From Paractinoplanes deccanensis (lineage in GTDB: Bacteria > Actinomycetota > Actinomycetes > Mycobacteriales > Micromonosporaceae), in the NCBI RefSeq assembly GCF_016862115.1, contig NZ_BOMI01000030.1, positions 1 through 64,000 on the forward strand: 64,000 nucleotides of DNA, in the 5' to 3' direction. Of this stretch, positions 1-64,000 are shown piece after piece. Position 1 is the first letter of the stretch. Each line of letters opens with the position of its first letter. A model generated the notes under the pieces. The model made no database searches and was not told the origin of the DNA. It saw nothing but the letters and a program-made list of their open reading frames with translations. A program made the position numbers and the translations under genes.

Positions 1-90
1 GCCCGACCCACCACCGCGCCCAGCCCGCCTGACCACACCACCGCGCCCGGCCGACCGGCCGCCGTCCCGGGCGGGACACGGCCCCGTCCT

Positions 91-225
91 GGCATGACCT
101 CGCCGCAGCGCCGCGCGGGAAACCACTCCATCCCCGGCATCACCTCGCCGCGACGCCGGGCGAGCCGCACCTCCATCACCGGCATCACCACGCCGCAGCG
201 CCGGGCGAGAAAGTTTGGCCGCCGC
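91..225. repeat. 45-bp tandem repeat, three copies, upstream of MFS gene
   Basis: Three head-to-tail units begin at 91, 136 and 181, each starting GGCATSACC. The reading frame stays open through them and would add 51 basic residues to the N-terminus of the following transporter. The family does not need such an extension, so the array is either a 5' untranslated repeat or a recent N-terminal extension. Confidence 0.7.
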
Positions 226-246
226 ACGCGCGGGAACGGGCCGGGG

Positions 247-1941
247 ATGGCCTCGCTGTGGCGCAACCGGGACTTCCGGCTCGTCACCGCCGGCCAGACC
301 GTCACCCAGCTCGGCACCGATGTCACGGCCATCGCGTTCCCGCTGGTCGCCATCAAGCTGCTCGACGCGACCCCGTTCCAGTTGGGCGTGCTCGTCGCCG
401 TACAGAATGGCGCCTTCTTCCTGATCGGCCTGCCCGCGGGCGTCTTCCTCGACCGCCGGCGGCGAAGGCCGATCTTGATCGTCACCGACCTGGTGCGCGC
501 CCTGGCCCTGGGCACGGTGACGCTCGCGGCCGCGCTGCACGGCTTGAGCTTCGCCCTGCTGCTGGCGGTGGCCGCGGTGATGAGCCTGATGCGCGTGGTC
601 TTCGAGATCGGCTACCAGACGTACCTGCCGTCGATCGTCCCCCGCCACCACCTGGTCCAGGGCAACGCCACCCTGGAGGCGATACGCGCCTCGGGTCAAA
701 TAGCCGGCCCGGCCCTGGGTGGCTGGCTCGTCCACCTGTCCGGCGCGGCCAACGCCCTGCTGGCCGACGCCGTCAGCTTCGTCCTGAGCGCCGTCTTCCT
801 CTGGCGGGTCCGAACCCCGGAGCCGCCGCCCGCCACCGCCCGCCGGCTCGTTCCGCGAGCCCGGACGCCCGAGTTCGCCCCTTCCGCCGCTGACCCCTCA
901 CGCACTCCCACCCGTTTCCGGTACGCGCGCCTCTCCGAACCAACGGCCGCCGCCACTGCACAGGGCCGCCTGCCGCTCCGTCGAACACCCACCTCCGCAC
1001 TCGCGGCGACCAACACCCCGCGCCGCCTGCCGCTTGGCCGAACACCCACCCCCACGCCCACGGCGACCAACGCCCCACGCCGCCTGCAGATCCGTCGAAC
1101 ACCCACCTCCGCGCCCGCAGCGGCCAACACCCCACGCCGCCTGCCGCTTGGCCGAACACCCACCTCCGCGCCCGCGGCCGCCAACACCCCACGCCGCCTT
1201 CGTCCTCGTCCTGAAACCGCTGGAACCGCAAGCGCGGCCACCCCGAAACGCCGCATGCTCCGGCGCATCGCGGCACCTGCGCCGCCGGGCGTCTTTCATG
1301 AGGCACGAGAGGGCGTGCGCTTCGTGCTGGCCGATCCCGTGCTGCGCGGCATCGCGGCGACGAGCGCCCTCTCCAACCTGTTCTTCGTCGCGGCCAACGC
1401 GCTGAACATCCTCTTCCTGGTCGACACGGTCGGCGTGAGCGCCGCCGTCGCGGGCACGGTCTTCTCGATCGGCTCGGCGGCCGCCCTCGTGGCCGCGGCG
1501 ATCGCCACCCGGCTCGCGCGCCGGCTCGGTTCGGCCCGGATCATCTGGCTGTCTGTGACAGTCACCAGTCCGTTCAACCTGCTCATCCCTTTGACTGACA
1601 AGGACTGGCGCATCCTCTTCTTCGTCGCCGGCATCACGGTGAGCGGCGGCGGTCAACTGGTGTACGCCATCACGCAGCTCAGCTACCGCCAAGCGGTCGT
1701 CCCGCCGGCGATCCTCGGCCGCGTCAACGCCACGATGCGCTTCCTGGTGATGGGCGCGCTTCCCCTGGGCGCCCTGATCGGCGGCACCCTGGGAACACTG
1801 TTAGGCATCCGCATGACTCTGTCAGTCATCGCGGTGGGCCTGACAATCGCGCCGATCTTCGTGCTCCTCTCCCCCTTGCGCGGCGCCCGCGACATCGCCG
1901 CCCTCGGCCCGAGCGCCAAAGCAGAGGAAGCGAAGCGCTGA
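247..1941 (+). CDS. MFS drug/siderophore-type exporter with repeat-expanded central loop
   Basis: Major facilitator superfamily permease of the MFS_3/enterobactin-exporter type, expected to export a small molecule by proton antiport across the cytoplasmic membrane. The first hydrophobic half covers about residues 10-190 and includes the family-like stretch RNRDFRLVTAGQTVTQLG and the basic loop LDRRRRRP. The second half starts near residue 345. Between them lies a hydrophilic, Arg/Pro/Thr-rich insert of about 150 residues containing four 19-residue repeats, far longer than a normal central loop. I chose the ATG at 247 because family similarity starts there. An in-frame ATG at 94 would add repeat-derived residues only, and neither start has a convincing Shine-Dalgarno sequence. 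The substrate is unknown. Confidence 0.8.
   Translation: MASLWRNRDFRLVTAGQTVTQLGTDVTAIAFPLVAIKLLDATPFQLGVLVAVQNGAFFLIGLPAGVFLDRRRRRPILIVTDLVRALALGTVTLAAALHGLSFALLLAVAAVMSLMRVVFEIGYQTYLPSIVPRHHLVQGNATLEAIRASGQIAGPALGGWLVHLSGAANALLADAVSFVLSAVFLWRVRTPEPPPATARRLVPRARTPEFAPSAADPSRTPTRFRYARLSEPTAAATAQGRLPLRRTPTSALAATNTPRRLPLGRTPTPTPTATNAPRRLQIRRTPTSAPAAANTPRRLPLGRTPTSAPAAANTPRRLRPRPETAGTASAATPKRRMLRRIAAPAPPGVFHEAREGVRFVLADPVLRGIAATSALSNLFFVAANALNILFLVDTVGVSAAVAGTVFSIGSAAALVAAAIATRLARRLGSARIIWLSVTVTSPFNLLIPLTDKDWRILFFVAGITVSGGGQLVYAITQLSYRQAVVPPAILGRVNATMRFLVMGALPLGALIGGTLGTLLGIRMTLSVIAVGLTIAPIFVLLSPLRGARDIAALGPSAKAEEAKR
967..1194 (+). repeat. 57-bp in-frame tandem repeat, four copies
   Basis: Units begin at 967, 1024, 1081 and 1138, each opening with CGCCTG, and a fifth partial unit starts at 1195. 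Each encodes 19 residues of the pattern RLPLGRTPTxAxAAxNTPR. The copies differ by only a few bases, so the expansion is recent. The period is a multiple of three and preserves the frame of the exporter. Confidence 0.9.
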
Positions 1942-2070
1942 CACGACGGACCCACGGCGGCGGCCGATGAACCCAACGGTGGGGAAGCGGTGGCGGCAGT
2001 TGGGCCCGGAACGCGGTCGGTGGGGACGGCGGTGAACAAGCGCGGAGACTGGCCACGCAAGGGCGGCCCT

Positions 2071-2153
2071 GCCTGCGCGAGGGCGGCCTGCCTGCGCGCT
2101 GCCTGCGCGAGGGCGGCCCTGCCTGCGCGCTGCCTGCGCGAGGGCGGCCCTGG
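2071..2153. repeat. 30/31-bp direct repeats in the spacer after the MFS gene
   Basis: The gap between the MFS stop (1941) and the convergent permease stop (2165) contains almost three copies of a unit built from GCCTGCGCGAGGGCGGCC and GCCTGCGCGCT, starting at 2071, 2101 and 2132. I see no gene here. The array sits between convergent genes, but I do not see a clean terminator hairpin with a U-tract. Confidence 0.7.
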
Positions 2154-2164
2154 CCGCGTACCGC

Positions 2165-3082
2165 TCAGCCCTTGCGGCCCTGGGTGGCGACGCCCTCGAT
2201 GAAGTAGCGCTGGCCGAAGCTGAACAGCAGCAGCATGGGCAGCGTGACCAGTAGGGACGCGACCATGACGTACTGATAGTCGGCCTGGCCGCCGGCGGTG
2301 GGGCTGTACTTCGTCATGGCGTACGCGACGCCCAGGGGTGCCGTGAAGTCGGAGACCGAGCCGGCGTTGAGGTAGATCAGGGCGCCCTGGAAGTTGTTCC
2401 AGGCGGCCTGGAACTCGAAGAGGAAGACGATGATGAACGACGGGATGGACAGGGGCATCGCGATGCGCCAGAACAGTTGCCAATAGCTGGAGCCGTCTAT
2501 GCGGGCCGCCTCGAAGAGCTCTCGGGGCAGGCCCAGGAAGAACTGGCGCTGCAGGAAGATGTAGAAGGCCGAGCCGAACAGGTTCGCGCCGAACAGGGGG
2601 ACCCAGGTGCCGAGGAAGCCGGTCTGCTTCCAGATCAGGTACGTGGGGATCATCGTGACCGACGCGGGGAGCATCATCGTCGCCAGCACGAGGCCGAAGA
2701 GGATGTTGCGGCCGGGGAAGCGGAAGTAGGCGAAGCCGAACGCCACGATCGAGCTGGAGACGGACACGAAGGCGGCTGCCAGGAAGGCGATCGCGACGCT
2801 GTTGAAGATCCAGTGCAGGAGGGGCAGCTGGTTCCACACCTCGACGTAGTTGTCGAAGCGCCACGTGTGCGGGATCAGCGCGTTGTCGAAGACCTGGCCG
2901 GCCGGCTTGAGGCTCGCCGCGATCAGCCACACCAGCGGGTAGAGGAACAGCGCCGTGAAGCCGAGCAGCAGCACCGTGAGCAGGACCTGGCCGACGGTCC
3001 AGCGGCGGCGCGGCGGGGGGCCGCCCGGCTCGTCGAGCGGCGCCGCCTGGGACAGGGCCGCGGGAGGCGCGGTGATCGCCAT
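2165..3082 (-). CDS. Sugar ABC transporter permease, MalG type
   Basis: Inner-membrane permease of the carbohydrate uptake CUT1 family, 305 residues, the usual size. After a Pro-rich cytoplasmic N-terminus (residues 1-30) there are six hydrophobic segments. The conserved cytoplasmic coupling loop reads ELFEAARIDGSSYWQLFWRIAMP near residues 190-212, the EAA motif that contacts the ATPase. Its ATG overlaps the TGA of the upstream permease by one base (TGATG), so the two are translationally coupled. No ATPase is encoded in this operon. As is common for CUT1 systems, a shared MsiK-type ATPase elsewhere is probably used. Control is probably through the palindrome before the binding-protein gene. 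Confidence 0.93.
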   Translation of the reverse strand: MAITAPPAALSQAAPLDEPGGPPPRRRWTVGQVLLTVLLLGFTALFLYPLVWLIAASLKPAGQVFDNALIPHTWRFDNYVEVWNQLPLLHWIFNSVAIAFLAAAFVSVSSSIVAFGFAYFRFPGRNILFGLVLATMMLPASVTMIPTYLIWKQTGFLGTWVPLFGANLFGSAFYIFLQRQFFLGLPRELFEAARIDGSSYWQLFWRIAMPLSIPSFIIVFLFEFQAAWNNFQGALIYLNAGSVSDFTAPLGVAYAMTKYSPTAGGQADYQYVMVASLLVTLPMLLLFSFGQRYFIEGVATQGRKG

Positions 3083-3996
3083 CAGCGCTCCCCTTCGTAG
3101 TAGACGTACCGATTGCCGATCTTGACTTGGATCGCGGTCAGGATCAGCAGGATGACGAAGAGCAGCCAGGCCATGGCCGCGGCGAAGCCGAAATTGAACT
3201 GGCGGAACGCCTGCTGGAACAGGTAGACCGCGTAGAACAGCGAGGCCTCCGGGGCGACGTTCGTCTGATCACGCCAGAACAGCAGGTAGGCCTGATCGAA
3301 GACCTGGAACGCCGCGATCGTCAGGATGATGACGTTGAAGAACACCGCGCCGGAGATCATCGGCAGGGTGATGGTGAAGAACTGGCGCACCGGGCCCGCG
3401 CCGTCGAGCGACGCCACCTCGTACAGGTCGCGTGGGACGTTCTTCAGCGCCGCCAAGAAGATGACCATCGTGCCGCTGACGCCCCAGAGCGCCATGAGCA
3501 CGATCGACGGGCGCACCCACGCGGGGTCGACCAGCCACTGCGGGCCCTCGATGCCGATCGCCCGCAGCGCCGAATTGATCGCGCCGGTGTTGCCGTTGAG
3601 CAGCAGCAGGAAGATGGACGCGGTCGCCACGGCGGGCGTCATCTTGGGCAGGTAGTACACCGTACGGAAGAAGCCCGCACCCCGCCTCACACGGTTGAGC
3701 AGGATCGCCAGGAAGAGCGCGAGCATGATCTCGAGGGGCACCGCCAGGATCGCGAAGAACAGGGTGTTCTTGAGCGATCCGGCGACGCGCGGGTCCTCGA
3801 GCAGCGCCCGGTAGTTGTCCAGGCCCGCCGGCCGCATCTTGTTGGTCGCCAGGTTGAAACGGCTGAACGAGATGGACAGGCTGTAGATCATCGCGCCGAG
3901 CGTGAAGATCAGGAAGCCGAGGATCCAGGGCGAGATGAACAGGTAACCGGCGATCGCCTCCCGGCGGTTGTACTTGCGGGGCTTGAGCCTCTCCAT
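3082..3996 (-). CDS. Sugar ABC transporter permease, MalF type
   Basis: Second CUT1 permease, 304 residues. The N-terminus contains RREAIAGYLFISPWILGFLIF, the typical first membrane segment of MalF/UgpA proteins without a long periplasmic insert. The EAA loop is YEVASLDGAGPVRQFFTITLP near residues 190-210. It lies 7 bp after the binding-protein gene and overlaps the next permease. Together the three genes form an importer whose substrate is inferred from neighbouring glycosidases to be an oligosaccharide released from a mannose/GlcNAc glycan. Confidence 0.93.
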   Translation of the reverse strand: MERLKPRKYNRREAIAGYLFISPWILGFLIFTLGAMIYSLSISFSRFNLATNKMRPAGLDNYRALLEDPRVAGSLKNTLFFAILAVPLEIMLALFLAILLNRVRRGAGFFRTVYYLPKMTPAVATASIFLLLLNGNTGAINSALRAIGIEGPQWLVDPAWVRPSIVLMALWGVSGTMVIFLAALKNVPRDLYEVASLDGAGPVRQFFTITLPMISGAVFFNVIILTIAAFQVFDQAYLLFWRDQTNVAPEASLFYAVYLFQQAFRQFNFGFAAAMAWLLFVILLILTAIQVKIGNRYVYYEGER

Positions 3997-4003
3997 CGCG
4001 GGG

Positions 4004-5386
4004 TCAGCTGCCGGCGATCGAGCGGTACGCCGACATCGTGGCCGTCTGCGCGTCGGCGAGCGCCTTCTGCGGGGTCTTCTGGCCGAGCAGCGCCGAGGTG
4101 ATCGCGTTGGTCAGCTCCTGCTTGAGCTGCTGACCCGCGGGCGAGGCGCCGGCGCTCTTGCCGGTGGCGACCACGTCGTAGTACGTGCTGATCACCTGGT
4201 CGAAGCCGGCGTTGCCGCTGGGCTTGACGTACTTGTCGCGGATCGTCTTGTCCGGGCCGGGCGAGCCGGTGAACAGGCCCGTGTTGATCGCCTTGTCCTT
4301 CTCGATGGTGGCGGCGCGCGCCGTCGCGGCCGCGTCCCACGAGCCGTCCTCGGTGAGCGCCAGCGCCCACTTGCAGGCCGCGCTGGGGTTCTTCGCCTTG
4401 GCGGGGATCACGAACGAGCCGCCGTACGCGACAGTGACCGGCTGGCCGTCCTTGCCCCGGAAAGGCACCGCTCCGATCTTGATCTTGTCCTTGTACGGGG
4501 ACAGCACGTTCGGGTACCACTGCGCGTTGACCTGGGCGCCGACCTGGTTGCGAACGTACTGGTTGCTGTCGCCGAACGTGTCGAACGCGTCGGTGAAGCC
4601 CTTGTACTTCGCGAAGCCGCCCTGCGCGTCAACTATCTTTTTGAGTGTCTCCAACGGATAGATGTTGCTCGGGTCGTCGAGGGTGGGCGCGCCGTTGTCG
4701 CCGACGAGCTTGCCGCCCTGGCTGATGAACCACAGGTACGTCTGGCCGACCGCCTGCGGGTCGAAGCCGAGCGTGGTCGGCACGCCACCGCTCGCCTTGT
4801 ACATCTTCTGGATCGCGGCGAGCAGCACGTCGGGCTTGGAGGTGTCGATGTCCTCGGGCTGCACGCCCGCGGCGTCCATCACGGTGGTGTTCAGGATGAT
4901 CGCCGGCGGCTGGTAGAACTGCGGAACGGCCCAGACCTGGTCCTTGTACGTCACGTCGCCGACCACGTTGGGATACCAGCGCTGCTTCGGGTCGACGTTG
5001 TTGGCCGAGAAGCACTTCTCCAGCGGCAGGATCAACCCCTGGGCGGCGTACGTCGGCACGTACTCCCGATCCATCTGCACCACGTCGGGCACGTCGCCGC
5101 CGGCCAGCCGAGTGGTGAACTTCTGCGCGTCGAAGCCGGTCTGGTCCATCGTGATCGAGACGCCCTGGAGCTGCTTGGCGGCGTAGTCGATGCGGGCCTT
5201 GCCGACGTCGTCCGCGTTGTCGAAGGCCCAGGCGCGCAAGGCCCCGGAGACGTTGGCGTCGAAGGACACGGACTCCCCGCCGCCGCCACCGTCGTCGCTG
5301 CCCGACTCACACCCGGCCGTCCCCGACACCGCGCCGAGAACGAGGGCGACACCGGCGGCCAGCAGGGCCGTACGCCTGATCTCCAT
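4004..5386 (-). CDS. Sugar-binding lipoprotein of ABC importer
   Basis: Extracellular solute-binding protein of the CUT1 (SBP_bac_1) family, 460 residues. The signal peptide ends in SGTAGC, and Cys26 would be lipidated to anchor the protein outside the membrane. The start is the ATG at 5386, preceded by GGGGAGG with six bases of spacing. A longer frame to 5467 has no ribosome site and would bury the signal peptide. The mature protein has the fold-typical stretches DVVQMDREYVPTYAAQGLILPL and SFVIPAKAKNPSAACKW. It is first in the operon with two permeases. The 14-bp LacI-type palindrome at 5419-5432 sits 32 bp upstream of the start, consistent with repression by the local LacI protein. Confidence 0.93.
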   Translation of the reverse strand: MEIRRTALLAAGVALVLGAVSGTAGCESGSDDGGGGGESVSFDANVSGALRAWAFDNADDVGKARIDYAAKQLQGVSITMDQTGFDAQKFTTRLAGGDVPDVVQMDREYVPTYAAQGLILPLEKCFSANNVDPKQRWYPNVVGDVTYKDQVWAVPQFYQPPAIILNTTVMDAAGVQPEDIDTSKPDVLLAAIQKMYKASGGVPTTLGFDPQAVGQTYLWFISQGGKLVGDNGAPTLDDPSNIYPLETLKKIVDAQGGFAKYKGFTDAFDTFGDSNQYVRNQVGAQVNAQWYPNVLSPYKDKIKIGAVPFRGKDGQPVTVAYGGSFVIPAKAKNPSAACKWALALTEDGSWDAAATARAATIEKDKAINTGLFTGSPGPDKTIRDKYVKPSGNAGFDQVISTYYDVVATGKSAGASPAGQQLKQELTNAITSALLGQKTPQKALADAQTATMSAYRSIAGS

Positions 5387-5418
5387 AGTGGCCTCCCCGA
5401 TGAGTGGCCTCCCCGATG

Positions 5419-5432
5419 TGGGATCCATCCCA
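5419..5432. promoter_or_regulatory. LacI-type operator before sugar ABC operon
   Basis: TGGGATCCATCCCA is a near-perfect palindrome (one mismatched central pair). It matches the palindrome before the ROK-SIS operon in 13 of 14 positions. It lies between the binding-protein start and the upstream spacer, where a repressor would block transcription. A TTGACG element lies at 5475-5470 on the minus strand, but I cannot assign a good -10. Confidence 0.65.
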
Positions 5433-5543
5433 GAGCGGACGCTATCCGAGAGTGATACAGCACACAAGACGTCAATGTTACGAATGTGTATCGCAGCAGC
5501 TCAGGACCGATTCCACGACGGACTGGCGAGGCCGCGACGGGTA

Positions 5544-5557
5544 TGACAACGTTTCCA
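5544..5557. promoter_or_regulatory. Cre-like LacI-family operator before the 730-residue protein
   Basis: TGACAACGTTTCCA fits the general LacI/GalR consensus TGnnAnCGnTnnCA and ends one base before the ATG at 5559. Its sequence class differs from the TGGGAT palindrome. It is close to TGACAGCGTTGTCA, which precedes the GH31 gene at 48801. Confidence 0.45.
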
Positions 5558-5558
5558 C

Positions 5559-7751
5559 ATGCAGCCCTGCGAGGACGGCGCCGGTGGCACGGCGATACCC
5601 CGGGAGCACACCGAGCTAAACGCCACCGCCGAGATAGTCGGCGCGGACGATCCCGCCCAGCTCACGACCGCCTTCACGATCGGCCCGCCGGCACCGACCG
5701 GTCGCCGCCGCGTCCGGCTGACGGTGACCAACAACGGCAGTTCGGCGGTACGGGGATGCGTGCGCTTCCGCGTGCCCCTTCCGCGCGGGGTGGAGCCGTG
5801 GTGGCTCGTGCCCGGCGCGTTCTACGGCGAGAACAGGCCGGCGGGCAGCCTGCGGGTGTTTCCGCGCTACTCCCCCGGGCCCTCCGATCCGGCCGCGATG
5901 GTGAGTGACCGCTGGGAGTTCCGGGCCGATCGCGCCGCGACCCCCGCGGTCTTCGGCTGGGCGGGCGGCTCGGGCGTGGCCCTGGTGGCCGGCGAGACCA
6001 CCCAGCTCGGCATGACCGGGCTGGGCTTCGGGCCGGACGCGGTGCACCTGACGTTCCCGTTCCGGGAGGAGCCGGTCAGCTACGACGGCACCGATGTGCC
6101 CCGTCCCGCCGAGGTCAGCGCCCACACGTGGGAAGCGGGAGCTGTTGTCACGCTTGAGTTTGCTATGTACCTGCTTGACTGTGACAGGCACGGCTATGCG
6201 GCAGTGCTGCGCGAGGAACACGCACGGCTCGCCCCGGCAGCGCCGATCCGCCCATGGGTCACCATCGAGGAGGCAGCGGCCCTGACGGCCGACGGACTGC
6301 GCCGCTGGCACTACGCCGACCCGGGCGTGCTGCTGGAGACCGTCGGCTTCGACCGCGGCATCAGTGGCCAGGACGCCCTGGTGGTCGACCGCCAGGCCAT
6401 GCACGTCGGCTGGATCAGCGGCATCCCGTGGGCCTACGCCCTGCTCGCCCACGAAGCCCGCACCGCCACGGCCGGCCCGCCACACACCCCCACCCAGATC
6501 GACACCGCCGCGGAAGGCTCTCCAACAGCCGGCAGCCCCGCCGGGGAGGCATCGATCGCCGCTCGGGTGATCGATTTCGTCTGTGCGGAGCTGTCGCCGT
6601 CGGGGACGTTCTGGGGCGTCTGGTATCGGTCGATGGGCTGGCAGCAGAGCTGGTCGCCGGTCGAGCACGCCCTGCACTCACGCACGCTCGGCGAGGCGAC
6701 GCACTTCCTCGTCCGCGCCCTGGACCTCGCCGGCCCGGCAGACGATCCGGGACAGGACCCGGCCACGCGTCATGGGACCGAAGCCGGAAGCCGGCCGGAA
6801 ATGGCCCCGCCACCGGCGGTCATCCCCCCGGCCCTGCCAGGCGGCGTCCGCTCGCCGGGGTGGGTGCGGGCGGTCCGGTCCAATCTGGACGCTGTGGTGG
6901 CGCGGCAGCGGGACGACGGCAATCTCGGGTCGGCGCATCACGCGCTCAGCGGCGAGGTGCTCTCGTGGGAGGGGTGCGCGGGACTCGCGTGGGTGGGCGC
7001 GCTCGCCGAGGCCGCGCGCTGGGACCACCCCGATGGGCGCTATCTCGGCGCCGCCGTTCGGGCCGGGGACTACTACTCGCGCTTCGTGTGGGACGAGTTC
7101 CTCTTCGGGGCGCCCGAGGATGTCGACCTGGCACCGACCTCCGAGGACGGCTATGTCGCCGTGATGGCCTACATGGCGCTCTACCGGCGGACACAGTCAC
7201 CCAGATGGTTGACTCTGGCAAGCAGGGCCGCGGACTGGATGCTGACGTTCCGGTACGCGTACAACACCGCATTCCCGCGCGGCACGCTGCTGGACGTCTA
7301 CGGCTTCGCCTCGCGCGGCGCCGACAACGCGTCGCCCGCCAACCCTCATCTGCACTCGTACGGGCTGATCTGCACCGCCGAGATGGCCGAGCTCTCGGCC
7401 GCCACCGGGGACCCGTATTACGCCGCCCGGGCGCGCGAGTCCCTGGCGTGCTTCCGCCAGTTCGTCGCGCGCTTCGACGGGGATTTCAACGCCTACCGGG
7501 GCATGGCCAGCGAGCGGTACTACCAGACCGCCTGCTTCCAGCCCAAGGGCATGCTGCTCACCCTCTCGCACGCCTGGAGCGTCGGCGTCCTGCTGCTCGC
7601 CTGCGAGCAGGCCCTCGCCCTGGGCTGGACCGAGGAGGGCTCGGCCGAGGAGGACTCGGCCGAGGAGGGCCCGGCCGAGGAGGGCCCGGCCGAGGAGAGC
7701 CGGACCGACAGAGGCCGGGCCGATGAAGGCCCGGCCGACGTCATTCGTTGA
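5559..7751 (+). CDS. Large uncharacterised protein, probable carbohydrate-active six-hairpin enzyme
   Basis: A 730-residue cytoplasmic-looking protein with no signal peptide. I do not recognise its family. Residues about 25-220 look like an all-beta domain, including TGRRRVRLTVTNNGSSAVRG. Residues about 225-690 are alpha-helical with Trp/Tyr/Gly-rich loops such as WISGIPWAYALL and GNLGSAHHALSGE, resembling (alpha/alpha)6-barrel glycan lyases or glycosidases. Near residue 305 there is a Pro/Thr-rich insertion. The extreme C-terminus is a GPAEE repeat that looks recently expanded. The gene is divergent from the sugar ABC operon, ends overlapping the next convergent gene by 11 bp, and carries a LacI-type site at its start. 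I infer a role in processing the imported glycan; no catalytic residues can be assigned. Confidence 0.75.
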   Translation: MQPCEDGAGGTAIPREHTELNATAEIVGADDPAQLTTAFTIGPPAPTGRRRVRLTVTNNGSSAVRGCVRFRVPLPRGVEPWWLVPGAFYGENRPAGSLRVFPRYSPGPSDPAAMVSDRWEFRADRAATPAVFGWAGGSGVALVAGETTQLGMTGLGFGPDAVHLTFPFREEPVSYDGTDVPRPAEVSAHTWEAGAVVTLEFAMYLLDCDRHGYAAVLREEHARLAPAAPIRPWVTIEEAAALTADGLRRWHYADPGVLLETVGFDRGISGQDALVVDRQAMHVGWISGIPWAYALLAHEARTATAGPPHTPTQIDTAAEGSPTAGSPAGEASIAARVIDFVCAELSPSGTFWGVWYRSMGWQQSWSPVEHALHSRTLGEATHFLVRALDLAGPADDPGQDPATRHGTEAGSRPEMAPPPAVIPPALPGGVRSPGWVRAVRSNLDAVVARQRDDGNLGSAHHALSGEVLSWEGCAGLAWVGALAEAARWDHPDGRYLGAAVRAGDYYSRFVWDEFLFGAPEDVDLAPTSEDGYVAVMAYMALYRRTQSPRWLTLASRAADWMLTFRYAYNTAFPRGTLLDVYGFASRGADNASPANPHLHSYGLICTAEMAELSAATGDPYYAARARESLACFRQFVARFDGDFNAYRGMASERYYQTACFQPKGMLLTLSHAWSVGVLLLACEQALALGWTEEGSAEEDSAEEGPAEEGPAEESRTDRGRADEGPADVIR
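7631..7697 (+). repeat. 15-bp tandem repeat at the 3' end of the 730-residue protein gene
   Basis: About five copies of a 15-base unit encode the pentapeptide GxAEE in frame (GSAEE, DSAEE, GPAEE, GPAEE, then ESRTD). The tail is strongly acidic and follows the last recognisable helix. Boundaries are approximate. Confidence 0.75.
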
Positions 7752-8361
7752 CGGTGACGCGCATGTCTCCGGTGGCGGGGATGCCGTCGGCGAGGGCGTA
7801 CCGCAGCAGCACCGCGCCGTTCGAGGCGGTGACCGGGGGCTCCGCGAGGGTCAGGTTCGCCGGGACCTCGCCGCCGCCGAAGAGCTTCTTGCCGGTGCCG
7901 AGCACGAGGGGGTAGACCCACAGGTTGAGGCGGTCGAAGAGGCGCTCGTGCAGCAGCGTCTGTACCAGGTCGAGGCTGCCGATCACGTGGATGCTCTCGT
8001 GCTTGTCGCGGGCGGTGCGCACCTCGCTCGGCAGGTCGGGGCCGAGCAGCGTCGAGCCCGCCCAGCCGAGCGCCGGGGTGCCGCGCGAGGCCACGTACTT
8101 GGGGATGCGGTTGAACAGGCGGCCGATCACGTCGTCCTGGTGGGGCCAGTAAGCGGCGAAGATGTCGTACGTCTTGCGGCCCAGCAGCAGGGCGTCCATG
8201 CCCTCCATGCCCTTCAGCACCGCCTGGCCGACCTCCTCGGCGGGCAGGGGCGCCTGCCAGCCGCCGAACGGGAAGCCGCCCTCCGTGTCCTCCTCCGGGT
8301 GACCGGGCGCCTGCGCGACCAGGTCGAGCGTCGTGAACAGGTCGATGTGGATCGTGCCCAT
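7741..8361 (-). CDS. Dihydrofolate reductase-like RibD C-terminal domain protein
   Basis: A 206-residue stand-alone RibD_C/DHFR-like oxidoreductase, expected to bind NADPH in the cytoplasm. Visible family features are the N-terminal strand MGTIHIDLFTTLDL, the LLLGRKTYDIFAAYWP segment, and the C-terminal RLNLWVYPLVLGTGKKLF. I chose the ATG at 8361, which has GGAGGA four bases upstream. An upstream start at 8397 lacks one. It is the last gene after the alpha-mannosidase, 60 bp downstream, so it may be co-transcribed, but a link to glycan metabolism is not evident. Such proteins are common, poorly characterised reductases in actinomycetes. Confidence 0.85.
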   Translation of the reverse strand: MGTIHIDLFTTLDLVAQAPGHPEEDTEGGFPFGGWQAPLPAEEVGQAVLKGMEGMDALLLGRKTYDIFAAYWPHQDDVIGRLFNRIPKYVASRGTPALGWAGSTLLGPDLPSEVRTARDKHESIHVIGSLDLVQTLLHERLFDRLNLWVYPLVLGTGKKLFGGGEVPANLTLAEPPVTASNGAVLLRYALADGIPATGDMRVTVNE

Positions 8362-8421
8362 GCTGTCCTCCGTGCGTTCCGGTTTCCGTTCCGTCACTCA
8401 GACCGGCGTCAAGGGCAAGAC

Positions 8422-11049
8422 TCATCGGTCGTACGGGGAGAAGCGCGCCGGCCGCTCCGCGGGCAGGGTCGCGTCCGACGAGTCCCGGTCCGGTTCGGCG
8501 TGCCGGGCTCCCGCCGGGGCCGCCGGGGCCGGAGCGGACGGCACCGGGGGCGCGTCCGGCAGGTCCCATTCGATCAGGTCGGTCTCGCGGACCTCGCCGC
8601 CGTCGAGCGGGACCCGGAACGTCCGGATCTGATGCGGCCCGAAGGCTGCCGTCACCGACCTTCCGGCCAGGGGGATGGCGATCGTCGTCTCGCCGGCGCT
8701 GCCCGTGGTCTCCACCGCCCGGACGATCAGGTCGTCGCCGTCCTCGTGCGCCTTGACCGCCGTGACCATAACCGGGCCGCCGCCGTCGGCGACGTAGCTC
8801 TGCGACGCCGGCAGCGCCCCGCGGTGGAAGCTCTCCAGCATGGCCCGCACCGGCGCGCCCAGCTCCGCCGCGCGGCGCGACAGCCGGGCCGCGCGCCAGT
8901 CGCCGGCGTGCGGCACCAGCAGGTAGCGGAACGTCTGGACACCCTGGTCCTGGTACGAGTAGATGCCGTCCGCGTCGAGCTCGCGCGGGTCGTGCCACGA
9001 GTAGACGGGGCTGCGGACCGCCGTCATGCCGACGCTCGCCGGGTCGGGCGACACGTCGTACCCGTGCTTGGCGTCGGACACGACAGCAAGGCCGGCCGCC
9101 GTGTCGCTCAGATCGACCCACGACTGGGCCGGGTTCTCGGTGCCGTCGACCGGGCGCCGGACGACACCGAAGGGGATCTCGTACGTGGCGACGGGGCGCG
9201 CCAGGCTCGTCGGGAAGCAGAGCTTGAGCTGGTGCGCCTGTTCGCGCCAGTCGAGGGTGACGCGGACCTCGAGGTGGTCGGCGCCGTGGGACAGCAGGAA
9301 CTCCTCCACCAGCGTCGAGCGGTTCCACTCCCGTTCGACGCGCAGCCGGGCACGCAGCGGGCCCGCCTCGCGCAGCGTCATCCGGGTGGTGCGCATGGCC
9401 ACGCCCGGCCACCGGTACGAGCGGACGTGATGCCCCCACGTGTCCGTCGGATCCTGGCTGATCTGCGTGTGCTCGCCGTGCGCGCCGGCCACCAGGTCGG
9501 CGCCGGTGCGCTTGTCGAGCAGCGACGACAGCCACCCGGTCGACGGGTCGAACTCCGCGCGCAGGACCGCGTTCTCCAGCACCCGCGGCGAGGCGCGCAG
9601 CGACGTCTCCGCGGCCTGCGTGCCGGGGCGCAAGCGGAAGAGCCGATAGCCGAACGCGGGCACGGCCGCCTCGAAGACGATCGCGCCGCGCGCCGGGTCG
9701 TCGGTGGTCGCGACCGGCTGGATCGGCTGCGACAGCGCCCCGGGCACGTGCACGCCGGCGAGCTGCCCGCCGTACTGCAGCTCGACCTCCGCGGTCACCT
9801 CCCACGGGTGCGGATTGAACACCAGCACCGGCTGGGTGCCCTCCTCGAGCGGGATGTCGACCTGCCGCGCGATGACGTTGTGCGTGCGCGCGACGATCCG
9901 CTTGGCGATCGCGACCGCCTCGCCGAGCTGGTCGCGCGCGTCGTCGTACGCCGTCTCGATCGCGGAACCGGGCAGCACGTCGTGGAACTGGTTGAACAGG
10001 ATCTGCCGCCACGCCCGGGCCAGGTCGGCGCGGGGCGGTTCGAGCCCGAACAGCGCGGCGCCGACCACCGCCCAGCGCTCGGCGGACAGGATCGCGGCCT
10101 GGGCGCGGCGCTGCCACTTCTTGATGCCGGAGTGCGCCGAGTAGCAGCCGGGCGCGTGCATCTGAAGGTCGCCGTGCCACACCGGCAGCGCGTTCAGGCC
10201 GTCCTCGCCGAGACGCTTGGCGAGCTCGTCGAGGTAGCGGCCGGGCGAGGAGATCACCATGCGCCCGAACGAGCCCATGCGGTCGTACCGGTGAATGGAC
10301 TCGATGTTGGCGCGGGTCGGGCCGCCGCCGTGGTTCCCGACCCCGAAGAAGATCATCAGATCGCCGAGGGCGGGGTCGGCGGCGCCGAGCGACTTGTCGA
10401 CCTGAAAGCCCACCTCGCCGGGCGGGCTGCAGTACTCGTACGGGATGCGGTAGCCCAGCACGCGCGAGCCGTCCGGCGACTCCCACCAGAACGCGGTGCC
10501 CGCCAGGCTGGTCTCGTGCGGTCCGGGACGCGTGAAGACGTACGAGCTCAGGCCCTGCCCCCGGAGGATCTGCGGGAGCATGCCGTGGTGGCCGAACGGG
10601 TCGACGTTCATGCCGACGGTCGCGGTGACCCCGAACCGCTCGCGCAGGTAACGCTGGCCGACAAGGCCCTGGCGCACGAACGACTCGCCGGCCGGCAGGT
10701 TGCAGTCGGGCTCGACCCACCAGCCGCCCACGAGCTGCCAGCGCCCCTCCGCGACGCGCCGGCGGATCCGGGCGAACAGCTCCGGGTCGGACTCCTCCAC
10801 CCAGGACAACAGCACCACCTGATTGCAGGTGAAGACGAAGTCCGGGTATTCGTCCATGCGGTGGATCGCCGACCAGAAGGTGGCCCGCGCCTCCTGGTAG
10901 CCCTCCTGCCACGGCCACAGCCACACCGGGTCGAGGTGGGCGTTGCCGACCATGTGCAGGGTACGGTCCGGCGTCGCGGCGGGCCGGTCACGGCCGCGCT
11001 GCGGGAGAGGCTGGTCGCCGTTCGGCGCGTTCGCCATCGGGGCGGTCAC
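8422..11049 (-). CDS. Alpha-mannosidase, GH38
   Basis: Retaining, metal-dependent alpha-mannosidase of glycoside hydrolase family 38, 875 residues, without a signal peptide, so it acts on imported oligosaccharides in the cytoplasm. The zinc site is shown by HLDPVW (His38, Asp40). The nucleophile is expected in MNVDPFGHHG (Asp150). The C-terminal half is the beta-rich GH38C region, with WNRSTLVEEFLLSHG near residue 580. The start is the GTG at 11049, which overlaps the TGA of the ROK-SIS gene (GTGA). An ATG four codons on, at 11037, is an alternative. Coupling to a sugar kinase, together with the nearby GH84 enzyme, supports breakdown of a mannose-bearing glycan. Confidence 0.93.
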   Translation of the reverse strand: MTAPMANAPNGDQPLPQRGRDRPAATPDRTLHMVGNAHLDPVWLWPWQEGYQEARATFWSAIHRMDEYPDFVFTCNQVVLLSWVEESDPELFARIRRRVAEGRWQLVGGWWVEPDCNLPAGESFVRQGLVGQRYLRERFGVTATVGMNVDPFGHHGMLPQILRGQGLSSYVFTRPGPHETSLAGTAFWWESPDGSRVLGYRIPYEYCSPPGEVGFQVDKSLGAADPALGDLMIFFGVGNHGGGPTRANIESIHRYDRMGSFGRMVISSPGRYLDELAKRLGEDGLNALPVWHGDLQMHAPGCYSAHSGIKKWQRRAQAAILSAERWAVVGAALFGLEPPRADLARAWRQILFNQFHDVLPGSAIETAYDDARDQLGEAVAIAKRIVARTHNVIARQVDIPLEEGTQPVLVFNPHPWEVTAEVELQYGGQLAGVHVPGALSQPIQPVATTDDPARGAIVFEAAVPAFGYRLFRLRPGTQAAETSLRASPRVLENAVLRAEFDPSTGWLSSLLDKRTGADLVAGAHGEHTQISQDPTDTWGHHVRSYRWPGVAMRTTRMTLREAGPLRARLRVEREWNRSTLVEEFLLSHGADHLEVRVTLDWREQAHQLKLCFPTSLARPVATYEIPFGVVRRPVDGTENPAQSWVDLSDTAAGLAVVSDAKHGYDVSPDPASVGMTAVRSPVYSWHDPRELDADGIYSYQDQGVQTFRYLLVPHAGDWRAARLSRRAAELGAPVRAMLESFHRGALPASQSYVADGGGPVMVTAVKAHEDGDDLIVRAVETTGSAGETTIAIPLAGRSVTAAFGPHQIRTFRVPLDGGEVRETDLIEWDLPDAPPVPSAPAPAAPAGARHAEPDRDSSDATLPAERPARFSPYDR

Positions 11050-12863
11050 GGGGTCTCCCCCGCGGCCCAGGCGTCCACCATCTCGCTGATCATGTGCAGC
11101 ATGAGTGTGTGCATCTCCTGAACGCGCTGGGTGCTCTTGGACGGGACGAGCAGCGCGCGGTCGGCGTGGACCCTGGCCGGCCCACCGTCACCGCCGGCGA
11201 ACAACAAGGTGTACGCGCCGCGCGCCTGCGCCGCGGCCAGCGCCCCGGTGACGTTGGGCGACCGGCCCGTGGTCGTGAAGGCGACCACCACATCGCCGGG
11301 ACGGGCGAGCGCCTCGATCTGCCGGGCGAAGACGTCGGCGTACGAGAAATCGTTGGCGACACAGGTCAGGACGCTCGGATCGGCGCTGAGCGTGACCGCG
11401 GGCAGCGGACGCCGCGCACGCTTGAAGTGGCCGACCAGCTCACCGGTGAGATGCTGCGCGTCGGCCGCGCTGCCCCCGTTGCCGAAGGTCCAGATCGTCG
11501 CGCCGCCGGCCAGCCGCCGGCAGATCAGGTCGCCGGTCTCACGAATCTCGGCGGTGAGGGGACCCATGGCCGAGGCCACCGACAGGTGCTCATCGAGGCC
11601 GTCGACTGGCGTCGCGTCGGCTTCACCGCTCAGAGAGAACGAACGTTCTGTCTCGGCATCCGCACGCGGCGGCGGCACCGCCCGGGCCGAAGAGAACGAA
11701 CGTTCTGTCTCGGCGGCGTCGCTCGTCGGCCCGCCGCCACCAAGAGAGAACGAACGTTCTGTCTCGGCGAACTCGCGGGACAGGGCGAGCGCGACCACCC
11801 CCGCGCCGACCACTCCCACCAGATCGCCGAGCGCGGCGGGCTCGATCCGGGCCGCGCCGGCCGCCGGGGGCATGGCCTCGCGGGCGACCACCTCGCGCAC
11901 CGGGTCGAGGAGCATCGCGCCGGAGCGGGTGACGCCGCCGCCCAGCACCACCAGGTCGGGCTCGAAGACGTTCACCAGGTCGGCGACGGCCGCGCCGAGC
12001 AGGTCGACGGTCTCGGCCCACACGCTCCGGGCGAGCGGGTCGCCCGCCGCGGCTGCCGCCGCCACGTCCGCCGCGGTCACCACCGGCAGGGCGGCGAGCC
12101 GCGAGATCCGTCCTTCGCGGGCCTGCGCCGTTCGTGCGGCGGCGAGGGCTTCGCGCGCGCGTTCCGCGATGGCGCTTCCCGAGGCGTAGGCCTCCACGCA
12201 GCCGCGGCGGCCGCAGGCGCAACGCCGGCCGTCCCGGCGGACGATGATGTGGCCGAACTCGCCGCCGTTGCCGGCCGCGCCGTGGTGCAGGGTGCCGTTG
12301 AGGACGGCGCCGCCGCCGATGCCCGTCGACACCGTCAGGTACAGCATGGTGGCCGTTCCGCGGCCGGCGCCGAAGCGGTATTCGGCCACCGCCGCCGCGG
12401 TGGCGTCGTTGCGCAGGGCGGCCGGCACGCCGAAGGCTTCCGCGGCGAGCGGGCCGATCGGCACCCGTTCCCAGCCGGGCAGGTGGGGTGGGCTCATCAG
12501 CGTGCCGGACGGCGCATCCAGGGGCCCGCCGCAGGCGATGCCGACGGCGCGCACCGGGCCGAGACCGGCCTTGCCGATGGCCCGGTGTCCTATGGCGAAC
12601 AGGCACGAGACGGCCGGCCGCCAGTCGCCGGTGTGCGGAGTCGGCTCGACCACCACGCCGTGGGCGAAACCGTCGGCGGTGATGACGGCCGCGGCCAGCT
12701 TGGTGCCGCCGATGTCGAGCCCCAGCACGGGCCCGGCGCCGGCGGAGAAGGACGCGAGCACGGATCCGCCGCCCGCGGGGAGGGACGCCGGCCCGGATCC
12801 GGCGCCGGCGGAGAAGGGCATGTGCCCGGCGGAGAAGGGTGCCAGCGGATCGGGCGAACTCAC
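11046..12863 (-). CDS. ROK sugar kinase fused to a GmhA-like SIS isomerase domain
   Basis: A 605-residue two-domain protein. Residues 45-350 form a ROK kinase: ATP loop LDIGGTK (Asp50), the zinc motif CACGRRGCVEAYASG, and LYLTVSTGIGGG. Residues about 420-600 are a SIS domain resembling phosphoheptose isomerase GmhA, with FGNGGSAADAQHL and TTTGRSPNV. The linker contains three in-frame copies of ETERSFS made by an 18-bp dispersed repeat. The first 45 residues are SAGAG-rich. I start at GTG 12863 because GGAGG lies four bases upstream. The GTG at 12890 lies inside the operator palindrome. A likely role is phosphorylation of a released sugar followed by isomerisation of the sugar phosphate. The exact substrates are unknown. 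Confidence 0.88.
   Translation of the reverse strand: MSSPDPLAPFSAGHMPFSAGAGSGPASLPAGGGSVLASFSAGAGPVLGLDIGGTKLAAAVITADGFAHGVVVEPTPHTGDWRPAVSCLFAIGHRAIGKAGLGPVRAVGIACGGPLDAPSGTLMSPPHLPGWERVPIGPLAAEAFGVPAALRNDATAAAVAEYRFGAGRGTATMLYLTVSTGIGGGAVLNGTLHHGAAGNGGEFGHIIVRRDGRRCACGRRGCVEAYASGSAIAERAREALAAARTAQAREGRISRLAALPVVTAADVAAAAAAGDPLARSVWAETVDLLGAAVADLVNVFEPDLVVLGGGVTRSGAMLLDPVREVVAREAMPPAAGAARIEPAALGDLVGVVGAGVVALALSREFAETERSFSLGGGGPTSDAAETERSFSSARAVPPPRADAETERSFSLSGEADATPVDGLDEHLSVASAMGPLTAEIRETGDLICRRLAGGATIWTFGNGGSAADAQHLTGELVGHFKRARRPLPAVTLSADPSVLTCVANDFSYADVFARQIEALARPGDVVVAFTTTGRSPNVTGALAAAQARGAYTLLFAGGDGGPARVHADRALLVPSKSTQRVQEMHTLMLHMISEMVDAWAAGETP
11636..11764 (+). repeat. Three copies of the 18-bp dispersed element in the ROK-SIS linker
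   Basis: AGAACGAACGTTCTGTCT occurs exactly at 11636-11653, 11693-11710 and 11747-11764. Each copy is followed by CGGC and preceded by AG-rich bases. The core can fold as AGAAC/GTTCT around a four-base loop. On the minus strand it encodes ETERSFS each time, and the spacer lengths (57 and 54 bp) keep the frame. Confidence 0.9.
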
Positions 12864-12875
12864 GGCGCCTCCATA

Positions 12876-12889
12876 TGGGATCGATCCCA
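12876..12889. promoter_or_regulatory. Perfect LacI-type operator before ROK-SIS/GH38 operon
   Basis: TGGGATCGATCCCA is a perfect 14-bp palindrome immediately upstream of the GGAGG ribosome site of the ROK-SIS gene. It is the best copy of the motif also found at 5419 and 15820. The gene for a LacI-family repressor begins its 3' end only 42 bp away, at 12931. Confidence 0.8.
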
Positions 12890-12930
12890 CATCGGCGAGC
12901 GTAGGAGGAGTGGCGCGGGCGGGTCAAGTG

Positions 12931-13971
12931 TCAGGCGGGTGGGGCCGTCGATCCACGCGTGACGATGGAGGCGGAGAGCAGCACGGTGCGCACGGGCGCG
13001 AGCGGTGACTGAATTCGTTCAATGAGCTGGGAGACCGCCGCCTCGCCGAGGGCCGCCGTGTCCTGCCGCACGGCCGTCACGCCGGGGGTCACCATGCTCA
13101 TCCACGGGACGTCGTCGAAGGACACCAGGCTCAGCTGCCCGGGAATCGCCAGGCCCAGCTCCGCCGCGGTGCGGAACGCCGCCTCGGCGAGCACGTTGTT
13201 GGCGGCGAACAGGGCCGTCGGCGGCTCGGCGCGGCCCAGCAGCTTGCGGATCTCGACGCGCGCCGCCTCGACGTCCCATCCGGCGCTGACGACCAGCGAC
13301 TCGTCCAGCGGCAGGCCGGCCGCGCCGAACGCCGCCCGATAGCCGGCGAGGCGGTCGCGGCCGGTCGTCCAGTGCATCTCGTCGATGACGAGGGCGATGC
13401 GCCGGTGACCGCTTTCGATCAGCTGGGTGGTGACCTTTTGGGCGGCGCTGCCGTTGTCGACGAGCACCGCGTCGCACGCGCCGGCCGAGAACTGGCGGTC
13501 CACCTCGACGACCGGGATGCGCTGGCGGGCCAGGTAGGAGGCGAGGTGAGCCGATACCGGCGTCACGATGACCCCGGCCACGCGCAGCGCCACAAACGTC
13601 TCAGCGGCCTCGGCCTCGACCCCGGCGGACCCGCCGTCGTCGGCGAGCATCATCGTGTACTGCCGCTTGCGGGCCTGCTGGCTGATGCCGGCGGCGAGCC
13701 CGGCGTAGAACGGGTTGGCCAGGTCGGACAGGAGCACGCCGATCGACTGGCTGGCCTGCCGGCGCAGGTGGCGGGCGGTCGCGTCGGGCACGTAGCCGAG
13801 GCCGTCGGCGACCGCGCGGACCCGGTCGCGCACCTGCGGCGCCACGTAGCCCTGCCCGGTCAGCGCCCGCGACGCGGTGGACCGGGACACCCCGGCCGCC
13901 TCGGCCACCTCCCGGATCGTGGCCCGCCGCGCCACATCCCCGGCCCGGCCCGCCGCACCCCCAGCCGTCAC
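12931..13971 (-). CDS. LacI-family transcriptional repressor, probable local glycan regulator
   Basis: A 346-residue LacI/GalR regulator. The N-terminal helix-turn-helix reads ATIREVAEAAGVSRSTASRAL (about residues 17-37). The periplasmic-binding-protein-like effector domain contains QSIGVLLSDLANPFYAGL and the C-terminal LSLVSFDDVPWMSMVTPGVT. The start is the GTG at 13971, overlapping the TGA of the double metallo-beta-lactamase gene (GTGA). The regulator is therefore translationally coupled to the gene upstream and would repress itself through the sites at 15820/15889. The same palindrome before the ABC and ROK-SIS operons makes this protein the natural candidate for controlling the whole locus. 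The inducer is probably a sugar or sugar phosphate. Confidence 0.92.
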   Translation of the reverse strand: MTAGGAAGRAGDVARRATIREVAEAAGVSRSTASRALTGQGYVAPQVRDRVRAVADGLGYVPDATARHLRRQASQSIGVLLSDLANPFYAGLAAGISQQARKRQYTMMLADDGGSAGVEAEAAETFVALRVAGVIVTPVSAHLASYLARQRIPVVEVDRQFSAGACDAVLVDNGSAAQKVTTQLIESGHRRIALVIDEMHWTTGRDRLAGYRAAFGAAGLPLDESLVVSAGWDVEAARVEIRKLLGRAEPPTALFAANNVLAEAAFRTAAELGLAIPGQLSLVSFDDVPWMSMVTPGVTAVRQDTAALGEAAVSQLIERIQSPLAPVRTVLLSASIVTRGSTAPPA

Positions 13972-15812
13972 GTCGACCCTCTCTCCCGTACATCCATGAT
14001 CGCTTCGGCGTGCTGGCCGAGGTGGAGCCGGCCGATGCTGACGTCGACCGCCAGGCGGGCCCGGCGCCGCGGCGGGCCGGTCGTCACCTCGATCTCGGTC
14101 TCCTCGCGGCCCAGCGCGGGCAGCGAGACGGTCGCCACGTCCGGCACGGCCACCCACCCTACCGGCAGCGCCACCCGCACCACCGCCTTCTGCGCGGCCC
14201 GGAACGGATTGCGCAGCAGCACCCGCAGGCGGACGACCGCACCAGTTTCCGCCCGCGAGTAGTAGGGCGCAATGCTCGCCATCACCCCGTCGGCCTCGGC
14301 CTCCACCTCGTCGAGCGGCAGCAGCTCGCGGTGCAGCCGGTCCTGCTCGTCCGCCTCCCAGGCCACCAGCGCGAAGTAGTCCTCGTCGACCCAGCGCGCC
14401 GGCCAGTGCCCGAAGATCATCAGCTGCGGCGCGACGGCGCGGTAGAGGCGGGCACAGGCCTGGTAGTCGCCGAGGCGGAACCGGTTGCGGTACTGGTAGT
14501 TCAGGACCTCGCGCGGTCCGCCGGCGGCGCCCATGCCGACCTGCTGATCGCCGGTGGCGAGCACGCGTACGCCGTCCGCGACGAACTCGTACGCCGCCTG
14601 GTAGAGCGTGTGCCCGGGCAGGTCGTGCACCGTGATCTCGTATTCGTGCCAGCGCACCGTGCCGCCCAGCGGCAGCCGCCGGTCGACCGGGATCGGGTCG
14701 AACCACTGGCACGGCAGGTCGTGCTCCATCGGCGCCTCGAGGATGTCCGCGACGTGCTCCGGGGCCCACACCTCGGTGCCCTCGACCTCGCGGAGCAGGT
14801 TCATCCCGGCCACGTGGTCGTCGTGGTAGTGGGTCGGCAGCGCCACCTCGACGGCCGTCACCCCGTACCGCCTGCGCAGCGCCGGCAGCGAGCCCAGCCA
14901 CGGCCGCCGGGAGGCACGGTCGCCGCCGGGCGGCAGGCCGGTCTGCATGTCGTACCCGTAGTCGATCAGCAGGGCCGCGCCGGTCCGCGAGAGCAGCGCG
15001 TAGCTGCACGCGCTGCCGGTGCGGTTCTGCAGCAGGTGCTCGGTGAGCGGCAGGAACGGGTTCTCGAGCCAGTCCGCCAGATCCCAGGGGTACGGGCGGC
15101 GCGAGTCCACGTACGCGTTCATCCGCCGGGCGAGCAGGAGCAGGGCCTCCGCGGGCGCCTCGATCGGCTCGCCGTGCGACGGCAGCAGCTGGTCGAGGTC
15201 GTGCCCGGCCAGCGTGAGGCAGCTCAGCACGGTCATCGCCGGGCCCTCGTTCTCGACGTACGACCACTGGGTGGCCGCCAGCGACCAGACCTTGCCGGGC
15301 GCGTAGATCAGGTCGCCGGTGAACGCGATCCGCCGCCCCGCGCGCTCGATCACGTACGTCGTGGAGCCCGTGGTGTGCCCCGGCGTGGGCAGCACGGTCA
15401 CGCTCGTTCCCGCGTACGTGCGGCGCCGGTACTCGGGCACCACGTCGTGCACCGGCACCGGCTCCAGCAGCGAGAACCGGTCCTGCCGCAGGTTGTAGTC
15501 GTTGCGCAGGGTGCGGCCCTGCCACATCTCCTCGACGTCGTCGAAGAGCTCGCGCTCGGCGGCCGGCACGTGCACGCGCACACCCTCGGCGACCGCCCAG
15601 GCGAGGCCCTGCGCCTGGTCACGGTGGTGGTGGGTCATCAGGACGTCGGTGATCCGGTCGACGCCCATGGCGGCCAGGTGCTCGAAGGCGCGACCCGATC
15701 CGAAGTCGACCGCCACGGCGGTGCGGCTTCCACCCGGGTCGCGGATGACGTAGACGTTGCAGGTGTCGGCAACCCGGAAGACGCCGGGCGCGATCTCGGC
15801 GAGGGGTGGCAT
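13968..15812 (-). CDS. Double metallo-beta-lactamase-fold hydrolase
   Basis: A 614-residue protein with two complete-looking metallo-beta-lactamase folds in tandem. In the first (residues 1-240) the metal motif is THHHRDQ (His61-Gln66), with the canonical final His replaced by Gln, followed by PGHTTG, FTGDLIY and PSHGE. In the second (residues 265-530) it is THYHDDH (His328-His333), then LPGHTLYQ, LATGDQQVG and FGHWPARW. Residues about 535-605 look like a small beta-sandwich. There is no signal peptide. The start is ATG 15812, where family similarity begins. It forms a coupled pair with the LacI gene and lies behind the operator at 15820. The substrate is unknown; a lactone or ester intermediate of sugar breakdown is possible. 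Confidence 0.85.
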   Translation of the reverse strand: MPPLAEIAPGVFRVADTCNVYVIRDPGGSRTAVAVDFGSGRAFEHLAAMGVDRITDVLMTHHHRDQAQGLAWAVAEGVRVHVPAAERELFDDVEEMWQGRTLRNDYNLRQDRFSLLEPVPVHDVVPEYRRRTYAGTSVTVLPTPGHTTGSTTYVIERAGRRIAFTGDLIYAPGKVWSLAATQWSYVENEGPAMTVLSCLTLAGHDLDQLLPSHGEPIEAPAEALLLLARRMNAYVDSRRPYPWDLADWLENPFLPLTEHLLQNRTGSACSYALLSRTGAALLIDYGYDMQTGLPPGGDRASRRPWLGSLPALRRRYGVTAVEVALPTHYHDDHVAGMNLLREVEGTEVWAPEHVADILEAPMEHDLPCQWFDPIPVDRRLPLGGTVRWHEYEITVHDLPGHTLYQAAYEFVADGVRVLATGDQQVGMGAAGGPREVLNYQYRNRFRLGDYQACARLYRAVAPQLMIFGHWPARWVDEDYFALVAWEADEQDRLHRELLPLDEVEAEADGVMASIAPYYSRAETGAVVRLRVLLRNPFRAAQKAVVRVALPVGWVAVPDVATVSLPALGREETEIEVTTGPPRRRARLAVDVSIGRLHLGQHAEAIMDVRERGST

Positions 15813-15819
15813 TCCGCGA

Positions 15820-15833
15820 TGGTATCGATCCCA
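15820..15833. promoter_or_regulatory. LacI-type operator, MBL side of the divergent promoter
   Basis: TGGTATCGATCCCA differs from the perfect palindrome at 12876 in one position. It lies eight bases upstream of the MBL start codon on the minus strand, overlapping its likely transcription start region. Confidence 0.65.
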
Positions 15834-15888
15834 CTTTCTCAGGAGAAGAGAAGCACTTCCACAGAGGACACTGCGAGGTGAACGCTTC

Positions 15889-15902
15889 TGATATCGTTCC
15901 CA
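15889..15902. promoter_or_regulatory. Degenerate LacI-type half-site before the GH84 gene
   Basis: TGATATCGTTCCCA matches the palindrome in 11 of 14 positions and keeps the TCCCA arm. It lies six bases before the ATG at 15908. It could be a weaker second site allowing looping with 15820. It is less certain than the other copies. Confidence 0.4.
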
Positions 15903-15907
15903 CAACG

Positions 15908-18133
15908 ATGTCCGGCACCGTGGAGGGCTTCTACGGGCCGCCCTGGTCGCACGCCGACCGCCTCGCCCACCTGGAGTTCTCCGCCGAGGCCGGTTTCGAC
16001 ACTTTCGTGTACGCGCCGAAGGACGACCCGCATCACCGCGTCCGGTGGCGCTCCCTCTATCCGGCGGCGGAGCTGAGGCGGCTCGCCGAGCTGGCCGCGA
16101 CCGGCCGCCGCCTCGGGGTGCGTTTCGTGTACGCCATCAGCCCCGGCCTGAGCATGGGCTTCGCCGACGACGCCGAGCACCGGGCCCTGCTCGCGAAGGC
16201 CGCCCAGCTCGCCGGCGCGGGCGTCGAGGAGTTCGCGCTCTTCTTCGACGACGTGCCCGCCGAGCTCGCCCGCCCCGCCGAACGCTCCCGCTGGCCCGGT
16301 CCCGAGGGCTCCGGCGCCGCGCACGGCGAGACCTGCGCCCGGTTCGCCGCCGCCTTCCCCGGCCGGCCGCTGCTGGTCTGCCCGACCGACTACGCGGGCA
16401 CGTCCGCCACGCCGTACCGCCGGGGCTTCGCCCGCACCTCCCCGCCCGACACCCTCGTCGCCTGGACCGGCCGCGACGTGGTCGTCGGCACGGTGACCCG
16501 GGAGGAGATCGATCAGGCAGCCCGGTCGTACGGGCGCCGCGTCGTGCTGTGGGACAACTTCCCGGTCAACGACTTCGCCCCGAGCCGGCTCTTCCTCGGC
16601 CCGCTCACCGGACGCACCACCGACCTGGCCGGGTCGGCGCTGGCCGGCGTGCTCGCCAACCCGATGGAGCTGGCCGCGCCGTCCCGCATCCCGCTGGTCT
16701 CGGTGGCCTCGTGGGCGGCCGACCCGGGCGGCTACGACCCCGAAGCGTCGGCGGAACGCGCGTTGCGCCTGGTCGCCGGCGCGGGCGCGGCCCCGCTGGC
16801 ACCGTTCGTGCGCGCCAACAGCTCATGGCCGCCGAGCGCCGTGCAGGACAAAGCCCTGGCTCGCGCCGCCGAACGCGCCCTCGCCTCCTGGGACGCCATG
16901 ACCGAGGCGGCCGCATCCGGCACGCCCCACGACCCTGCCGCCACTGTCCACGGCGGCACCTCACCCACGTCCGATGCCGGCACGACCTCGGGCACGCCGC
17001 TCCTCGACGGCGCCTCACCCACGTCCGATGTCGGCACGACCTCGGGCACGCCGCTCCTCGACCGCACCTCAGCCACGTCCGATGCCGGCACGACCTCGGG
17101 CACGCCGCTCCTCGACCGCACCGACTCGGGCGTGGCGACAGCCGGCCGGGAAGCCCTGGCCGAGATGACCGGCCGCCTCGAAGAGCTGGCCCGGGGCTGC
17201 CGGGCCGCCGCCGAACCGGGGTGGCTGATCACCCCGTTGCGCCCCTGGCTCGACGCGGGCGCGGCGATGGCGGAGGCCGGCCTCGCCGCGGCCCGCCTCC
17301 TGGCCGCGCCGACGGAGGCGCGCCGGCGGGAAGCCCGCGCGGCGCTCACCTCGGCGGAGACGCACTACGCCGACGTGCTGCGGTCGGTCGTGCCGCCCTT
17401 CGCCCGCGCCGTGCTCGACCGCACCGCCCCGCCGGGTCCGGCGCCCGCTCCGGACGGCTCCCCTTGCGTGCCGACCGGCGATCGGCGCACCGCGGGCGAC
17501 GAGGGGCCCGCTTCCCACGGCTCCCCCATCGCGCTGGTGCTGACCGGCAATCAGCGCACCGCGGGCGACGAGGTGCTCGCGGAGTTGGTGGAGTCTTTGG
17601 GATACGCCGTGTGTCCCGCCGGCAACCCACCCGCCGAGCCCTCCGGGGTAGACAGAACGTTCGTTCTGGCTATGCGGGCCGCGCTCGTCGTCGTCACGGG
17701 ACAGGCCGACCCCGCCGCCACGGCCGCCGTCGCGCGCACGCCGGCGCCGCTGGTGGCCTGGCAGGGCTTCGTCCCGCTCGGGCTCGCCACGACCAGCGCC
17801 GTGCTCCTCTCGCGCGACCGCCTCCGCGTCACCGACCCGGCCGATCCGCTCGCCGCCGGCCTCGACGGCGAGGTCACCGTCTTCCGGGGCCGCTCCCGGA
17901 TCACCGTTGCCGGGGTCGGCCCGGACGCCCACGTGGTGGCCCGCCCGTCCGACGACGACCGCGCCGCCCTCTTCCACTACCCGCGCGGCAGCCGGCTCGC
18001 CGACGGCACCACCGCCGCCGGGCCGCGGACCGGCGTCTTCCTTCCCGAGGAGGGCATGGCGCCCTGGCTGCTCACCGCCGAGGCGCGGGCGATCCTCACC
18101 GCCGCCCTCCGCTACGGGCGCCCTTCCCGGTAG
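15908..18133 (+). CDS. GH84-type beta-N-acetylglucosaminidase with repeat linker and extra C-terminal domain
   Basis: A 741-residue cytoplasmic protein. Residues 1-290 match the catalytic barrel of GH84 (hyaluronidase/O-GlcNAcase-like). It opens with GTVEGFYGPPWSHADRL and FVYAPKDDP, and the catalytic aspartate pair lies in ALFFDDVP (Asp114, Asp115). It would remove terminal beta-GlcNAc by substrate-assisted hydrolysis. Residues about 352-405 are three 18-residue repeats. A helical region follows. Residues about 520-741 form a separate alpha/beta domain containing two copies of TGxxRTAGDE and one dispersed 18-bp element. I start at ATG 15908; an in-frame GTG at 15880 would overlap the operator. 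It is divergent from the MBL/LacI pair and ends 22 bp inside the convergent glycosidase gene. Confidence 0.88.
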   Translation: MSGTVEGFYGPPWSHADRLAHLEFSAEAGFDTFVYAPKDDPHHRVRWRSLYPAAELRRLAELAATGRRLGVRFVYAISPGLSMGFADDAEHRALLAKAAQLAGAGVEEFALFFDDVPAELARPAERSRWPGPEGSGAAHGETCARFAAAFPGRPLLVCPTDYAGTSATPYRRGFARTSPPDTLVAWTGRDVVVGTVTREEIDQAARSYGRRVVLWDNFPVNDFAPSRLFLGPLTGRTTDLAGSALAGVLANPMELAAPSRIPLVSVASWAADPGGYDPEASAERALRLVAGAGAAPLAPFVRANSSWPPSAVQDKALARAAERALASWDAMTEAAASGTPHDPAATVHGGTSPTSDAGTTSGTPLLDGASPTSDVGTTSGTPLLDRTSATSDAGTTSGTPLLDRTDSGVATAGREALAEMTGRLEELARGCRAAAEPGWLITPLRPWLDAGAAMAEAGLAAARLLAAPTEARRREARAALTSAETHYADVLRSVVPPFARAVLDRTAPPGPAPAPDGSPCVPTGDRRTAGDEGPASHGSPIALVLTGNQRTAGDEVLAELVESLGYAVCPAGNPPAEPSGVDRTFVLAMRAALVVVTGQADPAATAAVARTPAPLVAWQGFVPLGLATTSAVLLSRDRLRVTDPADPLAAGLDGEVTVFRGRSRITVAGVGPDAHVVARPSDDDRAALFHYPRGSRLADGTTAAGPRTGVFLPEEGMAPWLLTAEARAILTAALRYGRPSR
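16961..17122 (+). repeat. 54-bp in-frame tandem repeat, three copies, in GH84 gene
   Basis: Units begin at 16961, 17015 and 17069. Each encodes SPTSDAGTTSGTPLLDxx with one or two substitutions. The array forms a flexible Ser/Thr-rich linker after the catalytic barrel. Near-identity of the copies indicates recent expansion. Confidence 0.9.
17650..17667 (-). repeat. 18-bp dispersed element inside GH84 gene
   Basis: The minus strand reads AGAACGAACGTTCTGTCT, identical to the three copies in the ROK-SIS linker and to the copy at 31068. In the GH84 reading frame it encodes DRTFVL within the C-terminal domain. Confidence 0.9.
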
Positions 18134-19884
18134 TCCTTCCACGTGCGCGCGACGAGCGCCAGGTCGTCGGCGGTCAGCTCCTCGCCGGACCGGTCGAGGC
18201 GCTCGGCGTAGTAGAGCGCCGGCACCCCGAGCCGGGCCTGCGCCTCGACGTAGGCCCGCCACTGGGCGCGGTCGCCGATCGGCCACTGGTCGGTGTCGAT
18301 CAGGTGGTGCGGCAGGCAGGCGCGCACCACCGCGTGCCGGAACGCCAGTTGGCCGGCGGCCGGGACCTCCGCGCCGGACGGGTCGCGTTCGAGGATGTCG
18401 TTGAGCCGGATCATGTCGGTGACGTCGCCGAAGCCGGGATGCGGCGTGTGGGTGACCACGAGCGCGTCCGGCTTGGCCCGCTTCGCCGCCCGATGGATCG
18501 TGGCCAGCAGGGTGTGCAGCAGCGCGATGCCCCAGGGCGCGCCCGGGTCCGCGCCCGGCCGCAGCAGGCCCCGGCCGGTCGGCGACCGCTGGGTGAAGTC
18601 AATCTTGAAGCCGTCCGCGTCCAGGCCGCCGGGCCCGAGCAGCCGTTCGACGATCGCGGCGAGCCGCTCGCGGTAGGCCGGGCTGCCCGGGTCGGCGGCG
18701 ACCGGCGTACCGGCCGGATCGGTCACGCACTCCCCGGCCGGCAGACCCGCCGGGTCCCACGCCTTCCACCACAGCAGCACCCGCTGCCCGGCCGCGTGCC
18801 GCTCGGCGATCCACGCGCGCAGGTCCGGCCAGCGGCTGACGTCCGGCTCCGCGGTGCCGTAGGCGAGCTGCCACCGATCGTCGACGACCACCGTCCCCGG
18901 CACCACGCCGTGCTCGGCGAGCCGGGCCAGCCACTCGTCGTACCGCCGCTGCCTTGACATCTCGAACGCCGTCACGACACCCGCCGGCACCACGGCCGGG
19001 CCGAGCTCGTCCAGGTGGTACGGGTGCGAGCCCGGCTGCCCGGGAATCGGCGCGGCCGCGCACTGCGCCCCCCATCCGCAGAACAGCGGCTCGGCCCACC
19101 AGGCGGCCCGCCCGGGCTCCGCCGCCCCGAGATCGTCCCGGTAGCGCGTCAGCCCCTGCCACGGGTCGTCCACCCGCCGCAGCACCACTGCCGGCGTCTC
19201 GAAGAGCCCGTCGACCCGGGTACGGCCCTCGTAGTCCACGGAGAACAGAAAGCCCCCGTCCAGCGGGTCGTAGCGCAGCTCCGGAAACCGCAGCGCCGCC
19301 ACGTCGGCGACCAGCGCGGCGCTGAGCCACCCGGTAGGACGGCCGAACACGAAGCACAGCGGCGGCGGCGAGAACACCCCGTGCAGCCGCCCGGCGGACG
19401 CGTCCCCGACGATGCCCAGCGACGCGCCGACGCCGGCGGGCCGCACCACCTGCACCGGCTCGGTGGGCGTGGGCACGAAGACCGTGGCGTACTCGATGGA
19501 CGACCGGAACGTGCCACACGCGCCGTCGAGCAGCGTCGCCCGCCCGCCGAGCAGCCGCACCTCGCCGAGCGCGCCCGCGCCGCGCACCCGCGCCCGCACC
19601 TCCACCCGGTCCTCGAGACAGCGCAGCACCACGCTTTTGGACGCCCAGGCCGCGCTCGCCATCGTGACCTCGACCTCGACCGGTTCCCGGCGCACGGTGA
19701 CCTGCGGCCGGCCGTACGAGTCGTCCGGCACGTCGACGCGGTCGACCGAGGCGAGCAGGCTCAGCCGCGACCAGATCCGCCCGTCCGGGTCGGCGAGCAC
19801 CGCCTCGAGCGTGGGCACGCGCACCTGGAGCACATAGCCGGCGGCCGTCACGGTCCAGGTGCCGTCGCCCTCGGTGATCTTTAT
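18112..19884 (-). CDS. Clan GH-D-like glycosidase (alpha-galactosidase/GH36-like) with ATA in place of ATG
   Basis: About 590 residues, no signal peptide. An N-terminal beta-sandwich (residues 1-270) is followed by a TIM barrel with the clan GH-D pattern VVDDRWQ, then RVLLWWKAW and DADGFKIDF, whose final Asp is the expected nucleophile. I therefore infer a retaining alpha-glycosidase of the GH27/GH36/GH31 type, substrate unknown. The start is a problem. The kinase stop reads GCATAAAG, so the codon where ATG would be expected, eight bases after the ribosome site GGGGAG (bases 19897-19892), is ATA. The first ordinary start is GTG 19851, without a ribosome site. I give the ATA position as the structural start. 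The stop overlaps the convergent GH84 gene by 22 bp. Confidence 0.8.
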   Translation of the reverse strand: MKITEGDGTWTVTAAGYVLQVRVPTLEAVLADPDGRIWSRLSLLASVDRVDVPDDSYGRPQVTVRREPVEVEVTMASAAWASKSVVLRCLEDRVEVRARVRGAGALGEVRLLGGRATLLDGACGTFRSSIEYATVFVPTPTEPVQVVRPAGVGASLGIVGDASAGRLHGVFSPPPLCFVFGRPTGWLSAALVADVAALRFPELRYDPLDGGFLFSVDYEGRTRVDGLFETPAVVLRRVDDPWQGLTRYRDDLGAAEPGRAAWWAEPLFCGWGAQCAAAPIPGQPGSHPYHLDELGPAVVPAGVVTAFEMSRQRRYDEWLARLAEHGVVPGTVVVDDRWQLAYGTAEPDVSRWPDLRAWIAERHAAGQRVLLWWKAWDPAGLPAGECVTDPAGTPVAADPGSPAYRERLAAIVERLLGPGGLDADGFKIDFTQRSPTGRGLLRPGADPGAPWGIALLHTLLATIHRAAKRAKPDALVVTHTPHPGFGDVTDMIRLNDILERDPSGAEVPAAGQLAFRHAVVRACLPHHLIDTDQWPIGDRAQWRAYVEAQARLGVPALYYAERLDRSGEELTADDLALVARTWKDYREGRP

Positions 19885-21284
19885 GCCGCTCTCCCCTCGG
19901 CCGCCGCGACGAACCTGTCCATCATGTCGTCGTATGCGGCGCCGCCGCCCGTGAGCCGCTCGGCGTCGAGCGCCGGCGCCTCCCCGCCGCCCGCTCGCAC
20001 CGCCGCCAGCAGAGCCGCGCCGACGGCGACCGTCTCGGGCTCGCGGACCAGGCGGACCCCGCTGGGCAGGACGCGTGCTTTGACCCGTACCCACGAGGGG
20101 TTGACCGCGACCGGACCGCCGAAGAGATGGACCACCGGGTCCGCGGCCTCGCCGGCCAGGCGGGCCTGCTCGGCGAGCATCCAGCGGGTCTGGAGGCTGA
20201 GCCCTTCGAGCAGCGCCTTGGCCAGCTCGGCGGGACCGTGCTCCGGCCGGCGCCCGATCACCCGCAGCCGGGCCGCCGGATCCGGCGCCGGCGTCTGGCG
20301 GCCGGCGAGATAGGGCAGGACGATCACCCCGGTCGGCGCGTCGCCGAGCCGCGGCACCCGCGCGAAGTGGTCGCCCTCGTGGTCGAGCCACCAGGCGACC
20401 GTGGCGCCCGCGCCGGCCGACCCGGCGAGGACGGCACGATGGGTGCCGCCCACCGTGACCACGGAGCTCATGCCCGCCCGGCCCACCGCTACAGGATCCG
20501 GCACTCCGCTCACCACCGTCATGACGGCCTCGGCGGTGCCGACCGAGTCGGCCACGTCGCCCGGCTCGCGCACCCCGCAGGCGTACGCGCCCACCTGGTG
20601 ATCGTGCCCCGCCACCACGACCGGCGTCCCGTGCCGCAGGCCGCTCGCCACGAACGCGGGATCGCTCACCACGCCGGCGACCGAGCCCGGGGCCACCACG
20701 TCCGGCAGCTGCCGCGGGTGCAGGCCCACCTCGGCCAGCAGCTCCGCGTCGAACGTCGTGGCGAGCGCTTCGCCCGCGCCCGGCAGGCGGTAGGCCATGC
20801 TGCGACCGGCGAGGGTGTGGTCGGTGGCGAGCCGGCCGGTCATCAGATGGCAGCCGAGGTCGGCCACGCCCGCCCAGCGATCCACCGCGCGGCCCCGGTC
20901 GCGCAGCCACGCCAGCTTCGCCAGCGGCACCTTGGCGCTGGGCCGCACGCCGGTCGCGCCGATCAGCCGCTCCCGCCCGAGCCGCCGCGCCAGGGCCTCG
21001 GCCGCCGCGCCCGCGCCCTGGTCGTTCCAGCGCAGCCACGGCCCTCGCGGGTCTCCCCCGGCGCCGAGCGGCACGCCGGTCTCGGCCATGGAGGCGATGC
21101 CGACGGCCTCCGGCGACTCGTCCCGCAGGACCCGCCCGATCAGATCGAGCAGCACGCCTTTGAGCGCGCCCGGCTCGGGCGTGGGCGCCGCGGCGAGCGC
21201 GCGGACCCGCGGCCGCGCTCCCACGTCGACCAGGGCGACCTTGGTGTTGGTGGTCCCGATGTCGACGCCGAGCACGGTGGGCAC
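19881..21284 (-). CDS. FGGY-family carbohydrate kinase
   Basis: A 467-residue FGGY kinase. The phosphate-binding loop is LGVDIGTTNTKVAL at the N-terminus. FGGY_N extends to about residue 225. The C-terminal part includes GHDHQVGAYACG and HLFGGPVAVNPSW. It should phosphorylate a five- to seven-carbon sugar or polyol with ATP; the substrate cannot be read from sequence. I start at GTG 21284 because the motif begins two residues later. The longer TTG frame at 21362 runs into the thioredoxin gene. It is directly upstream of, and overlapping, the clan GH-D-like glycosidase, so the two are co-transcribed and probably act on the same sugar. Confidence 0.87.
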   Translation of the reverse strand: MPTVLGVDIGTTNTKVALVDVGARPRVRALAAAPTPEPGALKGVLLDLIGRVLRDESPEAVGIASMAETGVPLGAGGDPRGPWLRWNDQGAGAAAEALARRLGRERLIGATGVRPSAKVPLAKLAWLRDRGRAVDRWAGVADLGCHLMTGRLATDHTLAGRSMAYRLPGAGEALATTFDAELLAEVGLHPRQLPDVVAPGSVAGVVSDPAFVASGLRHGTPVVVAGHDHQVGAYACGVREPGDVADSVGTAEAVMTVVSGVPDPVAVGRAGMSSVVTVGGTHRAVLAGSAGAGATVAWWLDHEGDHFARVPRLGDAPTGVIVLPYLAGRQTPAPDPAARLRVIGRRPEHGPAELAKALLEGLSLQTRWMLAEQARLAGEAADPVVHLFGGPVAVNPSWVRVKARVLPSGVRLVREPETVAVGAALLAAVRAGGGEAPALDAERLTGGGAAYDDMMDRFVAAAEGRAA

Positions 21285-21315
21285 GGGCCCAGTCTGTGCG
21301 AGCCCGCCCGCCCGA

Positions 21316-21669
21316 TCAAGCGCCGAGCTTCGCCCGCACCTCGTCCATGTCGAGCTCCTCAACGGCCGTGATGACCTTTTCGAGCGACGCCGCCGGCAGC
21401 GCCCCCGGCTCGGAATAGACCATGACCCCGTCCCGGAACACCATCAACGTCGGAATCGACGAGATCCCGGCGATCGCCGACAGCCGCTCCTCCGCCTCGG
21501 TGTCCACCTTGGCGAAGACCATGTCCGGGTGCTGCTCACTGGCCCTCTCGAACACCGGCGCGAAGCTCCGGCACGGCGCGCACCACTCAGCCCACCAGTC
21601 GACCAGCACGATCCCGTCGCCGGTCACCGTCTGCTGGAACGACTCCTTGGTCAGGTTCACCGTACTCAT
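21316..21669 (-). CDS. trxA: Thioredoxin
   Basis: A 117-residue thioredoxin with the active site WAEWCAPCRSF (Cys at about 30 and 33) and the conserved cis-proline region ISSIPTLMVF. It reduces protein disulfides in the cytoplasm using thioredoxin reductase, which is not in this window. The ATG at 21669 starts the family domain directly. It lies 31 bp upstream of the FGGY kinase and overlaps the 3' end of the EamA gene by 83 bp in another frame. The C-terminal 12 residues extend slightly beyond the usual fold. The gene symbol is given for family, not for proven role as the main thioredoxin. Confidence 0.9.
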   Translation of the reverse strand: MSTVNLTKESFQQTVTGDGIVLVDWWAEWCAPCRSFAPVFERASEQHPDMVFAKVDTEAEERLSAIAGISSIPTLMVFRDGVMVYSEPGALPAASLEKVITAVEELDMDEVRAKLGA

Positions 21670-22597
21670 GCCGCATTGTCTCCCCTCGTTGCGAGCGCAT
21701 CCGCCAAACGGCGCGACCGGCCCGGAAATTCCGCAACAGGGGCTGGCCCAGCAGGACGCCGAGGAAGACCAGGATCAGGCCGCCGATCTGCTGGACGGAG
21801 AGCGTCTCGTGGGCGACGGCCGTGCCGAGCAGGACGCCGGTCACCGGGTTGAGAAGGCCGGCGAGGCCGACCGTGCCGGCGCTGAGGTGGCGCAGGCCGG
21901 TGAACCAGGCGGCGAAGGCGACCGCGGTCGCCACCACCGTGATGTAGCCGAAGCCGAGCAGCGCCGGGGTGTCGAGGGCGGGCGGGGCGCCCTCCAGCAG
22001 CACGGCGGCCGGGACCAGCATCAGGCCGCCGGCGATGAGCTGCCACGACGTCAGGGAGAAGACGTCGACGTCCGAGCTCCACTTCTTCGCCAGGATGTAG
22101 CCGAACGAGGACATGACCATCGCCGAGACCGAGGCGAGCACGCCGCGGGCGTCGACGGCGACCGGGCCGGTGAGCAGCATCAGGCAGACGCCGGCGACGC
22201 CGATGACGGCGCCGGCCAGGTGGGGCGCCCGTGGGCGCTCGGCGAGGGCGGCCCAGGCGAAGAGCATCAGCACGACCGGCGAGGTGGCCATGATGGTCGA
22301 GGCGATGCTGGTCGGCAGGGTCTGGGCGGCCAGGTAGACGAGGGCGAAGAACGCGCCCATGGTGAGCGTGCCGAGCACCAGCGACCTCCACCACCACGAT
22401 CCGGTGGGCAGCTTGCGGCGCACGAGCAGCAGCAGGAGCCCGGCCGGCAGAGCGCGCAGGGCCGCACCGTACAGTGGGTAGTCGGCCGGCAGGAACCGGT
22501 GGGTGACGAAGTAGGTCGTTCCCCAGGTGATCGGCGCGAGCGCCGTGATGACCGTCCATCGCCAAGTAGCTTCCACGGAAGGTATAGTAGCTTCCAT
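21587..22597 (-). CDS. EamA/DMT-family transporter
   Basis: A 336-residue drug/metabolite transporter with ten predicted membrane segments in two EamA repeats (about residues 12-140 and 150-290). It includes ITWGTTYFVTHRFLP and GYITVVATAVAFAAWF. It probably exports a metabolite or amino acid. The C-terminal 45 residues are hydrophilic, basic and overlap thioredoxin. The N-terminus contains a duplicated MEAT/VEAT segment created by two tandem operator palindromes. The start could be ATG 22597 or GTG 22576. ATG 22597 overlaps the divergent MarR start codon in the tetranucleotide CATG. The gene is almost certainly repressed by that MarR protein. Confidence 0.87.
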   Translation of the reverse strand: MEATIPSVEATWRWTVITALAPITWGTTYFVTHRFLPADYPLYGAALRALPAGLLLLLVRRKLPTGSWWWRSLVLGTLTMGAFFALVYLAAQTLPTSIASTIMATSPVVLMLFAWAALAERPRAPHLAGAVIGVAGVCLMLLTGPVAVDARGVLASVSAMVMSSFGYILAKKWSSDVDVFSLTSWQLIAGGLMLVPAAVLLEGAPPALDTPALLGFGYITVVATAVAFAAWFTGLRHLSAGTVGLAGLLNPVTGVLLGTAVAHETLSVQQIGGLILVFLGVLLGQPLLRNFRAGRAVWRMRSQRGETMRHEYGEPDQGVVPADGDRRRDRAGRLVG

Positions 22598-22602
22598 GGA
22601 AG
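22570..22602. promoter_or_regulatory. Tandem MarR operators and leaderless promoter
   Basis: CTTCCACGGAAG (22570-22581) and CTTCCATGGAAG (22591-22602) are palindromes spaced 21 bp, two helical turns. Between them TATAGT (22583-22588) lies seven bases before the MarR ATG at 22596, so the MarR transcript would begin at or next to its start codon. Binding at both sites would block both divergent genes. Confidence 0.7.
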
Positions 22603-23111
22603 ATAACGTCGAACTCGATCACGTCGCGCGCATCCAGCGGGCCTGGAGCCGGGAGCGGCCCGACCTCGACGTCAGCCCGCAGGGGGTGATCGGCCGCCTC
22701 CACCGGGTCGCCGGCCACCTCACCGAGCAGCTCCAGGTCGTCTACCGGCGGTACGGGCTGGGCGAGGGCGAGTTCGACGTGCTCGCCACCCTGCGCCGCT
22801 CCGGCGAGCCCTTCGAGCGCGCCCCCGGCGAACTGGCCGCGCACACCATGGTCACCACCGGCGCCATGACCAAGCGCCTCGACCGTCTCGAACGCGACGG
22901 CCTGGTCGCCCGCCGCCCCAGCGCCACCGACGGCCGGGGCCGCGTCGTCGCCCTCACGGAAGCGGGCCGCGAGCTGATCGACCGCGCCTTCACCGACCAC
23001 ATGCGCAACGAGCGACGCCTGCTCGACGAGCTCTCCCCCGCCGACGCCGAGCAGCTCGAAGCCATCCTCACCCGGTGGCTGGCGCTGCTCGAGCCGCCGG
23101 CGCCGGCCTGA
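22596..23111 (+). CDS. MarR-family transcriptional regulator
   Basis: A 171-residue winged-helix regulator. A helical dimerisation segment VIGRLHRVAGHLTEQLQVVYRRYGL is followed by the DNA-binding helix TTGAMTKRLDRLERDGLVARR and a wing RPSATDGRGRVVALTEAG. I choose ATG 22596, where the protein begins and two operator palindromes straddle the codon; the frame is open back to 22527 without a ribosome site. It is divergent from an EamA transporter, the classic arrangement of a MarR repressor with an exporter gene that is released by the exported compound. Confidence 0.92.
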   Translation: MEDNVELDHVARIQRAWSRERPDLDVSPQGVIGRLHRVAGHLTEQLQVVYRRYGLGEGEFDVLATLRRSGEPFERAPGELAAHTMVTTGAMTKRLDRLERDGLVARRPSATDGRGRVVALTEAGRELIDRAFTDHMRNERRLLDELSPADAEQLEAILTRWLALLEPPAPA

Positions 23112-23114
23112 CGC

Positions 23115-23537
23115 TCACCGCGCCGACTGGCTCTCGATCGACCGGCCGAGGGCCCGGGCCACCTGATGGAACACCCGCTCGTCCGCGCTGGCGTAGACGA
23201 CGACGTCGGCTCCTCGGTACGAGGCGTGGATCTCCCACCGGTGCGCACGCCTGCGCCACCCGCCCCAGCCGACGCCGGCGGCGACCACCACGACGGCCCC
23301 CGCCACGGCCCACATCCAGGTGGCCCGCACCGCCACGGCCACCCCCACGGCAGCCACCGCAGCCACCAGGCTCGCCGCCACGACCGCCCGCACCCCGGCC
23401 GAAGCCGACGGCGCCGCCCGCACCACGCCGGCCCGATGCAGCTCCCGAAGCGCGAAGGTGCATTCCGGCTGCGCCAGCCACACGAAACGATCGCTCGTGA
23501 CGACGGCGTCCGGGCCCCGGTAGTAGGTCCTCGCCAT
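23115..23537 (-). CDS. Small membrane protein resembling DUF6232
   Basis: A 140-residue protein. The N-terminus MARTYYRGPDAVVTSDRFVW and a C-terminal soluble part with VVVYASADERVFHQVARAL flank two hydrophobic segments at about residues 48-93, which would be a membrane hairpin. This resembles the actinobacterial DUF6232 proteins, of unknown function. The ATG at 23537 has GGGGGAG six bases upstream. It is convergent with the MarR gene, with only three bases between stops. The family assignment is from memory of its signature and is moderate. Confidence 0.75.
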   Translation of the reverse strand: MARTYYRGPDAVVTSDRFVWLAQPECTFALRELHRAGVVRAAPSASAGVRAVVAASLVAAVAAVGVAVAVRATWMWAVAGAVVVVAAGVGWGGWRRRAHRWEIHASYRGADVVVYASADERVFHQVARALGRSIESQSAR

Positions 23538-23605
23538 GGCCGCTCCCCCTGCCGGGCCTCTGCCGCGCAGCGTACAAAAGCGAGCCTCTGATCGACACCG
23601 ATCCG

Positions 23606-24021
23606 TCAGGTCACGGACTCGGCGAACCGCCCGGGCCGGGTAGGGATCGAGATCGGCGACCGGCGGAGAGCACCGGGACCCTCCAGCTGCACGCCGCCAC
23701 GCACGGGCCGCAGGCTGAGCCCCGGCGCGTTGACCACCCGGCCGACGGGCACCGCCCCGGCCGTCCTCGTCACCAGGCACGGCGCGGCCGAGCCCGGCGC
23801 GCCCGGGTCGACGAGCGGCACCGTGGCGCCCAGCGGTTCCAGCAGACGCGGCGACGGCCTCATCGCCGTACACAAAGGCCCCTGCGGGAAAGAACACGAT
23901 GTGCGCGCCGCCGGGGATCCGCAGCCGCGGCTCCCGCTCGGCCGCCTGGGCGACGGTCAGCTCGTCCAGCGCACAGCCCGGCGCCGATGATGCCCGCCCC
24001 GGCCACCGCCACCTGGACCAT
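23606..24021 (-). pseudogene. Decayed FAD-dependent amino-acid-oxidase-like gene
   Basis: The minus strand begins with ATG and MVQVAVAGAGIIGAG, an intact dinucleotide-binding start typical of DAO-family flavoenzymes. The similarity then jumps into other frames: CALDELTVAQAAEREPRL, then HIVFFPAGAFVYGDEA, and finally, in a third frame, VNAPGLSLRPVRGGVQLEGPG. The whole remnant is about 415 bp where an intact gene would be about 1.1 kb, so large internal deletions and at least two frame changes are present. No continuous product is possible. Confidence 0.65.
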
Positions 24022-24055
24022 GCGGAGGGCGTACCCCGTCGGCGCGGCGCGAACC

Positions 24056-24403
24056 TCAGCCGAGCAAGGTGTAGACGCTCGCGATGCGGCCGCCCTCGAC
24101 GAGCGCGATGTCGGTGCCGCTCACCACGGGCGGCTGCCCCTCGGGCCCGAAGTGCCACGCCAGGTAACCGAGATCCTGCACCACCCTGATCGGGCCCGCC
24201 GGCGCGAAGACGAAGCCGGGCGCCTCGTCGAGGATCTTCCGCGCCTTGGCGTCGAGCGCGTCGTAGCCGACCACCGTCTCGTCCGGATCGGAGAACCGCA
24301 CCCCCTCGGTGTAGACGCGCTCGATCGCCGCGCGCCGCCGCTCGGGGTCACGCTCGTTGAAGACGTCCAGCAGGTTCGCTCGCATGAGCTCCTCGACGGT
24401 CAC
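24056..24403 (-). CDS. SnoaL-like/NTF2-fold small protein
   Basis: A 115-residue protein of the SnoaL-like polyketide cyclase/NTF2 fold: helical start EELMRANLLDVFNERDPERRRAAIERVY, then strands with GVRFSDPDETVVGYDAL and LAWHFGPEG, ending in IASVYTLLG. Such proteins are small hydrolase or isomerase-like folds with varied roles. The start is the GTG at 24403. It is divergent from a MarR regulator 41 bp away, which suggests control by it. No catalytic residues can be assigned. Confidence 0.82.
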   Translation of the reverse strand: MTVEELMRANLLDVFNERDPERRRAAIERVYTEGVRFSDPDETVVGYDALDAKARKILDEAPGFVFAPAGPIRVVQDLGYLAWHFGPEGQPPVVSGTDIALVEGGRIASVYTLLG

Positions 24404-24444
24404 CTGGCGCGGTCCTTTCCCTGGTGGATTGTTAACTTCAGGCG

Positions 24445-24900
24445 GTGGACGGAAGCCTCGACCCCCTGGAACTGCGGGCCTGGCGCGCCTTGATCGAGAC
24501 CACGGCGCTGCTGCGCCACCGCTCCGACCGCCGGCTGACGGCCGACAGCGGACTGTCCGGCAGCGACTATCCGGTGCTGGTCACGCTGCACGAGCGCGGC
24601 GACGAGCCGGTCCGCTCCACGGAGCTCGCCGACCTGATCGGCTGGGAGCAGAGCCGCCTGTCGCACCACCTGGGCCGCATGGAACGCCGGGGGCTGATCC
24701 GCCGCCAGGCCCACCGGGCGGACAGCCGGGGCTCGGAGGTCCACCTCACCCCGGAGGGCCGGGAGATCTTCCTGCGCGCGGCGAAGGCCCATTCGCTGGC
24801 GGTGCGGAGGCTCTTCGCGGACGCCCTGACGGCGGCGCAGCTGGAAGCGCTGGCCGAGGTCATGGAGTCGTTGCGTGCCCACCTCAACGAAGATACATGA
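24445..24900 (+). CDS. MarR-family transcriptional regulator
   Basis: A 151-residue MarR-type winged helix. DYPVLVTLHERGDEPVRSTELADLIGWEQSRLSHHLGRMERRGLIRR carries the recognition helix, followed by the wing HRADSRGSEVHLTPEG. It starts at GTG 24445. The 41-bp spacer to the divergent SnoaL-like gene contains GTTAAC within TTGTTAACTTC, a possible small operator. The pair is probably a self-contained unit: the regulator represses the SnoaL-like gene and itself. Confidence 0.9.
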   Translation: MDGSLDPLELRAWRALIETTALLRHRSDRRLTADSGLSGSDYPVLVTLHERGDEPVRSTELADLIGWEQSRLSHHLGRMERRGLIRRQAHRADSRGSEVHLTPEGREIFLRAAKAHSLAVRRLFADALTAAQLEALAEVMESLRAHLNEDT

Positions 24901-25128
24901 CACGTCATACACGCGGAACGGGCGACCGCGTCTCGGATGATGGGTCTGGCGCCGACGCCTGTGCACCCGATCGCAGTATCAGCTGGTCGCGTTCCAGCCA
25001 CGATTCAAAGCCCACATGGCCGCCGGTGACGCTGCCCGCGAATGCGGATAGACGGGCGGACTGGGCGCATCAACTCGAGCGCCACTGCGCGTGAGGATGG
25101 CAGCGCTCGGCGAAGGGCTTGGCCACTC
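24901..25128. other. Intergenic spacer with a possible gene remnant
   Basis: Between the MarR stop and the ArsC stop I see no intact gene or RNA. One plus-strand stretch around 24975-25053 translates as QYQLVAFQPRFKAHMAAG and ends in a stop. It reads more like protein than random sequence, so it may be the tail of a lost gene. I cannot assign a family. Confidence 0.3.
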
Positions 25129-25536
25129 TTACGAACGATCGGCCGGGACCAGGTCGGCCAGCAGCGCTTCGATGCGGGCCTTGATCTCGTCACGGATCGG
25201 GCGTACGGCGGCGACGCCGAGTCCGGCCGGGTCGTCGAGCTTCCAGTCCTCGTAGCGTTTGCCGGGGAAGACGGGACAGGCGTCACCGCAGCCCATGGTG
25301 ATGATGACGTCGGAGTGCTGAGCGGTGTCGTAGTCGAGCTTCTTCGGGGTCTGCTCGGTGATGTCGATGCCGACCTCGCGCATGGCCTCGACGGCGGCCG
25401 GGTTGATCTGGTCGGCCGGTTCGGAGCCGGCAGAGCGAACATCGACGGCGTCGCCGGCGAGGTGCCGCAGCCAGCCGGCGGCCATCTGGGATCGGCCGGC
25501 GTTGTGGACGCAGACGAACAGGACGCTGGGCTTCAT
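25129..25536 (-). CDS. arsC: Arsenate reductase, thioredoxin-coupled ArsC type
   Basis: A 135-residue low-molecular-weight phosphatase-fold arsenate reductase. The catalytic P-loop is VCVHNAGRSQM (CX5R, Cys at about residue 9), and the downstream segment has DVIITMGCGDACPVFPG with the additional redox cysteines of the thioredoxin-linked class. It reduces arsenate to arsenite in the cytoplasm. Its ATG overlaps the stop of the aquaporin gene (ATGA), so channel and reductase are made together. The arsenite produced would leave through that channel. Confidence 0.93.
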   Translation of the reverse strand: MKPSVLFVCVHNAGRSQMAAGWLRHLAGDAVDVRSAGSEPADQINPAAVEAMREVGIDITEQTPKKLDYDTAQHSDVIITMGCGDACPVFPGKRYEDWKLDDPAGLGVAAVRPIRDEIKARIEALLADLVPADRS

Positions 25537-26276
25537 CGGGTCTCCTCCGAGCGGGGCGCCGGATGGTGGACGACGACGTCGCCCGAGGCGGCGCCGGCGT
25601 GTGGATACAGCACGAGCAGCAGGCCGGTTGCGGCGAGCAGGCCGGCGAGCTGGGCGGCGATGTAGGCCGGCACGGATGACGGGGCGATGCCGGCGAACGT
25701 GTCGGTGAAGGCGCGGCCGATCGTGACCGCGGGGTTGGCGAAGCTGGTGGACGACGTGAACCAGTAGGCGGCGCCGATGTACGCGCCCACGGCGGCGGGG
25801 GCGGCTGAGGCGCGGCCGGAGCGGGCCAGGGCGACGATGAGCAGGAGCAGGCCGGTGGTGGCGACGACCTCACCGAGCCACAGGTGCCCGGCGGCGCGCT
25901 GGTTGCGGGAGATGCTTACCGCGTCGAGGCCGAACATGAGATTGGCCAGGATCGAGCCGCCGATCGCCCCCGCGATCTGGGCGACGGTGTAGCCGGCCAG
26001 GTCGGTGGCGGTCAGGCCGGTGCGGGTACGGCGGCCGAGGAACCAGTCGGCGGCGGAGACGACCGGGTTGAAGTGGGCGCCGGAGATCGGGCCGAAGGTC
26101 AGAATCAGCGCGCCCAGCGCGAAGGCAGTCGCGATCGAGTTCTCGAGCAGCTGCAGGCCGACATCGTCCGGGGACAGCCTCGACGCCATGATGCCGGAGC
26201 CGACGACGGCGGTGACCAGCAGCGCGGTGCCGAGGAACTCGGCGAGCAGCCGACGGGGCAGGGCGACCGGGTCCAT
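25533..26276 (-). CDS. Aquaporin-like MIP channel, probable arsenite efflux
   Basis: A 247-residue major intrinsic protein with six hydrophobic segments and the two half-helix motifs in modified form: FNPVVS near residue 70 and FANPAVT near residue 181. The Val in place of Ala in the first NPA motif suggests a solute rather than strict water channel. In the ars context, coupled to ArsC and one base after the ArsR-ArsC fusion, the likely role is downhill exit of arsenite, as known for AqpS of rhizobia. No ArsB or Acr3 pump is visible in this cluster. Confidence 0.85.
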   Translation of the reverse strand: MDPVALPRRLLAEFLGTALLVTAVVGSGIMASRLSPDDVGLQLLENSIATAFALGALILTFGPISGAHFNPVVSAADWFLGRRTRTGLTATDLAGYTVAQIAGAIGGSILANLMFGLDAVSISRNQRAAGHLWLGEVVATTGLLLLIVALARSGRASAAPAAVGAYIGAAYWFTSSTSFANPAVTIGRAFTDTFAGIAPSSVPAYIAAQLAGLLAATGLLLVLYPHAGAASGDVVVHHPAPRSEETR

Positions 26277-26277
26277 G

Positions 26278-26961
26278 TCAGGCGGCCTCGATGCCGTCGA
26301 GGGCCGGTGCGATGCGCTCGATGCGCCCGGCCAGCTCGGTGTAGGCCGTTTCGAACGCGTCGTCGGTGTCGAGGCGGGCCGGGTCGGGCACCGACCAGTG
26401 CAGCCGCGGCCGGGCGGGGCCGGTCATGTCCTCGTGGGCGTTGTCGCAGACCGCGATGACCAGGTCTCCGGCATGAACCACCTCGTCGACGTGCGCGGTG
26501 CCGGCCGGGTCGAGCGCGAGGCCGTGCCGGTGCGCGACCGCGACCGCTCGGGGATGGACCCGGGCGGCGGGCCGGGTCCCGGCCGAGGCGACCGGCCCGC
26601 CGATCCGGTCGCGCCACAACGCGGCCGCGAGCTGCGAGCGAGCGGAGTTGCGGGTGCACACGAACACCACCCGCTCACCGGCCGGCAACCGAGGTGCGGC
26701 GAGCATGGCCAGCGCCTGCGGTTCGAGCCGCAGATACGTGCGACGGCGGTCGCCCTCCGAGCGGGTCCGCGTGACCAGGCCCGCCTCTTGCAGCACTTTG
26801 ACGTGGTGTGCCACCAGGTTGGTCGGCATGCCCAGCTCGGCGCCGATCTCGCCGGGCGACGCATCGCCCAGGCTGAGGATGTCGACGATCGCCAGCCGGG
26901 CGGGATCGCCGAGCGCGGCATGGATCCGCGCCCGCACCAGCAGAGAACTATCAGCCTTCAT
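26278..26961 (-). CDS. ArsR repressor fused to an ArsC-like phosphatase domain
   Basis: A 227-residue fusion. Residues 1-90 are an ArsR winged helix (LGDPARLAIVDILSLGDASPGEIG, then TNLVAHHVKVLQEAGLV). Residues 97-225 are a low-molecular-weight phosphatase/ArsC domain with VVFVCTRNSARSQLA (CX5R). It lacks the canonical ArsR metal motif ELCVCDL in the DNA-binding helix, so sensing may come through the C-terminal domain. The ATG at 26961 is seven bases after GATAAT, giving an apparently leaderless transcript, and the palindrome ATTGAGTCAAT overlaps the start codon. It is first in a three-gene operon with the channel and ArsC. Confidence 0.88.
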   Translation of the reverse strand: MKADSSLLVRARIHAALGDPARLAIVDILSLGDASPGEIGAELGMPTNLVAHHVKVLQEAGLVTRTRSEGDRRRTYLRLEPQALAMLAAPRLPAGERVVFVCTRNSARSQLAAALWRDRIGGPVASAGTRPAARVHPRAVAVAHRHGLALDPAGTAHVDEVVHAGDLVIAVCDNAHEDMTGPARPRLHWSVPDPARLDTDDAFETAYTELAGRIERIAPALDGIEAA

Positions 26962-26998
26962 TGAGTCAATTATCGCTGAGCTTTATCGCCAGCGTCAA
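26960..26998 (-). promoter_or_regulatory. Leaderless promoter and operator of the ars operon
   Basis: On the minus strand TTGACG (26998-26993) and GATAAT (26974-26969) are separated by 18 bases, a good sigma-70-like promoter. The start codon follows the -10 by seven bases. ATTGAGTCAAT (26960-26970) is a palindrome with one central base that covers the end of the -10 and the start codon, a likely repressor site. Confidence 0.7.
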
Positions 26999-27223
26999 GA
27001 TCGTTGCGTCTGCCGGGCCGGGAGACGCTGATGGCCCGCTGCGCCGCCTGGCCCCAGAACGCGTGCAGCCGGTGGACCCGGTCGGGGCGAGCGATGGAGG
27101 GCGCTGTGCCCCCGGGCCGGGTGGGCGTCGCGCTGCCCGACAGCTGGGCACGGTGTCAGACGAAGCGGACAGGGGCCAGGCCGCCGCCAGTTGGCGGCGC
27201 GCCGGCGCGGAGGCGGAGCGAGA

Positions 27224-27643
27224 TCAGGCGCCCGGGTCGAGCAGGGCTGACAGTTGGCGCATCAGGGCCGGGCGGGGCCTGTAGTAGACCCAGCTGGCGC
27301 GTCGCCGGGCGTCGACCAGGCCGGCCTCGCGCAGGGTCTTGAGGTGGTGCGAGATCGTCGAGCCGGAGATCTCGAAGGCCGGGGTGAGGTCGCAGACGCA
27401 GATCTCGCCGCCTGGCGCTGAGGCGATCATCGACATCAGCTGGAGCCGGACGGGGTCGCCGAGCGCCTTGAACGCGATCGCCAGGTCGGCCGCGGTGGCG
27501 GCATCGACCCGCTGCTGCGCGATGGGCGGGCAGCACTGCCGCTCCGACGTGGGGGCGGCCTCGGCGACGGAGCCTTCTGATTTCGACACACGTCGAGCTT
27601 GACATCTATCGAAACCGTGTGCAACCGTCGCTTCGACGGTCAT
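27224..27643 (-). CDS. arsR: ArsR-family metalloregulator
   Basis: A 139-residue ArsR/SmtB repressor. It has the metalloid-binding motif EICVCDL (two Cys), the recognition helix ISGSTISHHLKTLREAGLVDARRRASWVYY, and extra cysteines in QCCPP near residue 37. It would leave DNA on binding arsenite. The start is uncertain: the ATG at 27643 is the longest, while GTG 27589 would remove 18 residues with no family similarity. It is divergent from the broken ArsR-GNAT gene, with a palindrome in between. Nothing else is visible in the spacer 26962-27223 apart from the leaderless promoter of the neighbouring operon. Confidence 0.9.
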   Translation of the reverse strand: MTVEATVAHGFDRCQARRVSKSEGSVAEAAPTSERQCCPPIAQQRVDAATAADLAIAFKALGDPVRLQLMSMIASAPGGEICVCDLTPAFEISGSTISHHLKTLREAGLVDARRRASWVYYRPRPALMRQLSALLDPGA

Positions 27644-27663
27644 CGAATCCGATGGGTGTCGAA

Positions 27664-27679
27664 ATCATCGACGATTGAT
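27664..27679. promoter_or_regulatory. ArsR-type palindromic operator
   Basis: ATCATCGACGATTGAT is an inverted repeat with ATCA/TGAT arms, lying between the divergent arsR gene and the ribosome site AAGGAGG (27684-27690) of the pseudogene on the plus strand. A second small palindrome, CATCGAATCCGATG, overlaps the 27643 start of arsR. Both are plausible ArsR sites. Confidence 0.55.
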
Positions 27680-27695
27680 CTTCAAGGAGGCGGCG

Positions 27696-28284
27696 ATGAG
27701 TGACTTGCGGTACGGGGGCTGCTCGACCGGGGCACCGCGGAAACGTACGCGTCCTGGTTCCGGGCCCTCGCGGATCCCTCGCGCGTCCAGATCGTGGAGT
27801 ACCTGGCCCGGCAGGGACGGCCGATGCCGGTGGGCGAGATCGTCGCCGCGGCCGGCCTGGCGCAGTCCACCGTCTCGCAGCACTTGAAGATCCTCACCGA
27901 GGTCCGGTTCGTGCTGGTCGAGGCCGTCGGCAACGCCCGGCACCACCGGATCAACACGAACTGCATCGACTGTTTTCCGTCCGCGCGCCCGCGGTCCTGG
28001 CCATCTACCAGGCCGGGATGGACGGCGGGAACGCCAGCTTCGAGCACACCGCCCCGGCCTGGCCGGCCTTCGACGCCGGCAAACTGCCCGGCCATCGCCT
28101 CGTCGCGGTCGACGAGCACGACACGGTGCTCGGCTGGGTCGCCGTCTCGGCCGTCTCCGGCCGCGCCGTCTACGCCGGTGTGGTGAAGCACTCGGTCTAC
28201 GTCGACCCCGCCGCCCGCGGCCTGGGCGTCGGCCGGGCGCTGCTCGCCGCGTTGATCGAACGCCGCAACCCGAACATCGACTGA
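27696..28284 (+). pseudogene. Broken ArsR-GNAT fusion gene (arsenic-associated)
   Basis: A perfect AAGGAGG and an ATG at 27696 begin MSDLRYGG. The frame is lost at a run of five Gs (27717-27721), where six would be needed. The next frame then reads an ArsR helix-turn-helix: LLDRGTAETYASWFRALADP, VGEIVAAAGLAQSTVSQHLK and TEVRFVLVEAVGNARHHRIN. After about residue 95 it changes frame again, directly into the middle of a GNAT domain (VLAIYQAGMDGGNASFEH, KHSVYVDPAARGLGVGRALL). The domain's first strands are missing, and the C-terminus is abruptly joined to ERRNPNID. Intact relatives combine ArsR with an acetyltransferase in one chain. At least one frameshift and two deletions are present. Confidence 0.75.
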
Positions 28285-28298
28285 CCTGGAGACCCTCC

Positions 28299-29714
28299 GT
28301 GACCACCCCGCTCGACCACCTGCCCGTCGTCATCATCGGCGCCGGCCCTGTCGGCCTGGCCGCCGCCGCCCACCTCGCCGAGCGCGGCCTGCCGTTCGTT
28401 GTCCTGGAAGCCGGTGACCGTCCCGCCGCCGCGATCCGCGAATGGGGGCATGTACGGCTGTTCTCGCCCTGGCGGTACAACATCGACACCGCCGCCGCCA
28501 AGCTGCTCGCCGACGCCGGCTGGAACCGCCCCGACGACGACCGGCTGCCCACCGGCGCGCAGCTCGCCGACGACTACCTCCAGCCCCTCGCCGACCTGCC
28601 CGCCCTGCGCCCGCACCTCCGCTACGGCGCCCGAGTCACCGCGATCACCCGGTCGGGGCTCGACCGGCTGCGCACCGCAGGCCGCGCGGACACCCCGTTC
28701 CTGATCCGCCTGCACCACGGCGATGACATCCTGGCCCGCGCCGTCATCGACGCCTCCGGCACCTGGAGAACCCCGAACGTGCTCGGCGCCTCGGGCATCC
28801 CCGCACACGGCGAAGACACCGCCACGGCCCACGTCACCAGGGCGCTGCCGGACGTCGCCGGCCGCGACCGGGCCCAGTTCGCCGGCCGCCGCACGCTGGT
28901 TGCCGGCGCCGGGCACTCGGCCGCCAACACCCTGCTGACCCTCGCCGAGCTCGCCGAACAGGAACCGGGCACCACGGTCACCTGGGCCATCCGCTCGAGC
29001 AGCCCGGCGCGCACGTACGGCGGCGAGAGCGACGATGCCCTACCCGCCCGCGGCGCACTGGGCAGCCGCCTGCGCGCGTACGTCGAGTCCGGGGCGATCA
29101 TCCTGCTCACGGGCTTCGGCATCCGGCGCCTCACCACCGCGGCCGACGGCATCGAGGTGTCCGACGGCACCCGCAGCGTCACCGTGGACCGGATCGTGTC
29201 GGCGACCGGCTTCCGGCCCGACCACACGATCAGCTCCGAACTGCGCCTCGACCTCGACCCGATCATGGGCTCGACCCGAGCGCTCGCACCGCTGATCGAC
29301 CCCAACGAACACTCCTGCGGCACCGTCCCGCCGCACGGCGCTGACGAGCTCACCCATCCCGAGCCGGGCTACTACGCGATCGGCGTCAAGTCCTACGGCC
29401 GCGCCCCGACCTTCCTGCTCGCCACCGGCTACGAACAGGCCCGCTCGGTAGCCGCCGCCCTGGACGGGGACTGGGAAGCCGCCCGCGACGTCCAGCTCGA
29501 CCTGCCCGAGACCGGCGTCTGCAACAGCAACCCGGTCCTCGGCGACGACACCATCGCCGCCGGGGGCGGTTGCTGCGGCACGCCCGCCGCGACCCGCGAG
29601 CCGGTCGCCGTCGGGCTCGCGACCGGCGTCACCGGCGGCCTGCTGCGCGCCCCGCTCACCGTGATCGACGTGTCCGACAGCCCGAACGAGCAGGCCGGCG
29701 GCTGCTGCTCCTGA
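28299..29714 (+). CDS. FAD-dependent oxidoreductase with cysteine-rich C-terminus, arsenic cluster
   Basis: A 471-residue flavoprotein of the pyridine-nucleotide-disulfide/monooxygenase type. The FAD loop is VVIIGAGPVGLAAAAHL at the N-terminus, a second dinucleotide loop is TLVAGAGHSAANTLL near residue 205, and SATGFRPD closes the core. The last 60 residues carry two cysteine pairs, GGGCCGTP and the terminal GGCCS, which could hold arsenite or another thiophilic metal. The start is GTG 28299 with GGAG upstream. It lies 14 bp after the broken ArsR-GNAT gene and 9 bp before an MFS gene, as part of the ars region. I infer oxidation of arsenite or an organoarsenical; this is not shown by sequence. 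Confidence 0.83.
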   Translation: MTTPLDHLPVVIIGAGPVGLAAAAHLAERGLPFVVLEAGDRPAAAIREWGHVRLFSPWRYNIDTAAAKLLADAGWNRPDDDRLPTGAQLADDYLQPLADLPALRPHLRYGARVTAITRSGLDRLRTAGRADTPFLIRLHHGDDILARAVIDASGTWRTPNVLGASGIPAHGEDTATAHVTRALPDVAGRDRAQFAGRRTLVAGAGHSAANTLLTLAELAEQEPGTTVTWAIRSSSPARTYGGESDDALPARGALGSRLRAYVESGAIILLTGFGIRRLTTAADGIEVSDGTRSVTVDRIVSATGFRPDHTISSELRLDLDPIMGSTRALAPLIDPNEHSCGTVPPHGADELTHPEPGYYAIGVKSYGRAPTFLLATGYEQARSVAAALDGDWEAARDVQLDLPETGVCNSNPVLGDDTIAAGGGCCGTPAATREPVAVGLATGVTGGLLRAPLTVIDVSDSPNEQAGGCCS

Positions 29715-29723
29715 CCCCCGCCC

Positions 29724-31007
29724 GTGAAAGCCTCCGCGGCCCCGCCGGCCGGCCACCCGGCCGGCCGGCGGATCGTCGCGGTCCTCGCGATCACCCAGAC
29801 CATCGGGTACGGCTGCCTCTACTACAGCTTCGCCGTCCTGCTCCACCCGATCGCCGTCGACCTGCACACCACCCCGGCAGCCGTCACCGGAGCGCTCACC
29901 ATCGCCATACTCGCCTGGGCCGCCATGGCCGTCCCGGTCGGCCGGTGGCTCGACCAGCACGGCGGCCGGGCCCTGATGACCACCGGCGCGATCAGCGGCA
30001 GCCTGCTGCTGGCCGCCTGGTCCCAAGTCCACACCCTGTGGCAGCTCTACCTCGTCTTCGCCGGCCTAGGGGCCGCCATGGCCATGGCCCTCTACGACGC
30101 CGCCACCGCCGTGATCGTCTCGTGGTTCGACACCGCCCGGCGACCCCGGGCGCTGCTCACGATGATCGTGGTCGCCGGGTTCGCCAGCACCATCTTCATG
30201 CCCCTGACCGGCCTGCTCAACGACCACTACGGCTGGCGCACCACCCTCCTGACACTCGCCGCCGGCTACGGCCTGATCGCCGTACCGCTGCACGCCGGCG
30301 CCATACGCCGCCCGCCACGCCAGCCCGCGACCCTGCGGTCCACACCGGCACGACGGCGGGCACTGGTCCGCGTGGCCACCCGCGACGCCCGGTTCTGGTG
30401 CCTGGCCATCGCCTTCGTCGCGCATGCCGCCGCCATGAGCACCATGACCGTCCACCTCGCCGGATTCCTCACCACCGCCGGGCATCCCGCCACCTTCGCC
30501 GCGACGATCGCCGGCCTGCTCGGCGTCCTATCGGTCACCGGCCGCCTCGTACTCACCGCCGCCCAGCGCCGCGTCGCCTTGCCCGCCGTCGTCGCCGTCG
30601 TCTTCACCATCCAAGCGGCTGCGGCGTTCTTCCTGCCCTTGGCCGGCGCCAGCCGGCTCGGCGCGATCGCCGGCGTCACCGCGTTCGGCATCGGATTCGG
30701 CGTGGCCAGTCTCGCCGGCCCCACCCTGCTCGCCGACCGCTACGGCACCACCGCCTACGCCAGCATCGCCGGCGCCCTGACCACGCCGGTCACCGTCGCC
30801 AAAGCGATCGCCCCGCTCGGCGCCGCCGCCCTCTACACCGCCACCGGCCATTACCCGCCAGTCATGACTGCCATCGGCGCCCTCTGCCTCCTCGCCACCG
30901 CGGGAATCCTCGCCAAGAGCAACACCGCCTTCCCGGCCACCGAGCCCCGCTCAATCCCCCGCAGACGACGACCACCACGGAAGACCCGGACGGATCAGAT
31001 CCACTGA
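29724..31007 (+). CDS. MFS transporter of the arsenic cluster
   Basis: A 427-residue major facilitator permease with twelve hydrophobic segments. It includes TIGYGCLYYSFAVLLHPIA in the first helix, VPVGRWLDQHGGRALM in the family loop, and a basic central loop. The oxalate/formate-antiporter-like pattern of this subfamily is seen in many exporters. The GTG start at 29724 is 9 bp after the flavoprotein. Because no ArsB/Acr3 pump is present, it is a candidate exporter for the product of the flavoprotein, but its substrate is unknown. The basic tail RRRRPPRKTR is cytoplasmic. Confidence 0.85.
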   Translation: MKASAAPPAGHPAGRRIVAVLAITQTIGYGCLYYSFAVLLHPIAVDLHTTPAAVTGALTIAILAWAAMAVPVGRWLDQHGGRALMTTGAISGSLLLAAWSQVHTLWQLYLVFAGLGAAMAMALYDAATAVIVSWFDTARRPRALLTMIVVAGFASTIFMPLTGLLNDHYGWRTTLLTLAAGYGLIAVPLHAGAIRRPPRQPATLRSTPARRRALVRVATRDARFWCLAIAFVAHAAAMSTMTVHLAGFLTTAGHPATFAATIAGLLGVLSVTGRLVLTAAQRRVALPAVVAVVFTIQAAAAFFLPLAGASRLGAIAGVTAFGIGFGVASLAGPTLLADRYGTTAYASIAGALTTPVTVAKAIAPLGAAALYTATGHYPPVMTAIGALCLLATAGILAKSNTAFPATEPRSIPRRRRPPRKTRTDQIH

Positions 31008-31067
31008 GAACCCACAGCTCTGTCTGCCGGCAGCGTGGCGGGAACGCTCCGTCCCCCGGCCGTCGCG

Positions 31068-31085
31068 AGAACGAACGTTCTGTCT
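31068..31085 (+). repeat. 18-bp dispersed element between convergent genes
   Basis: AGAACGAACGTTCTGTCT lies in the 91-bp gap between the MFS stop (31007) and the TSUP stop (31099). It is identical to the four copies inside coding genes at 11636-11764 and 17650. Nearby CTGTCTGCC occurs twice (about 31020 and 31080), so the gap may hold a larger imperfect inverted structure acting as a terminator. Confidence 0.85.
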
Positions 31086-31098
31086 GCCTGTCGGCGCG

Positions 31099-31878
31099 TC
31101 ACGTGATGAGCAGGATCGCCGCTACGGCGGTGGTGAAGGCGACGATCGTCCACCGCAGCGCCTCGGCCGGCAGGCGCTGGGCGACACGGGCGCCCAGGAT
31201 GCCGCCGAGCATGGTGGCCGGGGCCAGGACGGCGACGGTCGCCCAGTTGACCGGGCCGAAGACGCTGTAGGTCAGCACCGTGGTGATGCCGACGACGGCG
31301 GAGAAGACGTTCTTCAGGGCGCTGATGCGGCGCAGCGTCTCGTCGAGGACCAGGGAGAGCGCGGCGATCAGCAGCAGGCCCATGGCGGCGTTGAAATAGC
31401 CGCCGTAGACGCCGCAGAAGAAGACGGCGAGCTGCACGAACAGGGCCGAGTGGTCGCGCCGCTCGGGCGGTGCGGCGCCGCCGCCCAGGCGTGCCAGGGC
31501 GCGCAGTCTGGTCTGGAAGGCCATCATCGCGGCGGCCGCCAGGAGCAGGAACGGCACCACGAAGTCGAAGACCGAGCGCGGCGTGAACAGCAGCAGCGAG
31601 CTGCCGCAGAGGGTGCCGACGACGATCGTCGGGATGATCGAGCGGACGCGGCGGGCCTGGCCGGCCAGGTCGGCACGGCCGGCGAGGGCGCTGGCGGCGT
31701 AGCCGGGCGCGACCGACAGCGCGTTGCTGACGTTCGCGGCCACGCCGGGCAGGCCCAGGGCGACCAGCAGCGGGAACGTGATCAGCGAGCCGCCGCCGGC
31801 GACCGCGTTGATCGTGCCGGCCACCATGCCGCCGCCGAGCAGGACCAGCACCTCGGCAACGGTCACGGCCCACACCAC
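31099..31878 (-). CDS. TSUP (TauE/SafE) family permease
   Basis: A 259-residue membrane protein with seven to eight hydrophobic segments and two internal repeats. It has the family start GTINAVAGGGSLITFPLLVALGLP and the second-half segment GVYGGYFNAAMGLLLIAALS. Members move sulfite, sulfoacetate or similar organic anions across the membrane. The start is GTG 31878; no ribosome site is obvious. It lies 22 bp downstream of the cobalamin transporter ATPase on the same strand, so it may be read through from that operon, but a functional link is not evident. Confidence 0.88.
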   Translation of the reverse strand: MVWAVTVAEVLVLLGGGMVAGTINAVAGGGSLITFPLLVALGLPGVAANVSNALSVAPGYAASALAGRADLAGQARRVRSIIPTIVVGTLCGSSLLLFTPRSVFDFVVPFLLLAAAAMMAFQTRLRALARLGGGAAPPERRDHSALFVQLAVFFCGVYGGYFNAAMGLLLIAALSLVLDETLRRISALKNVFSAVVGITTVLTYSVFGPVNWATVAVLAPATMLGGILGARVAQRLPAEALRWTIVAFTTAVAAILLIT

Positions 31879-31900
31879 AAAACGGCACCAGAGAGGAGGG

Positions 31901-32686
31901 TCACGGGCGTGGCCGCGGCTCGGGCAGCACCAGCGGGGTTCCGGTCGTCGGGTCGGTGATGACGCGGGCCCGGACCCCGAAGACCTTCTCGACCATGGTG
32001 GCGTCCACGACCGACGCCGGTGGGCCCTGGGCCAGGACCGCGCCGTCGCGCATGGCGATGATCTCGTGGGCGTAGCGGCAGGCCATGTTGAGGTCGTGGA
32101 GCACGGCGACCACCGTACGGCCGGCCGTGTTGAGGTCCTGGAGGAGGTCGAGCACCTCCAGCTGGTGGGCGAGGTCGAGGAAGGTGGTCGGCTCGTCGAG
32201 CAGCAGCAGGCCGGTCTCCTGGGCCAGCACCAGCGCGATCCACACCCGTTGCCGCTGGCCGCCGGAGAGCTCGTCGACCGGTCTCGTGGCGAGGTCCGTC
32301 ACGCCGGTGGCCACCATCGCGGCGGCGACGGCGTTCTCGTCCTCGGCCGACCACTGGCGCAGCCACCGTTGATGGGGGTGCCGGCCGCGGGCCACCAGGT
32401 CGGCGACCGTGATGCCGTCGGGGGCGGTCGGCTGCTGCGGCAGCATCCCGACGCGCGCCGCCACCTCGCGGGTGGAGAGCCGGTGGATGTCGCGGCCGTC
32501 GAGCAGCACCGTTCCCGCCGTGGGGCGCAGCAGCCGGGCCAGCCCGCGCAGCAGCGTCGACTTGCCGCAGGCGTTCGGGCCGACGACCGCGGTGATGCGG
32601 CCCGGCGCCACGGTGAGGTCGAGGCCGGCGACCACCGGGCGTCCCTCGTAGCCGAGGCCGAGCCCGGCCGCGCGCAACACACTCAT
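31901..32686 (-). CDS. Cobalamin/siderophore ABC transporter ATPase (BtuD/FecE-like)
   Basis: A 261-residue ATPase. Walker A is GPNACGKST with Ala in place of the usual Gly, the signature is LSGGQRQRVWIA, Walker B is LLLLDEPTTFLD, and the switch His is in AVLHDLN. It powers uptake through the two FecCD-type permeases. The ATG at 32686 overlaps the permease stop (ATGA). The cobalamin riboswitch ahead of the operon indicates corrinoid rather than siderophore transport. Confidence 0.92.
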   Translation of the reverse strand: MSVLRAAGLGLGYEGRPVVAGLDLTVAPGRITAVVGPNACGKSTLLRGLARLLRPTAGTVLLDGRDIHRLSTREVAARVGMLPQQPTAPDGITVADLVARGRHPHQRWLRQWSAEDENAVAAAMVATGVTDLATRPVDELSGGQRQRVWIALVLAQETGLLLLDEPTTFLDLAHQLEVLDLLQDLNTAGRTVVAVLHDLNMACRYAHEIIAMRDGAVLAQGPPASVVDATMVEKVFGVRARVITDPTTGTPLVLPEPRPRP

Positions 32687-33687
32687 CCGGTCCTCCCGAC
32701 ATGGTTGGCTCTGGCCAGCAGCCAGACGAGCAGGGGCGCGCCGAGCACCGTCGTGAGCACCCCGACCGGCAGCTCGACCGGCGCGAGCAGGCGGCGGGCG
32801 GCGAGGTCGGCGACCGCCAGCAGCGCGGCGCCGACGGCCGCCGACGTGACAAGGGCAAGACCACGTTCGCGTACGAGGCGACGGGCGATCTGGGGCGCCG
32901 CCAGCGCGACGAAGGCGATCGGCCCGGCCGCCGCCGTCGCCACCGCCGCCAGCGCCACCGCGGTCAGCAGCAGGCCGGCCCGCGCGTGTTCGGCGCGGGT
33001 GCCCAGGGCCCGCGCCAGGTCGTCGCCGAGCTCCAGGGCACGCAGCGGCCCGGCCAGCCGCAACGCCACCGGCAGCAGCACCGCGAGCGCGATCAGGACG
33101 GGCACGACCTGCGCCCACGTACGCCCCGCCAGGCTGCCGGAGAGCCAGATGGCGGCCTGCTCGGCGGTGTAGATGTTCGCGATGTTCAGCAGGTACGCGG
33201 TCACCGAGCTGAGCATCGCGGTGACCCCGATGCCGACCAGCACGAGCCGATAGCCGGTCACCCCGCGGCGGCGCGACAGCAGGTAGATCGCCGCCGCCGT
33301 CGCCACCGCCCCGGCGAGCGCGCCGAGCGCCACCGCGTGCGGGCCCGCGCCGAGCACGACGACCAGGAAGACCGCCACCACCGCGGCGCCCGCGTTGATG
33401 CCCACCACGTCGGGGCTGGCCAGGGGGTTGCGCACGACCCGCTGCACGATCGCTCCGGAGAGCCCGAACGCCGCACCGACCGCGAGCGCGCCGAGCGCCC
33501 GCGGCAGCCGCAGGTCGAGCACGACGTACGCGCTGCGCCGGGTCGATCCCTGCCCGCCGAGCAGCACCGTCAGCACGTCGGACAGCGGCATCGGGAAGTC
33601 GCCCACGCCGAGCGACACGATCATCGCCGCCAGGGCCACGAGGAGGGCGGCGACCGTGGCAACCACGGCGCGCGAATCCGCTCTCAA
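32683..33687 (-). CDS. FecCD-type ABC permease, second of two (BtuC-like)
   Basis: A 334-residue permease with about nine membrane segments. It shows the family segments LRLPRALGALAVGAAFGLSGAIVQ, NPLASPDVVGINAGA and GPIAFVALAAPQIARRL. The only start that keeps the first membrane helix and couples to the preceding gene is TTG 33687 in TTGA, overlapping the upstream stop. GTG 33666 is an alternative. It pairs with the first permease to form a heterodimeric channel. Confidence 0.88.
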   Translation of the reverse strand: MRADSRAVVATVAALLVALAAMIVSLGVGDFPMPLSDVLTVLLGGQGSTRRSAYVVLDLRLPRALGALAVGAAFGLSGAIVQRVVRNPLASPDVVGINAGAAVVAVFLVVVLGAGPHAVALGALAGAVATAAAIYLLSRRRGVTGYRLVLVGIGVTAMLSSVTAYLLNIANIYTAEQAAIWLSGSLAGRTWAQVVPVLIALAVLLPVALRLAGPLRALELGDDLARALGTRAEHARAGLLLTAVALAAVATAAAGPIAFVALAAPQIARRLVRERGLALVTSAAVGAALLAVADLAARRLLAPVELPVGVLTTVLGAPLLVWLLARANHVGRTG

Positions 33688-34676
33688 AGCGAGGCCAGCC
33701 CGCGCCGGCGCACCAGCGCGACGAAGAACGGCGCCCCGGCGATCGCCGTCACGATCCCGGCCTGCACCTCCTGGGGCCGCGCGATCACGCGGCCGAGCAC
33801 GTCGGCGGCGAGCAGCACGATCGGGGCGATCACCGCCGAGTACGGCAGCAGCCACCGGTGCGCGGGACCGGCGATCGCCCGCGCCATGTGCGGCACGGTC
33901 AGCCCGACGAAGGCGATCGGCCCGGCCAGCGCCACCGCCGTGCCCGCGAGCACCACGACCCCGAGCGCCGCGGTGGCCCGCCCCGCGGCCAGGCCCTGCC
34001 CGAGCGAGCGGGCCATGTCGTCGCCGAGCGCGAACGCGTCGAGCGCCCGCGCCGAGGCCACCGCCAGCACCGCGCCCACGGCCAGAAACGGCAGCGCCGT
34101 GCGGATGACCGCCGCGTCCGCCGAGGTCAGCGCCCCCACCGACCAGTAGCGGTAGGCGGTGAACGTGTTGATGTCGAGCAGCGTGAGCGCCGTGGTCAGC
34201 CCGCCGAGCAGCGCGGTCGCCGCCGCCCCGGCCAGGGCCAGCTTCACAGGGGTCGCGCCGCCGCGCCCCAGCGAGCCGAGCGTGTAGACGCCGGCCCCGG
34301 CCAGCGCCGCCCCGGCGAACGAGAACCACACCCAGCCGCCGAACGTGTGCACGCCGAACACGGCGATGCCGAGCACCACGGCGAGCGCGGCGCCCGCGTT
34401 GACGCCGAGCACCTCCGGGCCGGCCAGCGCGTTGCGGGTCACGCCCTGGAGCAGTCCCCCGGCGACGCCGAGCGCCGCCCCGGCCAGGATGCCGACCAGG
34501 GTCCGCGGGACGCGCAGGTATGCCACGATGCGCTGCGCGTCCGAGCCGTCCGGGTGCAGCCAGGTGCCGAGCGCCGCCCGTACCCCGATGGTCTGAGTGC
34601 CGACGAGCACGGACACCAGCGCGGCCGCCGCCAGCAGAGCGACGGCCGCGACGAGGCCCAGGGCGCGGCGGCTCAG
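33684..34676 (-). CDS. FecCD-type ABC permease, first of two (BtuC-like), apparent CTG start
   Basis: A 330-residue permease with the family segments YLRVPRTLVGILAGAALGVAGGLLQ, NALAGPEVLGVNAGA and GPIAFVGLTVPHMARAI. There is no ATG, GTG or TTG in frame before the first membrane helix. The codon at the expected position is CTG 34676, which overlaps the binding-protein stop as CTGA, matching the TTGA overlap of the next gene. I therefore propose an unusual CTG start that relies on translational coupling. The next GTG would remove the first helix. Confidence 0.85.
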   Translation of the reverse strand: MSRRALGLVAAVALLAAAALVSVLVGTQTIGVRAALGTWLHPDGSDAQRIVAYLRVPRTLVGILAGAALGVAGGLLQGVTRNALAGPEVLGVNAGAALAVVLGIAVFGVHTFGGWVWFSFAGAALAGAGVYTLGSLGRGGATPVKLALAGAAATALLGGLTTALTLLDINTFTAYRYWSVGALTSADAAVIRTALPFLAVGAVLAVASARALDAFALGDDMARSLGQGLAAGRATAALGVVVLAGTAVALAGPIAFVGLTVPHMARAIAGPAHRWLLPYSAVIAPIVLLAADVLGRVIARPQEVQAGIVTAIAGAPFFVALVRRRGLASL

Positions 34677-35707
34677 AACCGCTCCGGGTGCAGCAGTTTC
34701 GCCAGGCTCGCGACCGCATCGGCGTTGCGCACACCGGGCGTGACCTCGGCGAAGGTGACCGCGTAGACGCGGTTGTCGCGCACGGCCGGCACGTTGGCGA
34801 GCGCCGGGTCGGACTTCAGCCCGTCGATGACGCTCTGCGCGCCGCCGGGGCCGACGTCGGCGCCGCAGCAGGCGGGCACCACGATGACGTCGGGGCGGCG
34901 TTTGATCAGTTCCTCGGTGCCGATCCGGGTGAGCCGGCCCGCGACGTCGCCGAACGCCTGCGTACCGCCGGCCTTCTCGATGATCGTGGTGGCCACGTCG
35001 CCGGTGCCGAAGACGCGCAGCTCGCCGCCGCCGGGCCGGTTGAGCATGGCGACGCTCGGCCGCGACACGCCCGCGAGCTTGCTCTCCGTGTCCGCGACCG
35101 TCTTCTTCATCTTCTCGACGAGCGCTCGCGCCTCGGCCGTCTTGCCGAGGACCACGCCGAGGTTCGTGAGGTCGCCGTAGACGCTGTCGAGCGAGACGTC
35201 GTTGGCGGCCAGGTCCTTCTGGTCCTTGCCGTCGGCGGACGGGCAGTACTGGCTGAACAGGTACGACCCGATGCCGATCCGGTCGAGCTCGGCGCGGGTG
35301 CCGAGCCCTTCGGCGGTGAACGCGCCGGTGAAACCGGAGACGACGAAGTCCGGGTCGAGCCGCAGCACCTCCTCGCGGCTCGGGTATTCCTCGGGGTAGT
35401 ACGCGGGCTTCTTGAGGTCCGGGTGGAACCGCGCGGCATAGTCCGGCAGCAGCGGATTGTCGAGATACGCCGCGCCGACGAGCCGGTCGCCGGCGCCGAG
35501 CGCGTACACGGCCTCGACCCCGTTGTGGAACGCCGCGAAGATCCGCGCCGGCGGCGTGCCCGTGGGCACCGTCACGCCGCAGTTCGTGATGCCGGCCGCG
35601 GGCGCGGCCGAGCTCCGGGCCGGGCCGGAGCAGCCGGCGAGAAGGAGACCCGCGGCCAGGACGGCAGCGAGCCAGGACAGAGGGGACCGTACAGCGCGCA
35701 CGCGCAT
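34673..35707 (-). CDS. Cobalamin-type ABC substrate-binding lipoprotein (BtuF/FecB-like)
   Basis: A 344-residue periplasmic-binding protein of the TroA/BtuF fold. The signal peptide ends in LLAGC, with Cys26 for lipid attachment. The two lobes include VYALGAGDRLVGAAYLDNP and RRPDVIVVPACCGADVG, joined by the typical long helix LVEKMKKTVADTESKLAG. It is the first gene of a four-gene importer (binding protein, two permeases, ATPase). A cobalamin riboswitch directly precedes it, with GGAAGG as ribosome site, so expression should fall when adenosylcobalamin is abundant. The substrate is therefore inferred to be cobalamin or a precursor. Confidence 0.9.
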   Translation of the reverse strand: MRVRAVRSPLSWLAAVLAAGLLLAGCSGPARSSAAPAAGITNCGVTVPTGTPPARIFAAFHNGVEAVYALGAGDRLVGAAYLDNPLLPDYAARFHPDLKKPAYYPEEYPSREEVLRLDPDFVVSGFTGAFTAEGLGTRAELDRIGIGSYLFSQYCPSADGKDQKDLAANDVSLDSVYGDLTNLGVVLGKTAEARALVEKMKKTVADTESKLAGVSRPSVAMLNRPGGGELRVFGTGDVATTIIEKAGGTQAFGDVAGRLTRIGTEELIKRRPDVIVVPACCGADVGPGGAQSVIDGLKSDPALANVPAVRDNRVYAVTFAEVTPGVRNADAVASLAKLLHPERF

Positions 35708-35717
35708 CGGGACCGCC

Positions 35718-35905
35718 TTCCAGCACCTCGTGGACGGGTCGTTGCGGTGCCGTGGCCGGTCTCCTGGCTGACGGGTGACGCTCCGGCGGCCGGCCTTCCC
35801 AGGCGCACGCCCAGTGACCTCGCGGTGGCCGCCGGCATCCCGTTCACAGTGGCGAGGGCCGCGCCGGTCTCACACCGGCTTCCCGTTCACCACGGCAAGA
35901 TCACC
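35718..35905 (-). ncRNA. Cobalamin riboswitch
   Basis: On the minus strand, going 5' to 3', the hallmarks occur in order. First comes GGGAAGCCGGTGTGAGACCGGC, written here in parts as GGGAAGC, CGGTGTGA and GACCGGC (about 35884-35863). GCCACTGTGA and CACTGGG follow. Then GCCTGGGAAGGC is followed by GTCAGCCAGGAGACCGGCC (about 35771-35753), the B12-box region. The element ends just before the ribosome site of the binding-protein gene, so it probably controls translation or early termination. Boundaries are approximate. Confidence 0.92.
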
Positions 35906-35920
35906 TTAGCCGTACGGGCG

Positions 35921-38725
35921 TCAGGCCCGCGCGCGGGTGTGCTCGGCGAGCAGCTGCACCAGGTGTTTGCCCTGCGTGTCCGCGAGGTCGGCGGCCTGCG
36001 TACGGCAGGAGAAGCCGTCCGCGAGGAAGATGTCACCGTCCTGCGCCTTGTCCAGCGCGGGCAGCAGCTGCTGCTCGGCCACCTGCACGGAGACCTCGTA
36101 GTGGCCCCGCTCGACGCCGAAGTTGCCGGCGAGCCCGCAGCAGCCGCCGAGCCGCTTGACGGTCGCGCCCGCCTTCCTGAGCAGCTTGGCGTCGGCGTCC
36201 CACCCCATCACCGCGTGGTGGTGGCAGTGCGGCTGGGCGATCACGCGCACGCCCTCGAGCGACGGCGGCTGGTAGCCCTCGGTCTCGGCGAGCAACTCGG
36301 CCACGGTCTTGGTGGCCGCCGCCACCTCGCGAGCCGCGTCGTTGTCGACCAGCTCGACCGCGTCCTGCCGCAGCACGCCGGTGCACGACGGCTCCAGGCC
36401 GACCACCGGGATGCCCTGTCTCACCGACTTGTGGAGCTCGTCGACGGTGTGGCCGAGGATCCGGCGCGCCGCGTCCAGCTGCCCCGTCGAGATCCACGTC
36501 AGGCCGCAGCACGCCTTGCGGCTCGTGACCTGCGGTGCGTAGCCCGCGTCGACCAGCACGTCCACCGCGGCCTGCGCGATCTCCGGCGAGAAGTGATCCG
36601 TGAAGCTGTCCACGAACAGCACCACCGGTTTGCCGGTCTTTCGCGGGACATATCCGGCTCGGAACGTCTTGGCCGCGAAGGTGGGGATCGAGCGCCGTTT
36701 GTCGACGCCGGCGAAGTACAGAGCGAGCCCGCGGACGCCCGGCAGCGACGTCATCAGGTTGGCGAAGGCGGGCATCCTGGACGCCAGCCGCGACCACCGG
36801 GGCAGCCACCCCAGCGAGTAGTGCGACCGGGGCCGCGCCCGCCCCTTGTAGCTCTGGTGCAGCACCTCGGACTTGTACGCCGCCATGTCGATGCCGGTCG
36901 GGCAGTCCGACGCACAGCCCTTGCAGGACAGGCAGAGATCCAGGGCATCGTGTACGGCCTCAGCGCGCCAGTCCGGAGCCAGGTCGCCGTCGAGCATCTC
37001 CTGAAGCACCCGCGCCCGGCCCCGCGTCGAGTCCTTCTCGTTCTTCGTCGCCAGGTACGACGGGCACATGACCCCGCCGAGCACCGTGGTGTCCGCGCGG
37101 CACTTCCCCACGCCCGTGCACCGGTGCACCGCCTGGTTGAAGTCGCCGCCGTCGGCGTGGTAGGCCAGCGCCAGCTTCGCCGTCACCGGCCGCGCCTGCG
37201 ACACCCGGATGTTCGCGTCGACGGGGTCGGGGTCGACCAGGTTGCCGGGGTTGAGCAGGTGGCGCGGGTCGAACGTGTGCTTGATCCGCCGGAACAGGTC
37301 GATCGCCTCGGGCGAGTACATCTTTGTCAGCAGCTCGCTGCGCGCCCGCCCGTCGCCGTGCTCGCCGGAGAGCGATCCGCCGTAGCCGACCACCAGATCG
37401 GCCGCGTCCTCGAGGAACGCCCGGAACCGGCCCGGCCCGCCCGGCTTGTCGAGCGGGAAGTCGAGGCGCACGTGCACGCAGCCGTCGCCGAGGTGCCCGT
37501 ACGGCATGGCGGTGAGCCCGTGCCGCTCCACCAGCAGGTCGAAGTCGCGCAGGTAGGCGCCGATCCTCTCGGGCGGGACGGCCGCGTCCTCCCAGCCCGC
37601 GTGCGCCGGCAGCCCCGACGGCGCCCGGCCGGCCAGGCCCGCGCCGTCCTCCCGGATCTTCCACAGCGGTGCGGCCTCGGCGGTGTCCTCGACCACCCGC
37701 GAGTCGACCGCCCCGGCGGCCGCGACCAGCCGCTTCGTACGCTCGCGCACCTCGTCCCGGTCGTCGCCGGCGATCTCGACCATCAGCCAGGCCGTGCCGC
37801 CCGGCAGCGGCGGGACGGCATCGGGACCGCGGCGGCTGCGCACCACGTCGCAGATGCGCGAGTCGATGCCCTCGCAGGCCGTCGGCCGGAACTCCAGGAT
37901 CGTGGGGATGACGTCGCCCGCGGTGCCGAAGTCGGGATAACCGAGCACCACCAGGGTGCGGTACGCCGGGTCGGCCACCAGCCGTACCGTCGCCTCGGTG
38001 ATCACGGCGAGCGTGCCCTCGCTGCCGACCAGGAACTCGGTGAGGTTGAAGCCGTTCTCGGGCAGCAGGTGCTCGACCGCGTAGCCGGACACCTGGCGGC
38101 CGAAGCGCGCGAACTCCGTACGCCCGATCGCGAGGTGGGCCCCGATGACGTTGCGCAGCTCGTCGACGACCTTGTCGGCGCCCGCGAGCGGGTCGGTGAC
38201 CAGCCGCTCGCCGTCGACGGTGAACGCGCTGAGGCCCACGACGTTGTCCGAGGTGCGCCCGTAGCCCAGCGTCCGCGCCCCGCACGAGTTGTTGCCGATC
38301 ATCCCGCCGATCGTGCAGCGCGTGTGCGTCGACGGGTCGGGGCCGAAGCGCAGGCCGTACGGCTTCGCGGCCGCCTGGAGGGTGGCCTGGATCGTGCCGG
38401 CCTGCACCCGGGCGGTGCGCGCCTCGGGATCGACCGCGAGCACCTCGTTCATGTGCCGGCTGAAGTCGAGCACGACACCCGGCCCGATCGCGTTGCCCGC
38501 CACGGAGGTGCCCGCACCGCGCGCGGTGATCGGCACGCCCAGCTCACGGCAGACCCGCAGCGTCGCCGCCACGTCGTCGTCGTGCCGCGGCCGCACGATC
38601 GCCAGCGGCACCACGCGGTAGAGCGAGGCGTCGCTCGCGTACGCGGATCGGTGCGCCGCGTCGGTGAGGACGTCGGGAACACCGGCCCGGCGCAGGCTGG
38701 CGGTCAGGTCGGTGTCGCTAGTCAT
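35921..38725 (-). CDS. Fused FAD-linked oxidase and Fe-S reductase (D-lactate/2-hydroxyacid dehydrogenase type)
   Basis: A 934-residue two-part enzyme. Residues about 1-500 are a GlcD-like FAD-binding oxidase with PITARGAGTSVAGNAIGPGVV, GRTSDNVVG and GSLSGEHGDGRARSELL. Residues about 520-934 are a GlcF-like iron-sulfur module with CTGVGKCRADTTVLGGVMCPSYLAT, a full CX2CX3C set in CLSCKGCASDCPTG, and CCG motifs in KACCGLTW and GGCCGLAGNFG. It oxidises a 2-hydroxyacid and passes electrons to the respiratory chain. The fusion is common in actinobacteria. I choose ATG 38725, where similarity starts. An upstream ATG at 38785 adds 20 basic residues. It follows the riboswitch region on the same strand but is a separate unit. 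Confidence 0.9.
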   Translation of the reverse strand: MTSDTDLTASLRRAGVPDVLTDAAHRSAYASDASLYRVVPLAIVRPRHDDDVAATLRVCRELGVPITARGAGTSVAGNAIGPGVVLDFSRHMNEVLAVDPEARTARVQAGTIQATLQAAAKPYGLRFGPDPSTHTRCTIGGMIGNNSCGARTLGYGRTSDNVVGLSAFTVDGERLVTDPLAGADKVVDELRNVIGAHLAIGRTEFARFGRQVSGYAVEHLLPENGFNLTEFLVGSEGTLAVITEATVRLVADPAYRTLVVLGYPDFGTAGDVIPTILEFRPTACEGIDSRICDVVRSRRGPDAVPPLPGGTAWLMVEIAGDDRDEVRERTKRLVAAAGAVDSRVVEDTAEAAPLWKIREDGAGLAGRAPSGLPAHAGWEDAAVPPERIGAYLRDFDLLVERHGLTAMPYGHLGDGCVHVRLDFPLDKPGGPGRFRAFLEDAADLVVGYGGSLSGEHGDGRARSELLTKMYSPEAIDLFRRIKHTFDPRHLLNPGNLVDPDPVDANIRVSQARPVTAKLALAYHADGGDFNQAVHRCTGVGKCRADTTVLGGVMCPSYLATKNEKDSTRGRARVLQEMLDGDLAPDWRAEAVHDALDLCLSCKGCASDCPTGIDMAAYKSEVLHQSYKGRARPRSHYSLGWLPRWSRLASRMPAFANLMTSLPGVRGLALYFAGVDKRRSIPTFAAKTFRAGYVPRKTGKPVVLFVDSFTDHFSPEIAQAAVDVLVDAGYAPQVTSRKACCGLTWISTGQLDAARRILGHTVDELHKSVRQGIPVVGLEPSCTGVLRQDAVELVDNDAAREVAAATKTVAELLAETEGYQPPSLEGVRVIAQPHCHHHAVMGWDADAKLLRKAGATVKRLGGCCGLAGNFGVERGHYEVSVQVAEQQLLPALDKAQDGDIFLADGFSCRTQAADLADTQGKHLVQLLAEHTRARA

Positions 38726-38893
38726 CTCAGTTTCCGATACAGCTGCGAAGCGGCGGTGAACTCGCCTTTTGGGCGTCGCCGCCATGGTAGTCGCCGCCCG
38801 TTCACCCGCCGCGAGGTGCCGGTCGCCGTCCCACAGTCAGGACCGCCACCCGTCCAGCGGCCGCCGTCCGCAGTGTTGCGGCGCCGTCCGCGG

Positions 38894-39517
38894 TCAGGCG
38901 CGCCGCAGCCCGTCGTACAGCCGCCAGCCGGCCGCCAGGGAGCCGCCTGCCGCGATCATGTAGCAGAACAAGACGGCGGCGGCCGCGCCACTGCCGGCGG
39001 CGGCGAGCAGCATGAGGAACGCGAAGGCGGCCGCCCCGCTGCCGAGGGTGAGGAACCAGGCGGTGGCCTTCTGCGCGGGCGTCCAGTGCGGCGACCCGCT
39101 CGCCAGCAGCATGCCGGCCACCGGCGCGACCCCTGGCAGCACGAGGGCGCCGGCCGTCATGAGCCCGATCGCGGTGTGCTCGGCGGCCCCGCCGGCGGTC
39201 GCTCCCCGGGCGACCGCTCCCCCGCCGGTGGCGGCCGGCGAGGGAGGCGGAACCAGGGCGGGCATCCGGATGTGCGGCGGCAGGCTCCCCCGCCGCGCCG
39301 CCGCCACCAGCGCCTCCGGCGGCCCTAACCGGCTGATGATCTCGGCCGGGTCGTCCAGCGGCGAGCTGGGCGACGTGCGCCGCATCGCGATGTAGTCGGC
39401 GACCGTGCTCATCAGGTCGTCGCGCAGCTCGGGCGAGAGGTCGTCGCTCTGCGCCCAGAGCGCGGCCAGATAGTCCAGGACAACCACGTCCGTGTGTGCC
39501 AGCGGTGCCGACGTCAT
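38894..39517 (-). CDS. HAAS-domain-like membrane protein
   Basis: A 207-residue protein. Residues 8-65 resemble the HAAS signalling-associated domain (VLDYLAALWAQSDDLSPELRDDLM, then DDPAEIISRLGPPEALVAAAR), followed by a Pro/Gly-rich linker and three or four hydrophobic segments from residue 110 to 195. The ATG at 39517 has GGGGGAG six bases upstream. HAAS domains usually sit near sensor or PadR-type regulators and sense or anchor signals at the membrane; no such partner is adjacent here. Function is unknown. Confidence 0.8.
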   Translation of the reverse strand: MTSAPLAHTDVVVLDYLAALWAQSDDLSPELRDDLMSTVADYIAMRRTSPSSPLDDPAEIISRLGPPEALVAAARRGSLPPHIRMPALVPPPSPAATGGGAVARGATAGGAAEHTAIGLMTAGALVLPGVAPVAGMLLASGSPHWTPAQKATAWFLTLGSGAAAFAFLMLLAAAGSGAAAAVLFCYMIAAGGSLAAGWRLYDGLRRA

Positions 39518-39832
39518 TGTTCTCCCCCGATGCTGATCCGGCGCGACGGTCACCAGCATCGGCGCCGGCACCCCGCCCGCACATCGGTCCCCGGACCGAA
39601 TCCCGCACCCCGCCTCTGCCTTTCGGCCGATGCCCCGGCGCGCAGGGCACGACGGGCCTCGTGGCGGCTGCGGCGGCGCTCCGCGCGGCGGAAGGCGTTC
39701 CACTCGCGGTAGCCGCGGCTCCCGCAGCGGCGCACCCAGGACGACGGCGTGGCGGCCCAGTGGCATCCGGCGCGGCGGCCGCCCAGGGGTGCGGTCTCGA
39801 CGGTGATCACCTCCGCAGTCGGTCCGTCTCTG
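39518..39832 (-). other. 315-bp gap with one doubtful small ORF
   Basis: The only reading frame of interest runs on the minus strand from GTG 39810 to 39550 (86 residues, very basic, including YREWNAFRRAERRRSRHEARRAL). GGAGG lies immediately before and partly overlaps the GTG. It could be a small basic protein or a chance frame in GC-rich DNA. I see no hairpin terminator or repeat. Confidence 0.3.
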
Positions 39833-40579
39833 TCAGACCGCGTGCCGTCCGCCGAAGGACCACTCCACGGTGACCGTGACGGCGAGGCGATGGCGGCCCG
39901 GCTCGAGAGGGACGCGGGAGTCGGCGGCGGCCATGCCGTCGCGCTCCGGGGATCCGCCGTCGATGGCGGACGCCTCGGTGACGGCGACGACGCGGCCGAG
40001 GGGGCGGCCCGCCTCGCGGGCGTACAGTTCGGCCTTTTCGCGGGCGTCGGCGAACGCTTTCTTGCGGGCCTCGGCGAGCAGCGCGGTGTCGTTCTCGATC
40101 GTGAAGGACACGCCGTTCAGCCGGGCCGCGTCGCCGCCCGCCGCGATCGCCTCGGACATCAGGGCGCCGGCCCGCGACAAATCGCGGATCTTCGCGGTGA
40201 GCCCCTGATGTGCGGTGTAGCCGACGATGTCGCCCTTGTCGTTCACTGTGGAATTGATGGCGGCGTGCGAGGTCTGCAGCTCGGCCTTGGCGCGGGCGAG
40301 CACTTCTCGCATTCGGGTGGCCGCCGCGTTGGCCCGGTCGAGGGCCTGGCCGACGGTGGGCGCGCCGGCCTCCACCGCGAACTGGGCGGCGAGCGCGTCG
40401 GGCTCACCGAACGCTTCACCAGTGCCGGTGACCTCGATGCTCTCGCGGGACTGCTCGACGGTGGGGGCCGCCGAGGCGTGCGCGGGAGGGGCCTCGAACG
40501 GCAGCGGGGAAAGCGCGACGAGCATCGCCGGCACGGCGAGCAGGCGCCTGACAAAGCGGGACCGAGTCATTCTTCCCAT
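39833..40579 (-). CDS. SIMPL-domain (DUF541) secreted protein
   Basis: A 248-residue protein with a signal peptide (RRLLAVPAMLVALSPLPFEAPPAHASA, cleavage after about residue 37) and the SIMPL fold. The family markers are ESIEVTGTGEAFGEPDALAAQFAVE at the start of the domain, YTAHQGLTAKIRDLSRAG in the middle, and ARKKAFADAREKAELYAREAGRPLGRVVAVTEA. Family members are envelope proteins of poorly known function. Two starts are possible, ATG 40579 and ATG 40570. Neither has a properly spaced ribosome site. Confidence 0.88.
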   Translation of the reverse strand: MGRMTRSRFVRRLLAVPAMLVALSPLPFEAPPAHASAAPTVEQSRESIEVTGTGEAFGEPDALAAQFAVEAGAPTVGQALDRANAAATRMREVLARAKAELQTSHAAINSTVNDKGDIVGYTAHQGLTAKIRDLSRAGALMSEAIAAGGDAARLNGVSFTIENDTALLAEARKKAFADAREKAELYAREAGRPLGRVVAVTEASAIDGGSPERDGMAAADSRVPLEPGRHRLAVTVTVEWSFGGRHAV

Positions 40580-40684
40580 TCAAATCGGCCGGGCCACGAT
40601 CCAGGCGGTATTCGCGGATAAGCACACCTCGCGGGTGACCGGCGGATCTGGACCGTGGCGAAGCCCCCGTGCTCCGATGGAACC

Positions 40685-41131
40685 ATGAGATTCGACGTCG
40701 ACACGAAAGCCTCACCCGAGCTGGCGCGCCGGGCGTTCACCGATTTCACCGATCACCGGCCGCGGATCTGGAACCGCACCCTGGACCCGAGGAAATACGA
40801 ATTACGCGAGCTCGGCGACACCTGGGCGGTCGCCCGGGAGGGCACCGCGGGATCACCATTCTGGGTGGTCGTCCGCTACGACTGGTCCGACCCCGGCGTG
40901 ATCCGCTGGACGACCGTGGAGAGCAGCTACGGCGGTGCCGGCGACGGCCTGGTGCGCATCACGCCGGGCACCGGCGGCGGCAGCCACGTGCACGCCGAGT
41001 GGGAGAACACCGGGGCCCGCGCCACGCAGCGCCCGCTGCTGTTCCTGCTCCACCTGCCCCCGATGCAGCGGCTGATCGCGCGCCTGTGGACCACCACCCT
41101 CGACCGGTACGCCGAGCACGAGCGGCCGTGA
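40685..41131 (+). CDS. SRPBCC/START-like small protein
   Basis: A 148-residue protein that looks like a helix-grip SRPBCC fold: MRFDVDTKASPELARRAFTDFTDHRP at the start, a beta-rich middle (FWVVVRYDWSDPGVIRWTTVESS) and the long C-terminal helix MQRLIARLWTTTLDRYAEHE. Such proteins bind hydrophobic ligands in the cytoplasm. The ATG at 40685 begins the domain; the open frame upstream has no support. Its stop is one base from the convergent permease stop. Confidence 0.78.
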   Translation: MRFDVDTKASPELARRAFTDFTDHRPRIWNRTLDPRKYELRELGDTWAVAREGTAGSPFWVVVRYDWSDPGVIRWTTVESSYGGAGDGLVRITPGTGGGSHVHAEWENTGARATQRPLLFLLHLPPMQRLIARLWTTTLDRYAEHERP

Positions 41132-41132
41132 C

Positions 41133-42008
41133 TCAGTCGGGGTCCTCCTTGACGCGGGCGACCAGCTGCGTCGGGTTGACGAAGCGCAGCGCGACGACGA
41201 GCAGCACCAGCATCGACGCCGTGTACATGACGGCCATGGCGTCGACCGACTGCTGGGCGCGGATCCCGGCCGCCGACATGGAGTAGTAGAGCGCCACCAC
41301 CAGGGTCTGCGAGTCGGGCCCGGCGGTCAGGAAGGTCAGCTCGAACATGCCGACCGTGCGGACCAGCACGAGGATCGACGCGGCCAGGATGCCGGGGACC
41401 AGCAGCGGCGAGAGGATGCGCAGGAAGACCTGCCACGTGCGCGCGCCGCACATGCGGGCGGCCCGCTCGACGGCGGGGTCGATCTGCTCGATGAACGGGG
41501 TCATGGTGAGGATGACGAACGGGATCGACGGGACCAGGTTGGCCAGGACGACACCCGCGAGGTGGCCGGCGAGGCCGTACTTGTAGAGCACCGTCGCCAG
41601 CGGGATCCCGTACGTGATCGGCGGCATCAGGATCGGGAGCAGGAACAGCAGATAGACCAGGCGCCGGCCGGGGAAGGAGCGGCGGGCCAGCACGTACGAG
41701 GCGGGCACGCCCACCAGCACCGAGATCGCCACGACCAGCAGCGCCACCTCCAGGGTCACCACGAGGATCGGGAAGAGGCCGAACTCGTTCCACGCGGACG
41801 CGTACCACTGGGTGGTCCAGCCGGACGGCAGCCACGTGTCGAACCAGCGCTCGCCGAAGGAGTTGACCACCACCGAGCCGATCACGCCGGCCAGGTTGAC
41901 GAAGAAGAACGCGACGGCGCCCCAGACCAGCCAGGCGCCGGGCGAGGCCACGATCCGCTTGCGCCGCGTCTCGACGGCGGCGGCCGGTTTCTCCAGAGTT
42001 GCGGTCAT
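41133..42008 (-). CDS. ABC transporter permease, second (PotC/ThiP/PhnV-like)
   Basis: A 291-residue permease of the binding-protein-dependent family, with six membrane segments and the EAA loop AVERAARMCGARTWQVFLRILSPLLVPG near residues 175-202. Its N-terminus LVWGAVAFFFVNLAGVIGSVVVNSF is the first helix. It overlaps the upstream permease gene as ATGA and is the last gene of a five-gene operon beginning with a LacI regulator. The subfamily imports small charged solutes such as spermidine, iron, thiamine or phosphonates, so the substrate is open. Confidence 0.9.
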   Translation of the reverse strand: MTATLEKPAAAVETRRKRIVASPGAWLVWGAVAFFFVNLAGVIGSVVVNSFGERWFDTWLPSGWTTQWYASAWNEFGLFPILVVTLEVALLVVAISVLVGVPASYVLARRSFPGRRLVYLLFLLPILMPPITYGIPLATVLYKYGLAGHLAGVVLANLVPSIPFVILTMTPFIEQIDPAVERAARMCGARTWQVFLRILSPLLVPGILAASILVLVRTVGMFELTFLTAGPDSQTLVVALYYSMSAAGIRAQQSVDAMAVMYTASMLVLLVVALRFVNPTQLVARVKEDPD

Positions 42009-42883
42009 CCCTTGCCTCCCGTCGATCCGGTGTAGAGCAGCGACCGCAGGCCGAGCACCACGGCCACCACCGCGAGCTCGACCAGCCCCATGATCACGGC
42101 GATGGCGCTGCCCAGCGGGTAGTCGTAGACCTCGTACGCGGCGTGATAGGCGGCGATCGAGATCACCCGGGTCTCGCCGGCCGGATCACCGACCAGCACC
42201 GCCGAGGGGAAGACGCTGAACGCCAGCACGAAGGTGAGGCAGAACGTCGTCGCCAGGCCGGGCGCGAGCAGCGGCAGGGTGATCCGGCGGAACCGCTGCC
42301 ACCAGGGCGCGCCAAGGGTGGCCGCCGCCCGGTCCAGCGTCGGGTCGATGCCGGACAGGTAGGACAGGATCAGCAGGAACGCGAACGGGAAGCCGGTGAT
42401 CACCAGCGAGAAGAACACGCCCCAGTAGTTGTTCGTGAGCCGCACGGGCGCGTCGGTGAGCCCGACCGAGATGAGCGTGCGGTTGAACCAGCCGGTCGGC
42501 CCGAGATAGTTGAGCAGGCCCTCGGCGGTCAGCACGGTGCCCAGCGTGATCGGCACGACGAGGACCGTCGTGAGCAGCCGCTTGCCACGGAAGCGGCCCC
42601 TCATCCGGTACGCGATGGGCACCGACGCGGCCACGTTGAGGATCGCCGCCGGCAGCGCCAGCCCGAGCGTCGTCGCGATCGTGTCCCTCTGGTACGCGTC
42701 GGTGAAGAACGTGCGGTACGCGCCCAGCACGCCGCCCTCGGCCGGCTGGAAGGACAGGCCGATCCCGTACGCGAACGGATAGACGAACAGCGCGAGCACG
42801 CAGGCCAGCGCGGGCGCGAGCAGCAGCAGCTGCCGGTCGATGCCGCGCTCGGCGAGCCGGTGCCGCAGGGCCGCGCGCGTCAT
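42005..42883 (-). CDS. ABC transporter permease, first (PotB/ThiP/PhnU-like)
   Basis: A 292-residue permease with six membrane segments starting at LLLLAPALACVLALFVYPFAYGIGLS. The EAA loop is DRAAATLGAPWWQRFRRITLPLLAPG near residues 180-205. It overlaps the ATPase gene and the next permease by the ATGA pattern, so the whole operon is tightly coupled. It pairs with the downstream permease to form the channel. Confidence 0.9.
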   Translation of the reverse strand: MTRAALRHRLAERGIDRQLLLLAPALACVLALFVYPFAYGIGLSFQPAEGGVLGAYRTFFTDAYQRDTIATTLGLALPAAILNVAASVPIAYRMRGRFRGKRLLTTVLVVPITLGTVLTAEGLLNYLGPTGWFNRTLISVGLTDAPVRLTNNYWGVFFSLVITGFPFAFLLILSYLSGIDPTLDRAAATLGAPWWQRFRRITLPLLAPGLATTFCLTFVLAFSVFPSAVLVGDPAGETRVISIAAYHAAYEVYDYPLGSAIAVIMGLVELAVVAVVLGLRSLLYTGSTGGKG

Positions 42884-43935
42884 CGCGTCCCCGCACCGAA
42901 GACGAGCACGCGGGACGGGGCGGCGGTGACCGTGATCCGGTCGCCCGGCGCGGGCCGCTCGGCGGCGCGCAGGAAGAGAGCGACCCCTTCCTCGGTACGG
43001 GCCTCGACCGCGAGCTCGCGCCCCTGGTATTCGACCACCTCGACGGTGACCGGCACCCCGTGCGGGCCGGCGCGCAGGTCCTCGGGGCGGATGCCGGCCA
43101 CCACCTCGTCGCCGGCCGCCACCGGGCCCACCGGCGTGCCCTCCAGGGTCAGCCCCGAGCCGTCGAGGGCCACTGTGTCGCCGTGCACCGCCTTCACCCG
43201 CATCGGCACAAGGTTGCGGTAGCCCATGAAGTCGGCGACGTGCCGGTTCGCCGGGCGGTTGTGCAGCTCCTCCGGCGTGCCGATCTGCTCGACCCGGCCG
43301 TCGCGCAGCACCACCAGGCGGTCGGCGAGCGACAGCGCCTCCTCCTGGTCGTGCGTCACGTAGACCGTGGTGAGGCCGAGCGACTGGTGCAGCCGGCGGA
43401 TCTCCGTGCGCATCTCGAGGCGCAGCTTGGCGTCGAGGTTGGACAGCGGCTCGTCCATCAGCACCAGCGACGGCTCCAGCACCACGGCGCGGGCGATCGC
43501 CACCCGCTGCTGCTGGCCGCCGGAGAGCTGGCCGGGCAGCTTGCGGGCGTGCTCCTCCAGGCGTACCAGCTTGATCGCCTCGTCGGTGCGGCGGCGCACC
43601 TCGTCGCGGGGCAGGCGGCGCATCTGGAGGCCGAAGGAGATGTTCTTGCGTACCGACAGATGGGGGAACAGCGCGTAGCTCTGGAACACCATGCCGAAGC
43701 CGCGACGCTCCGGCGGCAGGGTGTCGAGCCGGTCGCCGTCCTGCCAGATGCTGCCCTCGGTCAGCGGCAGCAGCCCGGCCAGGCAGTTCAGCGCCGTCGA
43801 CTTGCCGCAGCCCGACGGCCCGAGCAGGGCGATGAACTCGCCCCGCCGGATCGTCAGGCTGAGCCCGGCGAGCGCGTCCTTGCCGCCGAAGCGCCGGCGC
43901 ACGCCGTCGAGGCGCAGCTCGGAGAACGTGGTCAC
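42880..43935 (-). CDS. ABC transporter ATPase with TOBE domain (PotA/FbpC-like)
   Basis: A 351-residue ATPase. Walker A is LLGPSGCGKST, the Q-loop is FQSYALFPHLSV, the signature is LSGGQQQRVAIARA, Walker B is LVLMDEPLSNLD, and the switch is YVTHDQEEA. Residues about 240-350 form a TOBE regulatory domain, as in the spermidine/iron/phosphonate group. I choose GTG 43935, which overlaps the binding-protein stop (GTGA). The longer frame to 43971 has no family similarity. Confidence 0.93.
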   Translation of the reverse strand: MTTFSELRLDGVRRRFGGKDALAGLSLTIRRGEFIALLGPSGCGKSTALNCLAGLLPLTEGSIWQDGDRLDTLPPERRGFGMVFQSYALFPHLSVRKNISFGLQMRRLPRDEVRRRTDEAIKLVRLEEHARKLPGQLSGGQQQRVAIARAVVLEPSLVLMDEPLSNLDAKLRLEMRTEIRRLHQSLGLTTVYVTHDQEEALSLADRLVVLRDGRVEQIGTPEELHNRPANRHVADFMGYRNLVPMRVKAVHGDTVALDGSGLTLEGTPVGPVAAGDEVVAGIRPEDLRAGPHGVPVTVEVVEYQGRELAVEARTEEGVALFLRAAERPAPGDRITVTAAPSRVLVFGAGTR

Positions 43936-45134
43936 TTCTTCACCTTCGCGCCGCCGATCTCGCGGTCCCACTTGTCGAACGCGGCCACCAGGGCCTTCGC
44001 GTCGAGCGGCACCTCGAGCGGGTGGTCCGCGATGAGCTTGTCGTACTCGGGACGCCCGTACTCCTGGATGGCCTGCCGGCTCTCGGCCGGCGCCATGTCG
44101 AGCGTGACGCCCTCGACGGCCGGTCCCGGGTAGAAGTAGCCCTTGTCGTACGCCTTCGCCTGCTGCTGTGGCGTGAGCATGTCGGCGAGCAGGTTGAGGA
44201 TGGCGGCCTGCTTGCCGGCCGGCACGCCCTTGGGAATGACCGCGTAATGCGCGTCGGTCACCCAGTGGAAGCCCTCCAGCGCACCGACCTGAGCCTCCTT
44301 GGGCACCGTGCCGAGCACCCGCGGGTTGATGTCCCAGCCGGTGGTCGAGGCGATGATCTTCGCGGAGCCGTTGGCGAGGTTCTTCATCGTCTCGGACGTG
44401 CTGGACGGATAGAGGGTGACGTACTTGTTGAGCTCGGCCAGGTACTGCCAGGTCTTCGACCAGCCGCTGATCGGGTCCTTCGGGTCGCTGTCGCCGAGCA
44501 GGTAGGGCAGGCCCATCAGCAGGGTCCGCCCGGGGCCGGAGTTGGACGGGCGGGCATATTGCACAGCGCCGGGGTTCGCTTTGGCGTACGCCAGCAGCTC
44601 CTCCGCCGTCTTCGGCGGGCTCGGCACCTTGGCGGGCAGATATTCGATCAGCGGCCCGGACGGGTAGTAGGTGACCGTGACGCCGTGGTCGCCGGCCAGC
44701 TTCTGCATCGCCGCGGCGCCCTCGGAGTAGCCGTTCATACCCGAGAGGCGATCCTTGTACGCGGGCAGCAGCGGCGTCCAGAGGCCCTGCTCGATGCCGG
44801 CGGCGAGGCCGTCGACGCCGGTCAGCACCAGGTCGATGTCGACCCGGTTCGCGTTCTGCTGGGCCTTGATCTTGCCGACCAGCTCGGGGGCGGTGGCCTT
44901 GGAGTAGGTCACCTTGCCGATCTGATCGGAGTTCTTCGCGGCGAACTCGTCGATCATGCCCTGGGTCAGCTGGAGGTTGCCGGCGACGTCGAGGATGTTG
45001 AGGGTGACGGCGCTGTCCGGCTTGGCCGGCACGGGGCCGGTGGCGTCGCCGCCGCTGTTCGGGCTCTCGGGGGCGCCGCAGGCGGTGGCCAGCAAGGCGA
45101 TCGCTGCCGCCGCGGCGAGGGCGGTCTTCTTCAT
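43932..45134 (-). CDS. ABC transporter substrate-binding lipoprotein
   Basis: A 400-residue extracellular binding protein. The signal peptide ends in LATAC, with Cys19 for lipid attachment. The two-lobed SBP_bac fold is seen in TLNILDVAGNLQLTQGMIDEF, VDIDLVLTGVDGLAAGI and AHYAVIPKGVPAGKQAAILNLL, like proteins binding spermidine, iron or aminoalkylphosphonates. It is 13 bp downstream of the LacI-family regulator gene and overlaps the ATPase gene. The repressor-first operon suggests that the substrate or its product induces the system. The substrate is not identifiable; given a LacI regulator, a sugar phosphate or polyol is possible. Confidence 0.9.
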   Translation of the reverse strand: MKKTALAAAAAIALLATACGAPESPNSGGDATGPVPAKPDSAVTLNILDVAGNLQLTQGMIDEFAAKNSDQIGKVTYSKATAPELVGKIKAQQNANRVDIDLVLTGVDGLAAGIEQGLWTPLLPAYKDRLSGMNGYSEGAAAMQKLAGDHGVTVTYYPSGPLIEYLPAKVPSPPKTAEELLAYAKANPGAVQYARPSNSGPGRTLLMGLPYLLGDSDPKDPISGWSKTWQYLAELNKYVTLYPSSTSETMKNLANGSAKIIASTTGWDINPRVLGTVPKEAQVGALEGFHWVTDAHYAVIPKGVPAGKQAAILNLLADMLTPQQQAKAYDKGYFYPGPAVEGVTLDMAPAESRQAIQEYGRPEYDKLIADHPLEVPLDAKALVAAFDKWDREIGGAKVKK

Positions 45135-45147
45135 GTCGCAGCCCTTC

Positions 45148-46110
45148 TCATCGGGCGGGACCGGTGGAGCCCCGCACCATCAGTTGGGTGGGCAGTTCGC
45201 GCCGTTCCCTGTGCCGCTCGCGGAGCAGCAGGTCCACGCCGGCCTGGCCGGCCTGGTCCTTGGGGAGGGCGACGGTCGTGAGCGCGGGGTGGACCATCGC
45301 GGCGAGGGGGATGTCGTCGAAGCCGAGCACGCTGATGTCGTGCGGCACGGCCACGCCGCGCGCCGCGAACCGGTGGAGCAGGCCGAGCGCGACCAGGTCG
45401 TTGTACGCGATCACCGCGGTGACCTCCGCGGCGAGCACCTGGTCGGCCACCGAGACGCCGCCCTCGAACTGCGGGACGACGTTGCCCGTCTCGACCAGCT
45501 CGACCCTCGTCCGGGTGACGGCCCGCAGCGAGCGGACGCGTTCCCGGTTGGCCCACGAGGTGCGCGGGCCGGCGACGTACGCGATGCGGCGGTGGCCGAG
45601 CGCGACGAGGTGGCTGACCGCCTGCCGCATCCCGTCGAGGAACTCGGCGGTGACCGAGGCGACCCCGGGGACGCGGCGGTAGAGCAGCACGGTCGGCACC
45701 TCGGTCGCGAGCGCCCGGATCTCGGCCTCGGCCATCCGCGGCGAGCAGAGCAGCACGCCGTCGACCTGCTTGGCGAGCTTGCGCACCAGGCCCGCCTCGG
45801 CCGCCGGGTCCTCGTCGGTGTCGGCCAGGAAGACGGCGTGGTCGGCCTCGTGCGCGCGGGCCTGCACACCCTTGACGATGCTGGGGAAGAACGGGTTGCC
45901 GAGATCCGGGACGAGCAGCCCGAGGTTGCCCGTGCGGCCGGTGATCAGCCCACGGGCGGCGCGGTTGGGGTGGTAGCCGAGGCTCGCCGCGATCTCCTTG
46001 ACCCGGTCGCGGGTGGCGGGGCGGACGACCTCGGGCTTGGACAGCGCGCGGGTGACGGTGGCGGCCGAGACGCCGGCCGCACGGGCGACGTCCTTGATGG
46101 TCACTGCCAT
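45148..46110 (-). CDS. LacI-family transcriptional regulator of the ABC operon
   Basis: A 320-residue LacI/GalR regulator. The helix-turn-helix is VTIKDVARAAGVSAATVTRAL at residues 3-23, followed by the hinge GYHPNRAARGLITGRTGNLG and an effector domain ending in ISVLGFDDIPLAAMVHPALTT. The ATG at 46110 has GGAGG upstream. It is the first gene of the operon and probably autoregulated. A TTGACA -35 lies at 46165-46160, and a LacI-type site at 46196-46209 on the upstream side. Confidence 0.92.
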   Translation of the reverse strand: MAVTIKDVARAAGVSAATVTRALSKPEVVRPATRDRVKEIAASLGYHPNRAARGLITGRTGNLGLLVPDLGNPFFPSIVKGVQARAHEADHAVFLADTDEDPAAEAGLVRKLAKQVDGVLLCSPRMAEAEIRALATEVPTVLLYRRVPGVASVTAEFLDGMRQAVSHLVALGHRRIAYVAGPRTSWANRERVRSLRAVTRTRVELVETGNVVPQFEGGVSVADQVLAAEVTAVIAYNDLVALGLLHRFAARGVAVPHDISVLGFDDIPLAAMVHPALTTVALPKDQAGQAGVDLLLRERHRERRELPTQLMVRGSTGPAR

Positions 46111-46159
46111 GCCGGCCTCCGCGAGGTTTCCGGCAAGCCTGCAATCCGTTTCAGACAGA

Positions 46160-46219
46160 TGTCAATGCATCGACCATGATCTCTTTCTGGGCGCGTGAAA
46201 ACCTTTACAGATCATGGTC
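46160..46219 (-). promoter_or_regulatory. Promoter/operator region of the LacI-ABC operon
   Basis: The minus strand has a consensus TTGACA (46165-46160); 18 bases on is CAGGCT, a weak -10. Upstream lies TGAAAACCTTTACA (46196-46209), an imperfect palindrome of the LacI class. GACCATGATCT (46172-46182) and AGATCATGGTC (46209-46219) form a perfect 11-bp inverted repeat 26 bp apart that brackets that site. The inverted repeat could be a second operator pair or an RNA hairpin. Confidence 0.6.
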
Positions 46220-46297
46220 AGGACGCCGCCGGGCCGCGAGGCCGGCACCGCCGGCTACGGGTCGTGCCGGGCCGCCTTGTGGCAGGCCGCCGTGCGG

Positions 46298-46753
46298 TTA
46301 GAGGGCCTTGGCCATGTTGCGGCCGGTCTCGGCGAAGCCCAGCTGCTCGTAGAGGGCCCGGGCCCCGGTGTTGTGCGCGAAGACGTGCAGGCTCATGCGG
46401 GTCAGCCCGTTGTCGTGGCACCAGCGCTCGGCGGCCAGCATGATGGCGCGGCCGTAGCCCCGGCGGCGCAGGCCGGCCTCGACGGCGACATTGTGGACGA
46501 AGGCGGTGCTGTGGTCGACCTTGATCCAGAGGAACCCGACGCGGCGGTCGCCGTCGTAGGCGTACCAGAAATGGTTGCCGGGGGTGTCGAACTCGCCGGG
46601 AAGCAGCCGCGCGTAGGTGTCGGCGGCGGCGCGGGCCGCGTCCTGCTCCGACTGGCCCGACGCCACGGCGCTGCGCGCGTAATGCGCCTCGGCCTCCGCC
46701 CGCCACGGCTTGTACTCGTCCTCGGTCATCGGCTCCAGCCGCACCTCCGTCAT
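46298..46753 (-). CDS. GNAT-family N-acetyltransferase
   Basis: A 151-residue acetyltransferase. The acetyl-CoA motif is VEAGLRRRGYGRAIMLAAERW, and the C-terminal motif is LHVFAHNTGARALYEQLGF, matching single-domain GNAT enzymes. The N-terminal third has QSEQDAARAAADTYARLLPGE, also seen in this subgroup. I choose ATG 46753; a TTG at 46762 is possible. It stands alone on the minus strand upstream of the LacI operon. The acceptor substrate is unknown. Confidence 0.88.
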   Translation of the reverse strand: MTEVRLEPMTEDEYKPWRAEAEAHYARSAVASGQSEQDAARAAADTYARLLPGEFDTPGNHFWYAYDGDRRVGFLWIKVDHSTAFVHNVAVEAGLRRRGYGRAIMLAAERWCHDNGLTRMSLHVFAHNTGARALYEQLGFAETGRNMAKAL

Positions 46754-46860
46754 GACCGACAACCTATCGAGCCGGCCCGGCGGACGGCCCGGAGCCCGGC
46801 CAGGGAGTCACACAGGCGGAGCCGCGGGCCGCGTTCGGTCCCCTGCGCCGGCCGGACGGC

Positions 46861-48306
46861 TCAGAGCTCGCCCCCGGACGGGCAGTCCCGCAGGGCGCTC
46901 CAGCCCAGCATTCCGGTGACCTTCTCGATCCGGTCGCCGACGGCGACGCCGGTGCCGCTGACGTGGTAGCCGTAGAGGGCGTAGTCGTGGCCGCTGTTGC
47001 GCATCTTGAGGATGTTCACGGCCCGGCCGATCTCCGCGCAGTGCTCGATGTAGCGGATCTGGATGACGTTGTGAAACAGGAACATGAGGCCGGCCAGCGG
47101 CTCGTCCATGGGGCCGATCGTCCGGGTCTCGCTGGTCACCCAGAGCGAGGCCCCGGCGCTGCGCACGAGGCCGAGCAGGCTGCGCAGGTAGGCGGGGAAC
47201 CGCTCGGCCTCCCGGGCGGTGTGGGCCATCTCGGCGAGACTGTCGATCACGATCCGGGCGGTGCCGCCCTCGGCCAGATGGTGCCGGGCGACCGCGGCCA
47301 CGCCGTCGAGGTCGAGGTTGCCCACCGGCACGTGCGAGATTTCCAGCCGGCCGTCGGCGCGGGCCGCGTTGAAGTCGCAGCCGAGCCGGCCGGCCATGGC
47401 GATCAGTTCCTCGGCGCTGTCCTGGAAGCTGATGTAGAGGCACCGCTCGCCGTGCGCGAGCCCTTCGCCGATGAACTGGATGCTCGCGATCGTCTTGCCG
47501 ACGCCGGACGGCCCGAGCACGAGGGTGGCGTCGCTGTGCGGGATGCCCCCGCCCAGGAGCGCGTCGAGGCCCTCGATACCGGTCGGGATCCGGCCCCGCT
47601 CGGGCCGGTGCTCCTCGAGCAGCAGCGACTCGATCCGCGGATAGACCTGCACTCCGTCGCGGCTGATGTGGACGGTGTGCGTGCCCTGCACATGCGAGGT
47701 GCCACGCATCTTGACCACCCGGAGGCCGCGCCGGTCGATCGGTTCCCGGGAACGGTAGGACAGCTGCACGATCCCGTCGGCCAGGGTGAACTCCGCGCAC
47801 GTCTGCGTCTCGTCGGCCGTGTACTCGCCCAGCAGCATCAGCACGGTTCCGCTGTGGGCGACCTTGCTGGTCAGGTCGTAGAGCGACATGCGCAGGTCGT
47901 GATCGCTGACGAAGTCGCGCAGCACCTTCATGCTGTCGATGACCACCACGGCCGGCTGATCGTCGAACGCCTTGCGGATCACCTCGTCGACCACCGGCGC
48001 CAGGTCGTTCGTGCCGCTGTCGCACAGCAGGTCGCCCAGGTGCACGTACTCGACCTCGGGGCCGAGGCGTTCGGGTGAGAAGAACGTGAAATCGCGCAGG
48101 TGCTCGACGAGCTTGGAGTGCGGCTCGGACAGGGTCGTGTAGTAGACGGCCTTGTGCTCGGGCCCGGCCATGGCGAAACACAGCTGCTGGGCCAGGATGG
48201 TCTTGCCCGCGCCGGGTGGCCCCGACACGACGACCACGGATCCCGGTTCCAGGCCGCCCCCGAGCACCAGGTCGAGGTCCGCCTGGCCGGTCGTCAGTCG
48301 CGTCAC
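46861..48306 (-). CDS. KaiC-like double RecA-domain ATPase
   Basis: A 481-residue protein with two KaiC-type ATPase domains in tandem. The first has Walker A GPPGAGKT (residues 29-36) and the Walker B region AVVVIDSMK. The second (from about residue 235) begins RIPTGIEGLDALLGGGIPHSD, with Walker A GPSGVGKT and RIVIDSLAEM. It lacks the C-terminal phosphorylation segment of cyanobacterial KaiC as far as I can see. The GTG at 48306 overlaps the stop of the response-regulator gene (GTGA). The pair resembles non-circadian KaiC modules thought to act in two-component or stress signalling; the output is unknown. Confidence 0.87.
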   Translation of the reverse strand: MTRLTTGQADLDLVLGGGLEPGSVVVVSGPPGAGKTILAQQLCFAMAGPEHKAVYYTTLSEPHSKLVEHLRDFTFFSPERLGPEVEYVHLGDLLCDSGTNDLAPVVDEVIRKAFDDQPAVVVIDSMKVLRDFVSDHDLRMSLYDLTSKVAHSGTVLMLLGEYTADETQTCAEFTLADGIVQLSYRSREPIDRRGLRVVKMRGTSHVQGTHTVHISRDGVQVYPRIESLLLEEHRPERGRIPTGIEGLDALLGGGIPHSDATLVLGPSGVGKTIASIQFIGEGLAHGERCLYISFQDSAEELIAMAGRLGCDFNAARADGRLEISHVPVGNLDLDGVAAVARHHLAEGGTARIVIDSLAEMAHTAREAERFPAYLRSLLGLVRSAGASLWVTSETRTIGPMDEPLAGLMFLFHNVIQIRYIEHCAEIGRAVNILKMRNSGHDYALYGYHVSGTGVAVGDRIEKVTGMLGWSALRDCPSGGEL

Positions 48307-48662
48307 CGCCCGGCACTTCCCTTCCGCAGCAGGTCGTCGGCGGCCGCGACCAGGTCGGGACCGCGACACGGTTTGGCGAGTGCGACGTCGGCCTCGGTCA
48401 CCAGCTGCCAGTCGCCGCTGACGGCCAGGACGGGGATCGCCGCGGTCGCCGGATCGGCCCGCAGCTCGCGGATGAACTCGATGCCGTCCATGACCGGCAT
48501 CATCACGTCGGTGACCACGAGATCGGGCGGCGACGAGCGCACGGCCTCGAGCGCGGCCACGCCGTCGCCCGCCTCGATCACCTCGTGACCGGCCCGGCTG
48601 AGGATGCGACGGTGCAGGAACCGCAGATCGGGCTCGTCATCGACCACCAGGACCTTGGCCAT
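48303..48662 (-). CDS. Single-domain response regulator
   Basis: A 119-residue receiver domain without an output domain: acidic pair Asp8/Asp9 in VLVVDDEPD, phospho-acceptor Asp52 in VVTDVMMP, and the conserved Lys in LAKPC. I choose ATG 48662, with GGAG just upstream. It is translationally coupled to the KaiC-like ATPase, so it most likely controls or is controlled by that protein through direct contact. No histidine kinase is nearby. Confidence 0.9.
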   Translation of the reverse strand: MAKVLVVDDEPDLRFLHRRILSRAGHEVIEAGDGVAALEAVRSSPPDLVVTDVMMPVMDGIEFIRELRADPATAAIPVLAVSGDWQLVTEADVALAKPCRGPDLVAAADDLLRKGSAGR

Positions 48663-48800
48663 CACTCCATCCGCTCGTCGAGGGCGGCAACGTGTCAATT
48701 CGACCCTATCGACCGAAACGCCCGCTCCGGTGGGCTATCGCGGAATCGCCGGCGGGCCGGATCCGAGGACAACGCCCCGGTTGACTTTGTTACCGCCCGA

Positions 48801-48814
48801 TGACAGCGTTGTCA
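48801..48814. promoter_or_regulatory. Cre-like LacI-family operator before the GH31 gene
   Basis: TGACAGCGTTGTCA is an almost perfect palindrome with TGACA/TGTCA arms, 40 bp upstream of the GH31 start. It fits TGnnAnCGnTnnCA and resembles TGACAACGTTTCCA at 5544. A TTGACT lies at 48781-48786, a possible -35 element. Confidence 0.6.
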
Positions 48815-48854
48815 GTGATTGATCATCGTCGTGACATGCAGACGAGGTGTTCGC

Positions 48855-51608
48855 GTGCTCCATCGATTCGCTCTCCGGCGCTCCCATGCCGTGGTGACCG
48901 CCGTGCTGATCACGGCGGGCGCCGGGCCGGCCACCGCCACCCCGGCGCAGGCCGGCCACCGCACCACCACCGTGATCTCCGGGAAGGCCCGTTTCGAGGT
49001 CCTCTCCCCCACCCTCATCCGCACCGAGTACGGGACTCTCACCGACGCGGCCACGTTCAACGTGATCGGGCGGGACTCCTTCGCGCCGGTGCGCTTCACG
49101 AAACGTACGGAGAAGGGCTGGCTGGTCCTCGACACCGGCGCGCTGACCCTGCGCTACAAGGTCGGGTCCGGCGCCTTCACGGCGGACAACCTGGACATCA
49201 AGCTCCGCAGCGGTAAGCAGACCGTGCGGGCCCAGCCGTGGGCCGGCCACTACCCGCCCGCCTGCGAGCCGGGCGTGCTCTGCGAGGCCGAGTCCCTGGA
49301 CGTGCGCGGGCCCGGCATCGCCAAGGACCACGCCGGCTACACCGGCTCCGGGTTCACCGCGGGCTTCACCGGCACCGGCGACGCGCTCGTGCTCACCACC
49401 GCCGCGTCGGGTTCCCTCCAGCTCGCCGTCCGCTACGCCAACAGCACCGGCGGCGACGGCCAGAACGTCACCCGCACGCTGACCGTGGCGGTCGACGGCG
49501 TGAACCAGACGCTCTCCCTGCCGCCCACCGCCAACTGGGACACGTGGGGCATCGCCACCGTGCCGCTCCAGCTCGGCACCGGCACGCACCAGATCAGCGT
49601 GCTGCGCGGCGCGAGCGACACCGGCAACGTCAACATCGACAGCCTCGCGATCGTGCACCCCGGCGACGCGTACCCCGCACCCACGCCGCCCGCCGCCGAG
49701 CCGTGCGCCTTCGGCTCGGTCTGCGAGGCGGACCACGGCACGCTCGCCGGCGGCGCCCGGACGGCGGCCGACCACAACGGATACTCCGGCGACGGTTTCC
49801 TGGCGGGCCTCGAGAGCACCAGCGCCTCGGCGTCGTTCCAGGTGACCGGCGTCCCGGCGACGGGCACTTACCGCGTCCAGCTGCGGTATGCCAACGGCAA
49901 GGCGGGCAGCCAGCCGATCCAGTCGCGCACGGTGACGGTCAACGGCACGACGGTCACGCTCCCGGCCACGTCGAGCTGGGACTACTGGCGCACCGTCGAA
50001 GCGCCGGTCACGCTGCGGGCCGGCACCAACACGGTGGCCCTGGCCTGCCCGACCGCCGCCAGCTGCAACGTCAACGTGGACACGATCGCGCTCGTCCGCG
50101 CCGGCACGCCGCTGCTCGCCCCGCACGCGCCGCTCGGCGGTTACCGCCGCGGGCTCGACGGGGTCAACGGCGCCGCGCTCACCGAGCCGGGCCTGCTCTA
50201 CCAGGACGGCTGGTCGCTGCTCGACGACTCCGCCTCCGCGCTCTACGACACCCGCACCGGCAAGGTCACCCAGCGTGCGGGCTCGGCACAGGACGGCTAC
50301 GTCTTCGCGTACGGCCAGGACTACAGCCGCGGCCTCACCGAGCTGTCGAAGCTGACCGGCCCCACGAAGCTGCTGCCGAAGTGGGCGTACGGCGTCTGGT
50401 ACTCCGAGTACTACGACCGCACCGCGAGCGAGTTCGAGGACATCGTCAAGCGCTTCCGCAGCGAGAACGTGCCTCTCGACGTGCTGATCGTGGACACCGA
50501 CTTCAAGGCGCCGGACAAGTGGAACGGCTGGAACTTCGACACCACCCGCTTCCCCGACTACGAGGCGTTCCAGGCCTGGCTGAAGAAGCAGGGGGTGCGC
50601 ACCAGCCTGAACATCCACCCGAGCATCCTCGGCTCGGACCCCAACTTCGCCCAGGCCCAGGCCACCGCGAAGGGCAAGCTCAAGCGCACCGGCTGCAACG
50701 GCGGCGCCGACTGCTACACCTTCGACTTCGGCGACCCCGACCAGCTGAAGGCGTATTTCGACCTGCACTCCGGCCTGGCCGACCCGGACTTCTGGTGGCT
50801 GGACTGGTGCTGCGACGCGTCCACCTCGTCGCTGGCGGGCGTGACCGGCGACGCGTGGATCAACCAGCAGTACGCGGCCCGCGACGGCTTCGCGTTCTCC
50901 CGCGCGTACGGCTCGTTGCAGGCCGGCGGCTACAGCAGCCCCACCGCCGTGCCCACCGGCCCGTGGGCGGACAAGCGCACCACGCTGCACTTCACCGGCG
51001 ACACGGTCTCCACCTGGGAGACGCTGCAGGCGCAGGTCGGCTACACGCCGGGTGAGTCGGCGGCCACCGGCCTCGCCGCGGTCAGCCACGACATCGGCGG
51101 CCATACCGGCGGCCTGTCCACTCTGCCCGGTGCGGAGCCGAACAGCACGAAATTGCCGGACGACCTGTACGCCCGGTGGGTGCAGCTCGGCACGTTCCAG
51201 CCGATCGACCGCCTGCACTCCAACCACAGCGACCGCCTGCCCTGGCAGTACGGCCCCGCCGCCAACGCCTCGGCGAAGAAGTTCCTCCAGCTGCGCGAGA
51301 AACTGCTGCCCTACACGTACGCCGCGGCGCAGCAGGCCACCCGCACGGGCACCCCGATCGTGCGCCCGATGTACCTGGCCTACCCCGGCCAGCAGGAGGC
51401 GTACGCCACCGCGGGCTCGCAGTACCTCTACGGCCCCGACTTCCTGGTCGCTCCCGTGACCACCCCCGGCGACACCGCCACCACCACGGTCTGGTTCCCG
51501 CCGGGCGACAACTGGAAGGACTACTTCACCGGCAAGGTCTACCGAGGAGGCACGACCCAGCAGGTCACGTCGACCCTCGACACGATGCCCGTCTTCGTCC
51601 GATCCTGA
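48855..51608 (+). CDS. Secreted GH31 alpha-glycosidase with two CBM-like domains
   Basis: A 917-residue exported enzyme. The N-terminus RFALRRSHAVVTAVLITAGAGPATATPAQA is a signal peptide. After a GH31 N-terminal beta domain, two carbohydrate-binding-like domains occupy about residues 134-275 and 282-416. Both carry the CEAE/CEAD and HNGY/HAGY signatures of CBM6/35-type modules and interrupt the GH31 fold. The catalytic barrel follows (WAYGVWYSEYYDRTASEFEDI, then DFWWLDWCCD with nucleophile Asp650, and VSHDIGGHTGG). It should release alpha-linked sugars outside the cell. The GTG at 48855 has GAGG eight bases upstream. The LacI-type palindrome before it suggests induction by sugars, and a long hairpin follows the stop. 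Confidence 0.9.
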   Translation: MLHRFALRRSHAVVTAVLITAGAGPATATPAQAGHRTTTVISGKARFEVLSPTLIRTEYGTLTDAATFNVIGRDSFAPVRFTKRTEKGWLVLDTGALTLRYKVGSGAFTADNLDIKLRSGKQTVRAQPWAGHYPPACEPGVLCEAESLDVRGPGIAKDHAGYTGSGFTAGFTGTGDALVLTTAASGSLQLAVRYANSTGGDGQNVTRTLTVAVDGVNQTLSLPPTANWDTWGIATVPLQLGTGTHQISVLRGASDTGNVNIDSLAIVHPGDAYPAPTPPAAEPCAFGSVCEADHGTLAGGARTAADHNGYSGDGFLAGLESTSASASFQVTGVPATGTYRVQLRYANGKAGSQPIQSRTVTVNGTTVTLPATSSWDYWRTVEAPVTLRAGTNTVALACPTAASCNVNVDTIALVRAGTPLLAPHAPLGGYRRGLDGVNGAALTEPGLLYQDGWSLLDDSASALYDTRTGKVTQRAGSAQDGYVFAYGQDYSRGLTELSKLTGPTKLLPKWAYGVWYSEYYDRTASEFEDIVKRFRSENVPLDVLIVDTDFKAPDKWNGWNFDTTRFPDYEAFQAWLKKQGVRTSLNIHPSILGSDPNFAQAQATAKGKLKRTGCNGGADCYTFDFGDPDQLKAYFDLHSGLADPDFWWLDWCCDASTSSLAGVTGDAWINQQYAARDGFAFSRAYGSLQAGGYSSPTAVPTGPWADKRTTLHFTGDTVSTWETLQAQVGYTPGESAATGLAAVSHDIGGHTGGLSTLPGAEPNSTKLPDDLYARWVQLGTFQPIDRLHSNHSDRLPWQYGPAANASAKKFLQLREKLLPYTYAAAQQATRTGTPIVRPMYLAYPGQQEAYATAGSQYLYGPDFLVAPVTTPGDTATTTVWFPPGDNWKDYFTGKVYRGGTTQQVTSTLDTMPVFVRS

Positions 51609-51618
51609 CGAGGACGCC

Positions 51619-51660
51619 CGGGCGCGCCTTCGGCTTCCACCGAGGCCGAAGGCGCGCCCG
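51619..51660 (+). terminator. Hairpin terminator after the GH31 gene
   Basis: GGGCGCGCCTTCGGC (51620-51634) pairs perfectly with GCCGAAGGCGCGCCC (51645-51659). One more C-G pair closes the base, giving a 16-bp stem with a ten-base loop. No U-tract follows, as is common in actinobacteria. Confidence 0.8.
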
Positions 51661-51697
51661 ACCCTTCGTGGCGCGCCCGCTGCGCCATGATGGGGCC

Positions 51698-52585
51698 ATG
51701 CGCCTGGTCTCGCTGCTTCCCTCCGCGACCGAGATCGTCTATGCCCTCGGCCTCGGGGACGATCTCGTCGGGGTCACCTTCGAGTGCGACGAGCCGCCAT
51801 CGGCGCGGGCCGAGAAGACCGTGGTGGTCGGCGGGCGCGACACCCGCGGCATGACGCCCGCGGAGATCGACGACTACGTCCAGACCCGGATGAACAACGG
51901 CGAGGACCTCTACACCCTGCACGCGGGCGCGCTGGCCGCCCTCGCGCCCGACCTGATCCTCACGCAGGACCTGTGCCGGGTCTGCGCCCTGCCGTCCGGG
52001 CACGTCAACGATGCTCTCGACCATCTGGGCTGCCGCGCCGACGTGCTGTCGCTCGACCCGTACACGCTCGACGAAGTGCTCGACACGATCCTGCGCGTGG
52101 GCGCCGCCGCCGGCGTACCGGAAAGGGCCGAAGCTCTCGTCGCGGGCCTGCGCGACCGTCTCGCGGCGGTGGCCCGGGCCGTAGCGGGTCGCCGCGCACC
52201 CAGGGTCGCGGTGGTGGAGTGGGTGGATCCGCCCTTCACCGCCGGTCACTGGGTTCCGGACCTGGTCACGGCCGCGGGCGGCGTCCCGGTCGCGGCTCGC
52301 GGCGGACGGCGTTCCGTGCAGACCACGTACGCGGAGCTGGCCGCGCCCGGCCCCGAGGTCGTCCTGGTCACGCCGTGCGGCTTCCACCTGGACGGCGCCG
52401 CGGACCAGGCCGCCGAGGTCGTGCCGCACTTTCCCGGCGCGCAGGTCTGGGCCCTCGACGGCGACAGCCTGATCGTGCGCCCCGGCCCGCGCCTGATCGA
52501 CGGCGCCGAGACGATCGCCGCGATCCTGCACCCCGGCGCGTTTCCCGCGGGCCCTAGCTCGAGATCCGCTCGACGTCTTTCTTGA
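51698..52585 (+). CDS. Cobalamin-binding-like (BtuF-type) protein without signal peptide
   Basis: A 295-residue protein of the BtuF/TroA fold. It begins MRLVSLLPSATEIVYALGLGDDLVGVTFECD and has LTQDLCRVCALPSG, WVDPPFTAGHWVPDLVTAAGG and VVLVTPCGFHLD, characteristic of the cytoplasmic 'cobalamin-binding protein' group. There is no signal peptide or lipobox and no transporter genes beside it, so it is not an ordinary ABC binding protein. Binding of a corrinoid or other ligand inside the cell is possible. The ATG at 51698 begins the domain. The last ten residues overlap the convergent 51-residue gene. Confidence 0.82.
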   Translation: MRLVSLLPSATEIVYALGLGDDLVGVTFECDEPPSARAEKTVVVGGRDTRGMTPAEIDDYVQTRMNNGEDLYTLHAGALAALAPDLILTQDLCRVCALPSGHVNDALDHLGCRADVLSLDPYTLDEVLDTILRVGAAAGVPERAEALVAGLRDRLAAVARAVAGRRAPRVAVVEWVDPPFTAGHWVPDLVTAAGGVPVAARGGRRSVQTTYAELAAPGPEVVLVTPCGFHLDGAADQAAEVVPHFPGAQVWALDGDSLIVRPGPRLIDGAETIAAILHPGAFPAGPSSRSARRLS

Positions 52586-52709
52586 GGGCCGCGCCCTCCT
52601 GCTCGGTCACGTCCTTGAGCGCCTCGGCGATCTTGTCGAGGGGCACTCCGGCCCGCGTCAGCGCTTCCACCCACCGCTCATGAACGGACTTGTCGGCGAC
52701 GTTCGACAT
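52554..52709 (-). CDS. 51-residue acidic/helical hypothetical protein
   Basis: A small open frame from ATG 52709 to TAG 52554. It reads MSNVADKSVHERWVEALTRA, then GVPLDKIAEALKDVTEQEGA and ends ALKKDVERISS. It is soluble, charged and almost wholly helical, and its codon use shows the GC-rich third positions of real genes in this genome. It overlaps the 3' end of the BtuF-like gene by 32 bp. I do not recognise a family. The clear amino-acid composition argues for a real protein. Confidence 0.65.
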   Translation of the reverse strand: MSNVADKSVHERWVEALTRAGVPLDKIAEALKDVTEQEGAALKKDVERISS

Positions 52710-52827
52710 GCTTCCAGCCTGTCAGCTCCCCGGCGCCGCATCAGCCCAACGCCGGAAAAGCTTCCCGCCGTCACGCTCCGGGCCGGTGCCTTCATGTTCG
52801 CTGCCGCGGTTGCCTCCCGCCGGGCCG

Positions 52828-53613
52828 TCAGTGGGCCAGGGCCGGGCGGCGGGCCGGGGTGGCGCGCTCCTCCGACCAGCGGCTGCGGGCCGCCTCGCGG
52901 ACGCGCATGGCGCGGTGCAGCCAGCGGACGTCGAGGCCGAACGACCAGGTCAGGGACGCCAGCGCCAGCGCCAGGACGGCGACCGCGGCGACCGTGGGCA
53001 GCAAGCCCGCGATCACCAGGGCGAGGGCGATGCCCTGCACGGCGGCGACGACCTTGCGGGAGAAGCGCGGGGGCAGGGCCGCGTTCAGCCACGGCCACGC
53101 CCAGGAGGCCGCCACGAAGGCGTACCGGAAGGCGCCGAGCGCGACCGGCCACCAGCCGTACCGGTCACCGGCGTAGACGCTGAGCACCAGGATCAGGAAC
53201 GCGTCGACCTCCATGTCGAAGCGCGCGCCGAGGGCCGTGGTCGTCTTCGTGCGCCGGGCCACCTGCCCGTCCACGCCGTCGAGGGCGAGCGCGACGCTCG
53301 CGATCGTGACGAGGGCCGGCACGCTGACCGGCTGAGTGAAGGACGTCACCACCATCGCGGTCACGCCGCCGACGAGGATCGCCCGGGACAGCGTCACGGC
53401 GTTGGCCGCGCCGAGCTCGTTCAGGCCGGCCCGGGCGAGGCCCGCGCCGAGCAGACCGCACAGCACCAGGCCGTACGCCGCCCCGGCCACCAGGCCGGCC
53501 GGCGTGAGCCCCAGGGTGCTGCCCAGCAGGGCGAGCAGCCCGAGCTGAGCGGCGAGGCCGAGCACCGGCCCGCGCGAGGGGCCCACCCCTGCATCTGCGG
53601 TACTGAGGGTCAC
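52828..53613 (-). CDS. CDP-alcohol phosphatidyltransferase-family membrane protein
   Basis: A 261-residue integral membrane enzyme. The family signature DGxxARx8GxxxDxxxD is present as DGQVARRTKTTTALGARFDMEVD near residues 115-137, preceded by AANAVTLSRAILVGG. It transfers a phosphoalcohol from a CDP-alcohol to an acceptor alcohol, as in phospholipid or polyol-phosphate synthesis. Six to seven hydrophobic segments surround the active site. It is divergent from the dehydrogenase that opens the pterin-like cluster, with 104 bp between, so it may belong to the same pathway. Confidence 0.88.
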   Translation of the reverse strand: MTLSTADAGVGPSRGPVLGLAAQLGLLALLGSTLGLTPAGLVAGAAYGLVLCGLLGAGLARAGLNELGAANAVTLSRAILVGGVTAMVVTSFTQPVSVPALVTIASVALALDGVDGQVARRTKTTTALGARFDMEVDAFLILVLSVYAGDRYGWWPVALGAFRYAFVAASWAWPWLNAALPPRFSRKVVAAVQGIALALVIAGLLPTVAAVAVLALALASLTWSFGLDVRWLHRAMRVREAARSRWSEERATPARRPALAH

Positions 53614-53717
53614 CGTGGCCTCCCGTTCACAAGATCGGCCGCCGCGTATGGTTGCCGTCGTCAGCGCTTAACACGAGCGGAACCGGCGATCGGTTCAGCC
53701 GCTGAAGGGATCAACGC

Positions 53718-54689
53718 ATGTCGGGTGACGCGGAAGCGTTCTGGCTCGCCGAGGCCGGCCGCGGCGAGATCCGCGCCGAGAAGGTCCGCGACCCCGGGCC
53801 GGACGAGGCCCTGATCCGCACCCTGCACACCGGCGTGAGCAGGGGAACCGAGACTCTGGTCTTCACCGGCCGGGTGCCCGAGAGCCAGTGGCCGTCGATG
53901 CGCGCGCCGTTCCAGGAGGGCGACTTCCCGGCCCCCGTGAAATACGGCTACCTGAACGTCGGCGTCGTCGAACAGGGGCCCGCCGAGCTGCTCGGCCGCA
54001 CGGTCTTCAGCCTCTTCCCGCACCAGACCCGCTTCGTGGTGCCCGTGTCGGCCGTCACGGTGGTGCCGGACGGCGTTCCCGCGCACCGCGCCGTCCTGGC
54101 CGGCACCGTGGAGACCGCCGTGAACGCCCTCTGGGACGCGGCCCCGCTGATCGGCGACCGCATCGCGGTGGTCGGCGGCGGCATGGTCGGTGGTTCGGCC
54201 GCGGCGATTCTGGCGCGCTTTCCCGGGGTACGGATGCAGCTCGTGGACGTCGACCCGGCTCGTGCCGACCTCGCCGCGCGGCTCGGTGTCGCGTTCGCGC
54301 ACCCGGACGACGCGCTGGGCGACTGCGACCTGGTGATCCACGCCAGCGCCACGTCCGCCGGGTTGAAACGTTCTCTGGAGCTGCTGGCGTACGAGGGCAC
54401 GGTCGTGGAGCTGAGCTGGTACGGCGACAAGCGGGTCGACGTACCGCTGGGCGAGTTCTTCCATTCCCGGCGGCTGACCGTGCGCGGCAGCCAGGTGGGC
54501 GGCATCCGGCCGGACCACCGCCGCTCGTACGCCGAACGCCTCGCCCTGTCGCTCGACCTGCTGCGCGACGACCGGTTCGAGGCGCTGATCAGCGGAAGGT
54601 CCCCGTTCGGGGACCTGCCCGCCGTCATGCCACGGCTCGCCGACGGTAGCCTTCCGGCTCTCTGTCACGTGATCGACTACAACCCCTGA
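53718..54689 (+). CDS. Medium-chain dehydrogenase/reductase-like protein
   Basis: A 323-residue MDR-superfamily oxidoreductase. The catalytic-domain start includes [29 protein letters not shown], and the nucleotide-binding loop is [18 protein letters not shown] near residue 150. The zinc ligands of alcohol dehydrogenases (GHE and CxxCxxC) are absent, so it is probably not a classic zinc enzyme. The ATG at 53718 follows a short spacer. It is first in a run of five same-strand genes and 13 bp before the PTPS-like gene, implying a shared pathway. Confidence 0.85.
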
Positions 54690-54702
54690 GGAGGAGCTGG
54701 CC

Positions 54703-55101
54703 TTGTTCAGCGTCACCGTCCGCGACCACATCATGATCGCGCACAGCTTCTCGGGCGAGGTCTTCGGACCGGCCCAGAAGCTGCACGGCGCGACCTTCGT
54801 GGTGGACGCCACCTTCCGCCGGCCCGAGCTGGACGACGACAACATCGTCGTCGACATCGGCCGCGCGAGCGAGGAGCTGCACGCGATCTGCGGCGGCCTC
54901 AGCTACCGCAACCTCGACGACGACCCGGCGTTCAAGGGCATCAACACGTCGACGGAGTTCCTCGCCAAGGTGATCGCCGACCGCCTGGCCGACAAGGTGG
55001 CCGCCGGCGACCTCGGCCCGGGCGCGTCCGGGCTGACCGGCATCTCGGTCACCCTGCACGAGTCGCACATCGCATGGGCCTCGTACGAGCGCGATCTGTG
55101 A
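54703..55101 (+). CDS. 6-pyruvoyl-tetrahydropterin synthase/QueD-like protein
   Basis: A 132-residue T-fold protein of the PTPS/6-carboxytetrahydropterin synthase family. It includes [50 protein letters not shown] and the C-terminal [12 protein letters not shown]. Compared with the family, zinc ligand His14 and His28 are kept, but the usual HGH is HGA (Ala30) and the catalytic Cys four residues before it is absent. Chemistry may therefore differ from QueD. The start is TTG 54703, with GAGGAGG seven bases upstream. Its stop overlaps the glycosyltransferase start (GTGA). Confidence 0.87.
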
Positions 55102-56381
55102 GCTCACCACTCTGGGCGGTGCTGCCGGGCGGGATCGACGACCCGGCGGCACCGAGCGGGGGCAACCGCTACGACCGGGCGGTGCTCTGCCGCCTCCACC
55201 GCGACGTGCACGAGCTGGCGATCGGCGGCACCTGGCCGTCGCCCGGCCCCGCGTCCCGGCGCGCCCTCGAGTGGGCGCTCGCCGACATCCCCGACGGCTC
55301 GCTGGTGCTCGTCGACGGCCTGGTCGGCTGCGGCGTGCCGGAGCTGCTCGAGCCGCACGCCCGCCGGCTGCGCCTGGCCGTCCTGGTGCACCTGCCGCTC
55401 AGTGACGAGACCGGCCTCTCCCCCGCCCGCGCGCGGGAGTTGCGGGCGAAGGAACGCGCGGCCCTGCACCTCGCCACCACGGTGATCGCCACCAGCCGGG
55501 CCGCCGCCGCCCACGTGGCGGCGATGCACGACCTGCGCCGCGTCGAGGTCGCCGCCCCCGGCGTCGACCCCGCTCCGCTCGCGGAGCCGCACCCCGACGG
55601 CCACCGCCTGCTGTGCGCCGCCGCGGTGTCGCCCCGCAAGGGCCAGGACCTGCTGGTCGGCGCCCTGGAGAACGACCTCGCCGGCCTGCGCTGGAAGTGC
55701 ACCTTCGCCGGCGCGCTGGTCAACCCCGTGCCCTACCTGAGCGGGAACATCCAGTTCGCCGGCCCGCTCGGCCCCGCCGAGCTGAATGTTGCCTACGCGA
55801 ACACCGATCTCTTCGTCCTCCCGTCGCGCGCCGAGACATACGGCATGGTCGTGACCGAGGCCCTGGCCCGCGGCATCCCGGTCCTCGCCACCGCCGTGGG
55901 CGGCGTCCCCGAGGCCCTCGGCACCACACCCGCCGGCCTGCCCGGCATGCTCGTGCCCCCGGACGACCGCCCGGCCCTGGCCGCCGCCCTGCGCGACTGG
56001 CTGACCCGCCCCGAGCTGCGGGCGTCGTTGCGAGCCGCCGCCCTGCAACGCCGCGCGACCCTGCCGACCTGGGAAGAGACCGCCCGCCGCATCACCGAGA
56101 TCCTGGACGCGACGGGCACCCGCGCGCCCGCCCCGGCGCAGCAGACCACCCCCGCGCCGCACACCACCTCCGCGCCTACCCCGGCGCCGCACCCCACCCC
56201 CGCGCCGCACACCACCCCCGCGCCGCACACCACCCCCGCGCCTACCCCGGCGCCGCACACCACCCCCGCGCCTACCCCGGCGCCGCACACCACCCCCGCG
56301 CCTACCCCGGCGCAGCGCACGTCCCCGGCGCCGGCCACCGCCTCGGCGCCGTCCCCCGAGATCGAAGGAGAGCCCACATGA
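55098..56381 (+). CDS. GT4-type glycosyltransferase with repetitive Pro/Thr tail
   Basis: A 427-residue GT-B glycosyltransferase. It lacks a signal peptide. The donor-binding half has [22 protein letters not shown] and [34 protein letters not shown], the GT4 EX7E motif. The N-terminal acceptor half is short. From about residue 345 the protein becomes a Pro-Ala-Pro-His-Thr-Thr repeat, of which three 30-bp units are identical at 56221-56310. It starts at GTG 55098, overlapping the PTPS-like stop, and ends overlapping the methyltransferase ATG, so the order synthase, glycosyltransferase, methyltransferase is translationally coupled. Confidence 0.9.
56221..56310 (+). repeat. 30-bp tandem repeat in glycosyltransferase tail
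   Basis: Three identical 30-base units begin at 56221, 56251 and 56281 and encode [10 protein letters not shown] in frame. Degenerate copies extend upstream to about 56150. The array is as clean as a minisatellite and is likely to vary between strains. Confidence 0.9.
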
Positions 56382-57145
56382 CCGGTGAGTTCAGCGAGTC
56401 CTGGCTGGGGCTGCGTGAGCCGGCCGATGCCGACGCCCGCGCCGCGGACCTGGTGGGGCTGCTCCCCGAGCCGATCCACGTGATCCGCGACCTCGGCTGC
56501 GGCACCGGCTCGCTCGGCCGCTGGCTGGCCCCGCGGCTGCCCACCCCGCAGCACTGGATCATGGCCGACCGCGATCCCAAGCTGCTGCACTACGCGACCT
56601 CGCACCTGCGGGTGCCCGGCGTCACCGTGGAGGGCGCGCTCGGCGATGTGACCGCGCTCACCGCCGAGGACCTGGCGGACACCGGCCTGGTGACCTGCTC
56701 GGCGCTGCTCGACCTGCTCACCGAGGCCGAGGTGGACGCGCTGGTCGCGGCGTGCGCGGCCGCGGGCGTACCGGCGCTGTTCACGCTGTCGGTGTCCGGC
56801 GAGGTCACGATGGACCCGCCGCTGCCGGAGGACCAGCGGGTCGCGGCCGCGTTCGACGAGCACCAGCGCCGCGTCGTGGACGGCCGCCGTCTGCTCGGGC
56901 CGGACGCTCCGGCGTACGCGGTCAAGGCGTTCGAGAAGGCGGGCGCAACCGTCGTGACCAGGCCCAGCCCTTGGAAGCTCGGTCCCGGCCGCCCCGAGCT
57001 GACCGCGGAGTGGCTGCGCGGCTGGGCCGGCGCGGCCCGTGAGCAGGACCCGAGCCTCGCGCTGGACGACTATCTCGCCACCCGCCTGGGTGACTTGCCG
57101 GCGGTCACGGTCGGACATGTCGATCTTTTAGCGATCTTCGGCTGA
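56378..57145 (+). CDS. Class I SAM-dependent methyltransferase
   Basis: A 255-residue methyltransferase. The SAM loop is IRDLGCGTGSLGRWLAPRL near residues 36-54, motif II is HWIMADRDPKLL, and motif IV is LVTCSALLDLLTEAEVDALV. The ATG at 56378 overlaps the glycosyltransferase stop (ATGA) and has AAGGAGAG upstream. Because it is translationally coupled to the glycosyltransferase, it probably methylates the same small molecule. The substrate is unknown. Confidence 0.9.
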   Translation: MTGEFSESWLGLREPADADARAADLVGLLPEPIHVIRDLGCGTGSLGRWLAPRLPTPQHWIMADRDPKLLHYATSHLRVPGVTVEGALGDVTALTAEDLADTGLVTCSALLDLLTEAEVDALVAACAAAGVPALFTLSVSGEVTMDPPLPEDQRVAAAFDEHQRRVVDGRRLLGPDAPAYAVKAFEKAGATVVTRPSPWKLGPGRPELTAEWLRGWAGAAREQDPSLALDDYLATRLGDLPAVTVGHVDLLAIFG

Positions 57146-57205
57146 ACCCTTTGTGCCCGCCCCGGCGTACTAGGGGAAAGACGGGCTATCGAAGGGGACG
57201 GCGAA

Positions 57206-58375
57206 GTGACGCGATCGATCTGGGTGTGGCTGCGGATCCTGGGAGGGGCCGGGATCCTCGGCTTCCTCCTGTGGCGGCTCGGCACCGGCGCCTTCCTGGA
57301 CGGCCTGCGGGTGATCGACCTGCCGCTGCTCGCGCTGGCGTTCGGCATCGGCGTGGTGACGACGGTCTTCAGCGCCTGGCGCTGGTGCCTGGTGGCGCGC
57401 GGCCTGGGCCTGCGGCTCACGCTGCGCGGCGCGATCGCCGACTACTACAAGGCGCTCTTCCTCAACGCCGCCCTCCCCGGCGGCGTCCTGGGCGACGTCG
57501 ACCGGGCGGTCACGCACGGCCGCGACGAGGGGGACGTCGCCCGCAGCGTGCGCGCCGTCGTCCTGGAGCGCACCGCCGGCCAGCTGGTCCTGATCGGCGT
57601 GGGCGTGACGGTCCTGCTGACGATGCCGTCACCCGTCCTGACGGCCCTGTCCCGGCACGGCGCCACCGTCGCGGTCGTCGCGGCGGCCGTCGCGGCGTCG
57701 GTGGTCATCCTCCTGCTGGCCGTCCGCAGGCTCCGCCAGGGCGGCTCCCGGGTAGCCTCGGCGGTCCGCACCGGCGCCGCCGAGATCCGCACCGGCCTGC
57801 TGGCCCGCCGCAACTGGCCCGGCATCACGCTCGCGTCGACGGCGGTGCTCGTCGGCCACCTCGCCACCTTTGTCGTGGCCGCCCGCGCCGCCGGCTCCAC
57901 GGCCTCCCTGACGCGCCTCGCGCCCCTCATGCTCCTGGCCCTGCTGGCCATGTCGCTGCCCCTGAACGTCGGCGGCTGGGGCCCGCGCGAGGCCGTCACC
58001 GCGTGGGCCTTCGGCGCCGCCGGCCTGAGCGCCACCCAGGGCCTGACCACGGCGGTCGTGTACGGCGTCTTCGCCTTCGTGGCGGCCCTCCCCGGCGCGG
58101 CCGTGCTCCTGGTACGCGCCACCGCCGGCCTGCGCTCCGCCCTCGCCGTCCGGGCCGCCGTCCCGGTCTCCCCGGCGCCCGCCACCGTCATGCCCGTCTC
58201 GGCCGTGCCGATCTCCCCGGCACCGGTTGGCGCACCCGTCTCTGCCGTGCCGATGTCGTCGGCGCCGGTCGCTCTCGTGCCCGTCTCGGCGCTGGCCGCC
58301 CCGGCGCTCGCCGTGGCCGCCCCGATCGCGCCGGAGATGCTGTTCGGCCGCGAGCTCGCCCGCGCCGGCGCCTGA
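57206..58375 (+). CDS. Lysylphosphatidylglycerol synthase TM-region/flippase-like membrane protein
   Basis: A 389-residue membrane protein of the UPF0104 (LPG_synthase_TM/AglD-like) family, with about eight hydrophobic segments. It includes FSAWRWCLVARGLGLRL, ADYYKALFLNAALPGGVLGDVDRAV and LLALLAMSLPLNVGGWGPREAVTAWAF, all family hallmarks. Members move or modify lipid-linked glycans or aminoacyl lipids. The last 70 residues form an Ala/Pro/Val-rich repeat (PVSAVPxSPAPV). The GTG at 57206 is 61 bp after the methyltransferase. It may carry the pathway product or a glycosyl lipid across the membrane. Confidence 0.86.
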   Translation: MTRSIWVWLRILGGAGILGFLLWRLGTGAFLDGLRVIDLPLLALAFGIGVVTTVFSAWRWCLVARGLGLRLTLRGAIADYYKALFLNAALPGGVLGDVDRAVTHGRDEGDVARSVRAVVLERTAGQLVLIGVGVTVLLTMPSPVLTALSRHGATVAVVAAAVAASVVILLLAVRRLRQGGSRVASAVRTGAAEIRTGLLARRNWPGITLASTAVLVGHLATFVVAARAAGSTASLTRLAPLMLLALLAMSLPLNVGGWGPREAVTAWAFGAAGLSATQGLTTAVVYGVFAFVAALPGAAVLLVRATAGLRSALAVRAAVPVSPAPATVMPVSAVPISPAPVGAPVSAVPMSSAPVALVPVSALAAPALAVAAPIAPEMLFGRELARAGA

Positions 58376-58508
58376 GGCGGCCCTCCTTGGCATGGGTCTT
58401 ACGCCGCGGCCCGTGGCCCCGCCCGGGCCGCGGGCCGAACACACGCCCGCGCGCCCACACCGGCCAGGCGCCGCATCCCGGCCCAGATGCGGGCCCCGGC
58501 GAACGCCC

Positions 58509-58526
58509 CGGCCCGGCGCCGGGCCG
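58509..58526. terminator. Palindrome between convergent genes
   Basis: CGGCCCGGCGCCGGGCCG is an 18-bp perfect palindrome four bases beyond the RibD-like stop and 133 bp after the membrane-protein stop. Together with nearby GC-rich inverted repeats (CCCGGGCCGCGGGC) it is a likely bidirectional terminator. Confidence 0.5.
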
Positions 58527-58530
58527 CGGG

Positions 58531-59223
58531 TCAGGCCGGCTCGTAGCGGTCGGAGAGGGCGTAGCGCAGCAGCACTACGTCACCGATCTGGCGGACCTCC
58601 GCCAGCGTGGCGCGACGCCCCGGGCCCCAGGGGAAGTCTCCGTCGCGGACGAAGCGCGGCGCCCGCGAGTCGCCCACGAAGAACGGCGCCACCACGAGCT
58701 GGAGCTCGTCGGCGAGCCCAGTGGTGAGGAACTGGGTGTGCATGCGCCCGCCGCCCTCGACCATCAGGCGCCGCACGCCCCGCCCGGCCAGGTCGGCCGT
58801 GACCCGGTGCAAGTCGACGGGGTCACCGCCGTCGACGACGGTCGCGACGTCGCCGAGCTTGGATCGGGCCGACTCCACCGACGGCGAAGCACAATAGACG
58901 ATTTTGTCCACTTCGCCCACGGTGAAGAACTGGGCACCGGGGTCGATCGCGCAGCTGCTCGTCACCGTCACCTTGATCGGGTGGGGCGACTCACCGCGGG
59001 CGACCCGGGCAGCGCGCCGCTCGCCGGAGCGCACCAGCAGCCGCGGATCGTCCTGCCGGATCGTCGCGGCGCCGACCAAGATGGCGTCGCAACCGGCACG
59101 AACGGCGTCGACTCGGTCGAAATCGGCCTCGTTGGACAGCAGCAGTCGCTCCTGCGACGTGTCGTCCAAGTAGCCGTCGATGGACATGCCGCAGCTCAGC
59201 AACGTGTAAGGACGCTCAACCAC
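58531..59223 (-). CDS. RibD C-terminal-type reductase (pyrimidine/pterin reductase-like)
   Basis: A 230-residue NADPH-dependent reductase of the RibD_C/DHFR fold, without the deaminase half of RibD. It starts PYTLLSCGMSIDGYLDD and has DAILVGAATIRQDDPRLLVR, RRLMVEGGGRMHTQFL and LQLVVAPFFVGDSRAPRF, the same motifs as riboflavin-pathway reductases. I choose GTG 59223, eight bases after GGAGG. It is divergent from GTP cyclohydrolase II, whose product is the natural source of the pyrimidine it would reduce. The two genes together point to a GTP-derived product. Confidence 0.88.
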   Translation of the reverse strand: MVERPYTLLSCGMSIDGYLDDTSQERLLLSNEADFDRVDAVRAGCDAILVGAATIRQDDPRLLVRSGERRAARVARGESPHPIKVTVTSSCAIDPGAQFFTVGEVDKIVYCASPSVESARSKLGDVATVVDGGDPVDLHRVTADLAGRGVRRLMVEGGGRMHTQFLTTGLADELQLVVAPFFVGDSRAPRFVRDGDFPWGPGRRATLAEVRQIGDVVLLRYALSDRYEPA

Positions 59224-59381
59224 CGATGACGCCTCCTGTAGAGCGACCATCGTCACCCTGGCCGAACAGTTGCGTCCAAGATAATCCGGGACACGATTAC
59301 TGGCACGTTCGCAATCTGTTGCGATGCGGTGACTCCGACTGCGGGTATAGCGGATCAACGGGGAACCAACGAGGAGGACCG

Positions 59382-60023
59382 ATGTTGAAAGCCACGGTGC
59401 GGCAGCAGGTGACCGTTCCACTGCGGTTCGGGGACGGGTACGCCACGCCGGCCCGGGTGATGACCTTCGACGGCCTCGTCGACGGCAAGGAGCATCTGGC
59501 CCTCGGCCTCGGCGACTGGCAGCGAGCCCTGAAGAAGTCCACGGCCGGCGGCCGCGCGCCTCTGGTGCGGCCGCACAGCGAGTGCCTGACCGGGGACGTC
59601 TTCGGCAGCCAGCGCTGCGACTGCGGCCCTCAGCTGCGCGAGGCCGTCGAGCGGATCGCCGAGCAGGGCGGCATCCTGCTCTACCTGCGGCAGGAGGGCC
59701 GCGGCATCGGCCTGTACGCCAAGCTGGACGCCTATGCCCTCCAGGACGCCGGCCTGGACACGTACGAGGCGAACGTCGCCCTGGGCCGCGGCGAGGACGA
59801 GCGCGACTACACGGCCGCCGCGCAGATGCTGCTGGCGCTCGGCGCCGACCGGATCCGGCTGCTGAGCAACAATCCCGACAAAGCGATCCAGCTGGAGAAG
59901 AGCGGGATCGAGGTGACCCAGCGCATCCCGACCGGGGTGCACATGTCCCCCACGAACGTTCGCTACCTGGCGACCAAGGCGTCACACACCGCTCACACGA
60001 TCGAGCTACCCCTTGCCGAGTAA
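59382..60023 (+). CDS. ribA: GTP cyclohydrolase II
   Basis: A 213-residue RibA-type enzyme that opens GTP to 2,5-diamino-6-ribosylamino-4-pyrimidinone phosphate, formate and pyrophosphate. The zinc site SECLTGDVFGSQRCDCG, the substrate loop RQEGRGIGLYAKLDAYALQ and the segment LLSNNPDKAIQLEKSGI are all intact. I choose ATG 59382, five bases after AGGAGG. The open frame reaches back to 59226 but lacks a ribosome site. It stands alone, without ribB or ribE beside it, which suggests a role in a special pathway with the adjacent RibD-like reductase and PTPS-like gene rather than house-keeping riboflavin synthesis. Confidence 0.92.
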   Translation: MLKATVRQQVTVPLRFGDGYATPARVMTFDGLVDGKEHLALGLGDWQRALKKSTAGGRAPLVRPHSECLTGDVFGSQRCDCGPQLREAVERIAEQGGILLYLRQEGRGIGLYAKLDAYALQDAGLDTYEANVALGRGEDERDYTAAAQMLLALGADRIRLLSNNPDKAIQLEKSGIEVTQRIPTGVHMSPTNVRYLATKASHTAHTIELPLAE

Positions 60024-60056
60024 CTGATGCCCGGGGTCATCCGGCACCATGTGTGG

Positions 60057-61967
60057 ATGGCGGACGACCCCGAGCTCATCCTCAACGCGGTCGACCAGGT
60101 GCCGTTCATCCTCGTCGTGTGCGAAGGCGCCGACCTGCGGGTCCTCCTGCTGAGCGGCGCCACCCGCGCCGTGCTCCCGGGCCGGGACTATCGCGGCCTG
60201 CCGATCCGCGAGGTGATCAGCGACCTGGTCGGCCAGCAGATCCTCGACGCCTACTACGAGGTCTACCGCACCGGCAAGCCGGTCGACGGCCAGGAGTGGC
60301 GGGTCCACCTCGACATGCCGGACGGCTCGGTGCACGAGATGTTCGCCAACTTCACGATCACGCCGTGGACCGTCGACGGCGAACGGCGCGGCGTGATCGG
60401 CCTCGGCTTCGACGTGACCGAGACGGTGCGCCGGCGACAGGCCGCGGCCGAGGACACCGAGCACCTGCGCCGCCGGTACGAGGAGAGCCGCGAGGTCATC
60501 ACGGCGCTCCAGCGCGAGCTGCTCCCCGCCGGGCTCCCCGTGCTGCCCGGCGCCCAGATCGCCGCCAGCTACCTGCTGGCCGACGCCGGCTCGGCCGCCG
60601 GCGGCGACTGGTTCGACGCCCTCGTCCAGCCCGACGGCCGCCTGGCCCTGATCGTCGGCGACGTCGTCGGTCACGGCGTGGCAGCCTCCGGCGTGATGGG
60701 CCAGCTCCGCGCCGTCCTGCAGGACCGCCTCCACTCCGGGGCCTCGGTGGCCGAGGCGATCGGCGCCGTCGACCGTTTCGCCGCCCGCGTGCCCGGCGCC
60801 CACGCGGCGACTGTCGCCCTCGTCGTGCTCGACCTCGTCTCGGGCACCCTCGAATACTGCACGGCGGGCCACCCGGCCCCGCTGGTCGTCGAGGGCACCG
60901 GCGGCACTCGCTACCTGCCTCTCACCGGCGCCGCCCCGCTCGGCACCGGCCGGGCCGCCGGAGACCCGGCGCACCCCGTGCTCTCGTCCAGGCTCGAGAT
61001 CGGCGATCTGCTCCTGCTCTACAGCGACGGGATCCTCGAACGGCCGGGCCGGGATCACTCGTCGAGCGCCGCCGAGCTGGCCCACTCCGCCGCGGACAGC
61101 GCCGCCGGCCGGGCGTTGCGCGACCCGGAGTCCACCCCGGCCGAACGGGTGTGCACGCAGACCGTCGAGCTGCTGGTGCGTGCCACCGGGCACGGCGACG
61201 ACATCACGCTGCTCGCCGTGCAGCGCGTGGCCCCCGTACCGGAACTGGCCCTTGATCTGCCGGCGGAGCCGGTCGCCCTGCGGGGAGCGCGCCATGAGCT
61301 GGGAGCCTGGCTGACAAAGGCGGGAGCGACGGAGCAGGACGTCTTCGTGCTCCAGCACGCGCTGGGGGAACTGATGACGAACGCGGTGGAGCACGCGGCC
61401 GCCGACGAGGGCGCGATGGTGACGGTGACGGCGGCGCTGACGGCCTCGGGCGCGATCGAGGCGGCCGTGATCGACCGGGGACACTGGCGGGAACCGTCGC
61501 GGCAGGAGAATCGCGGACGAGGGCTGGCTCTGACCTCCCAGCTGGTCGAGAGCCTGACGGTGACGCATGACACGGAGGGGACGGTCGCGCGGATCCGCCA
61601 GCCGCTGACGCGACCGGCCCGGCTGTTGGATCCGCACACGGCGCCGACGCCGCCTTCGGCACCGGCGGCGGTGGAGTTTCGCGTCGTCGAGCAGGCGGGT
61701 GACGACGAGACACACGTACGGGTGGAAGGGCCGCTGGACGCCGCAACGGCCTCGCTCGCCCAGCGCGAGCTGTTGCGCCGCAGCAGGGGTGGGGCTGTGC
61801 CTCTCACTGTGGAGTTGTCAAAGGTGACGCATCTGTCCAGCGCTGGGGTCTCCGCGCTGCACAACGTCGCGGCTCAGCACGCGGCTCAGGGAGCGCCGCT
61901 GAGTCTGGTCGCACCGCCGGGGTCGCCGGCGCAGACGATTCTGGCACTCGTCGCGCTGCTTCCCTGA
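60057..61967 (+). CDS. PAS-PP2C(SpoIIE)-HATPase-STAS four-domain stress regulator
   Basis: A 636-residue signalling protein combining modules usually found on separate proteins. PAS covers residues 1-120 (ILNAVDQVPFILVVCEGADLRVLLLSG). A SpoIIE/RsbU-like phosphatase covers about 145-370 (AGGDWFDALVQPDGRLALIVGDVVGHG, GHPAPLVV and GHGDDITLLAV). An RsbW-like histidine-kinase ATPase covers about 390-510 (FVLQHALGELMTNAVEHAAADEG). A STAS domain covers about 540-630 (LTVELSKVTHLSSAGVSALHNVA). The combination resembles a partner-switching cascade controlling a sigma factor in one chain. I choose ATG 60057, where the PAS domain begins; ATG 60027 is also possible. It follows ribA by 34-bp spacing without evident functional link. 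Confidence 0.9.
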   Translation: MADDPELILNAVDQVPFILVVCEGADLRVLLLSGATRAVLPGRDYRGLPIREVISDLVGQQILDAYYEVYRTGKPVDGQEWRVHLDMPDGSVHEMFANFTITPWTVDGERRGVIGLGFDVTETVRRRQAAAEDTEHLRRRYEESREVITALQRELLPAGLPVLPGAQIAASYLLADAGSAAGGDWFDALVQPDGRLALIVGDVVGHGVAASGVMGQLRAVLQDRLHSGASVAEAIGAVDRFAARVPGAHAATVALVVLDLVSGTLEYCTAGHPAPLVVEGTGGTRYLPLTGAAPLGTGRAAGDPAHPVLSSRLEIGDLLLLYSDGILERPGRDHSSSAAELAHSAADSAAGRALRDPESTPAERVCTQTVELLVRATGHGDDITLLAVQRVAPVPELALDLPAEPVALRGARHELGAWLTKAGATEQDVFVLQHALGELMTNAVEHAAADEGAMVTVTAALTASGAIEAAVIDRGHWREPSRQENRGRGLALTSQLVESLTVTHDTEGTVARIRQPLTRPARLLDPHTAPTPPSAPAAVEFRVVEQAGDDETHVRVEGPLDAATASLAQRELLRRSRGGAVPLTVELSKVTHLSSAGVSALHNVAAQHAAQGAPLSLVAPPGSPAQTILALVALLP

Positions 61968-61968
61968 G

Positions 61969-61993
61969 TTATCCACAATCCGAGTTATCCACA
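61969..61993 (+). promoter_or_regulatory. Two DnaA boxes upstream of recQ
   Basis: TTATCCACA occurs exactly at 61969-61977 and 61985-61993, in the same orientation and 16 bp apart. This is the consensus DnaA box. They lie between the upstream stop and the recQ promoter, suggesting DnaA control of recQ. Confidence 0.75.
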
Positions 61994-62023
61994 GGGCATG
62001 GGCAGGATGTCGGTCCTCCTCTC

Positions 62024-62029
62024 TAATAT
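62024..62029 (+). promoter_or_regulatory. Leaderless -10 element of recQ
   Basis: TAATAT ends six bases before the GTG at 62036, so transcription would begin at the start codon. No convincing -35 hexamer lies about 17 bases upstream, and there is no ribosome site before the GTG. Confidence 0.6.
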
Positions 62030-62035
62030 CGCTTC

Positions 62036-64000
<1,965 letters not shown>

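Follow-up and report, generated by a model that had tools for sequence, protein, structure and literature searches.

Many actinomycetes keep seven or eight genes together in a block in which the starting enzymes have been swapped between lineages and the others have been retained. Sequence comparison indicates that the GTP entry module of this block is interchangeable, a finding that is new here: it comprises either a GTP cyclohydrolase II (RibA) that keeps a particular tyrosine, as in Paractinoplanes deccanensis, or a RibA that lacks it, accompanied by a protein of the creatininase family. On balance we favour a pathway that starts from GTP, is separate from riboflavin synthesis and would lead to a sugar-decorated product.

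The locus and its conservation

The window, that is the whole 64,000-nucleotide stretch of P. deccanensis DNA analysed, carries on its forward strand genes for an MDR-family dehydrogenase (53718-54689; PF00107, 32.5 bits against a cut-off of 31.8), a PTPS-like T-fold protein (54703-55101; PF01242; TTG start), a GT4 family glycosyltransferase (55098-56381; PF00534, 77 bits; GTG start), a class I SAM-dependent methyltransferase (56378-57145; PF13649, 38.7 bits; ATG start) and an LPG_synthase_TM membrane protein (57206-58375; PF03706, 110.9 bits, the sole family found). A stand-alone RibD_C reductase on the reverse strand (58531-59250; PF01872, 135 bits, again the sole family) is divergent from the forward-strand ribA gene (59382-60023; PF00925, 193 bits), and the intergenic region between them (59251-59381) has no Rfam match at the gathering threshold. 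The preliminary description listed these seven genes, all of which are present with Pfam support (53718-60023), but overlooked a conserved membrane protein of the CDP-alcohol phosphatidyltransferase family (52828-53613, reverse strand; PF01066, 49 bits), divergent from the dehydrogenase. The translational coupling that it proposed for the PTPS-like, GT4 and methyltransferase genes is borne out by two overlaps of four bases, GTGA (55098-55101) between the PTPS stop and the GT4 start, and ATGA (56378-56381) between the GT4 stop and the methyltransferase start.

Neighbourhoods of this PTPS clade were collected from 169 loci, 165 of them distinct once four duplicates had been removed. Eighty were the best 80 of 557 relatives and 80 more were hand-picked from 130 plus 55 genome matches, favouring unusual families, so that the locus frequencies are not population estimates. 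The GT4 gene is present in 163 of the 165 distinct loci, the dehydrogenase in 162, the LPG-type membrane protein in 155, the CDP-alcohol enzyme in 149, the methyltransferase in 135 (it is absent from 30) and GTP cyclohydrolase in 128; the 37 loci scored as having no RibA include some that end at contig ends (L061, L269, L276 and others). Dehydrogenase, PTPS and GT4 occur together within the stretch in 160/165, a grouping that exceeds chance, and 17 named genera are represented among the 80 named loci (the best 80 of the 557 relatives). The genes thus do co-occur in the genome-neighbourhood survey that the preliminary description had called for. The clade itself scores above 100 bits in 10 of 396 genomes, and a scan of viral contigs found no relative, leading us to reject a phage or viral link.

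The GT4 gene lies within 4 kb downstream of PTPS, and on the same strand, in every locus that has it (163/163). In a minority of loci the dehydrogenase or RibA has moved to a different side of the core, and the CDP-alcohol transferase is mostly divergent; in 21 loci the latter shares a single open frame with a sulfatase-like stretch, and it is joined to none of the other genes. RibA is fused to RibD_C in three loci, with both domains confirmed by Pfam in each, and to LPG_TM in one (L229). Beyond this set no other family was found in more than 7 of 23 genus labels, in a search whose gene calling did not pick up the creatininase, a gene that overlaps others. The earlier interpretation stands as regards co-occurrence and separateness from riboflavin, but both the exchange of the entry module and the CDP-alcohol and sulfatase-like partners had gone unnoticed.

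Two forms of the GTP entry module

The window RibA scores 262 bits with the curated model NF001591 (cut-off 148) and has the zinc motif, its three cysteines lying in CLTGDVFGSQRCDC. In LDAYALQ it keeps a tyrosine that aligns with that of the genome's own RibBA and that we take to occupy the position of Tyr105 in Escherichia coli numbering; the tyrosine at that position has a role in completing deformylation. No creatininase-family gene was found in loci with such a tyrosine-keeping RibA (0/47), nor among the window genes scanned. In the 80 loci whose RibA lacks the tyrosine (Met in 52, His in 20, Leu in 6, Gln in 2; L238, in which RibA is cut at this site, was left out), a creatininase gene is found within the stretch in 79, and in the 80th it lies about 14 kb from PTPS, just outside the stretch.

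On a core-gene tree, which carries long-branch warnings, tyrosine loss and the creatininase each change 11 times; among eight independent pairs, a modest test, 7.3 change the same way and none the opposite way (median p 0.016). The same paired test on the RibD, sulfatase-like and methyltransferase genes gives a median p of 1. On the RibA tree a single change accounts for the tyrosine loss, implying that the pairing of RibA with creatininase arose once, and the repeated changes on the core-gene tree are gains and losses of the module. Nor is the link mere adjacency, since in 21 of 79 loci PTPS lies between creatininase and RibA.

The creatininase belongs to PF02633 (214 bits against 31.3 for the L049 protein) and has the metal ligands E42, H44, D53, H123 and E173 in 80-81 of 81 rows, L049 being counted twice; it scores closest to MftE, at 134 bits, below the cut-off of 172. 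As the best reading of these patterns, we infer that the tyrosine-less RibA stops at a formylamino-pyrimidine and that the creatininase removes the formate, in which case both modules would deliver the same diaminopyrimidine. The Met enzyme SCO6655 is reported to yield the formylated product (Spoonamore 2006). A RibD_C gene of either kind was not found in 53 of the 80 creatininase loci, and reduction is therefore not locally encoded in every version; a distant RibD_C is found in 16 of the 52 Met loci.

SCO6650 and SCO6655 of Streptomyces coelicolor are very likely members of a locus of this type. The window PTPS is an orthologue of SCO6650 (PDB 3d7j; phmmer 3e-64), with 97 of 130 residues identical, and the Streptomyces loci match the window in their core and its gene order, with four genes (GT4, methyltransferase, LPG_TM and creatininase) separating PTPS from RibA, in agreement with the numbering from SCO6650 to SCO6655. 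They have a Met RibA and a creatininase, as does the locus closest to S. coelicolor (PTPS 94.6% identical), and no close relative of the window reductase, whereas the window has the Tyr RibA and the reductase, with no creatininase among the genes scanned. Expression of SCO6652 rises about 17- to 20-fold in the aerial and spore stages, according to the passage cited (PMC3610822).

The front end of archaeal riboflavin and F420 synthesis (GCH III, ArfB, ArfC) resembles that of the tyrosine-less relatives in its stop at a formylated pyrimidine, its separate deformylase and its reduction before deamination, and ArfB has the creatininase fold. The archaeal cyclohydrolase is, however, a GCH III in place of the bacterial RibA fold found here, the creatininase falls far short of the ArfB model (NF033501, 36.6 bits; cut-off 180), and a deaminase and lumazine synthase follow there, in contrast to the coupled PTPS, GT4 and methyltransferase here. 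The BrbF formamidase of Sinorhizobium and Brucella, likened here by its description, is a creatininase-annotated enzyme, and the Sinorhizobium protein has been shown to deformylate the same formylated intermediate; BrbF serves riboflavin, with a partner cyclohydrolase called still undiscovered in the part of that report cited (PMC9478397), whereas in the present loci the partner is encoded alongside, in a pathway other than that of riboflavin.

The PTPS-like protein and its partners

In the window PTPS the third zinc histidine is replaced by Ala30 and Glu120, the pterin-anchoring residue, is retained. Ala30 recurs in 164 of the 166 rows, with Val in one and a gap in another, so that the histidine is lost in all 165 readable rows, and Glu120 is present in 166/166. 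The window motif, GPAQKLHGA, has neither the three zinc histidines nor the CxxxHGH, CxxxxxHGH or ExxHGH signatures that the passage cited gives for COG0720 subfamilies I-III (PMC5041015), and with the zinc site lost we reject a classical QueD/PTPS function. A sister PTPS lineage has an intact zinc motif and the gene set RibD-ADH-PTPS-GT4-MT; queries with the CDP-alcohol, LPG_TM and sulfatase-like proteins found no match in its loci. These adjoin folB in 7/7 genomes, in six of which it is the only copy, and this folB may simply serve folate.

The CGTD-type motif is the usual catalytic-zinc motif of MDR alcohol dehydrogenases. The window dehydrogenase has SRGTE instead (positions 41-45, conserved in at least 95% of rows from 162 loci and the window), and its only cysteines, at 203 and 316, leave the N-terminal half without a zinc ligand of this kind; its best NCBIfam match, BchC, at 45.5 bits, is far below the cut-off of 291. 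For the RibD-like reductase no deaminase domain was matched, and its score with TIGR01508, the ArfC/Rib7 equivalog model, is 136.5 bits against a cut-off of 186.45. Its nearest PDB entries are 5xux (1.4e-35; labelled only 'Conserved protein', presumably Rib7), 6p8c (2.2e-24) and 2azn (1.9e-18), compared with only E 7e-4 for a dihydrofolate reductase chain. It is thus nearest the Rib7/ArfC type and may work like one, though not filed as one.

The glycosyltransferase ends in a low-complexity Thr/Pro/Ala tail. Its model (residues 1-351 of a longer ORF from 55074; pLDDT 94.3) has MshA as best VIA match (Z 33.8, rmsd 2.6, 329 aligned). Cyanobacterial pterin glycosides, which also combine a PTPS-fold protein and a GT4 in one pathway, offer a parallel, UDP-Glc:tetrahydrobiopterin glucosyltransferase being among the GT4 relatives (5ze7, E 1.2e-4; fold match 9v0l, Z 29.5, rmsd 2.8, 313 aligned), but MshA and sucrose-phosphate synthase score higher, and in cyanobacteria the route begins with GCH I and a PTPS that has an active zinc site. 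For both GT4 and the methyltransferase (model pLDDT 95.5) the structure searches gave family-level answers, and the folds do not indicate the acceptor. The protein previously called LPG-synthase-like does have the PF03706 membrane (flippase-like) region, but no aminoacyl-transfer domain was matched and it scores 17.5 bits against 600 for MprF, the lysylphosphatidylglycerol synthase. For the sulfatase-like and CDP-alcohol proteins, searching the PDB by sequence gave no match at E 0.001.

A proposed pathway and its alternatives

In the pathway that we favour, for which we infer the chemistry, the step order, all reactions after DARoPP and the membrane linkage, RibA would open the guanine ring of GTP, releasing formate and pyrophosphate, to give 2,5-diamino-6-ribosylamino-4(3H)-pyrimidinone 5'-phosphate (DARoPP). 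In other lineages the tyrosine-less RibA would halt at the formylated intermediate and the creatininase-family deformylase would complete the conversion. The Rib7/ArfC-like reductase would then reduce the ribosyl chain, leaving the ring undeaminated, and the zinc-less PTPS fold, with its pterin-anchoring Glu, could bind the 2-amino-4-oxo ring and close or rearrange it towards a pterin. The dehydrogenase would act on the side chain, GT4 would glycosylate the compound and the methyltransferase would methylate it, and LPG_TM, the CDP-alcohol transferase and, in many relatives, the sulfatase-like protein would carry the glycoside through the membrane or link it to a phospholipid. The end product would be a 2-amino-pyrimidine or pterin glycoside, perhaps membrane-linked. 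No published product was found in the literature searched, which included few subscription papers, in agreement with the preliminary description.

Could these simply be extra riboflavin genes, supplying flavin precursors in stress or stationary phase beside unrelated glycosyltransferase, methyltransferase and membrane genes? RibA and RibD_C are families of riboflavin enzymes, but the true ribD, ribE, ribBA and ribH genes (identified by Pfam) form a complete operon with an FMN riboswitch on another contig (L053). The window has no FMN riboswitch, and no deaminase, RibE or RibH domain was found among the ten window proteins scanned (51572-61967), placing the locus outside the riboflavin operon and removing the objection, raised at the outset, that its RibA and RibD-like proteins might be required only for riboflavin. 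Moreover, the same core occurs with two separate RibA lineages, with a RibA-RibD fusion or with no RibA. The passage cited from PMC2853524 files SCO6655 under riboflavin metabolism, but also lists it with genes that run counter to the predicted flux (correlation -0.61). With the true operon and riboswitch elsewhere we reject this explanation as highly improbable.

A pterin route, in which an Amadori rearrangement of DARoPP and ring closure give dihydropterin monophosphate, would make the locus a second, GCH II-based entry to pterins, with the RibD-like protein as dihydropterin reductase (RibD_C is DHFR-like) and, as product, a pterin glycoside cofactor resembling the cyanobacterial ones. The invariant pterin-binding Glu, the folB gene beside the sister loci, the pterin glucosyltransferase among the GT4 relatives and the many creatininase loci in which no RibD_C gene was found, as a late or dispensable step could show, are all consistent with it; we nevertheless regard it as rather unlikely, as the nearest solved relatives of the reductase are named DARoPP reductases or RibD, with dihydrofolate reductase only distant, and MshA and sucrose-phosphate synthase outscore the pterin enzyme. 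Less probable still is that two pathways share only their regulation, a lipid or glycolipid module (CDP-alcohol transferase, sulfatase-like protein, LPG_TM, GT4 and methyltransferase) and a GTP-derived cofactor module (RibA, RibD-like protein, PTPS and dehydrogenase). The divergent CDP-alcohol transferase, its exclusive joining to the sulfatase-like stretch and the shifting sides of dehydrogenase and RibA would suit such a division, but it is opposed by the constant placing of GT4 behind PTPS, with overlapping codons in the window, by the LPG_TM-RibA fusion, and by the sister lineage, which keeps GT4 and methyltransferase with RibD, dehydrogenase and PTPS where the other lipid genes find no match.

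Returning to the single GTP-starting pathway, we suggest, as a tentative possibility, that it makes a pteridine- or diaminopyrimidine-carrying glycophospholipid, mostly in aerial hyphae and spores, via GTP cyclohydrolase II, its entry step existing in at least two interchangeable forms, the one-enzyme form and the tyrosine-less cyclohydrolase with its creatininase-family deformylase. SCO6650 and SCO6655, which we take to have been studied as isolated curiosities, respectively a PTPS fold lacking its metal and a cyclohydrolase whose reaction ends midway, here gain one context, and the half reaction a testable reason: a partner deformylase in the same locus, alongside a natural alternative that needs none. 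The tyrosine-less cyclohydrolase and the creatininase-family protein are a candidate bacterial pair of cyclohydrolase and deformylase; in the passage cited, the BrbF authors called the cyclohydrolase of such a pair undiscovered (PMC9478397). Since the locus is widespread, with one or more of its genes induced as S. coelicolor develops, and since no product was found in the literature searched, deleting it from a laboratory strain could bring to light a new class of conserved metabolite.

The gene set and its separation from riboflavin synthesis

All seven genes that the preliminary description placed at 53718-60023 are present by Pfam: a dehydrogenase, a PTPS-like T-fold protein, a GT4 glycosyltransferase, a methyltransferase, an LPG_synthase_TM protein, a RibD_C reductase (minus strand) and RibA (GTP cyclohydrolase II). 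The translational coupling claimed for three of them is visible in the overlaps, GTGA between PTPS and GT4 and ATGA between GT4 and methyltransferase. On grounds of conservation, a predicted CDP-alcohol phosphatidyltransferase (52828-53613, minus strand) is counted into the set. The contig, C30, belongs to a 10.6 Mb genome; the closest loci with a name are those of Paractinoplanes. This genome has 23 RibD_C matches; one, at 7840-8349 (minus strand, 41.5 bits), is an additional gene of the window, apart from the set. A PAS-SpoIIE-HATPase-STAS regulator (60027-61967) begins directly past the ribA stop, and at 8 of the 9 Actinoplanes-type loci that were compared the gene after ribA has a similar N-terminus.

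Among 396 genomes sampled across the phylum, 10 have a relative of the PTPS-like protein scoring above 100 bits. At E 1e-25 such relatives occur in 130 of 397 genomes from the order, spread over 31 of 86 genera, and in 55 of 394 from the class, spread over 24 of 138 genera. The best 80 of 557 relatives come from 17 named genera and two MAGs. Neighbourhoods were read at 169 loci (9 + 80 + 80, from separate scans), of which 165 are distinct, a sample partly chosen to favour unusual families. Co-occurrence of the genes in other genomes, on which the original proposal depended, is borne out, with the core kept: PTPS 165, GT4 163, dehydrogenase 162, LPG_TM 155, CDP-alcohol transferase 149, methyltransferase 135 and RibA 128. 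RibD_C of any kind is found at 94 loci, at 75 of them at least 45% identical to that of the window, creatininase at 80 and a sulfatase-like gene at 62. GT4 lies less than 4 kb downstream of PTPS on the same strand at all 163 loci that have it, and the dehydrogenase lies upstream, on the same strand and within 4 kb, at 148 of 162. GT4 and methyltransferase share one frame at one locus (L116, 10866-12692, domains by Pfam), where a sequencing error is possible.

The alternative that the RibA and RibD-like proteins are required only for riboflavin is contradicted by the same genome, in which another contig, C175, carries a run of ribD (with deaminase domain), ribE, ribBA and ribH (by Pfam; stretch L053) behind an FMN riboswitch (L053 4303-4470). 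An Rfam scan found no FMN riboswitch in the window, and Pfam found no deaminase domain in the window's RibD-like protein. The sole window match at the Rfam gathering threshold is a Cobalamin riboswitch (35737-35909, minus strand, 82 bits). Two more RibA paralogues lie on contigs C143 and C109. The latter (L055 7909-9436), 74% identical to that of the window, is directly 5' of a LigB-type ring-opening dioxygenase, and the pair is possibly a second orphan GTP-derived pathway; the former (L054 3259-3849), stand-alone and 68% identical, is flanked by an ABC-2 membrane protein and a VanY-like gene.

Two forms of the entry step

The product of SCO6655, the Streptomyces coelicolor RibA counterpart, is reportedly a formylated pyrimidine, and in archaea the formyl group is taken off by a creatininase-fold enzyme; a pairing of cyclohydrolase and creatininase was therefore expected beforehand. 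At three loci, typed as Streptomyces by near-identical named loci, a creatininase-family gene (PF02633, 214 bits at locus L049) lies between LPG_TM and RibA on the opposite strand, and RibA has Met in place of the window's Tyr, at the E. coli Tyr105 position. Across the 165 loci, RibA retains Tyr at 47, with creatininase at none, whereas Tyr is replaced at 80 (52 Met, 20 His, 6 Leu, 2 Gln), with creatininase at 79. At the sole exception, L258, the creatininase lies just outside the stretch read (G1109 C1:3221887-3222528). One RibA, cut at the Tyr site, is outside this tally. Creatininase occurs at 1 of the 37 loci without RibA (L218), in whose genome the single RibA match is RibBA-like. Identity of the creatininases to the one at L049 ranges from 54 to 100%, and PTPS lies between RibA and creatininase at 21 of the 79 loci.

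In a phylogeny built from four core proteins, which carries long-branch warnings, Tyr state and creatininase each change 11 times. Well supported branches provide 8 independent pairs, in which the two changed in the same direction 7.3 times on average and in the opposite direction never (median p 0.016, range 0.008-0.031); applied to the RibD, sulfatase-like and methyltransferase genes, the test gave a median p of 1. The RibA tree counts against this: Tyr loss is one change there, the letter at the site changing 6 times in all, so that the pairing has a single origin, and its later gains and losses involved both genes together.

RibD_C genes associate with the Tyr form of RibA: at the 47 Tyr loci they are at least 45% identical at 41, distant at 3 and missing at 3, and at the 80 creatininase loci close at 11, distant at 16 and missing at 53. 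Their absence from many two-enzyme loci weakens the claim of reduction in every version. The window's RibD-like protein falls below the TIGR01508 cut-off, its closest solved chains being 5xux (which we take to be M. mazei Rib7), 6p8c and 2azn.

RibA and RibD_C form one open frame at L081, L243 and L263 (both domains by Pfam), and LPG_TM is fused to a Tyr-less RibA in one open frame at L229 (4974-7172, minus strand; Pfam), where a sequencing error is possible. For seven loci without RibA the genomes were searched: in two a close RibA (75% and 69%) lies unlinked to the locus, and five have only a RibBA-like match (51-54%), G402 also having two 37-residue fragments. This outcome would be expected if DARoPP, the diaminopyrimidine product of RibA, can be used from the riboflavin pathway.

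The PTPS-like protein, its partners and a sister lineage

At the third zinc His position the PTPS clade has Ala in 164 of 166 rows (Val in 1, a gap in 1), and Glu120 is retained in all 166. The unusual PTPS start codons at the 165 loci (TTG 77, GTG 47, ATG 28, CTG 10, 3 unreadable; window start at 54703) perhaps represent a conserved weak start. Residue conservation across loci shows that the catalytic-zinc Cys is absent from the dehydrogenase. The top structural match of GT4 is MshA (Z 33.8, rmsd 2.6, 329 aligned), with sucrose-phosphate synthase (33.1), BshA and SenB also matched and tetrahydrobiopterin glucosyltransferase lower (Z 29.5). Several of these use small acceptors, and polysaccharide and lipid glycosyltransferases are listed too, so the fold matches fit more than one kind of acceptor. 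The CDP-alcohol transferase and a sulfatase-like stretch form one open frame at 21 loci; in the set tested, PF01066 was found in 7 of 7 and PF00884 was also over cut-off in 1 of 7. Loci with the joined frame include L251, L226, L239, L231, L232, L238 and L259. The window's genome has three sulfatase-like relatives elsewhere.

A sister PTPS from a distant actinobacterial family, f18, has the HGH motif intact and the gene order RibD-ADH-PTPS-GT4-MT; this locus is an older relative. Twenty short loci (L024-L043, 19 from f18) have the dehydrogenase at 19, RibD_C at 18 and GT4 at 16; of the four lacking a GT4 match, three are truncated loci, and the methyltransferase was seen in longer stretches. 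All 7 genomes searched for dihydroneopterin aldolase have a gene for it standing divergently beside the sister locus; in 6 of the 7 it is the sole copy, so it may serve folate.

Expression and overall reading

If four genes separate SCO6650, the PTPS orthologue of S. coelicolor, from SCO6655, then SCO6652 would by position be the methyltransferase. In PMC3610822 it is among 53 listed conserved genes of unknown function, with log2 changes of 0.8, 4.3 and 4.1 at 24, 48 and 72 h versus early mycelium. In PMC2853524, SCO6655 has a correlation to predicted flux of -0.61, and most genes so listed with it rise in stationary phase.

We conclude that the locus is a real, widely conserved, non-riboflavin pathway, which very probably starts from GTP. 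The swapped entry step is the new and most testable result of this study. Our best guess for the end product is a pterin or diaminopyrimidine that is glycosylated, usually also methylated, and linked to the membrane.
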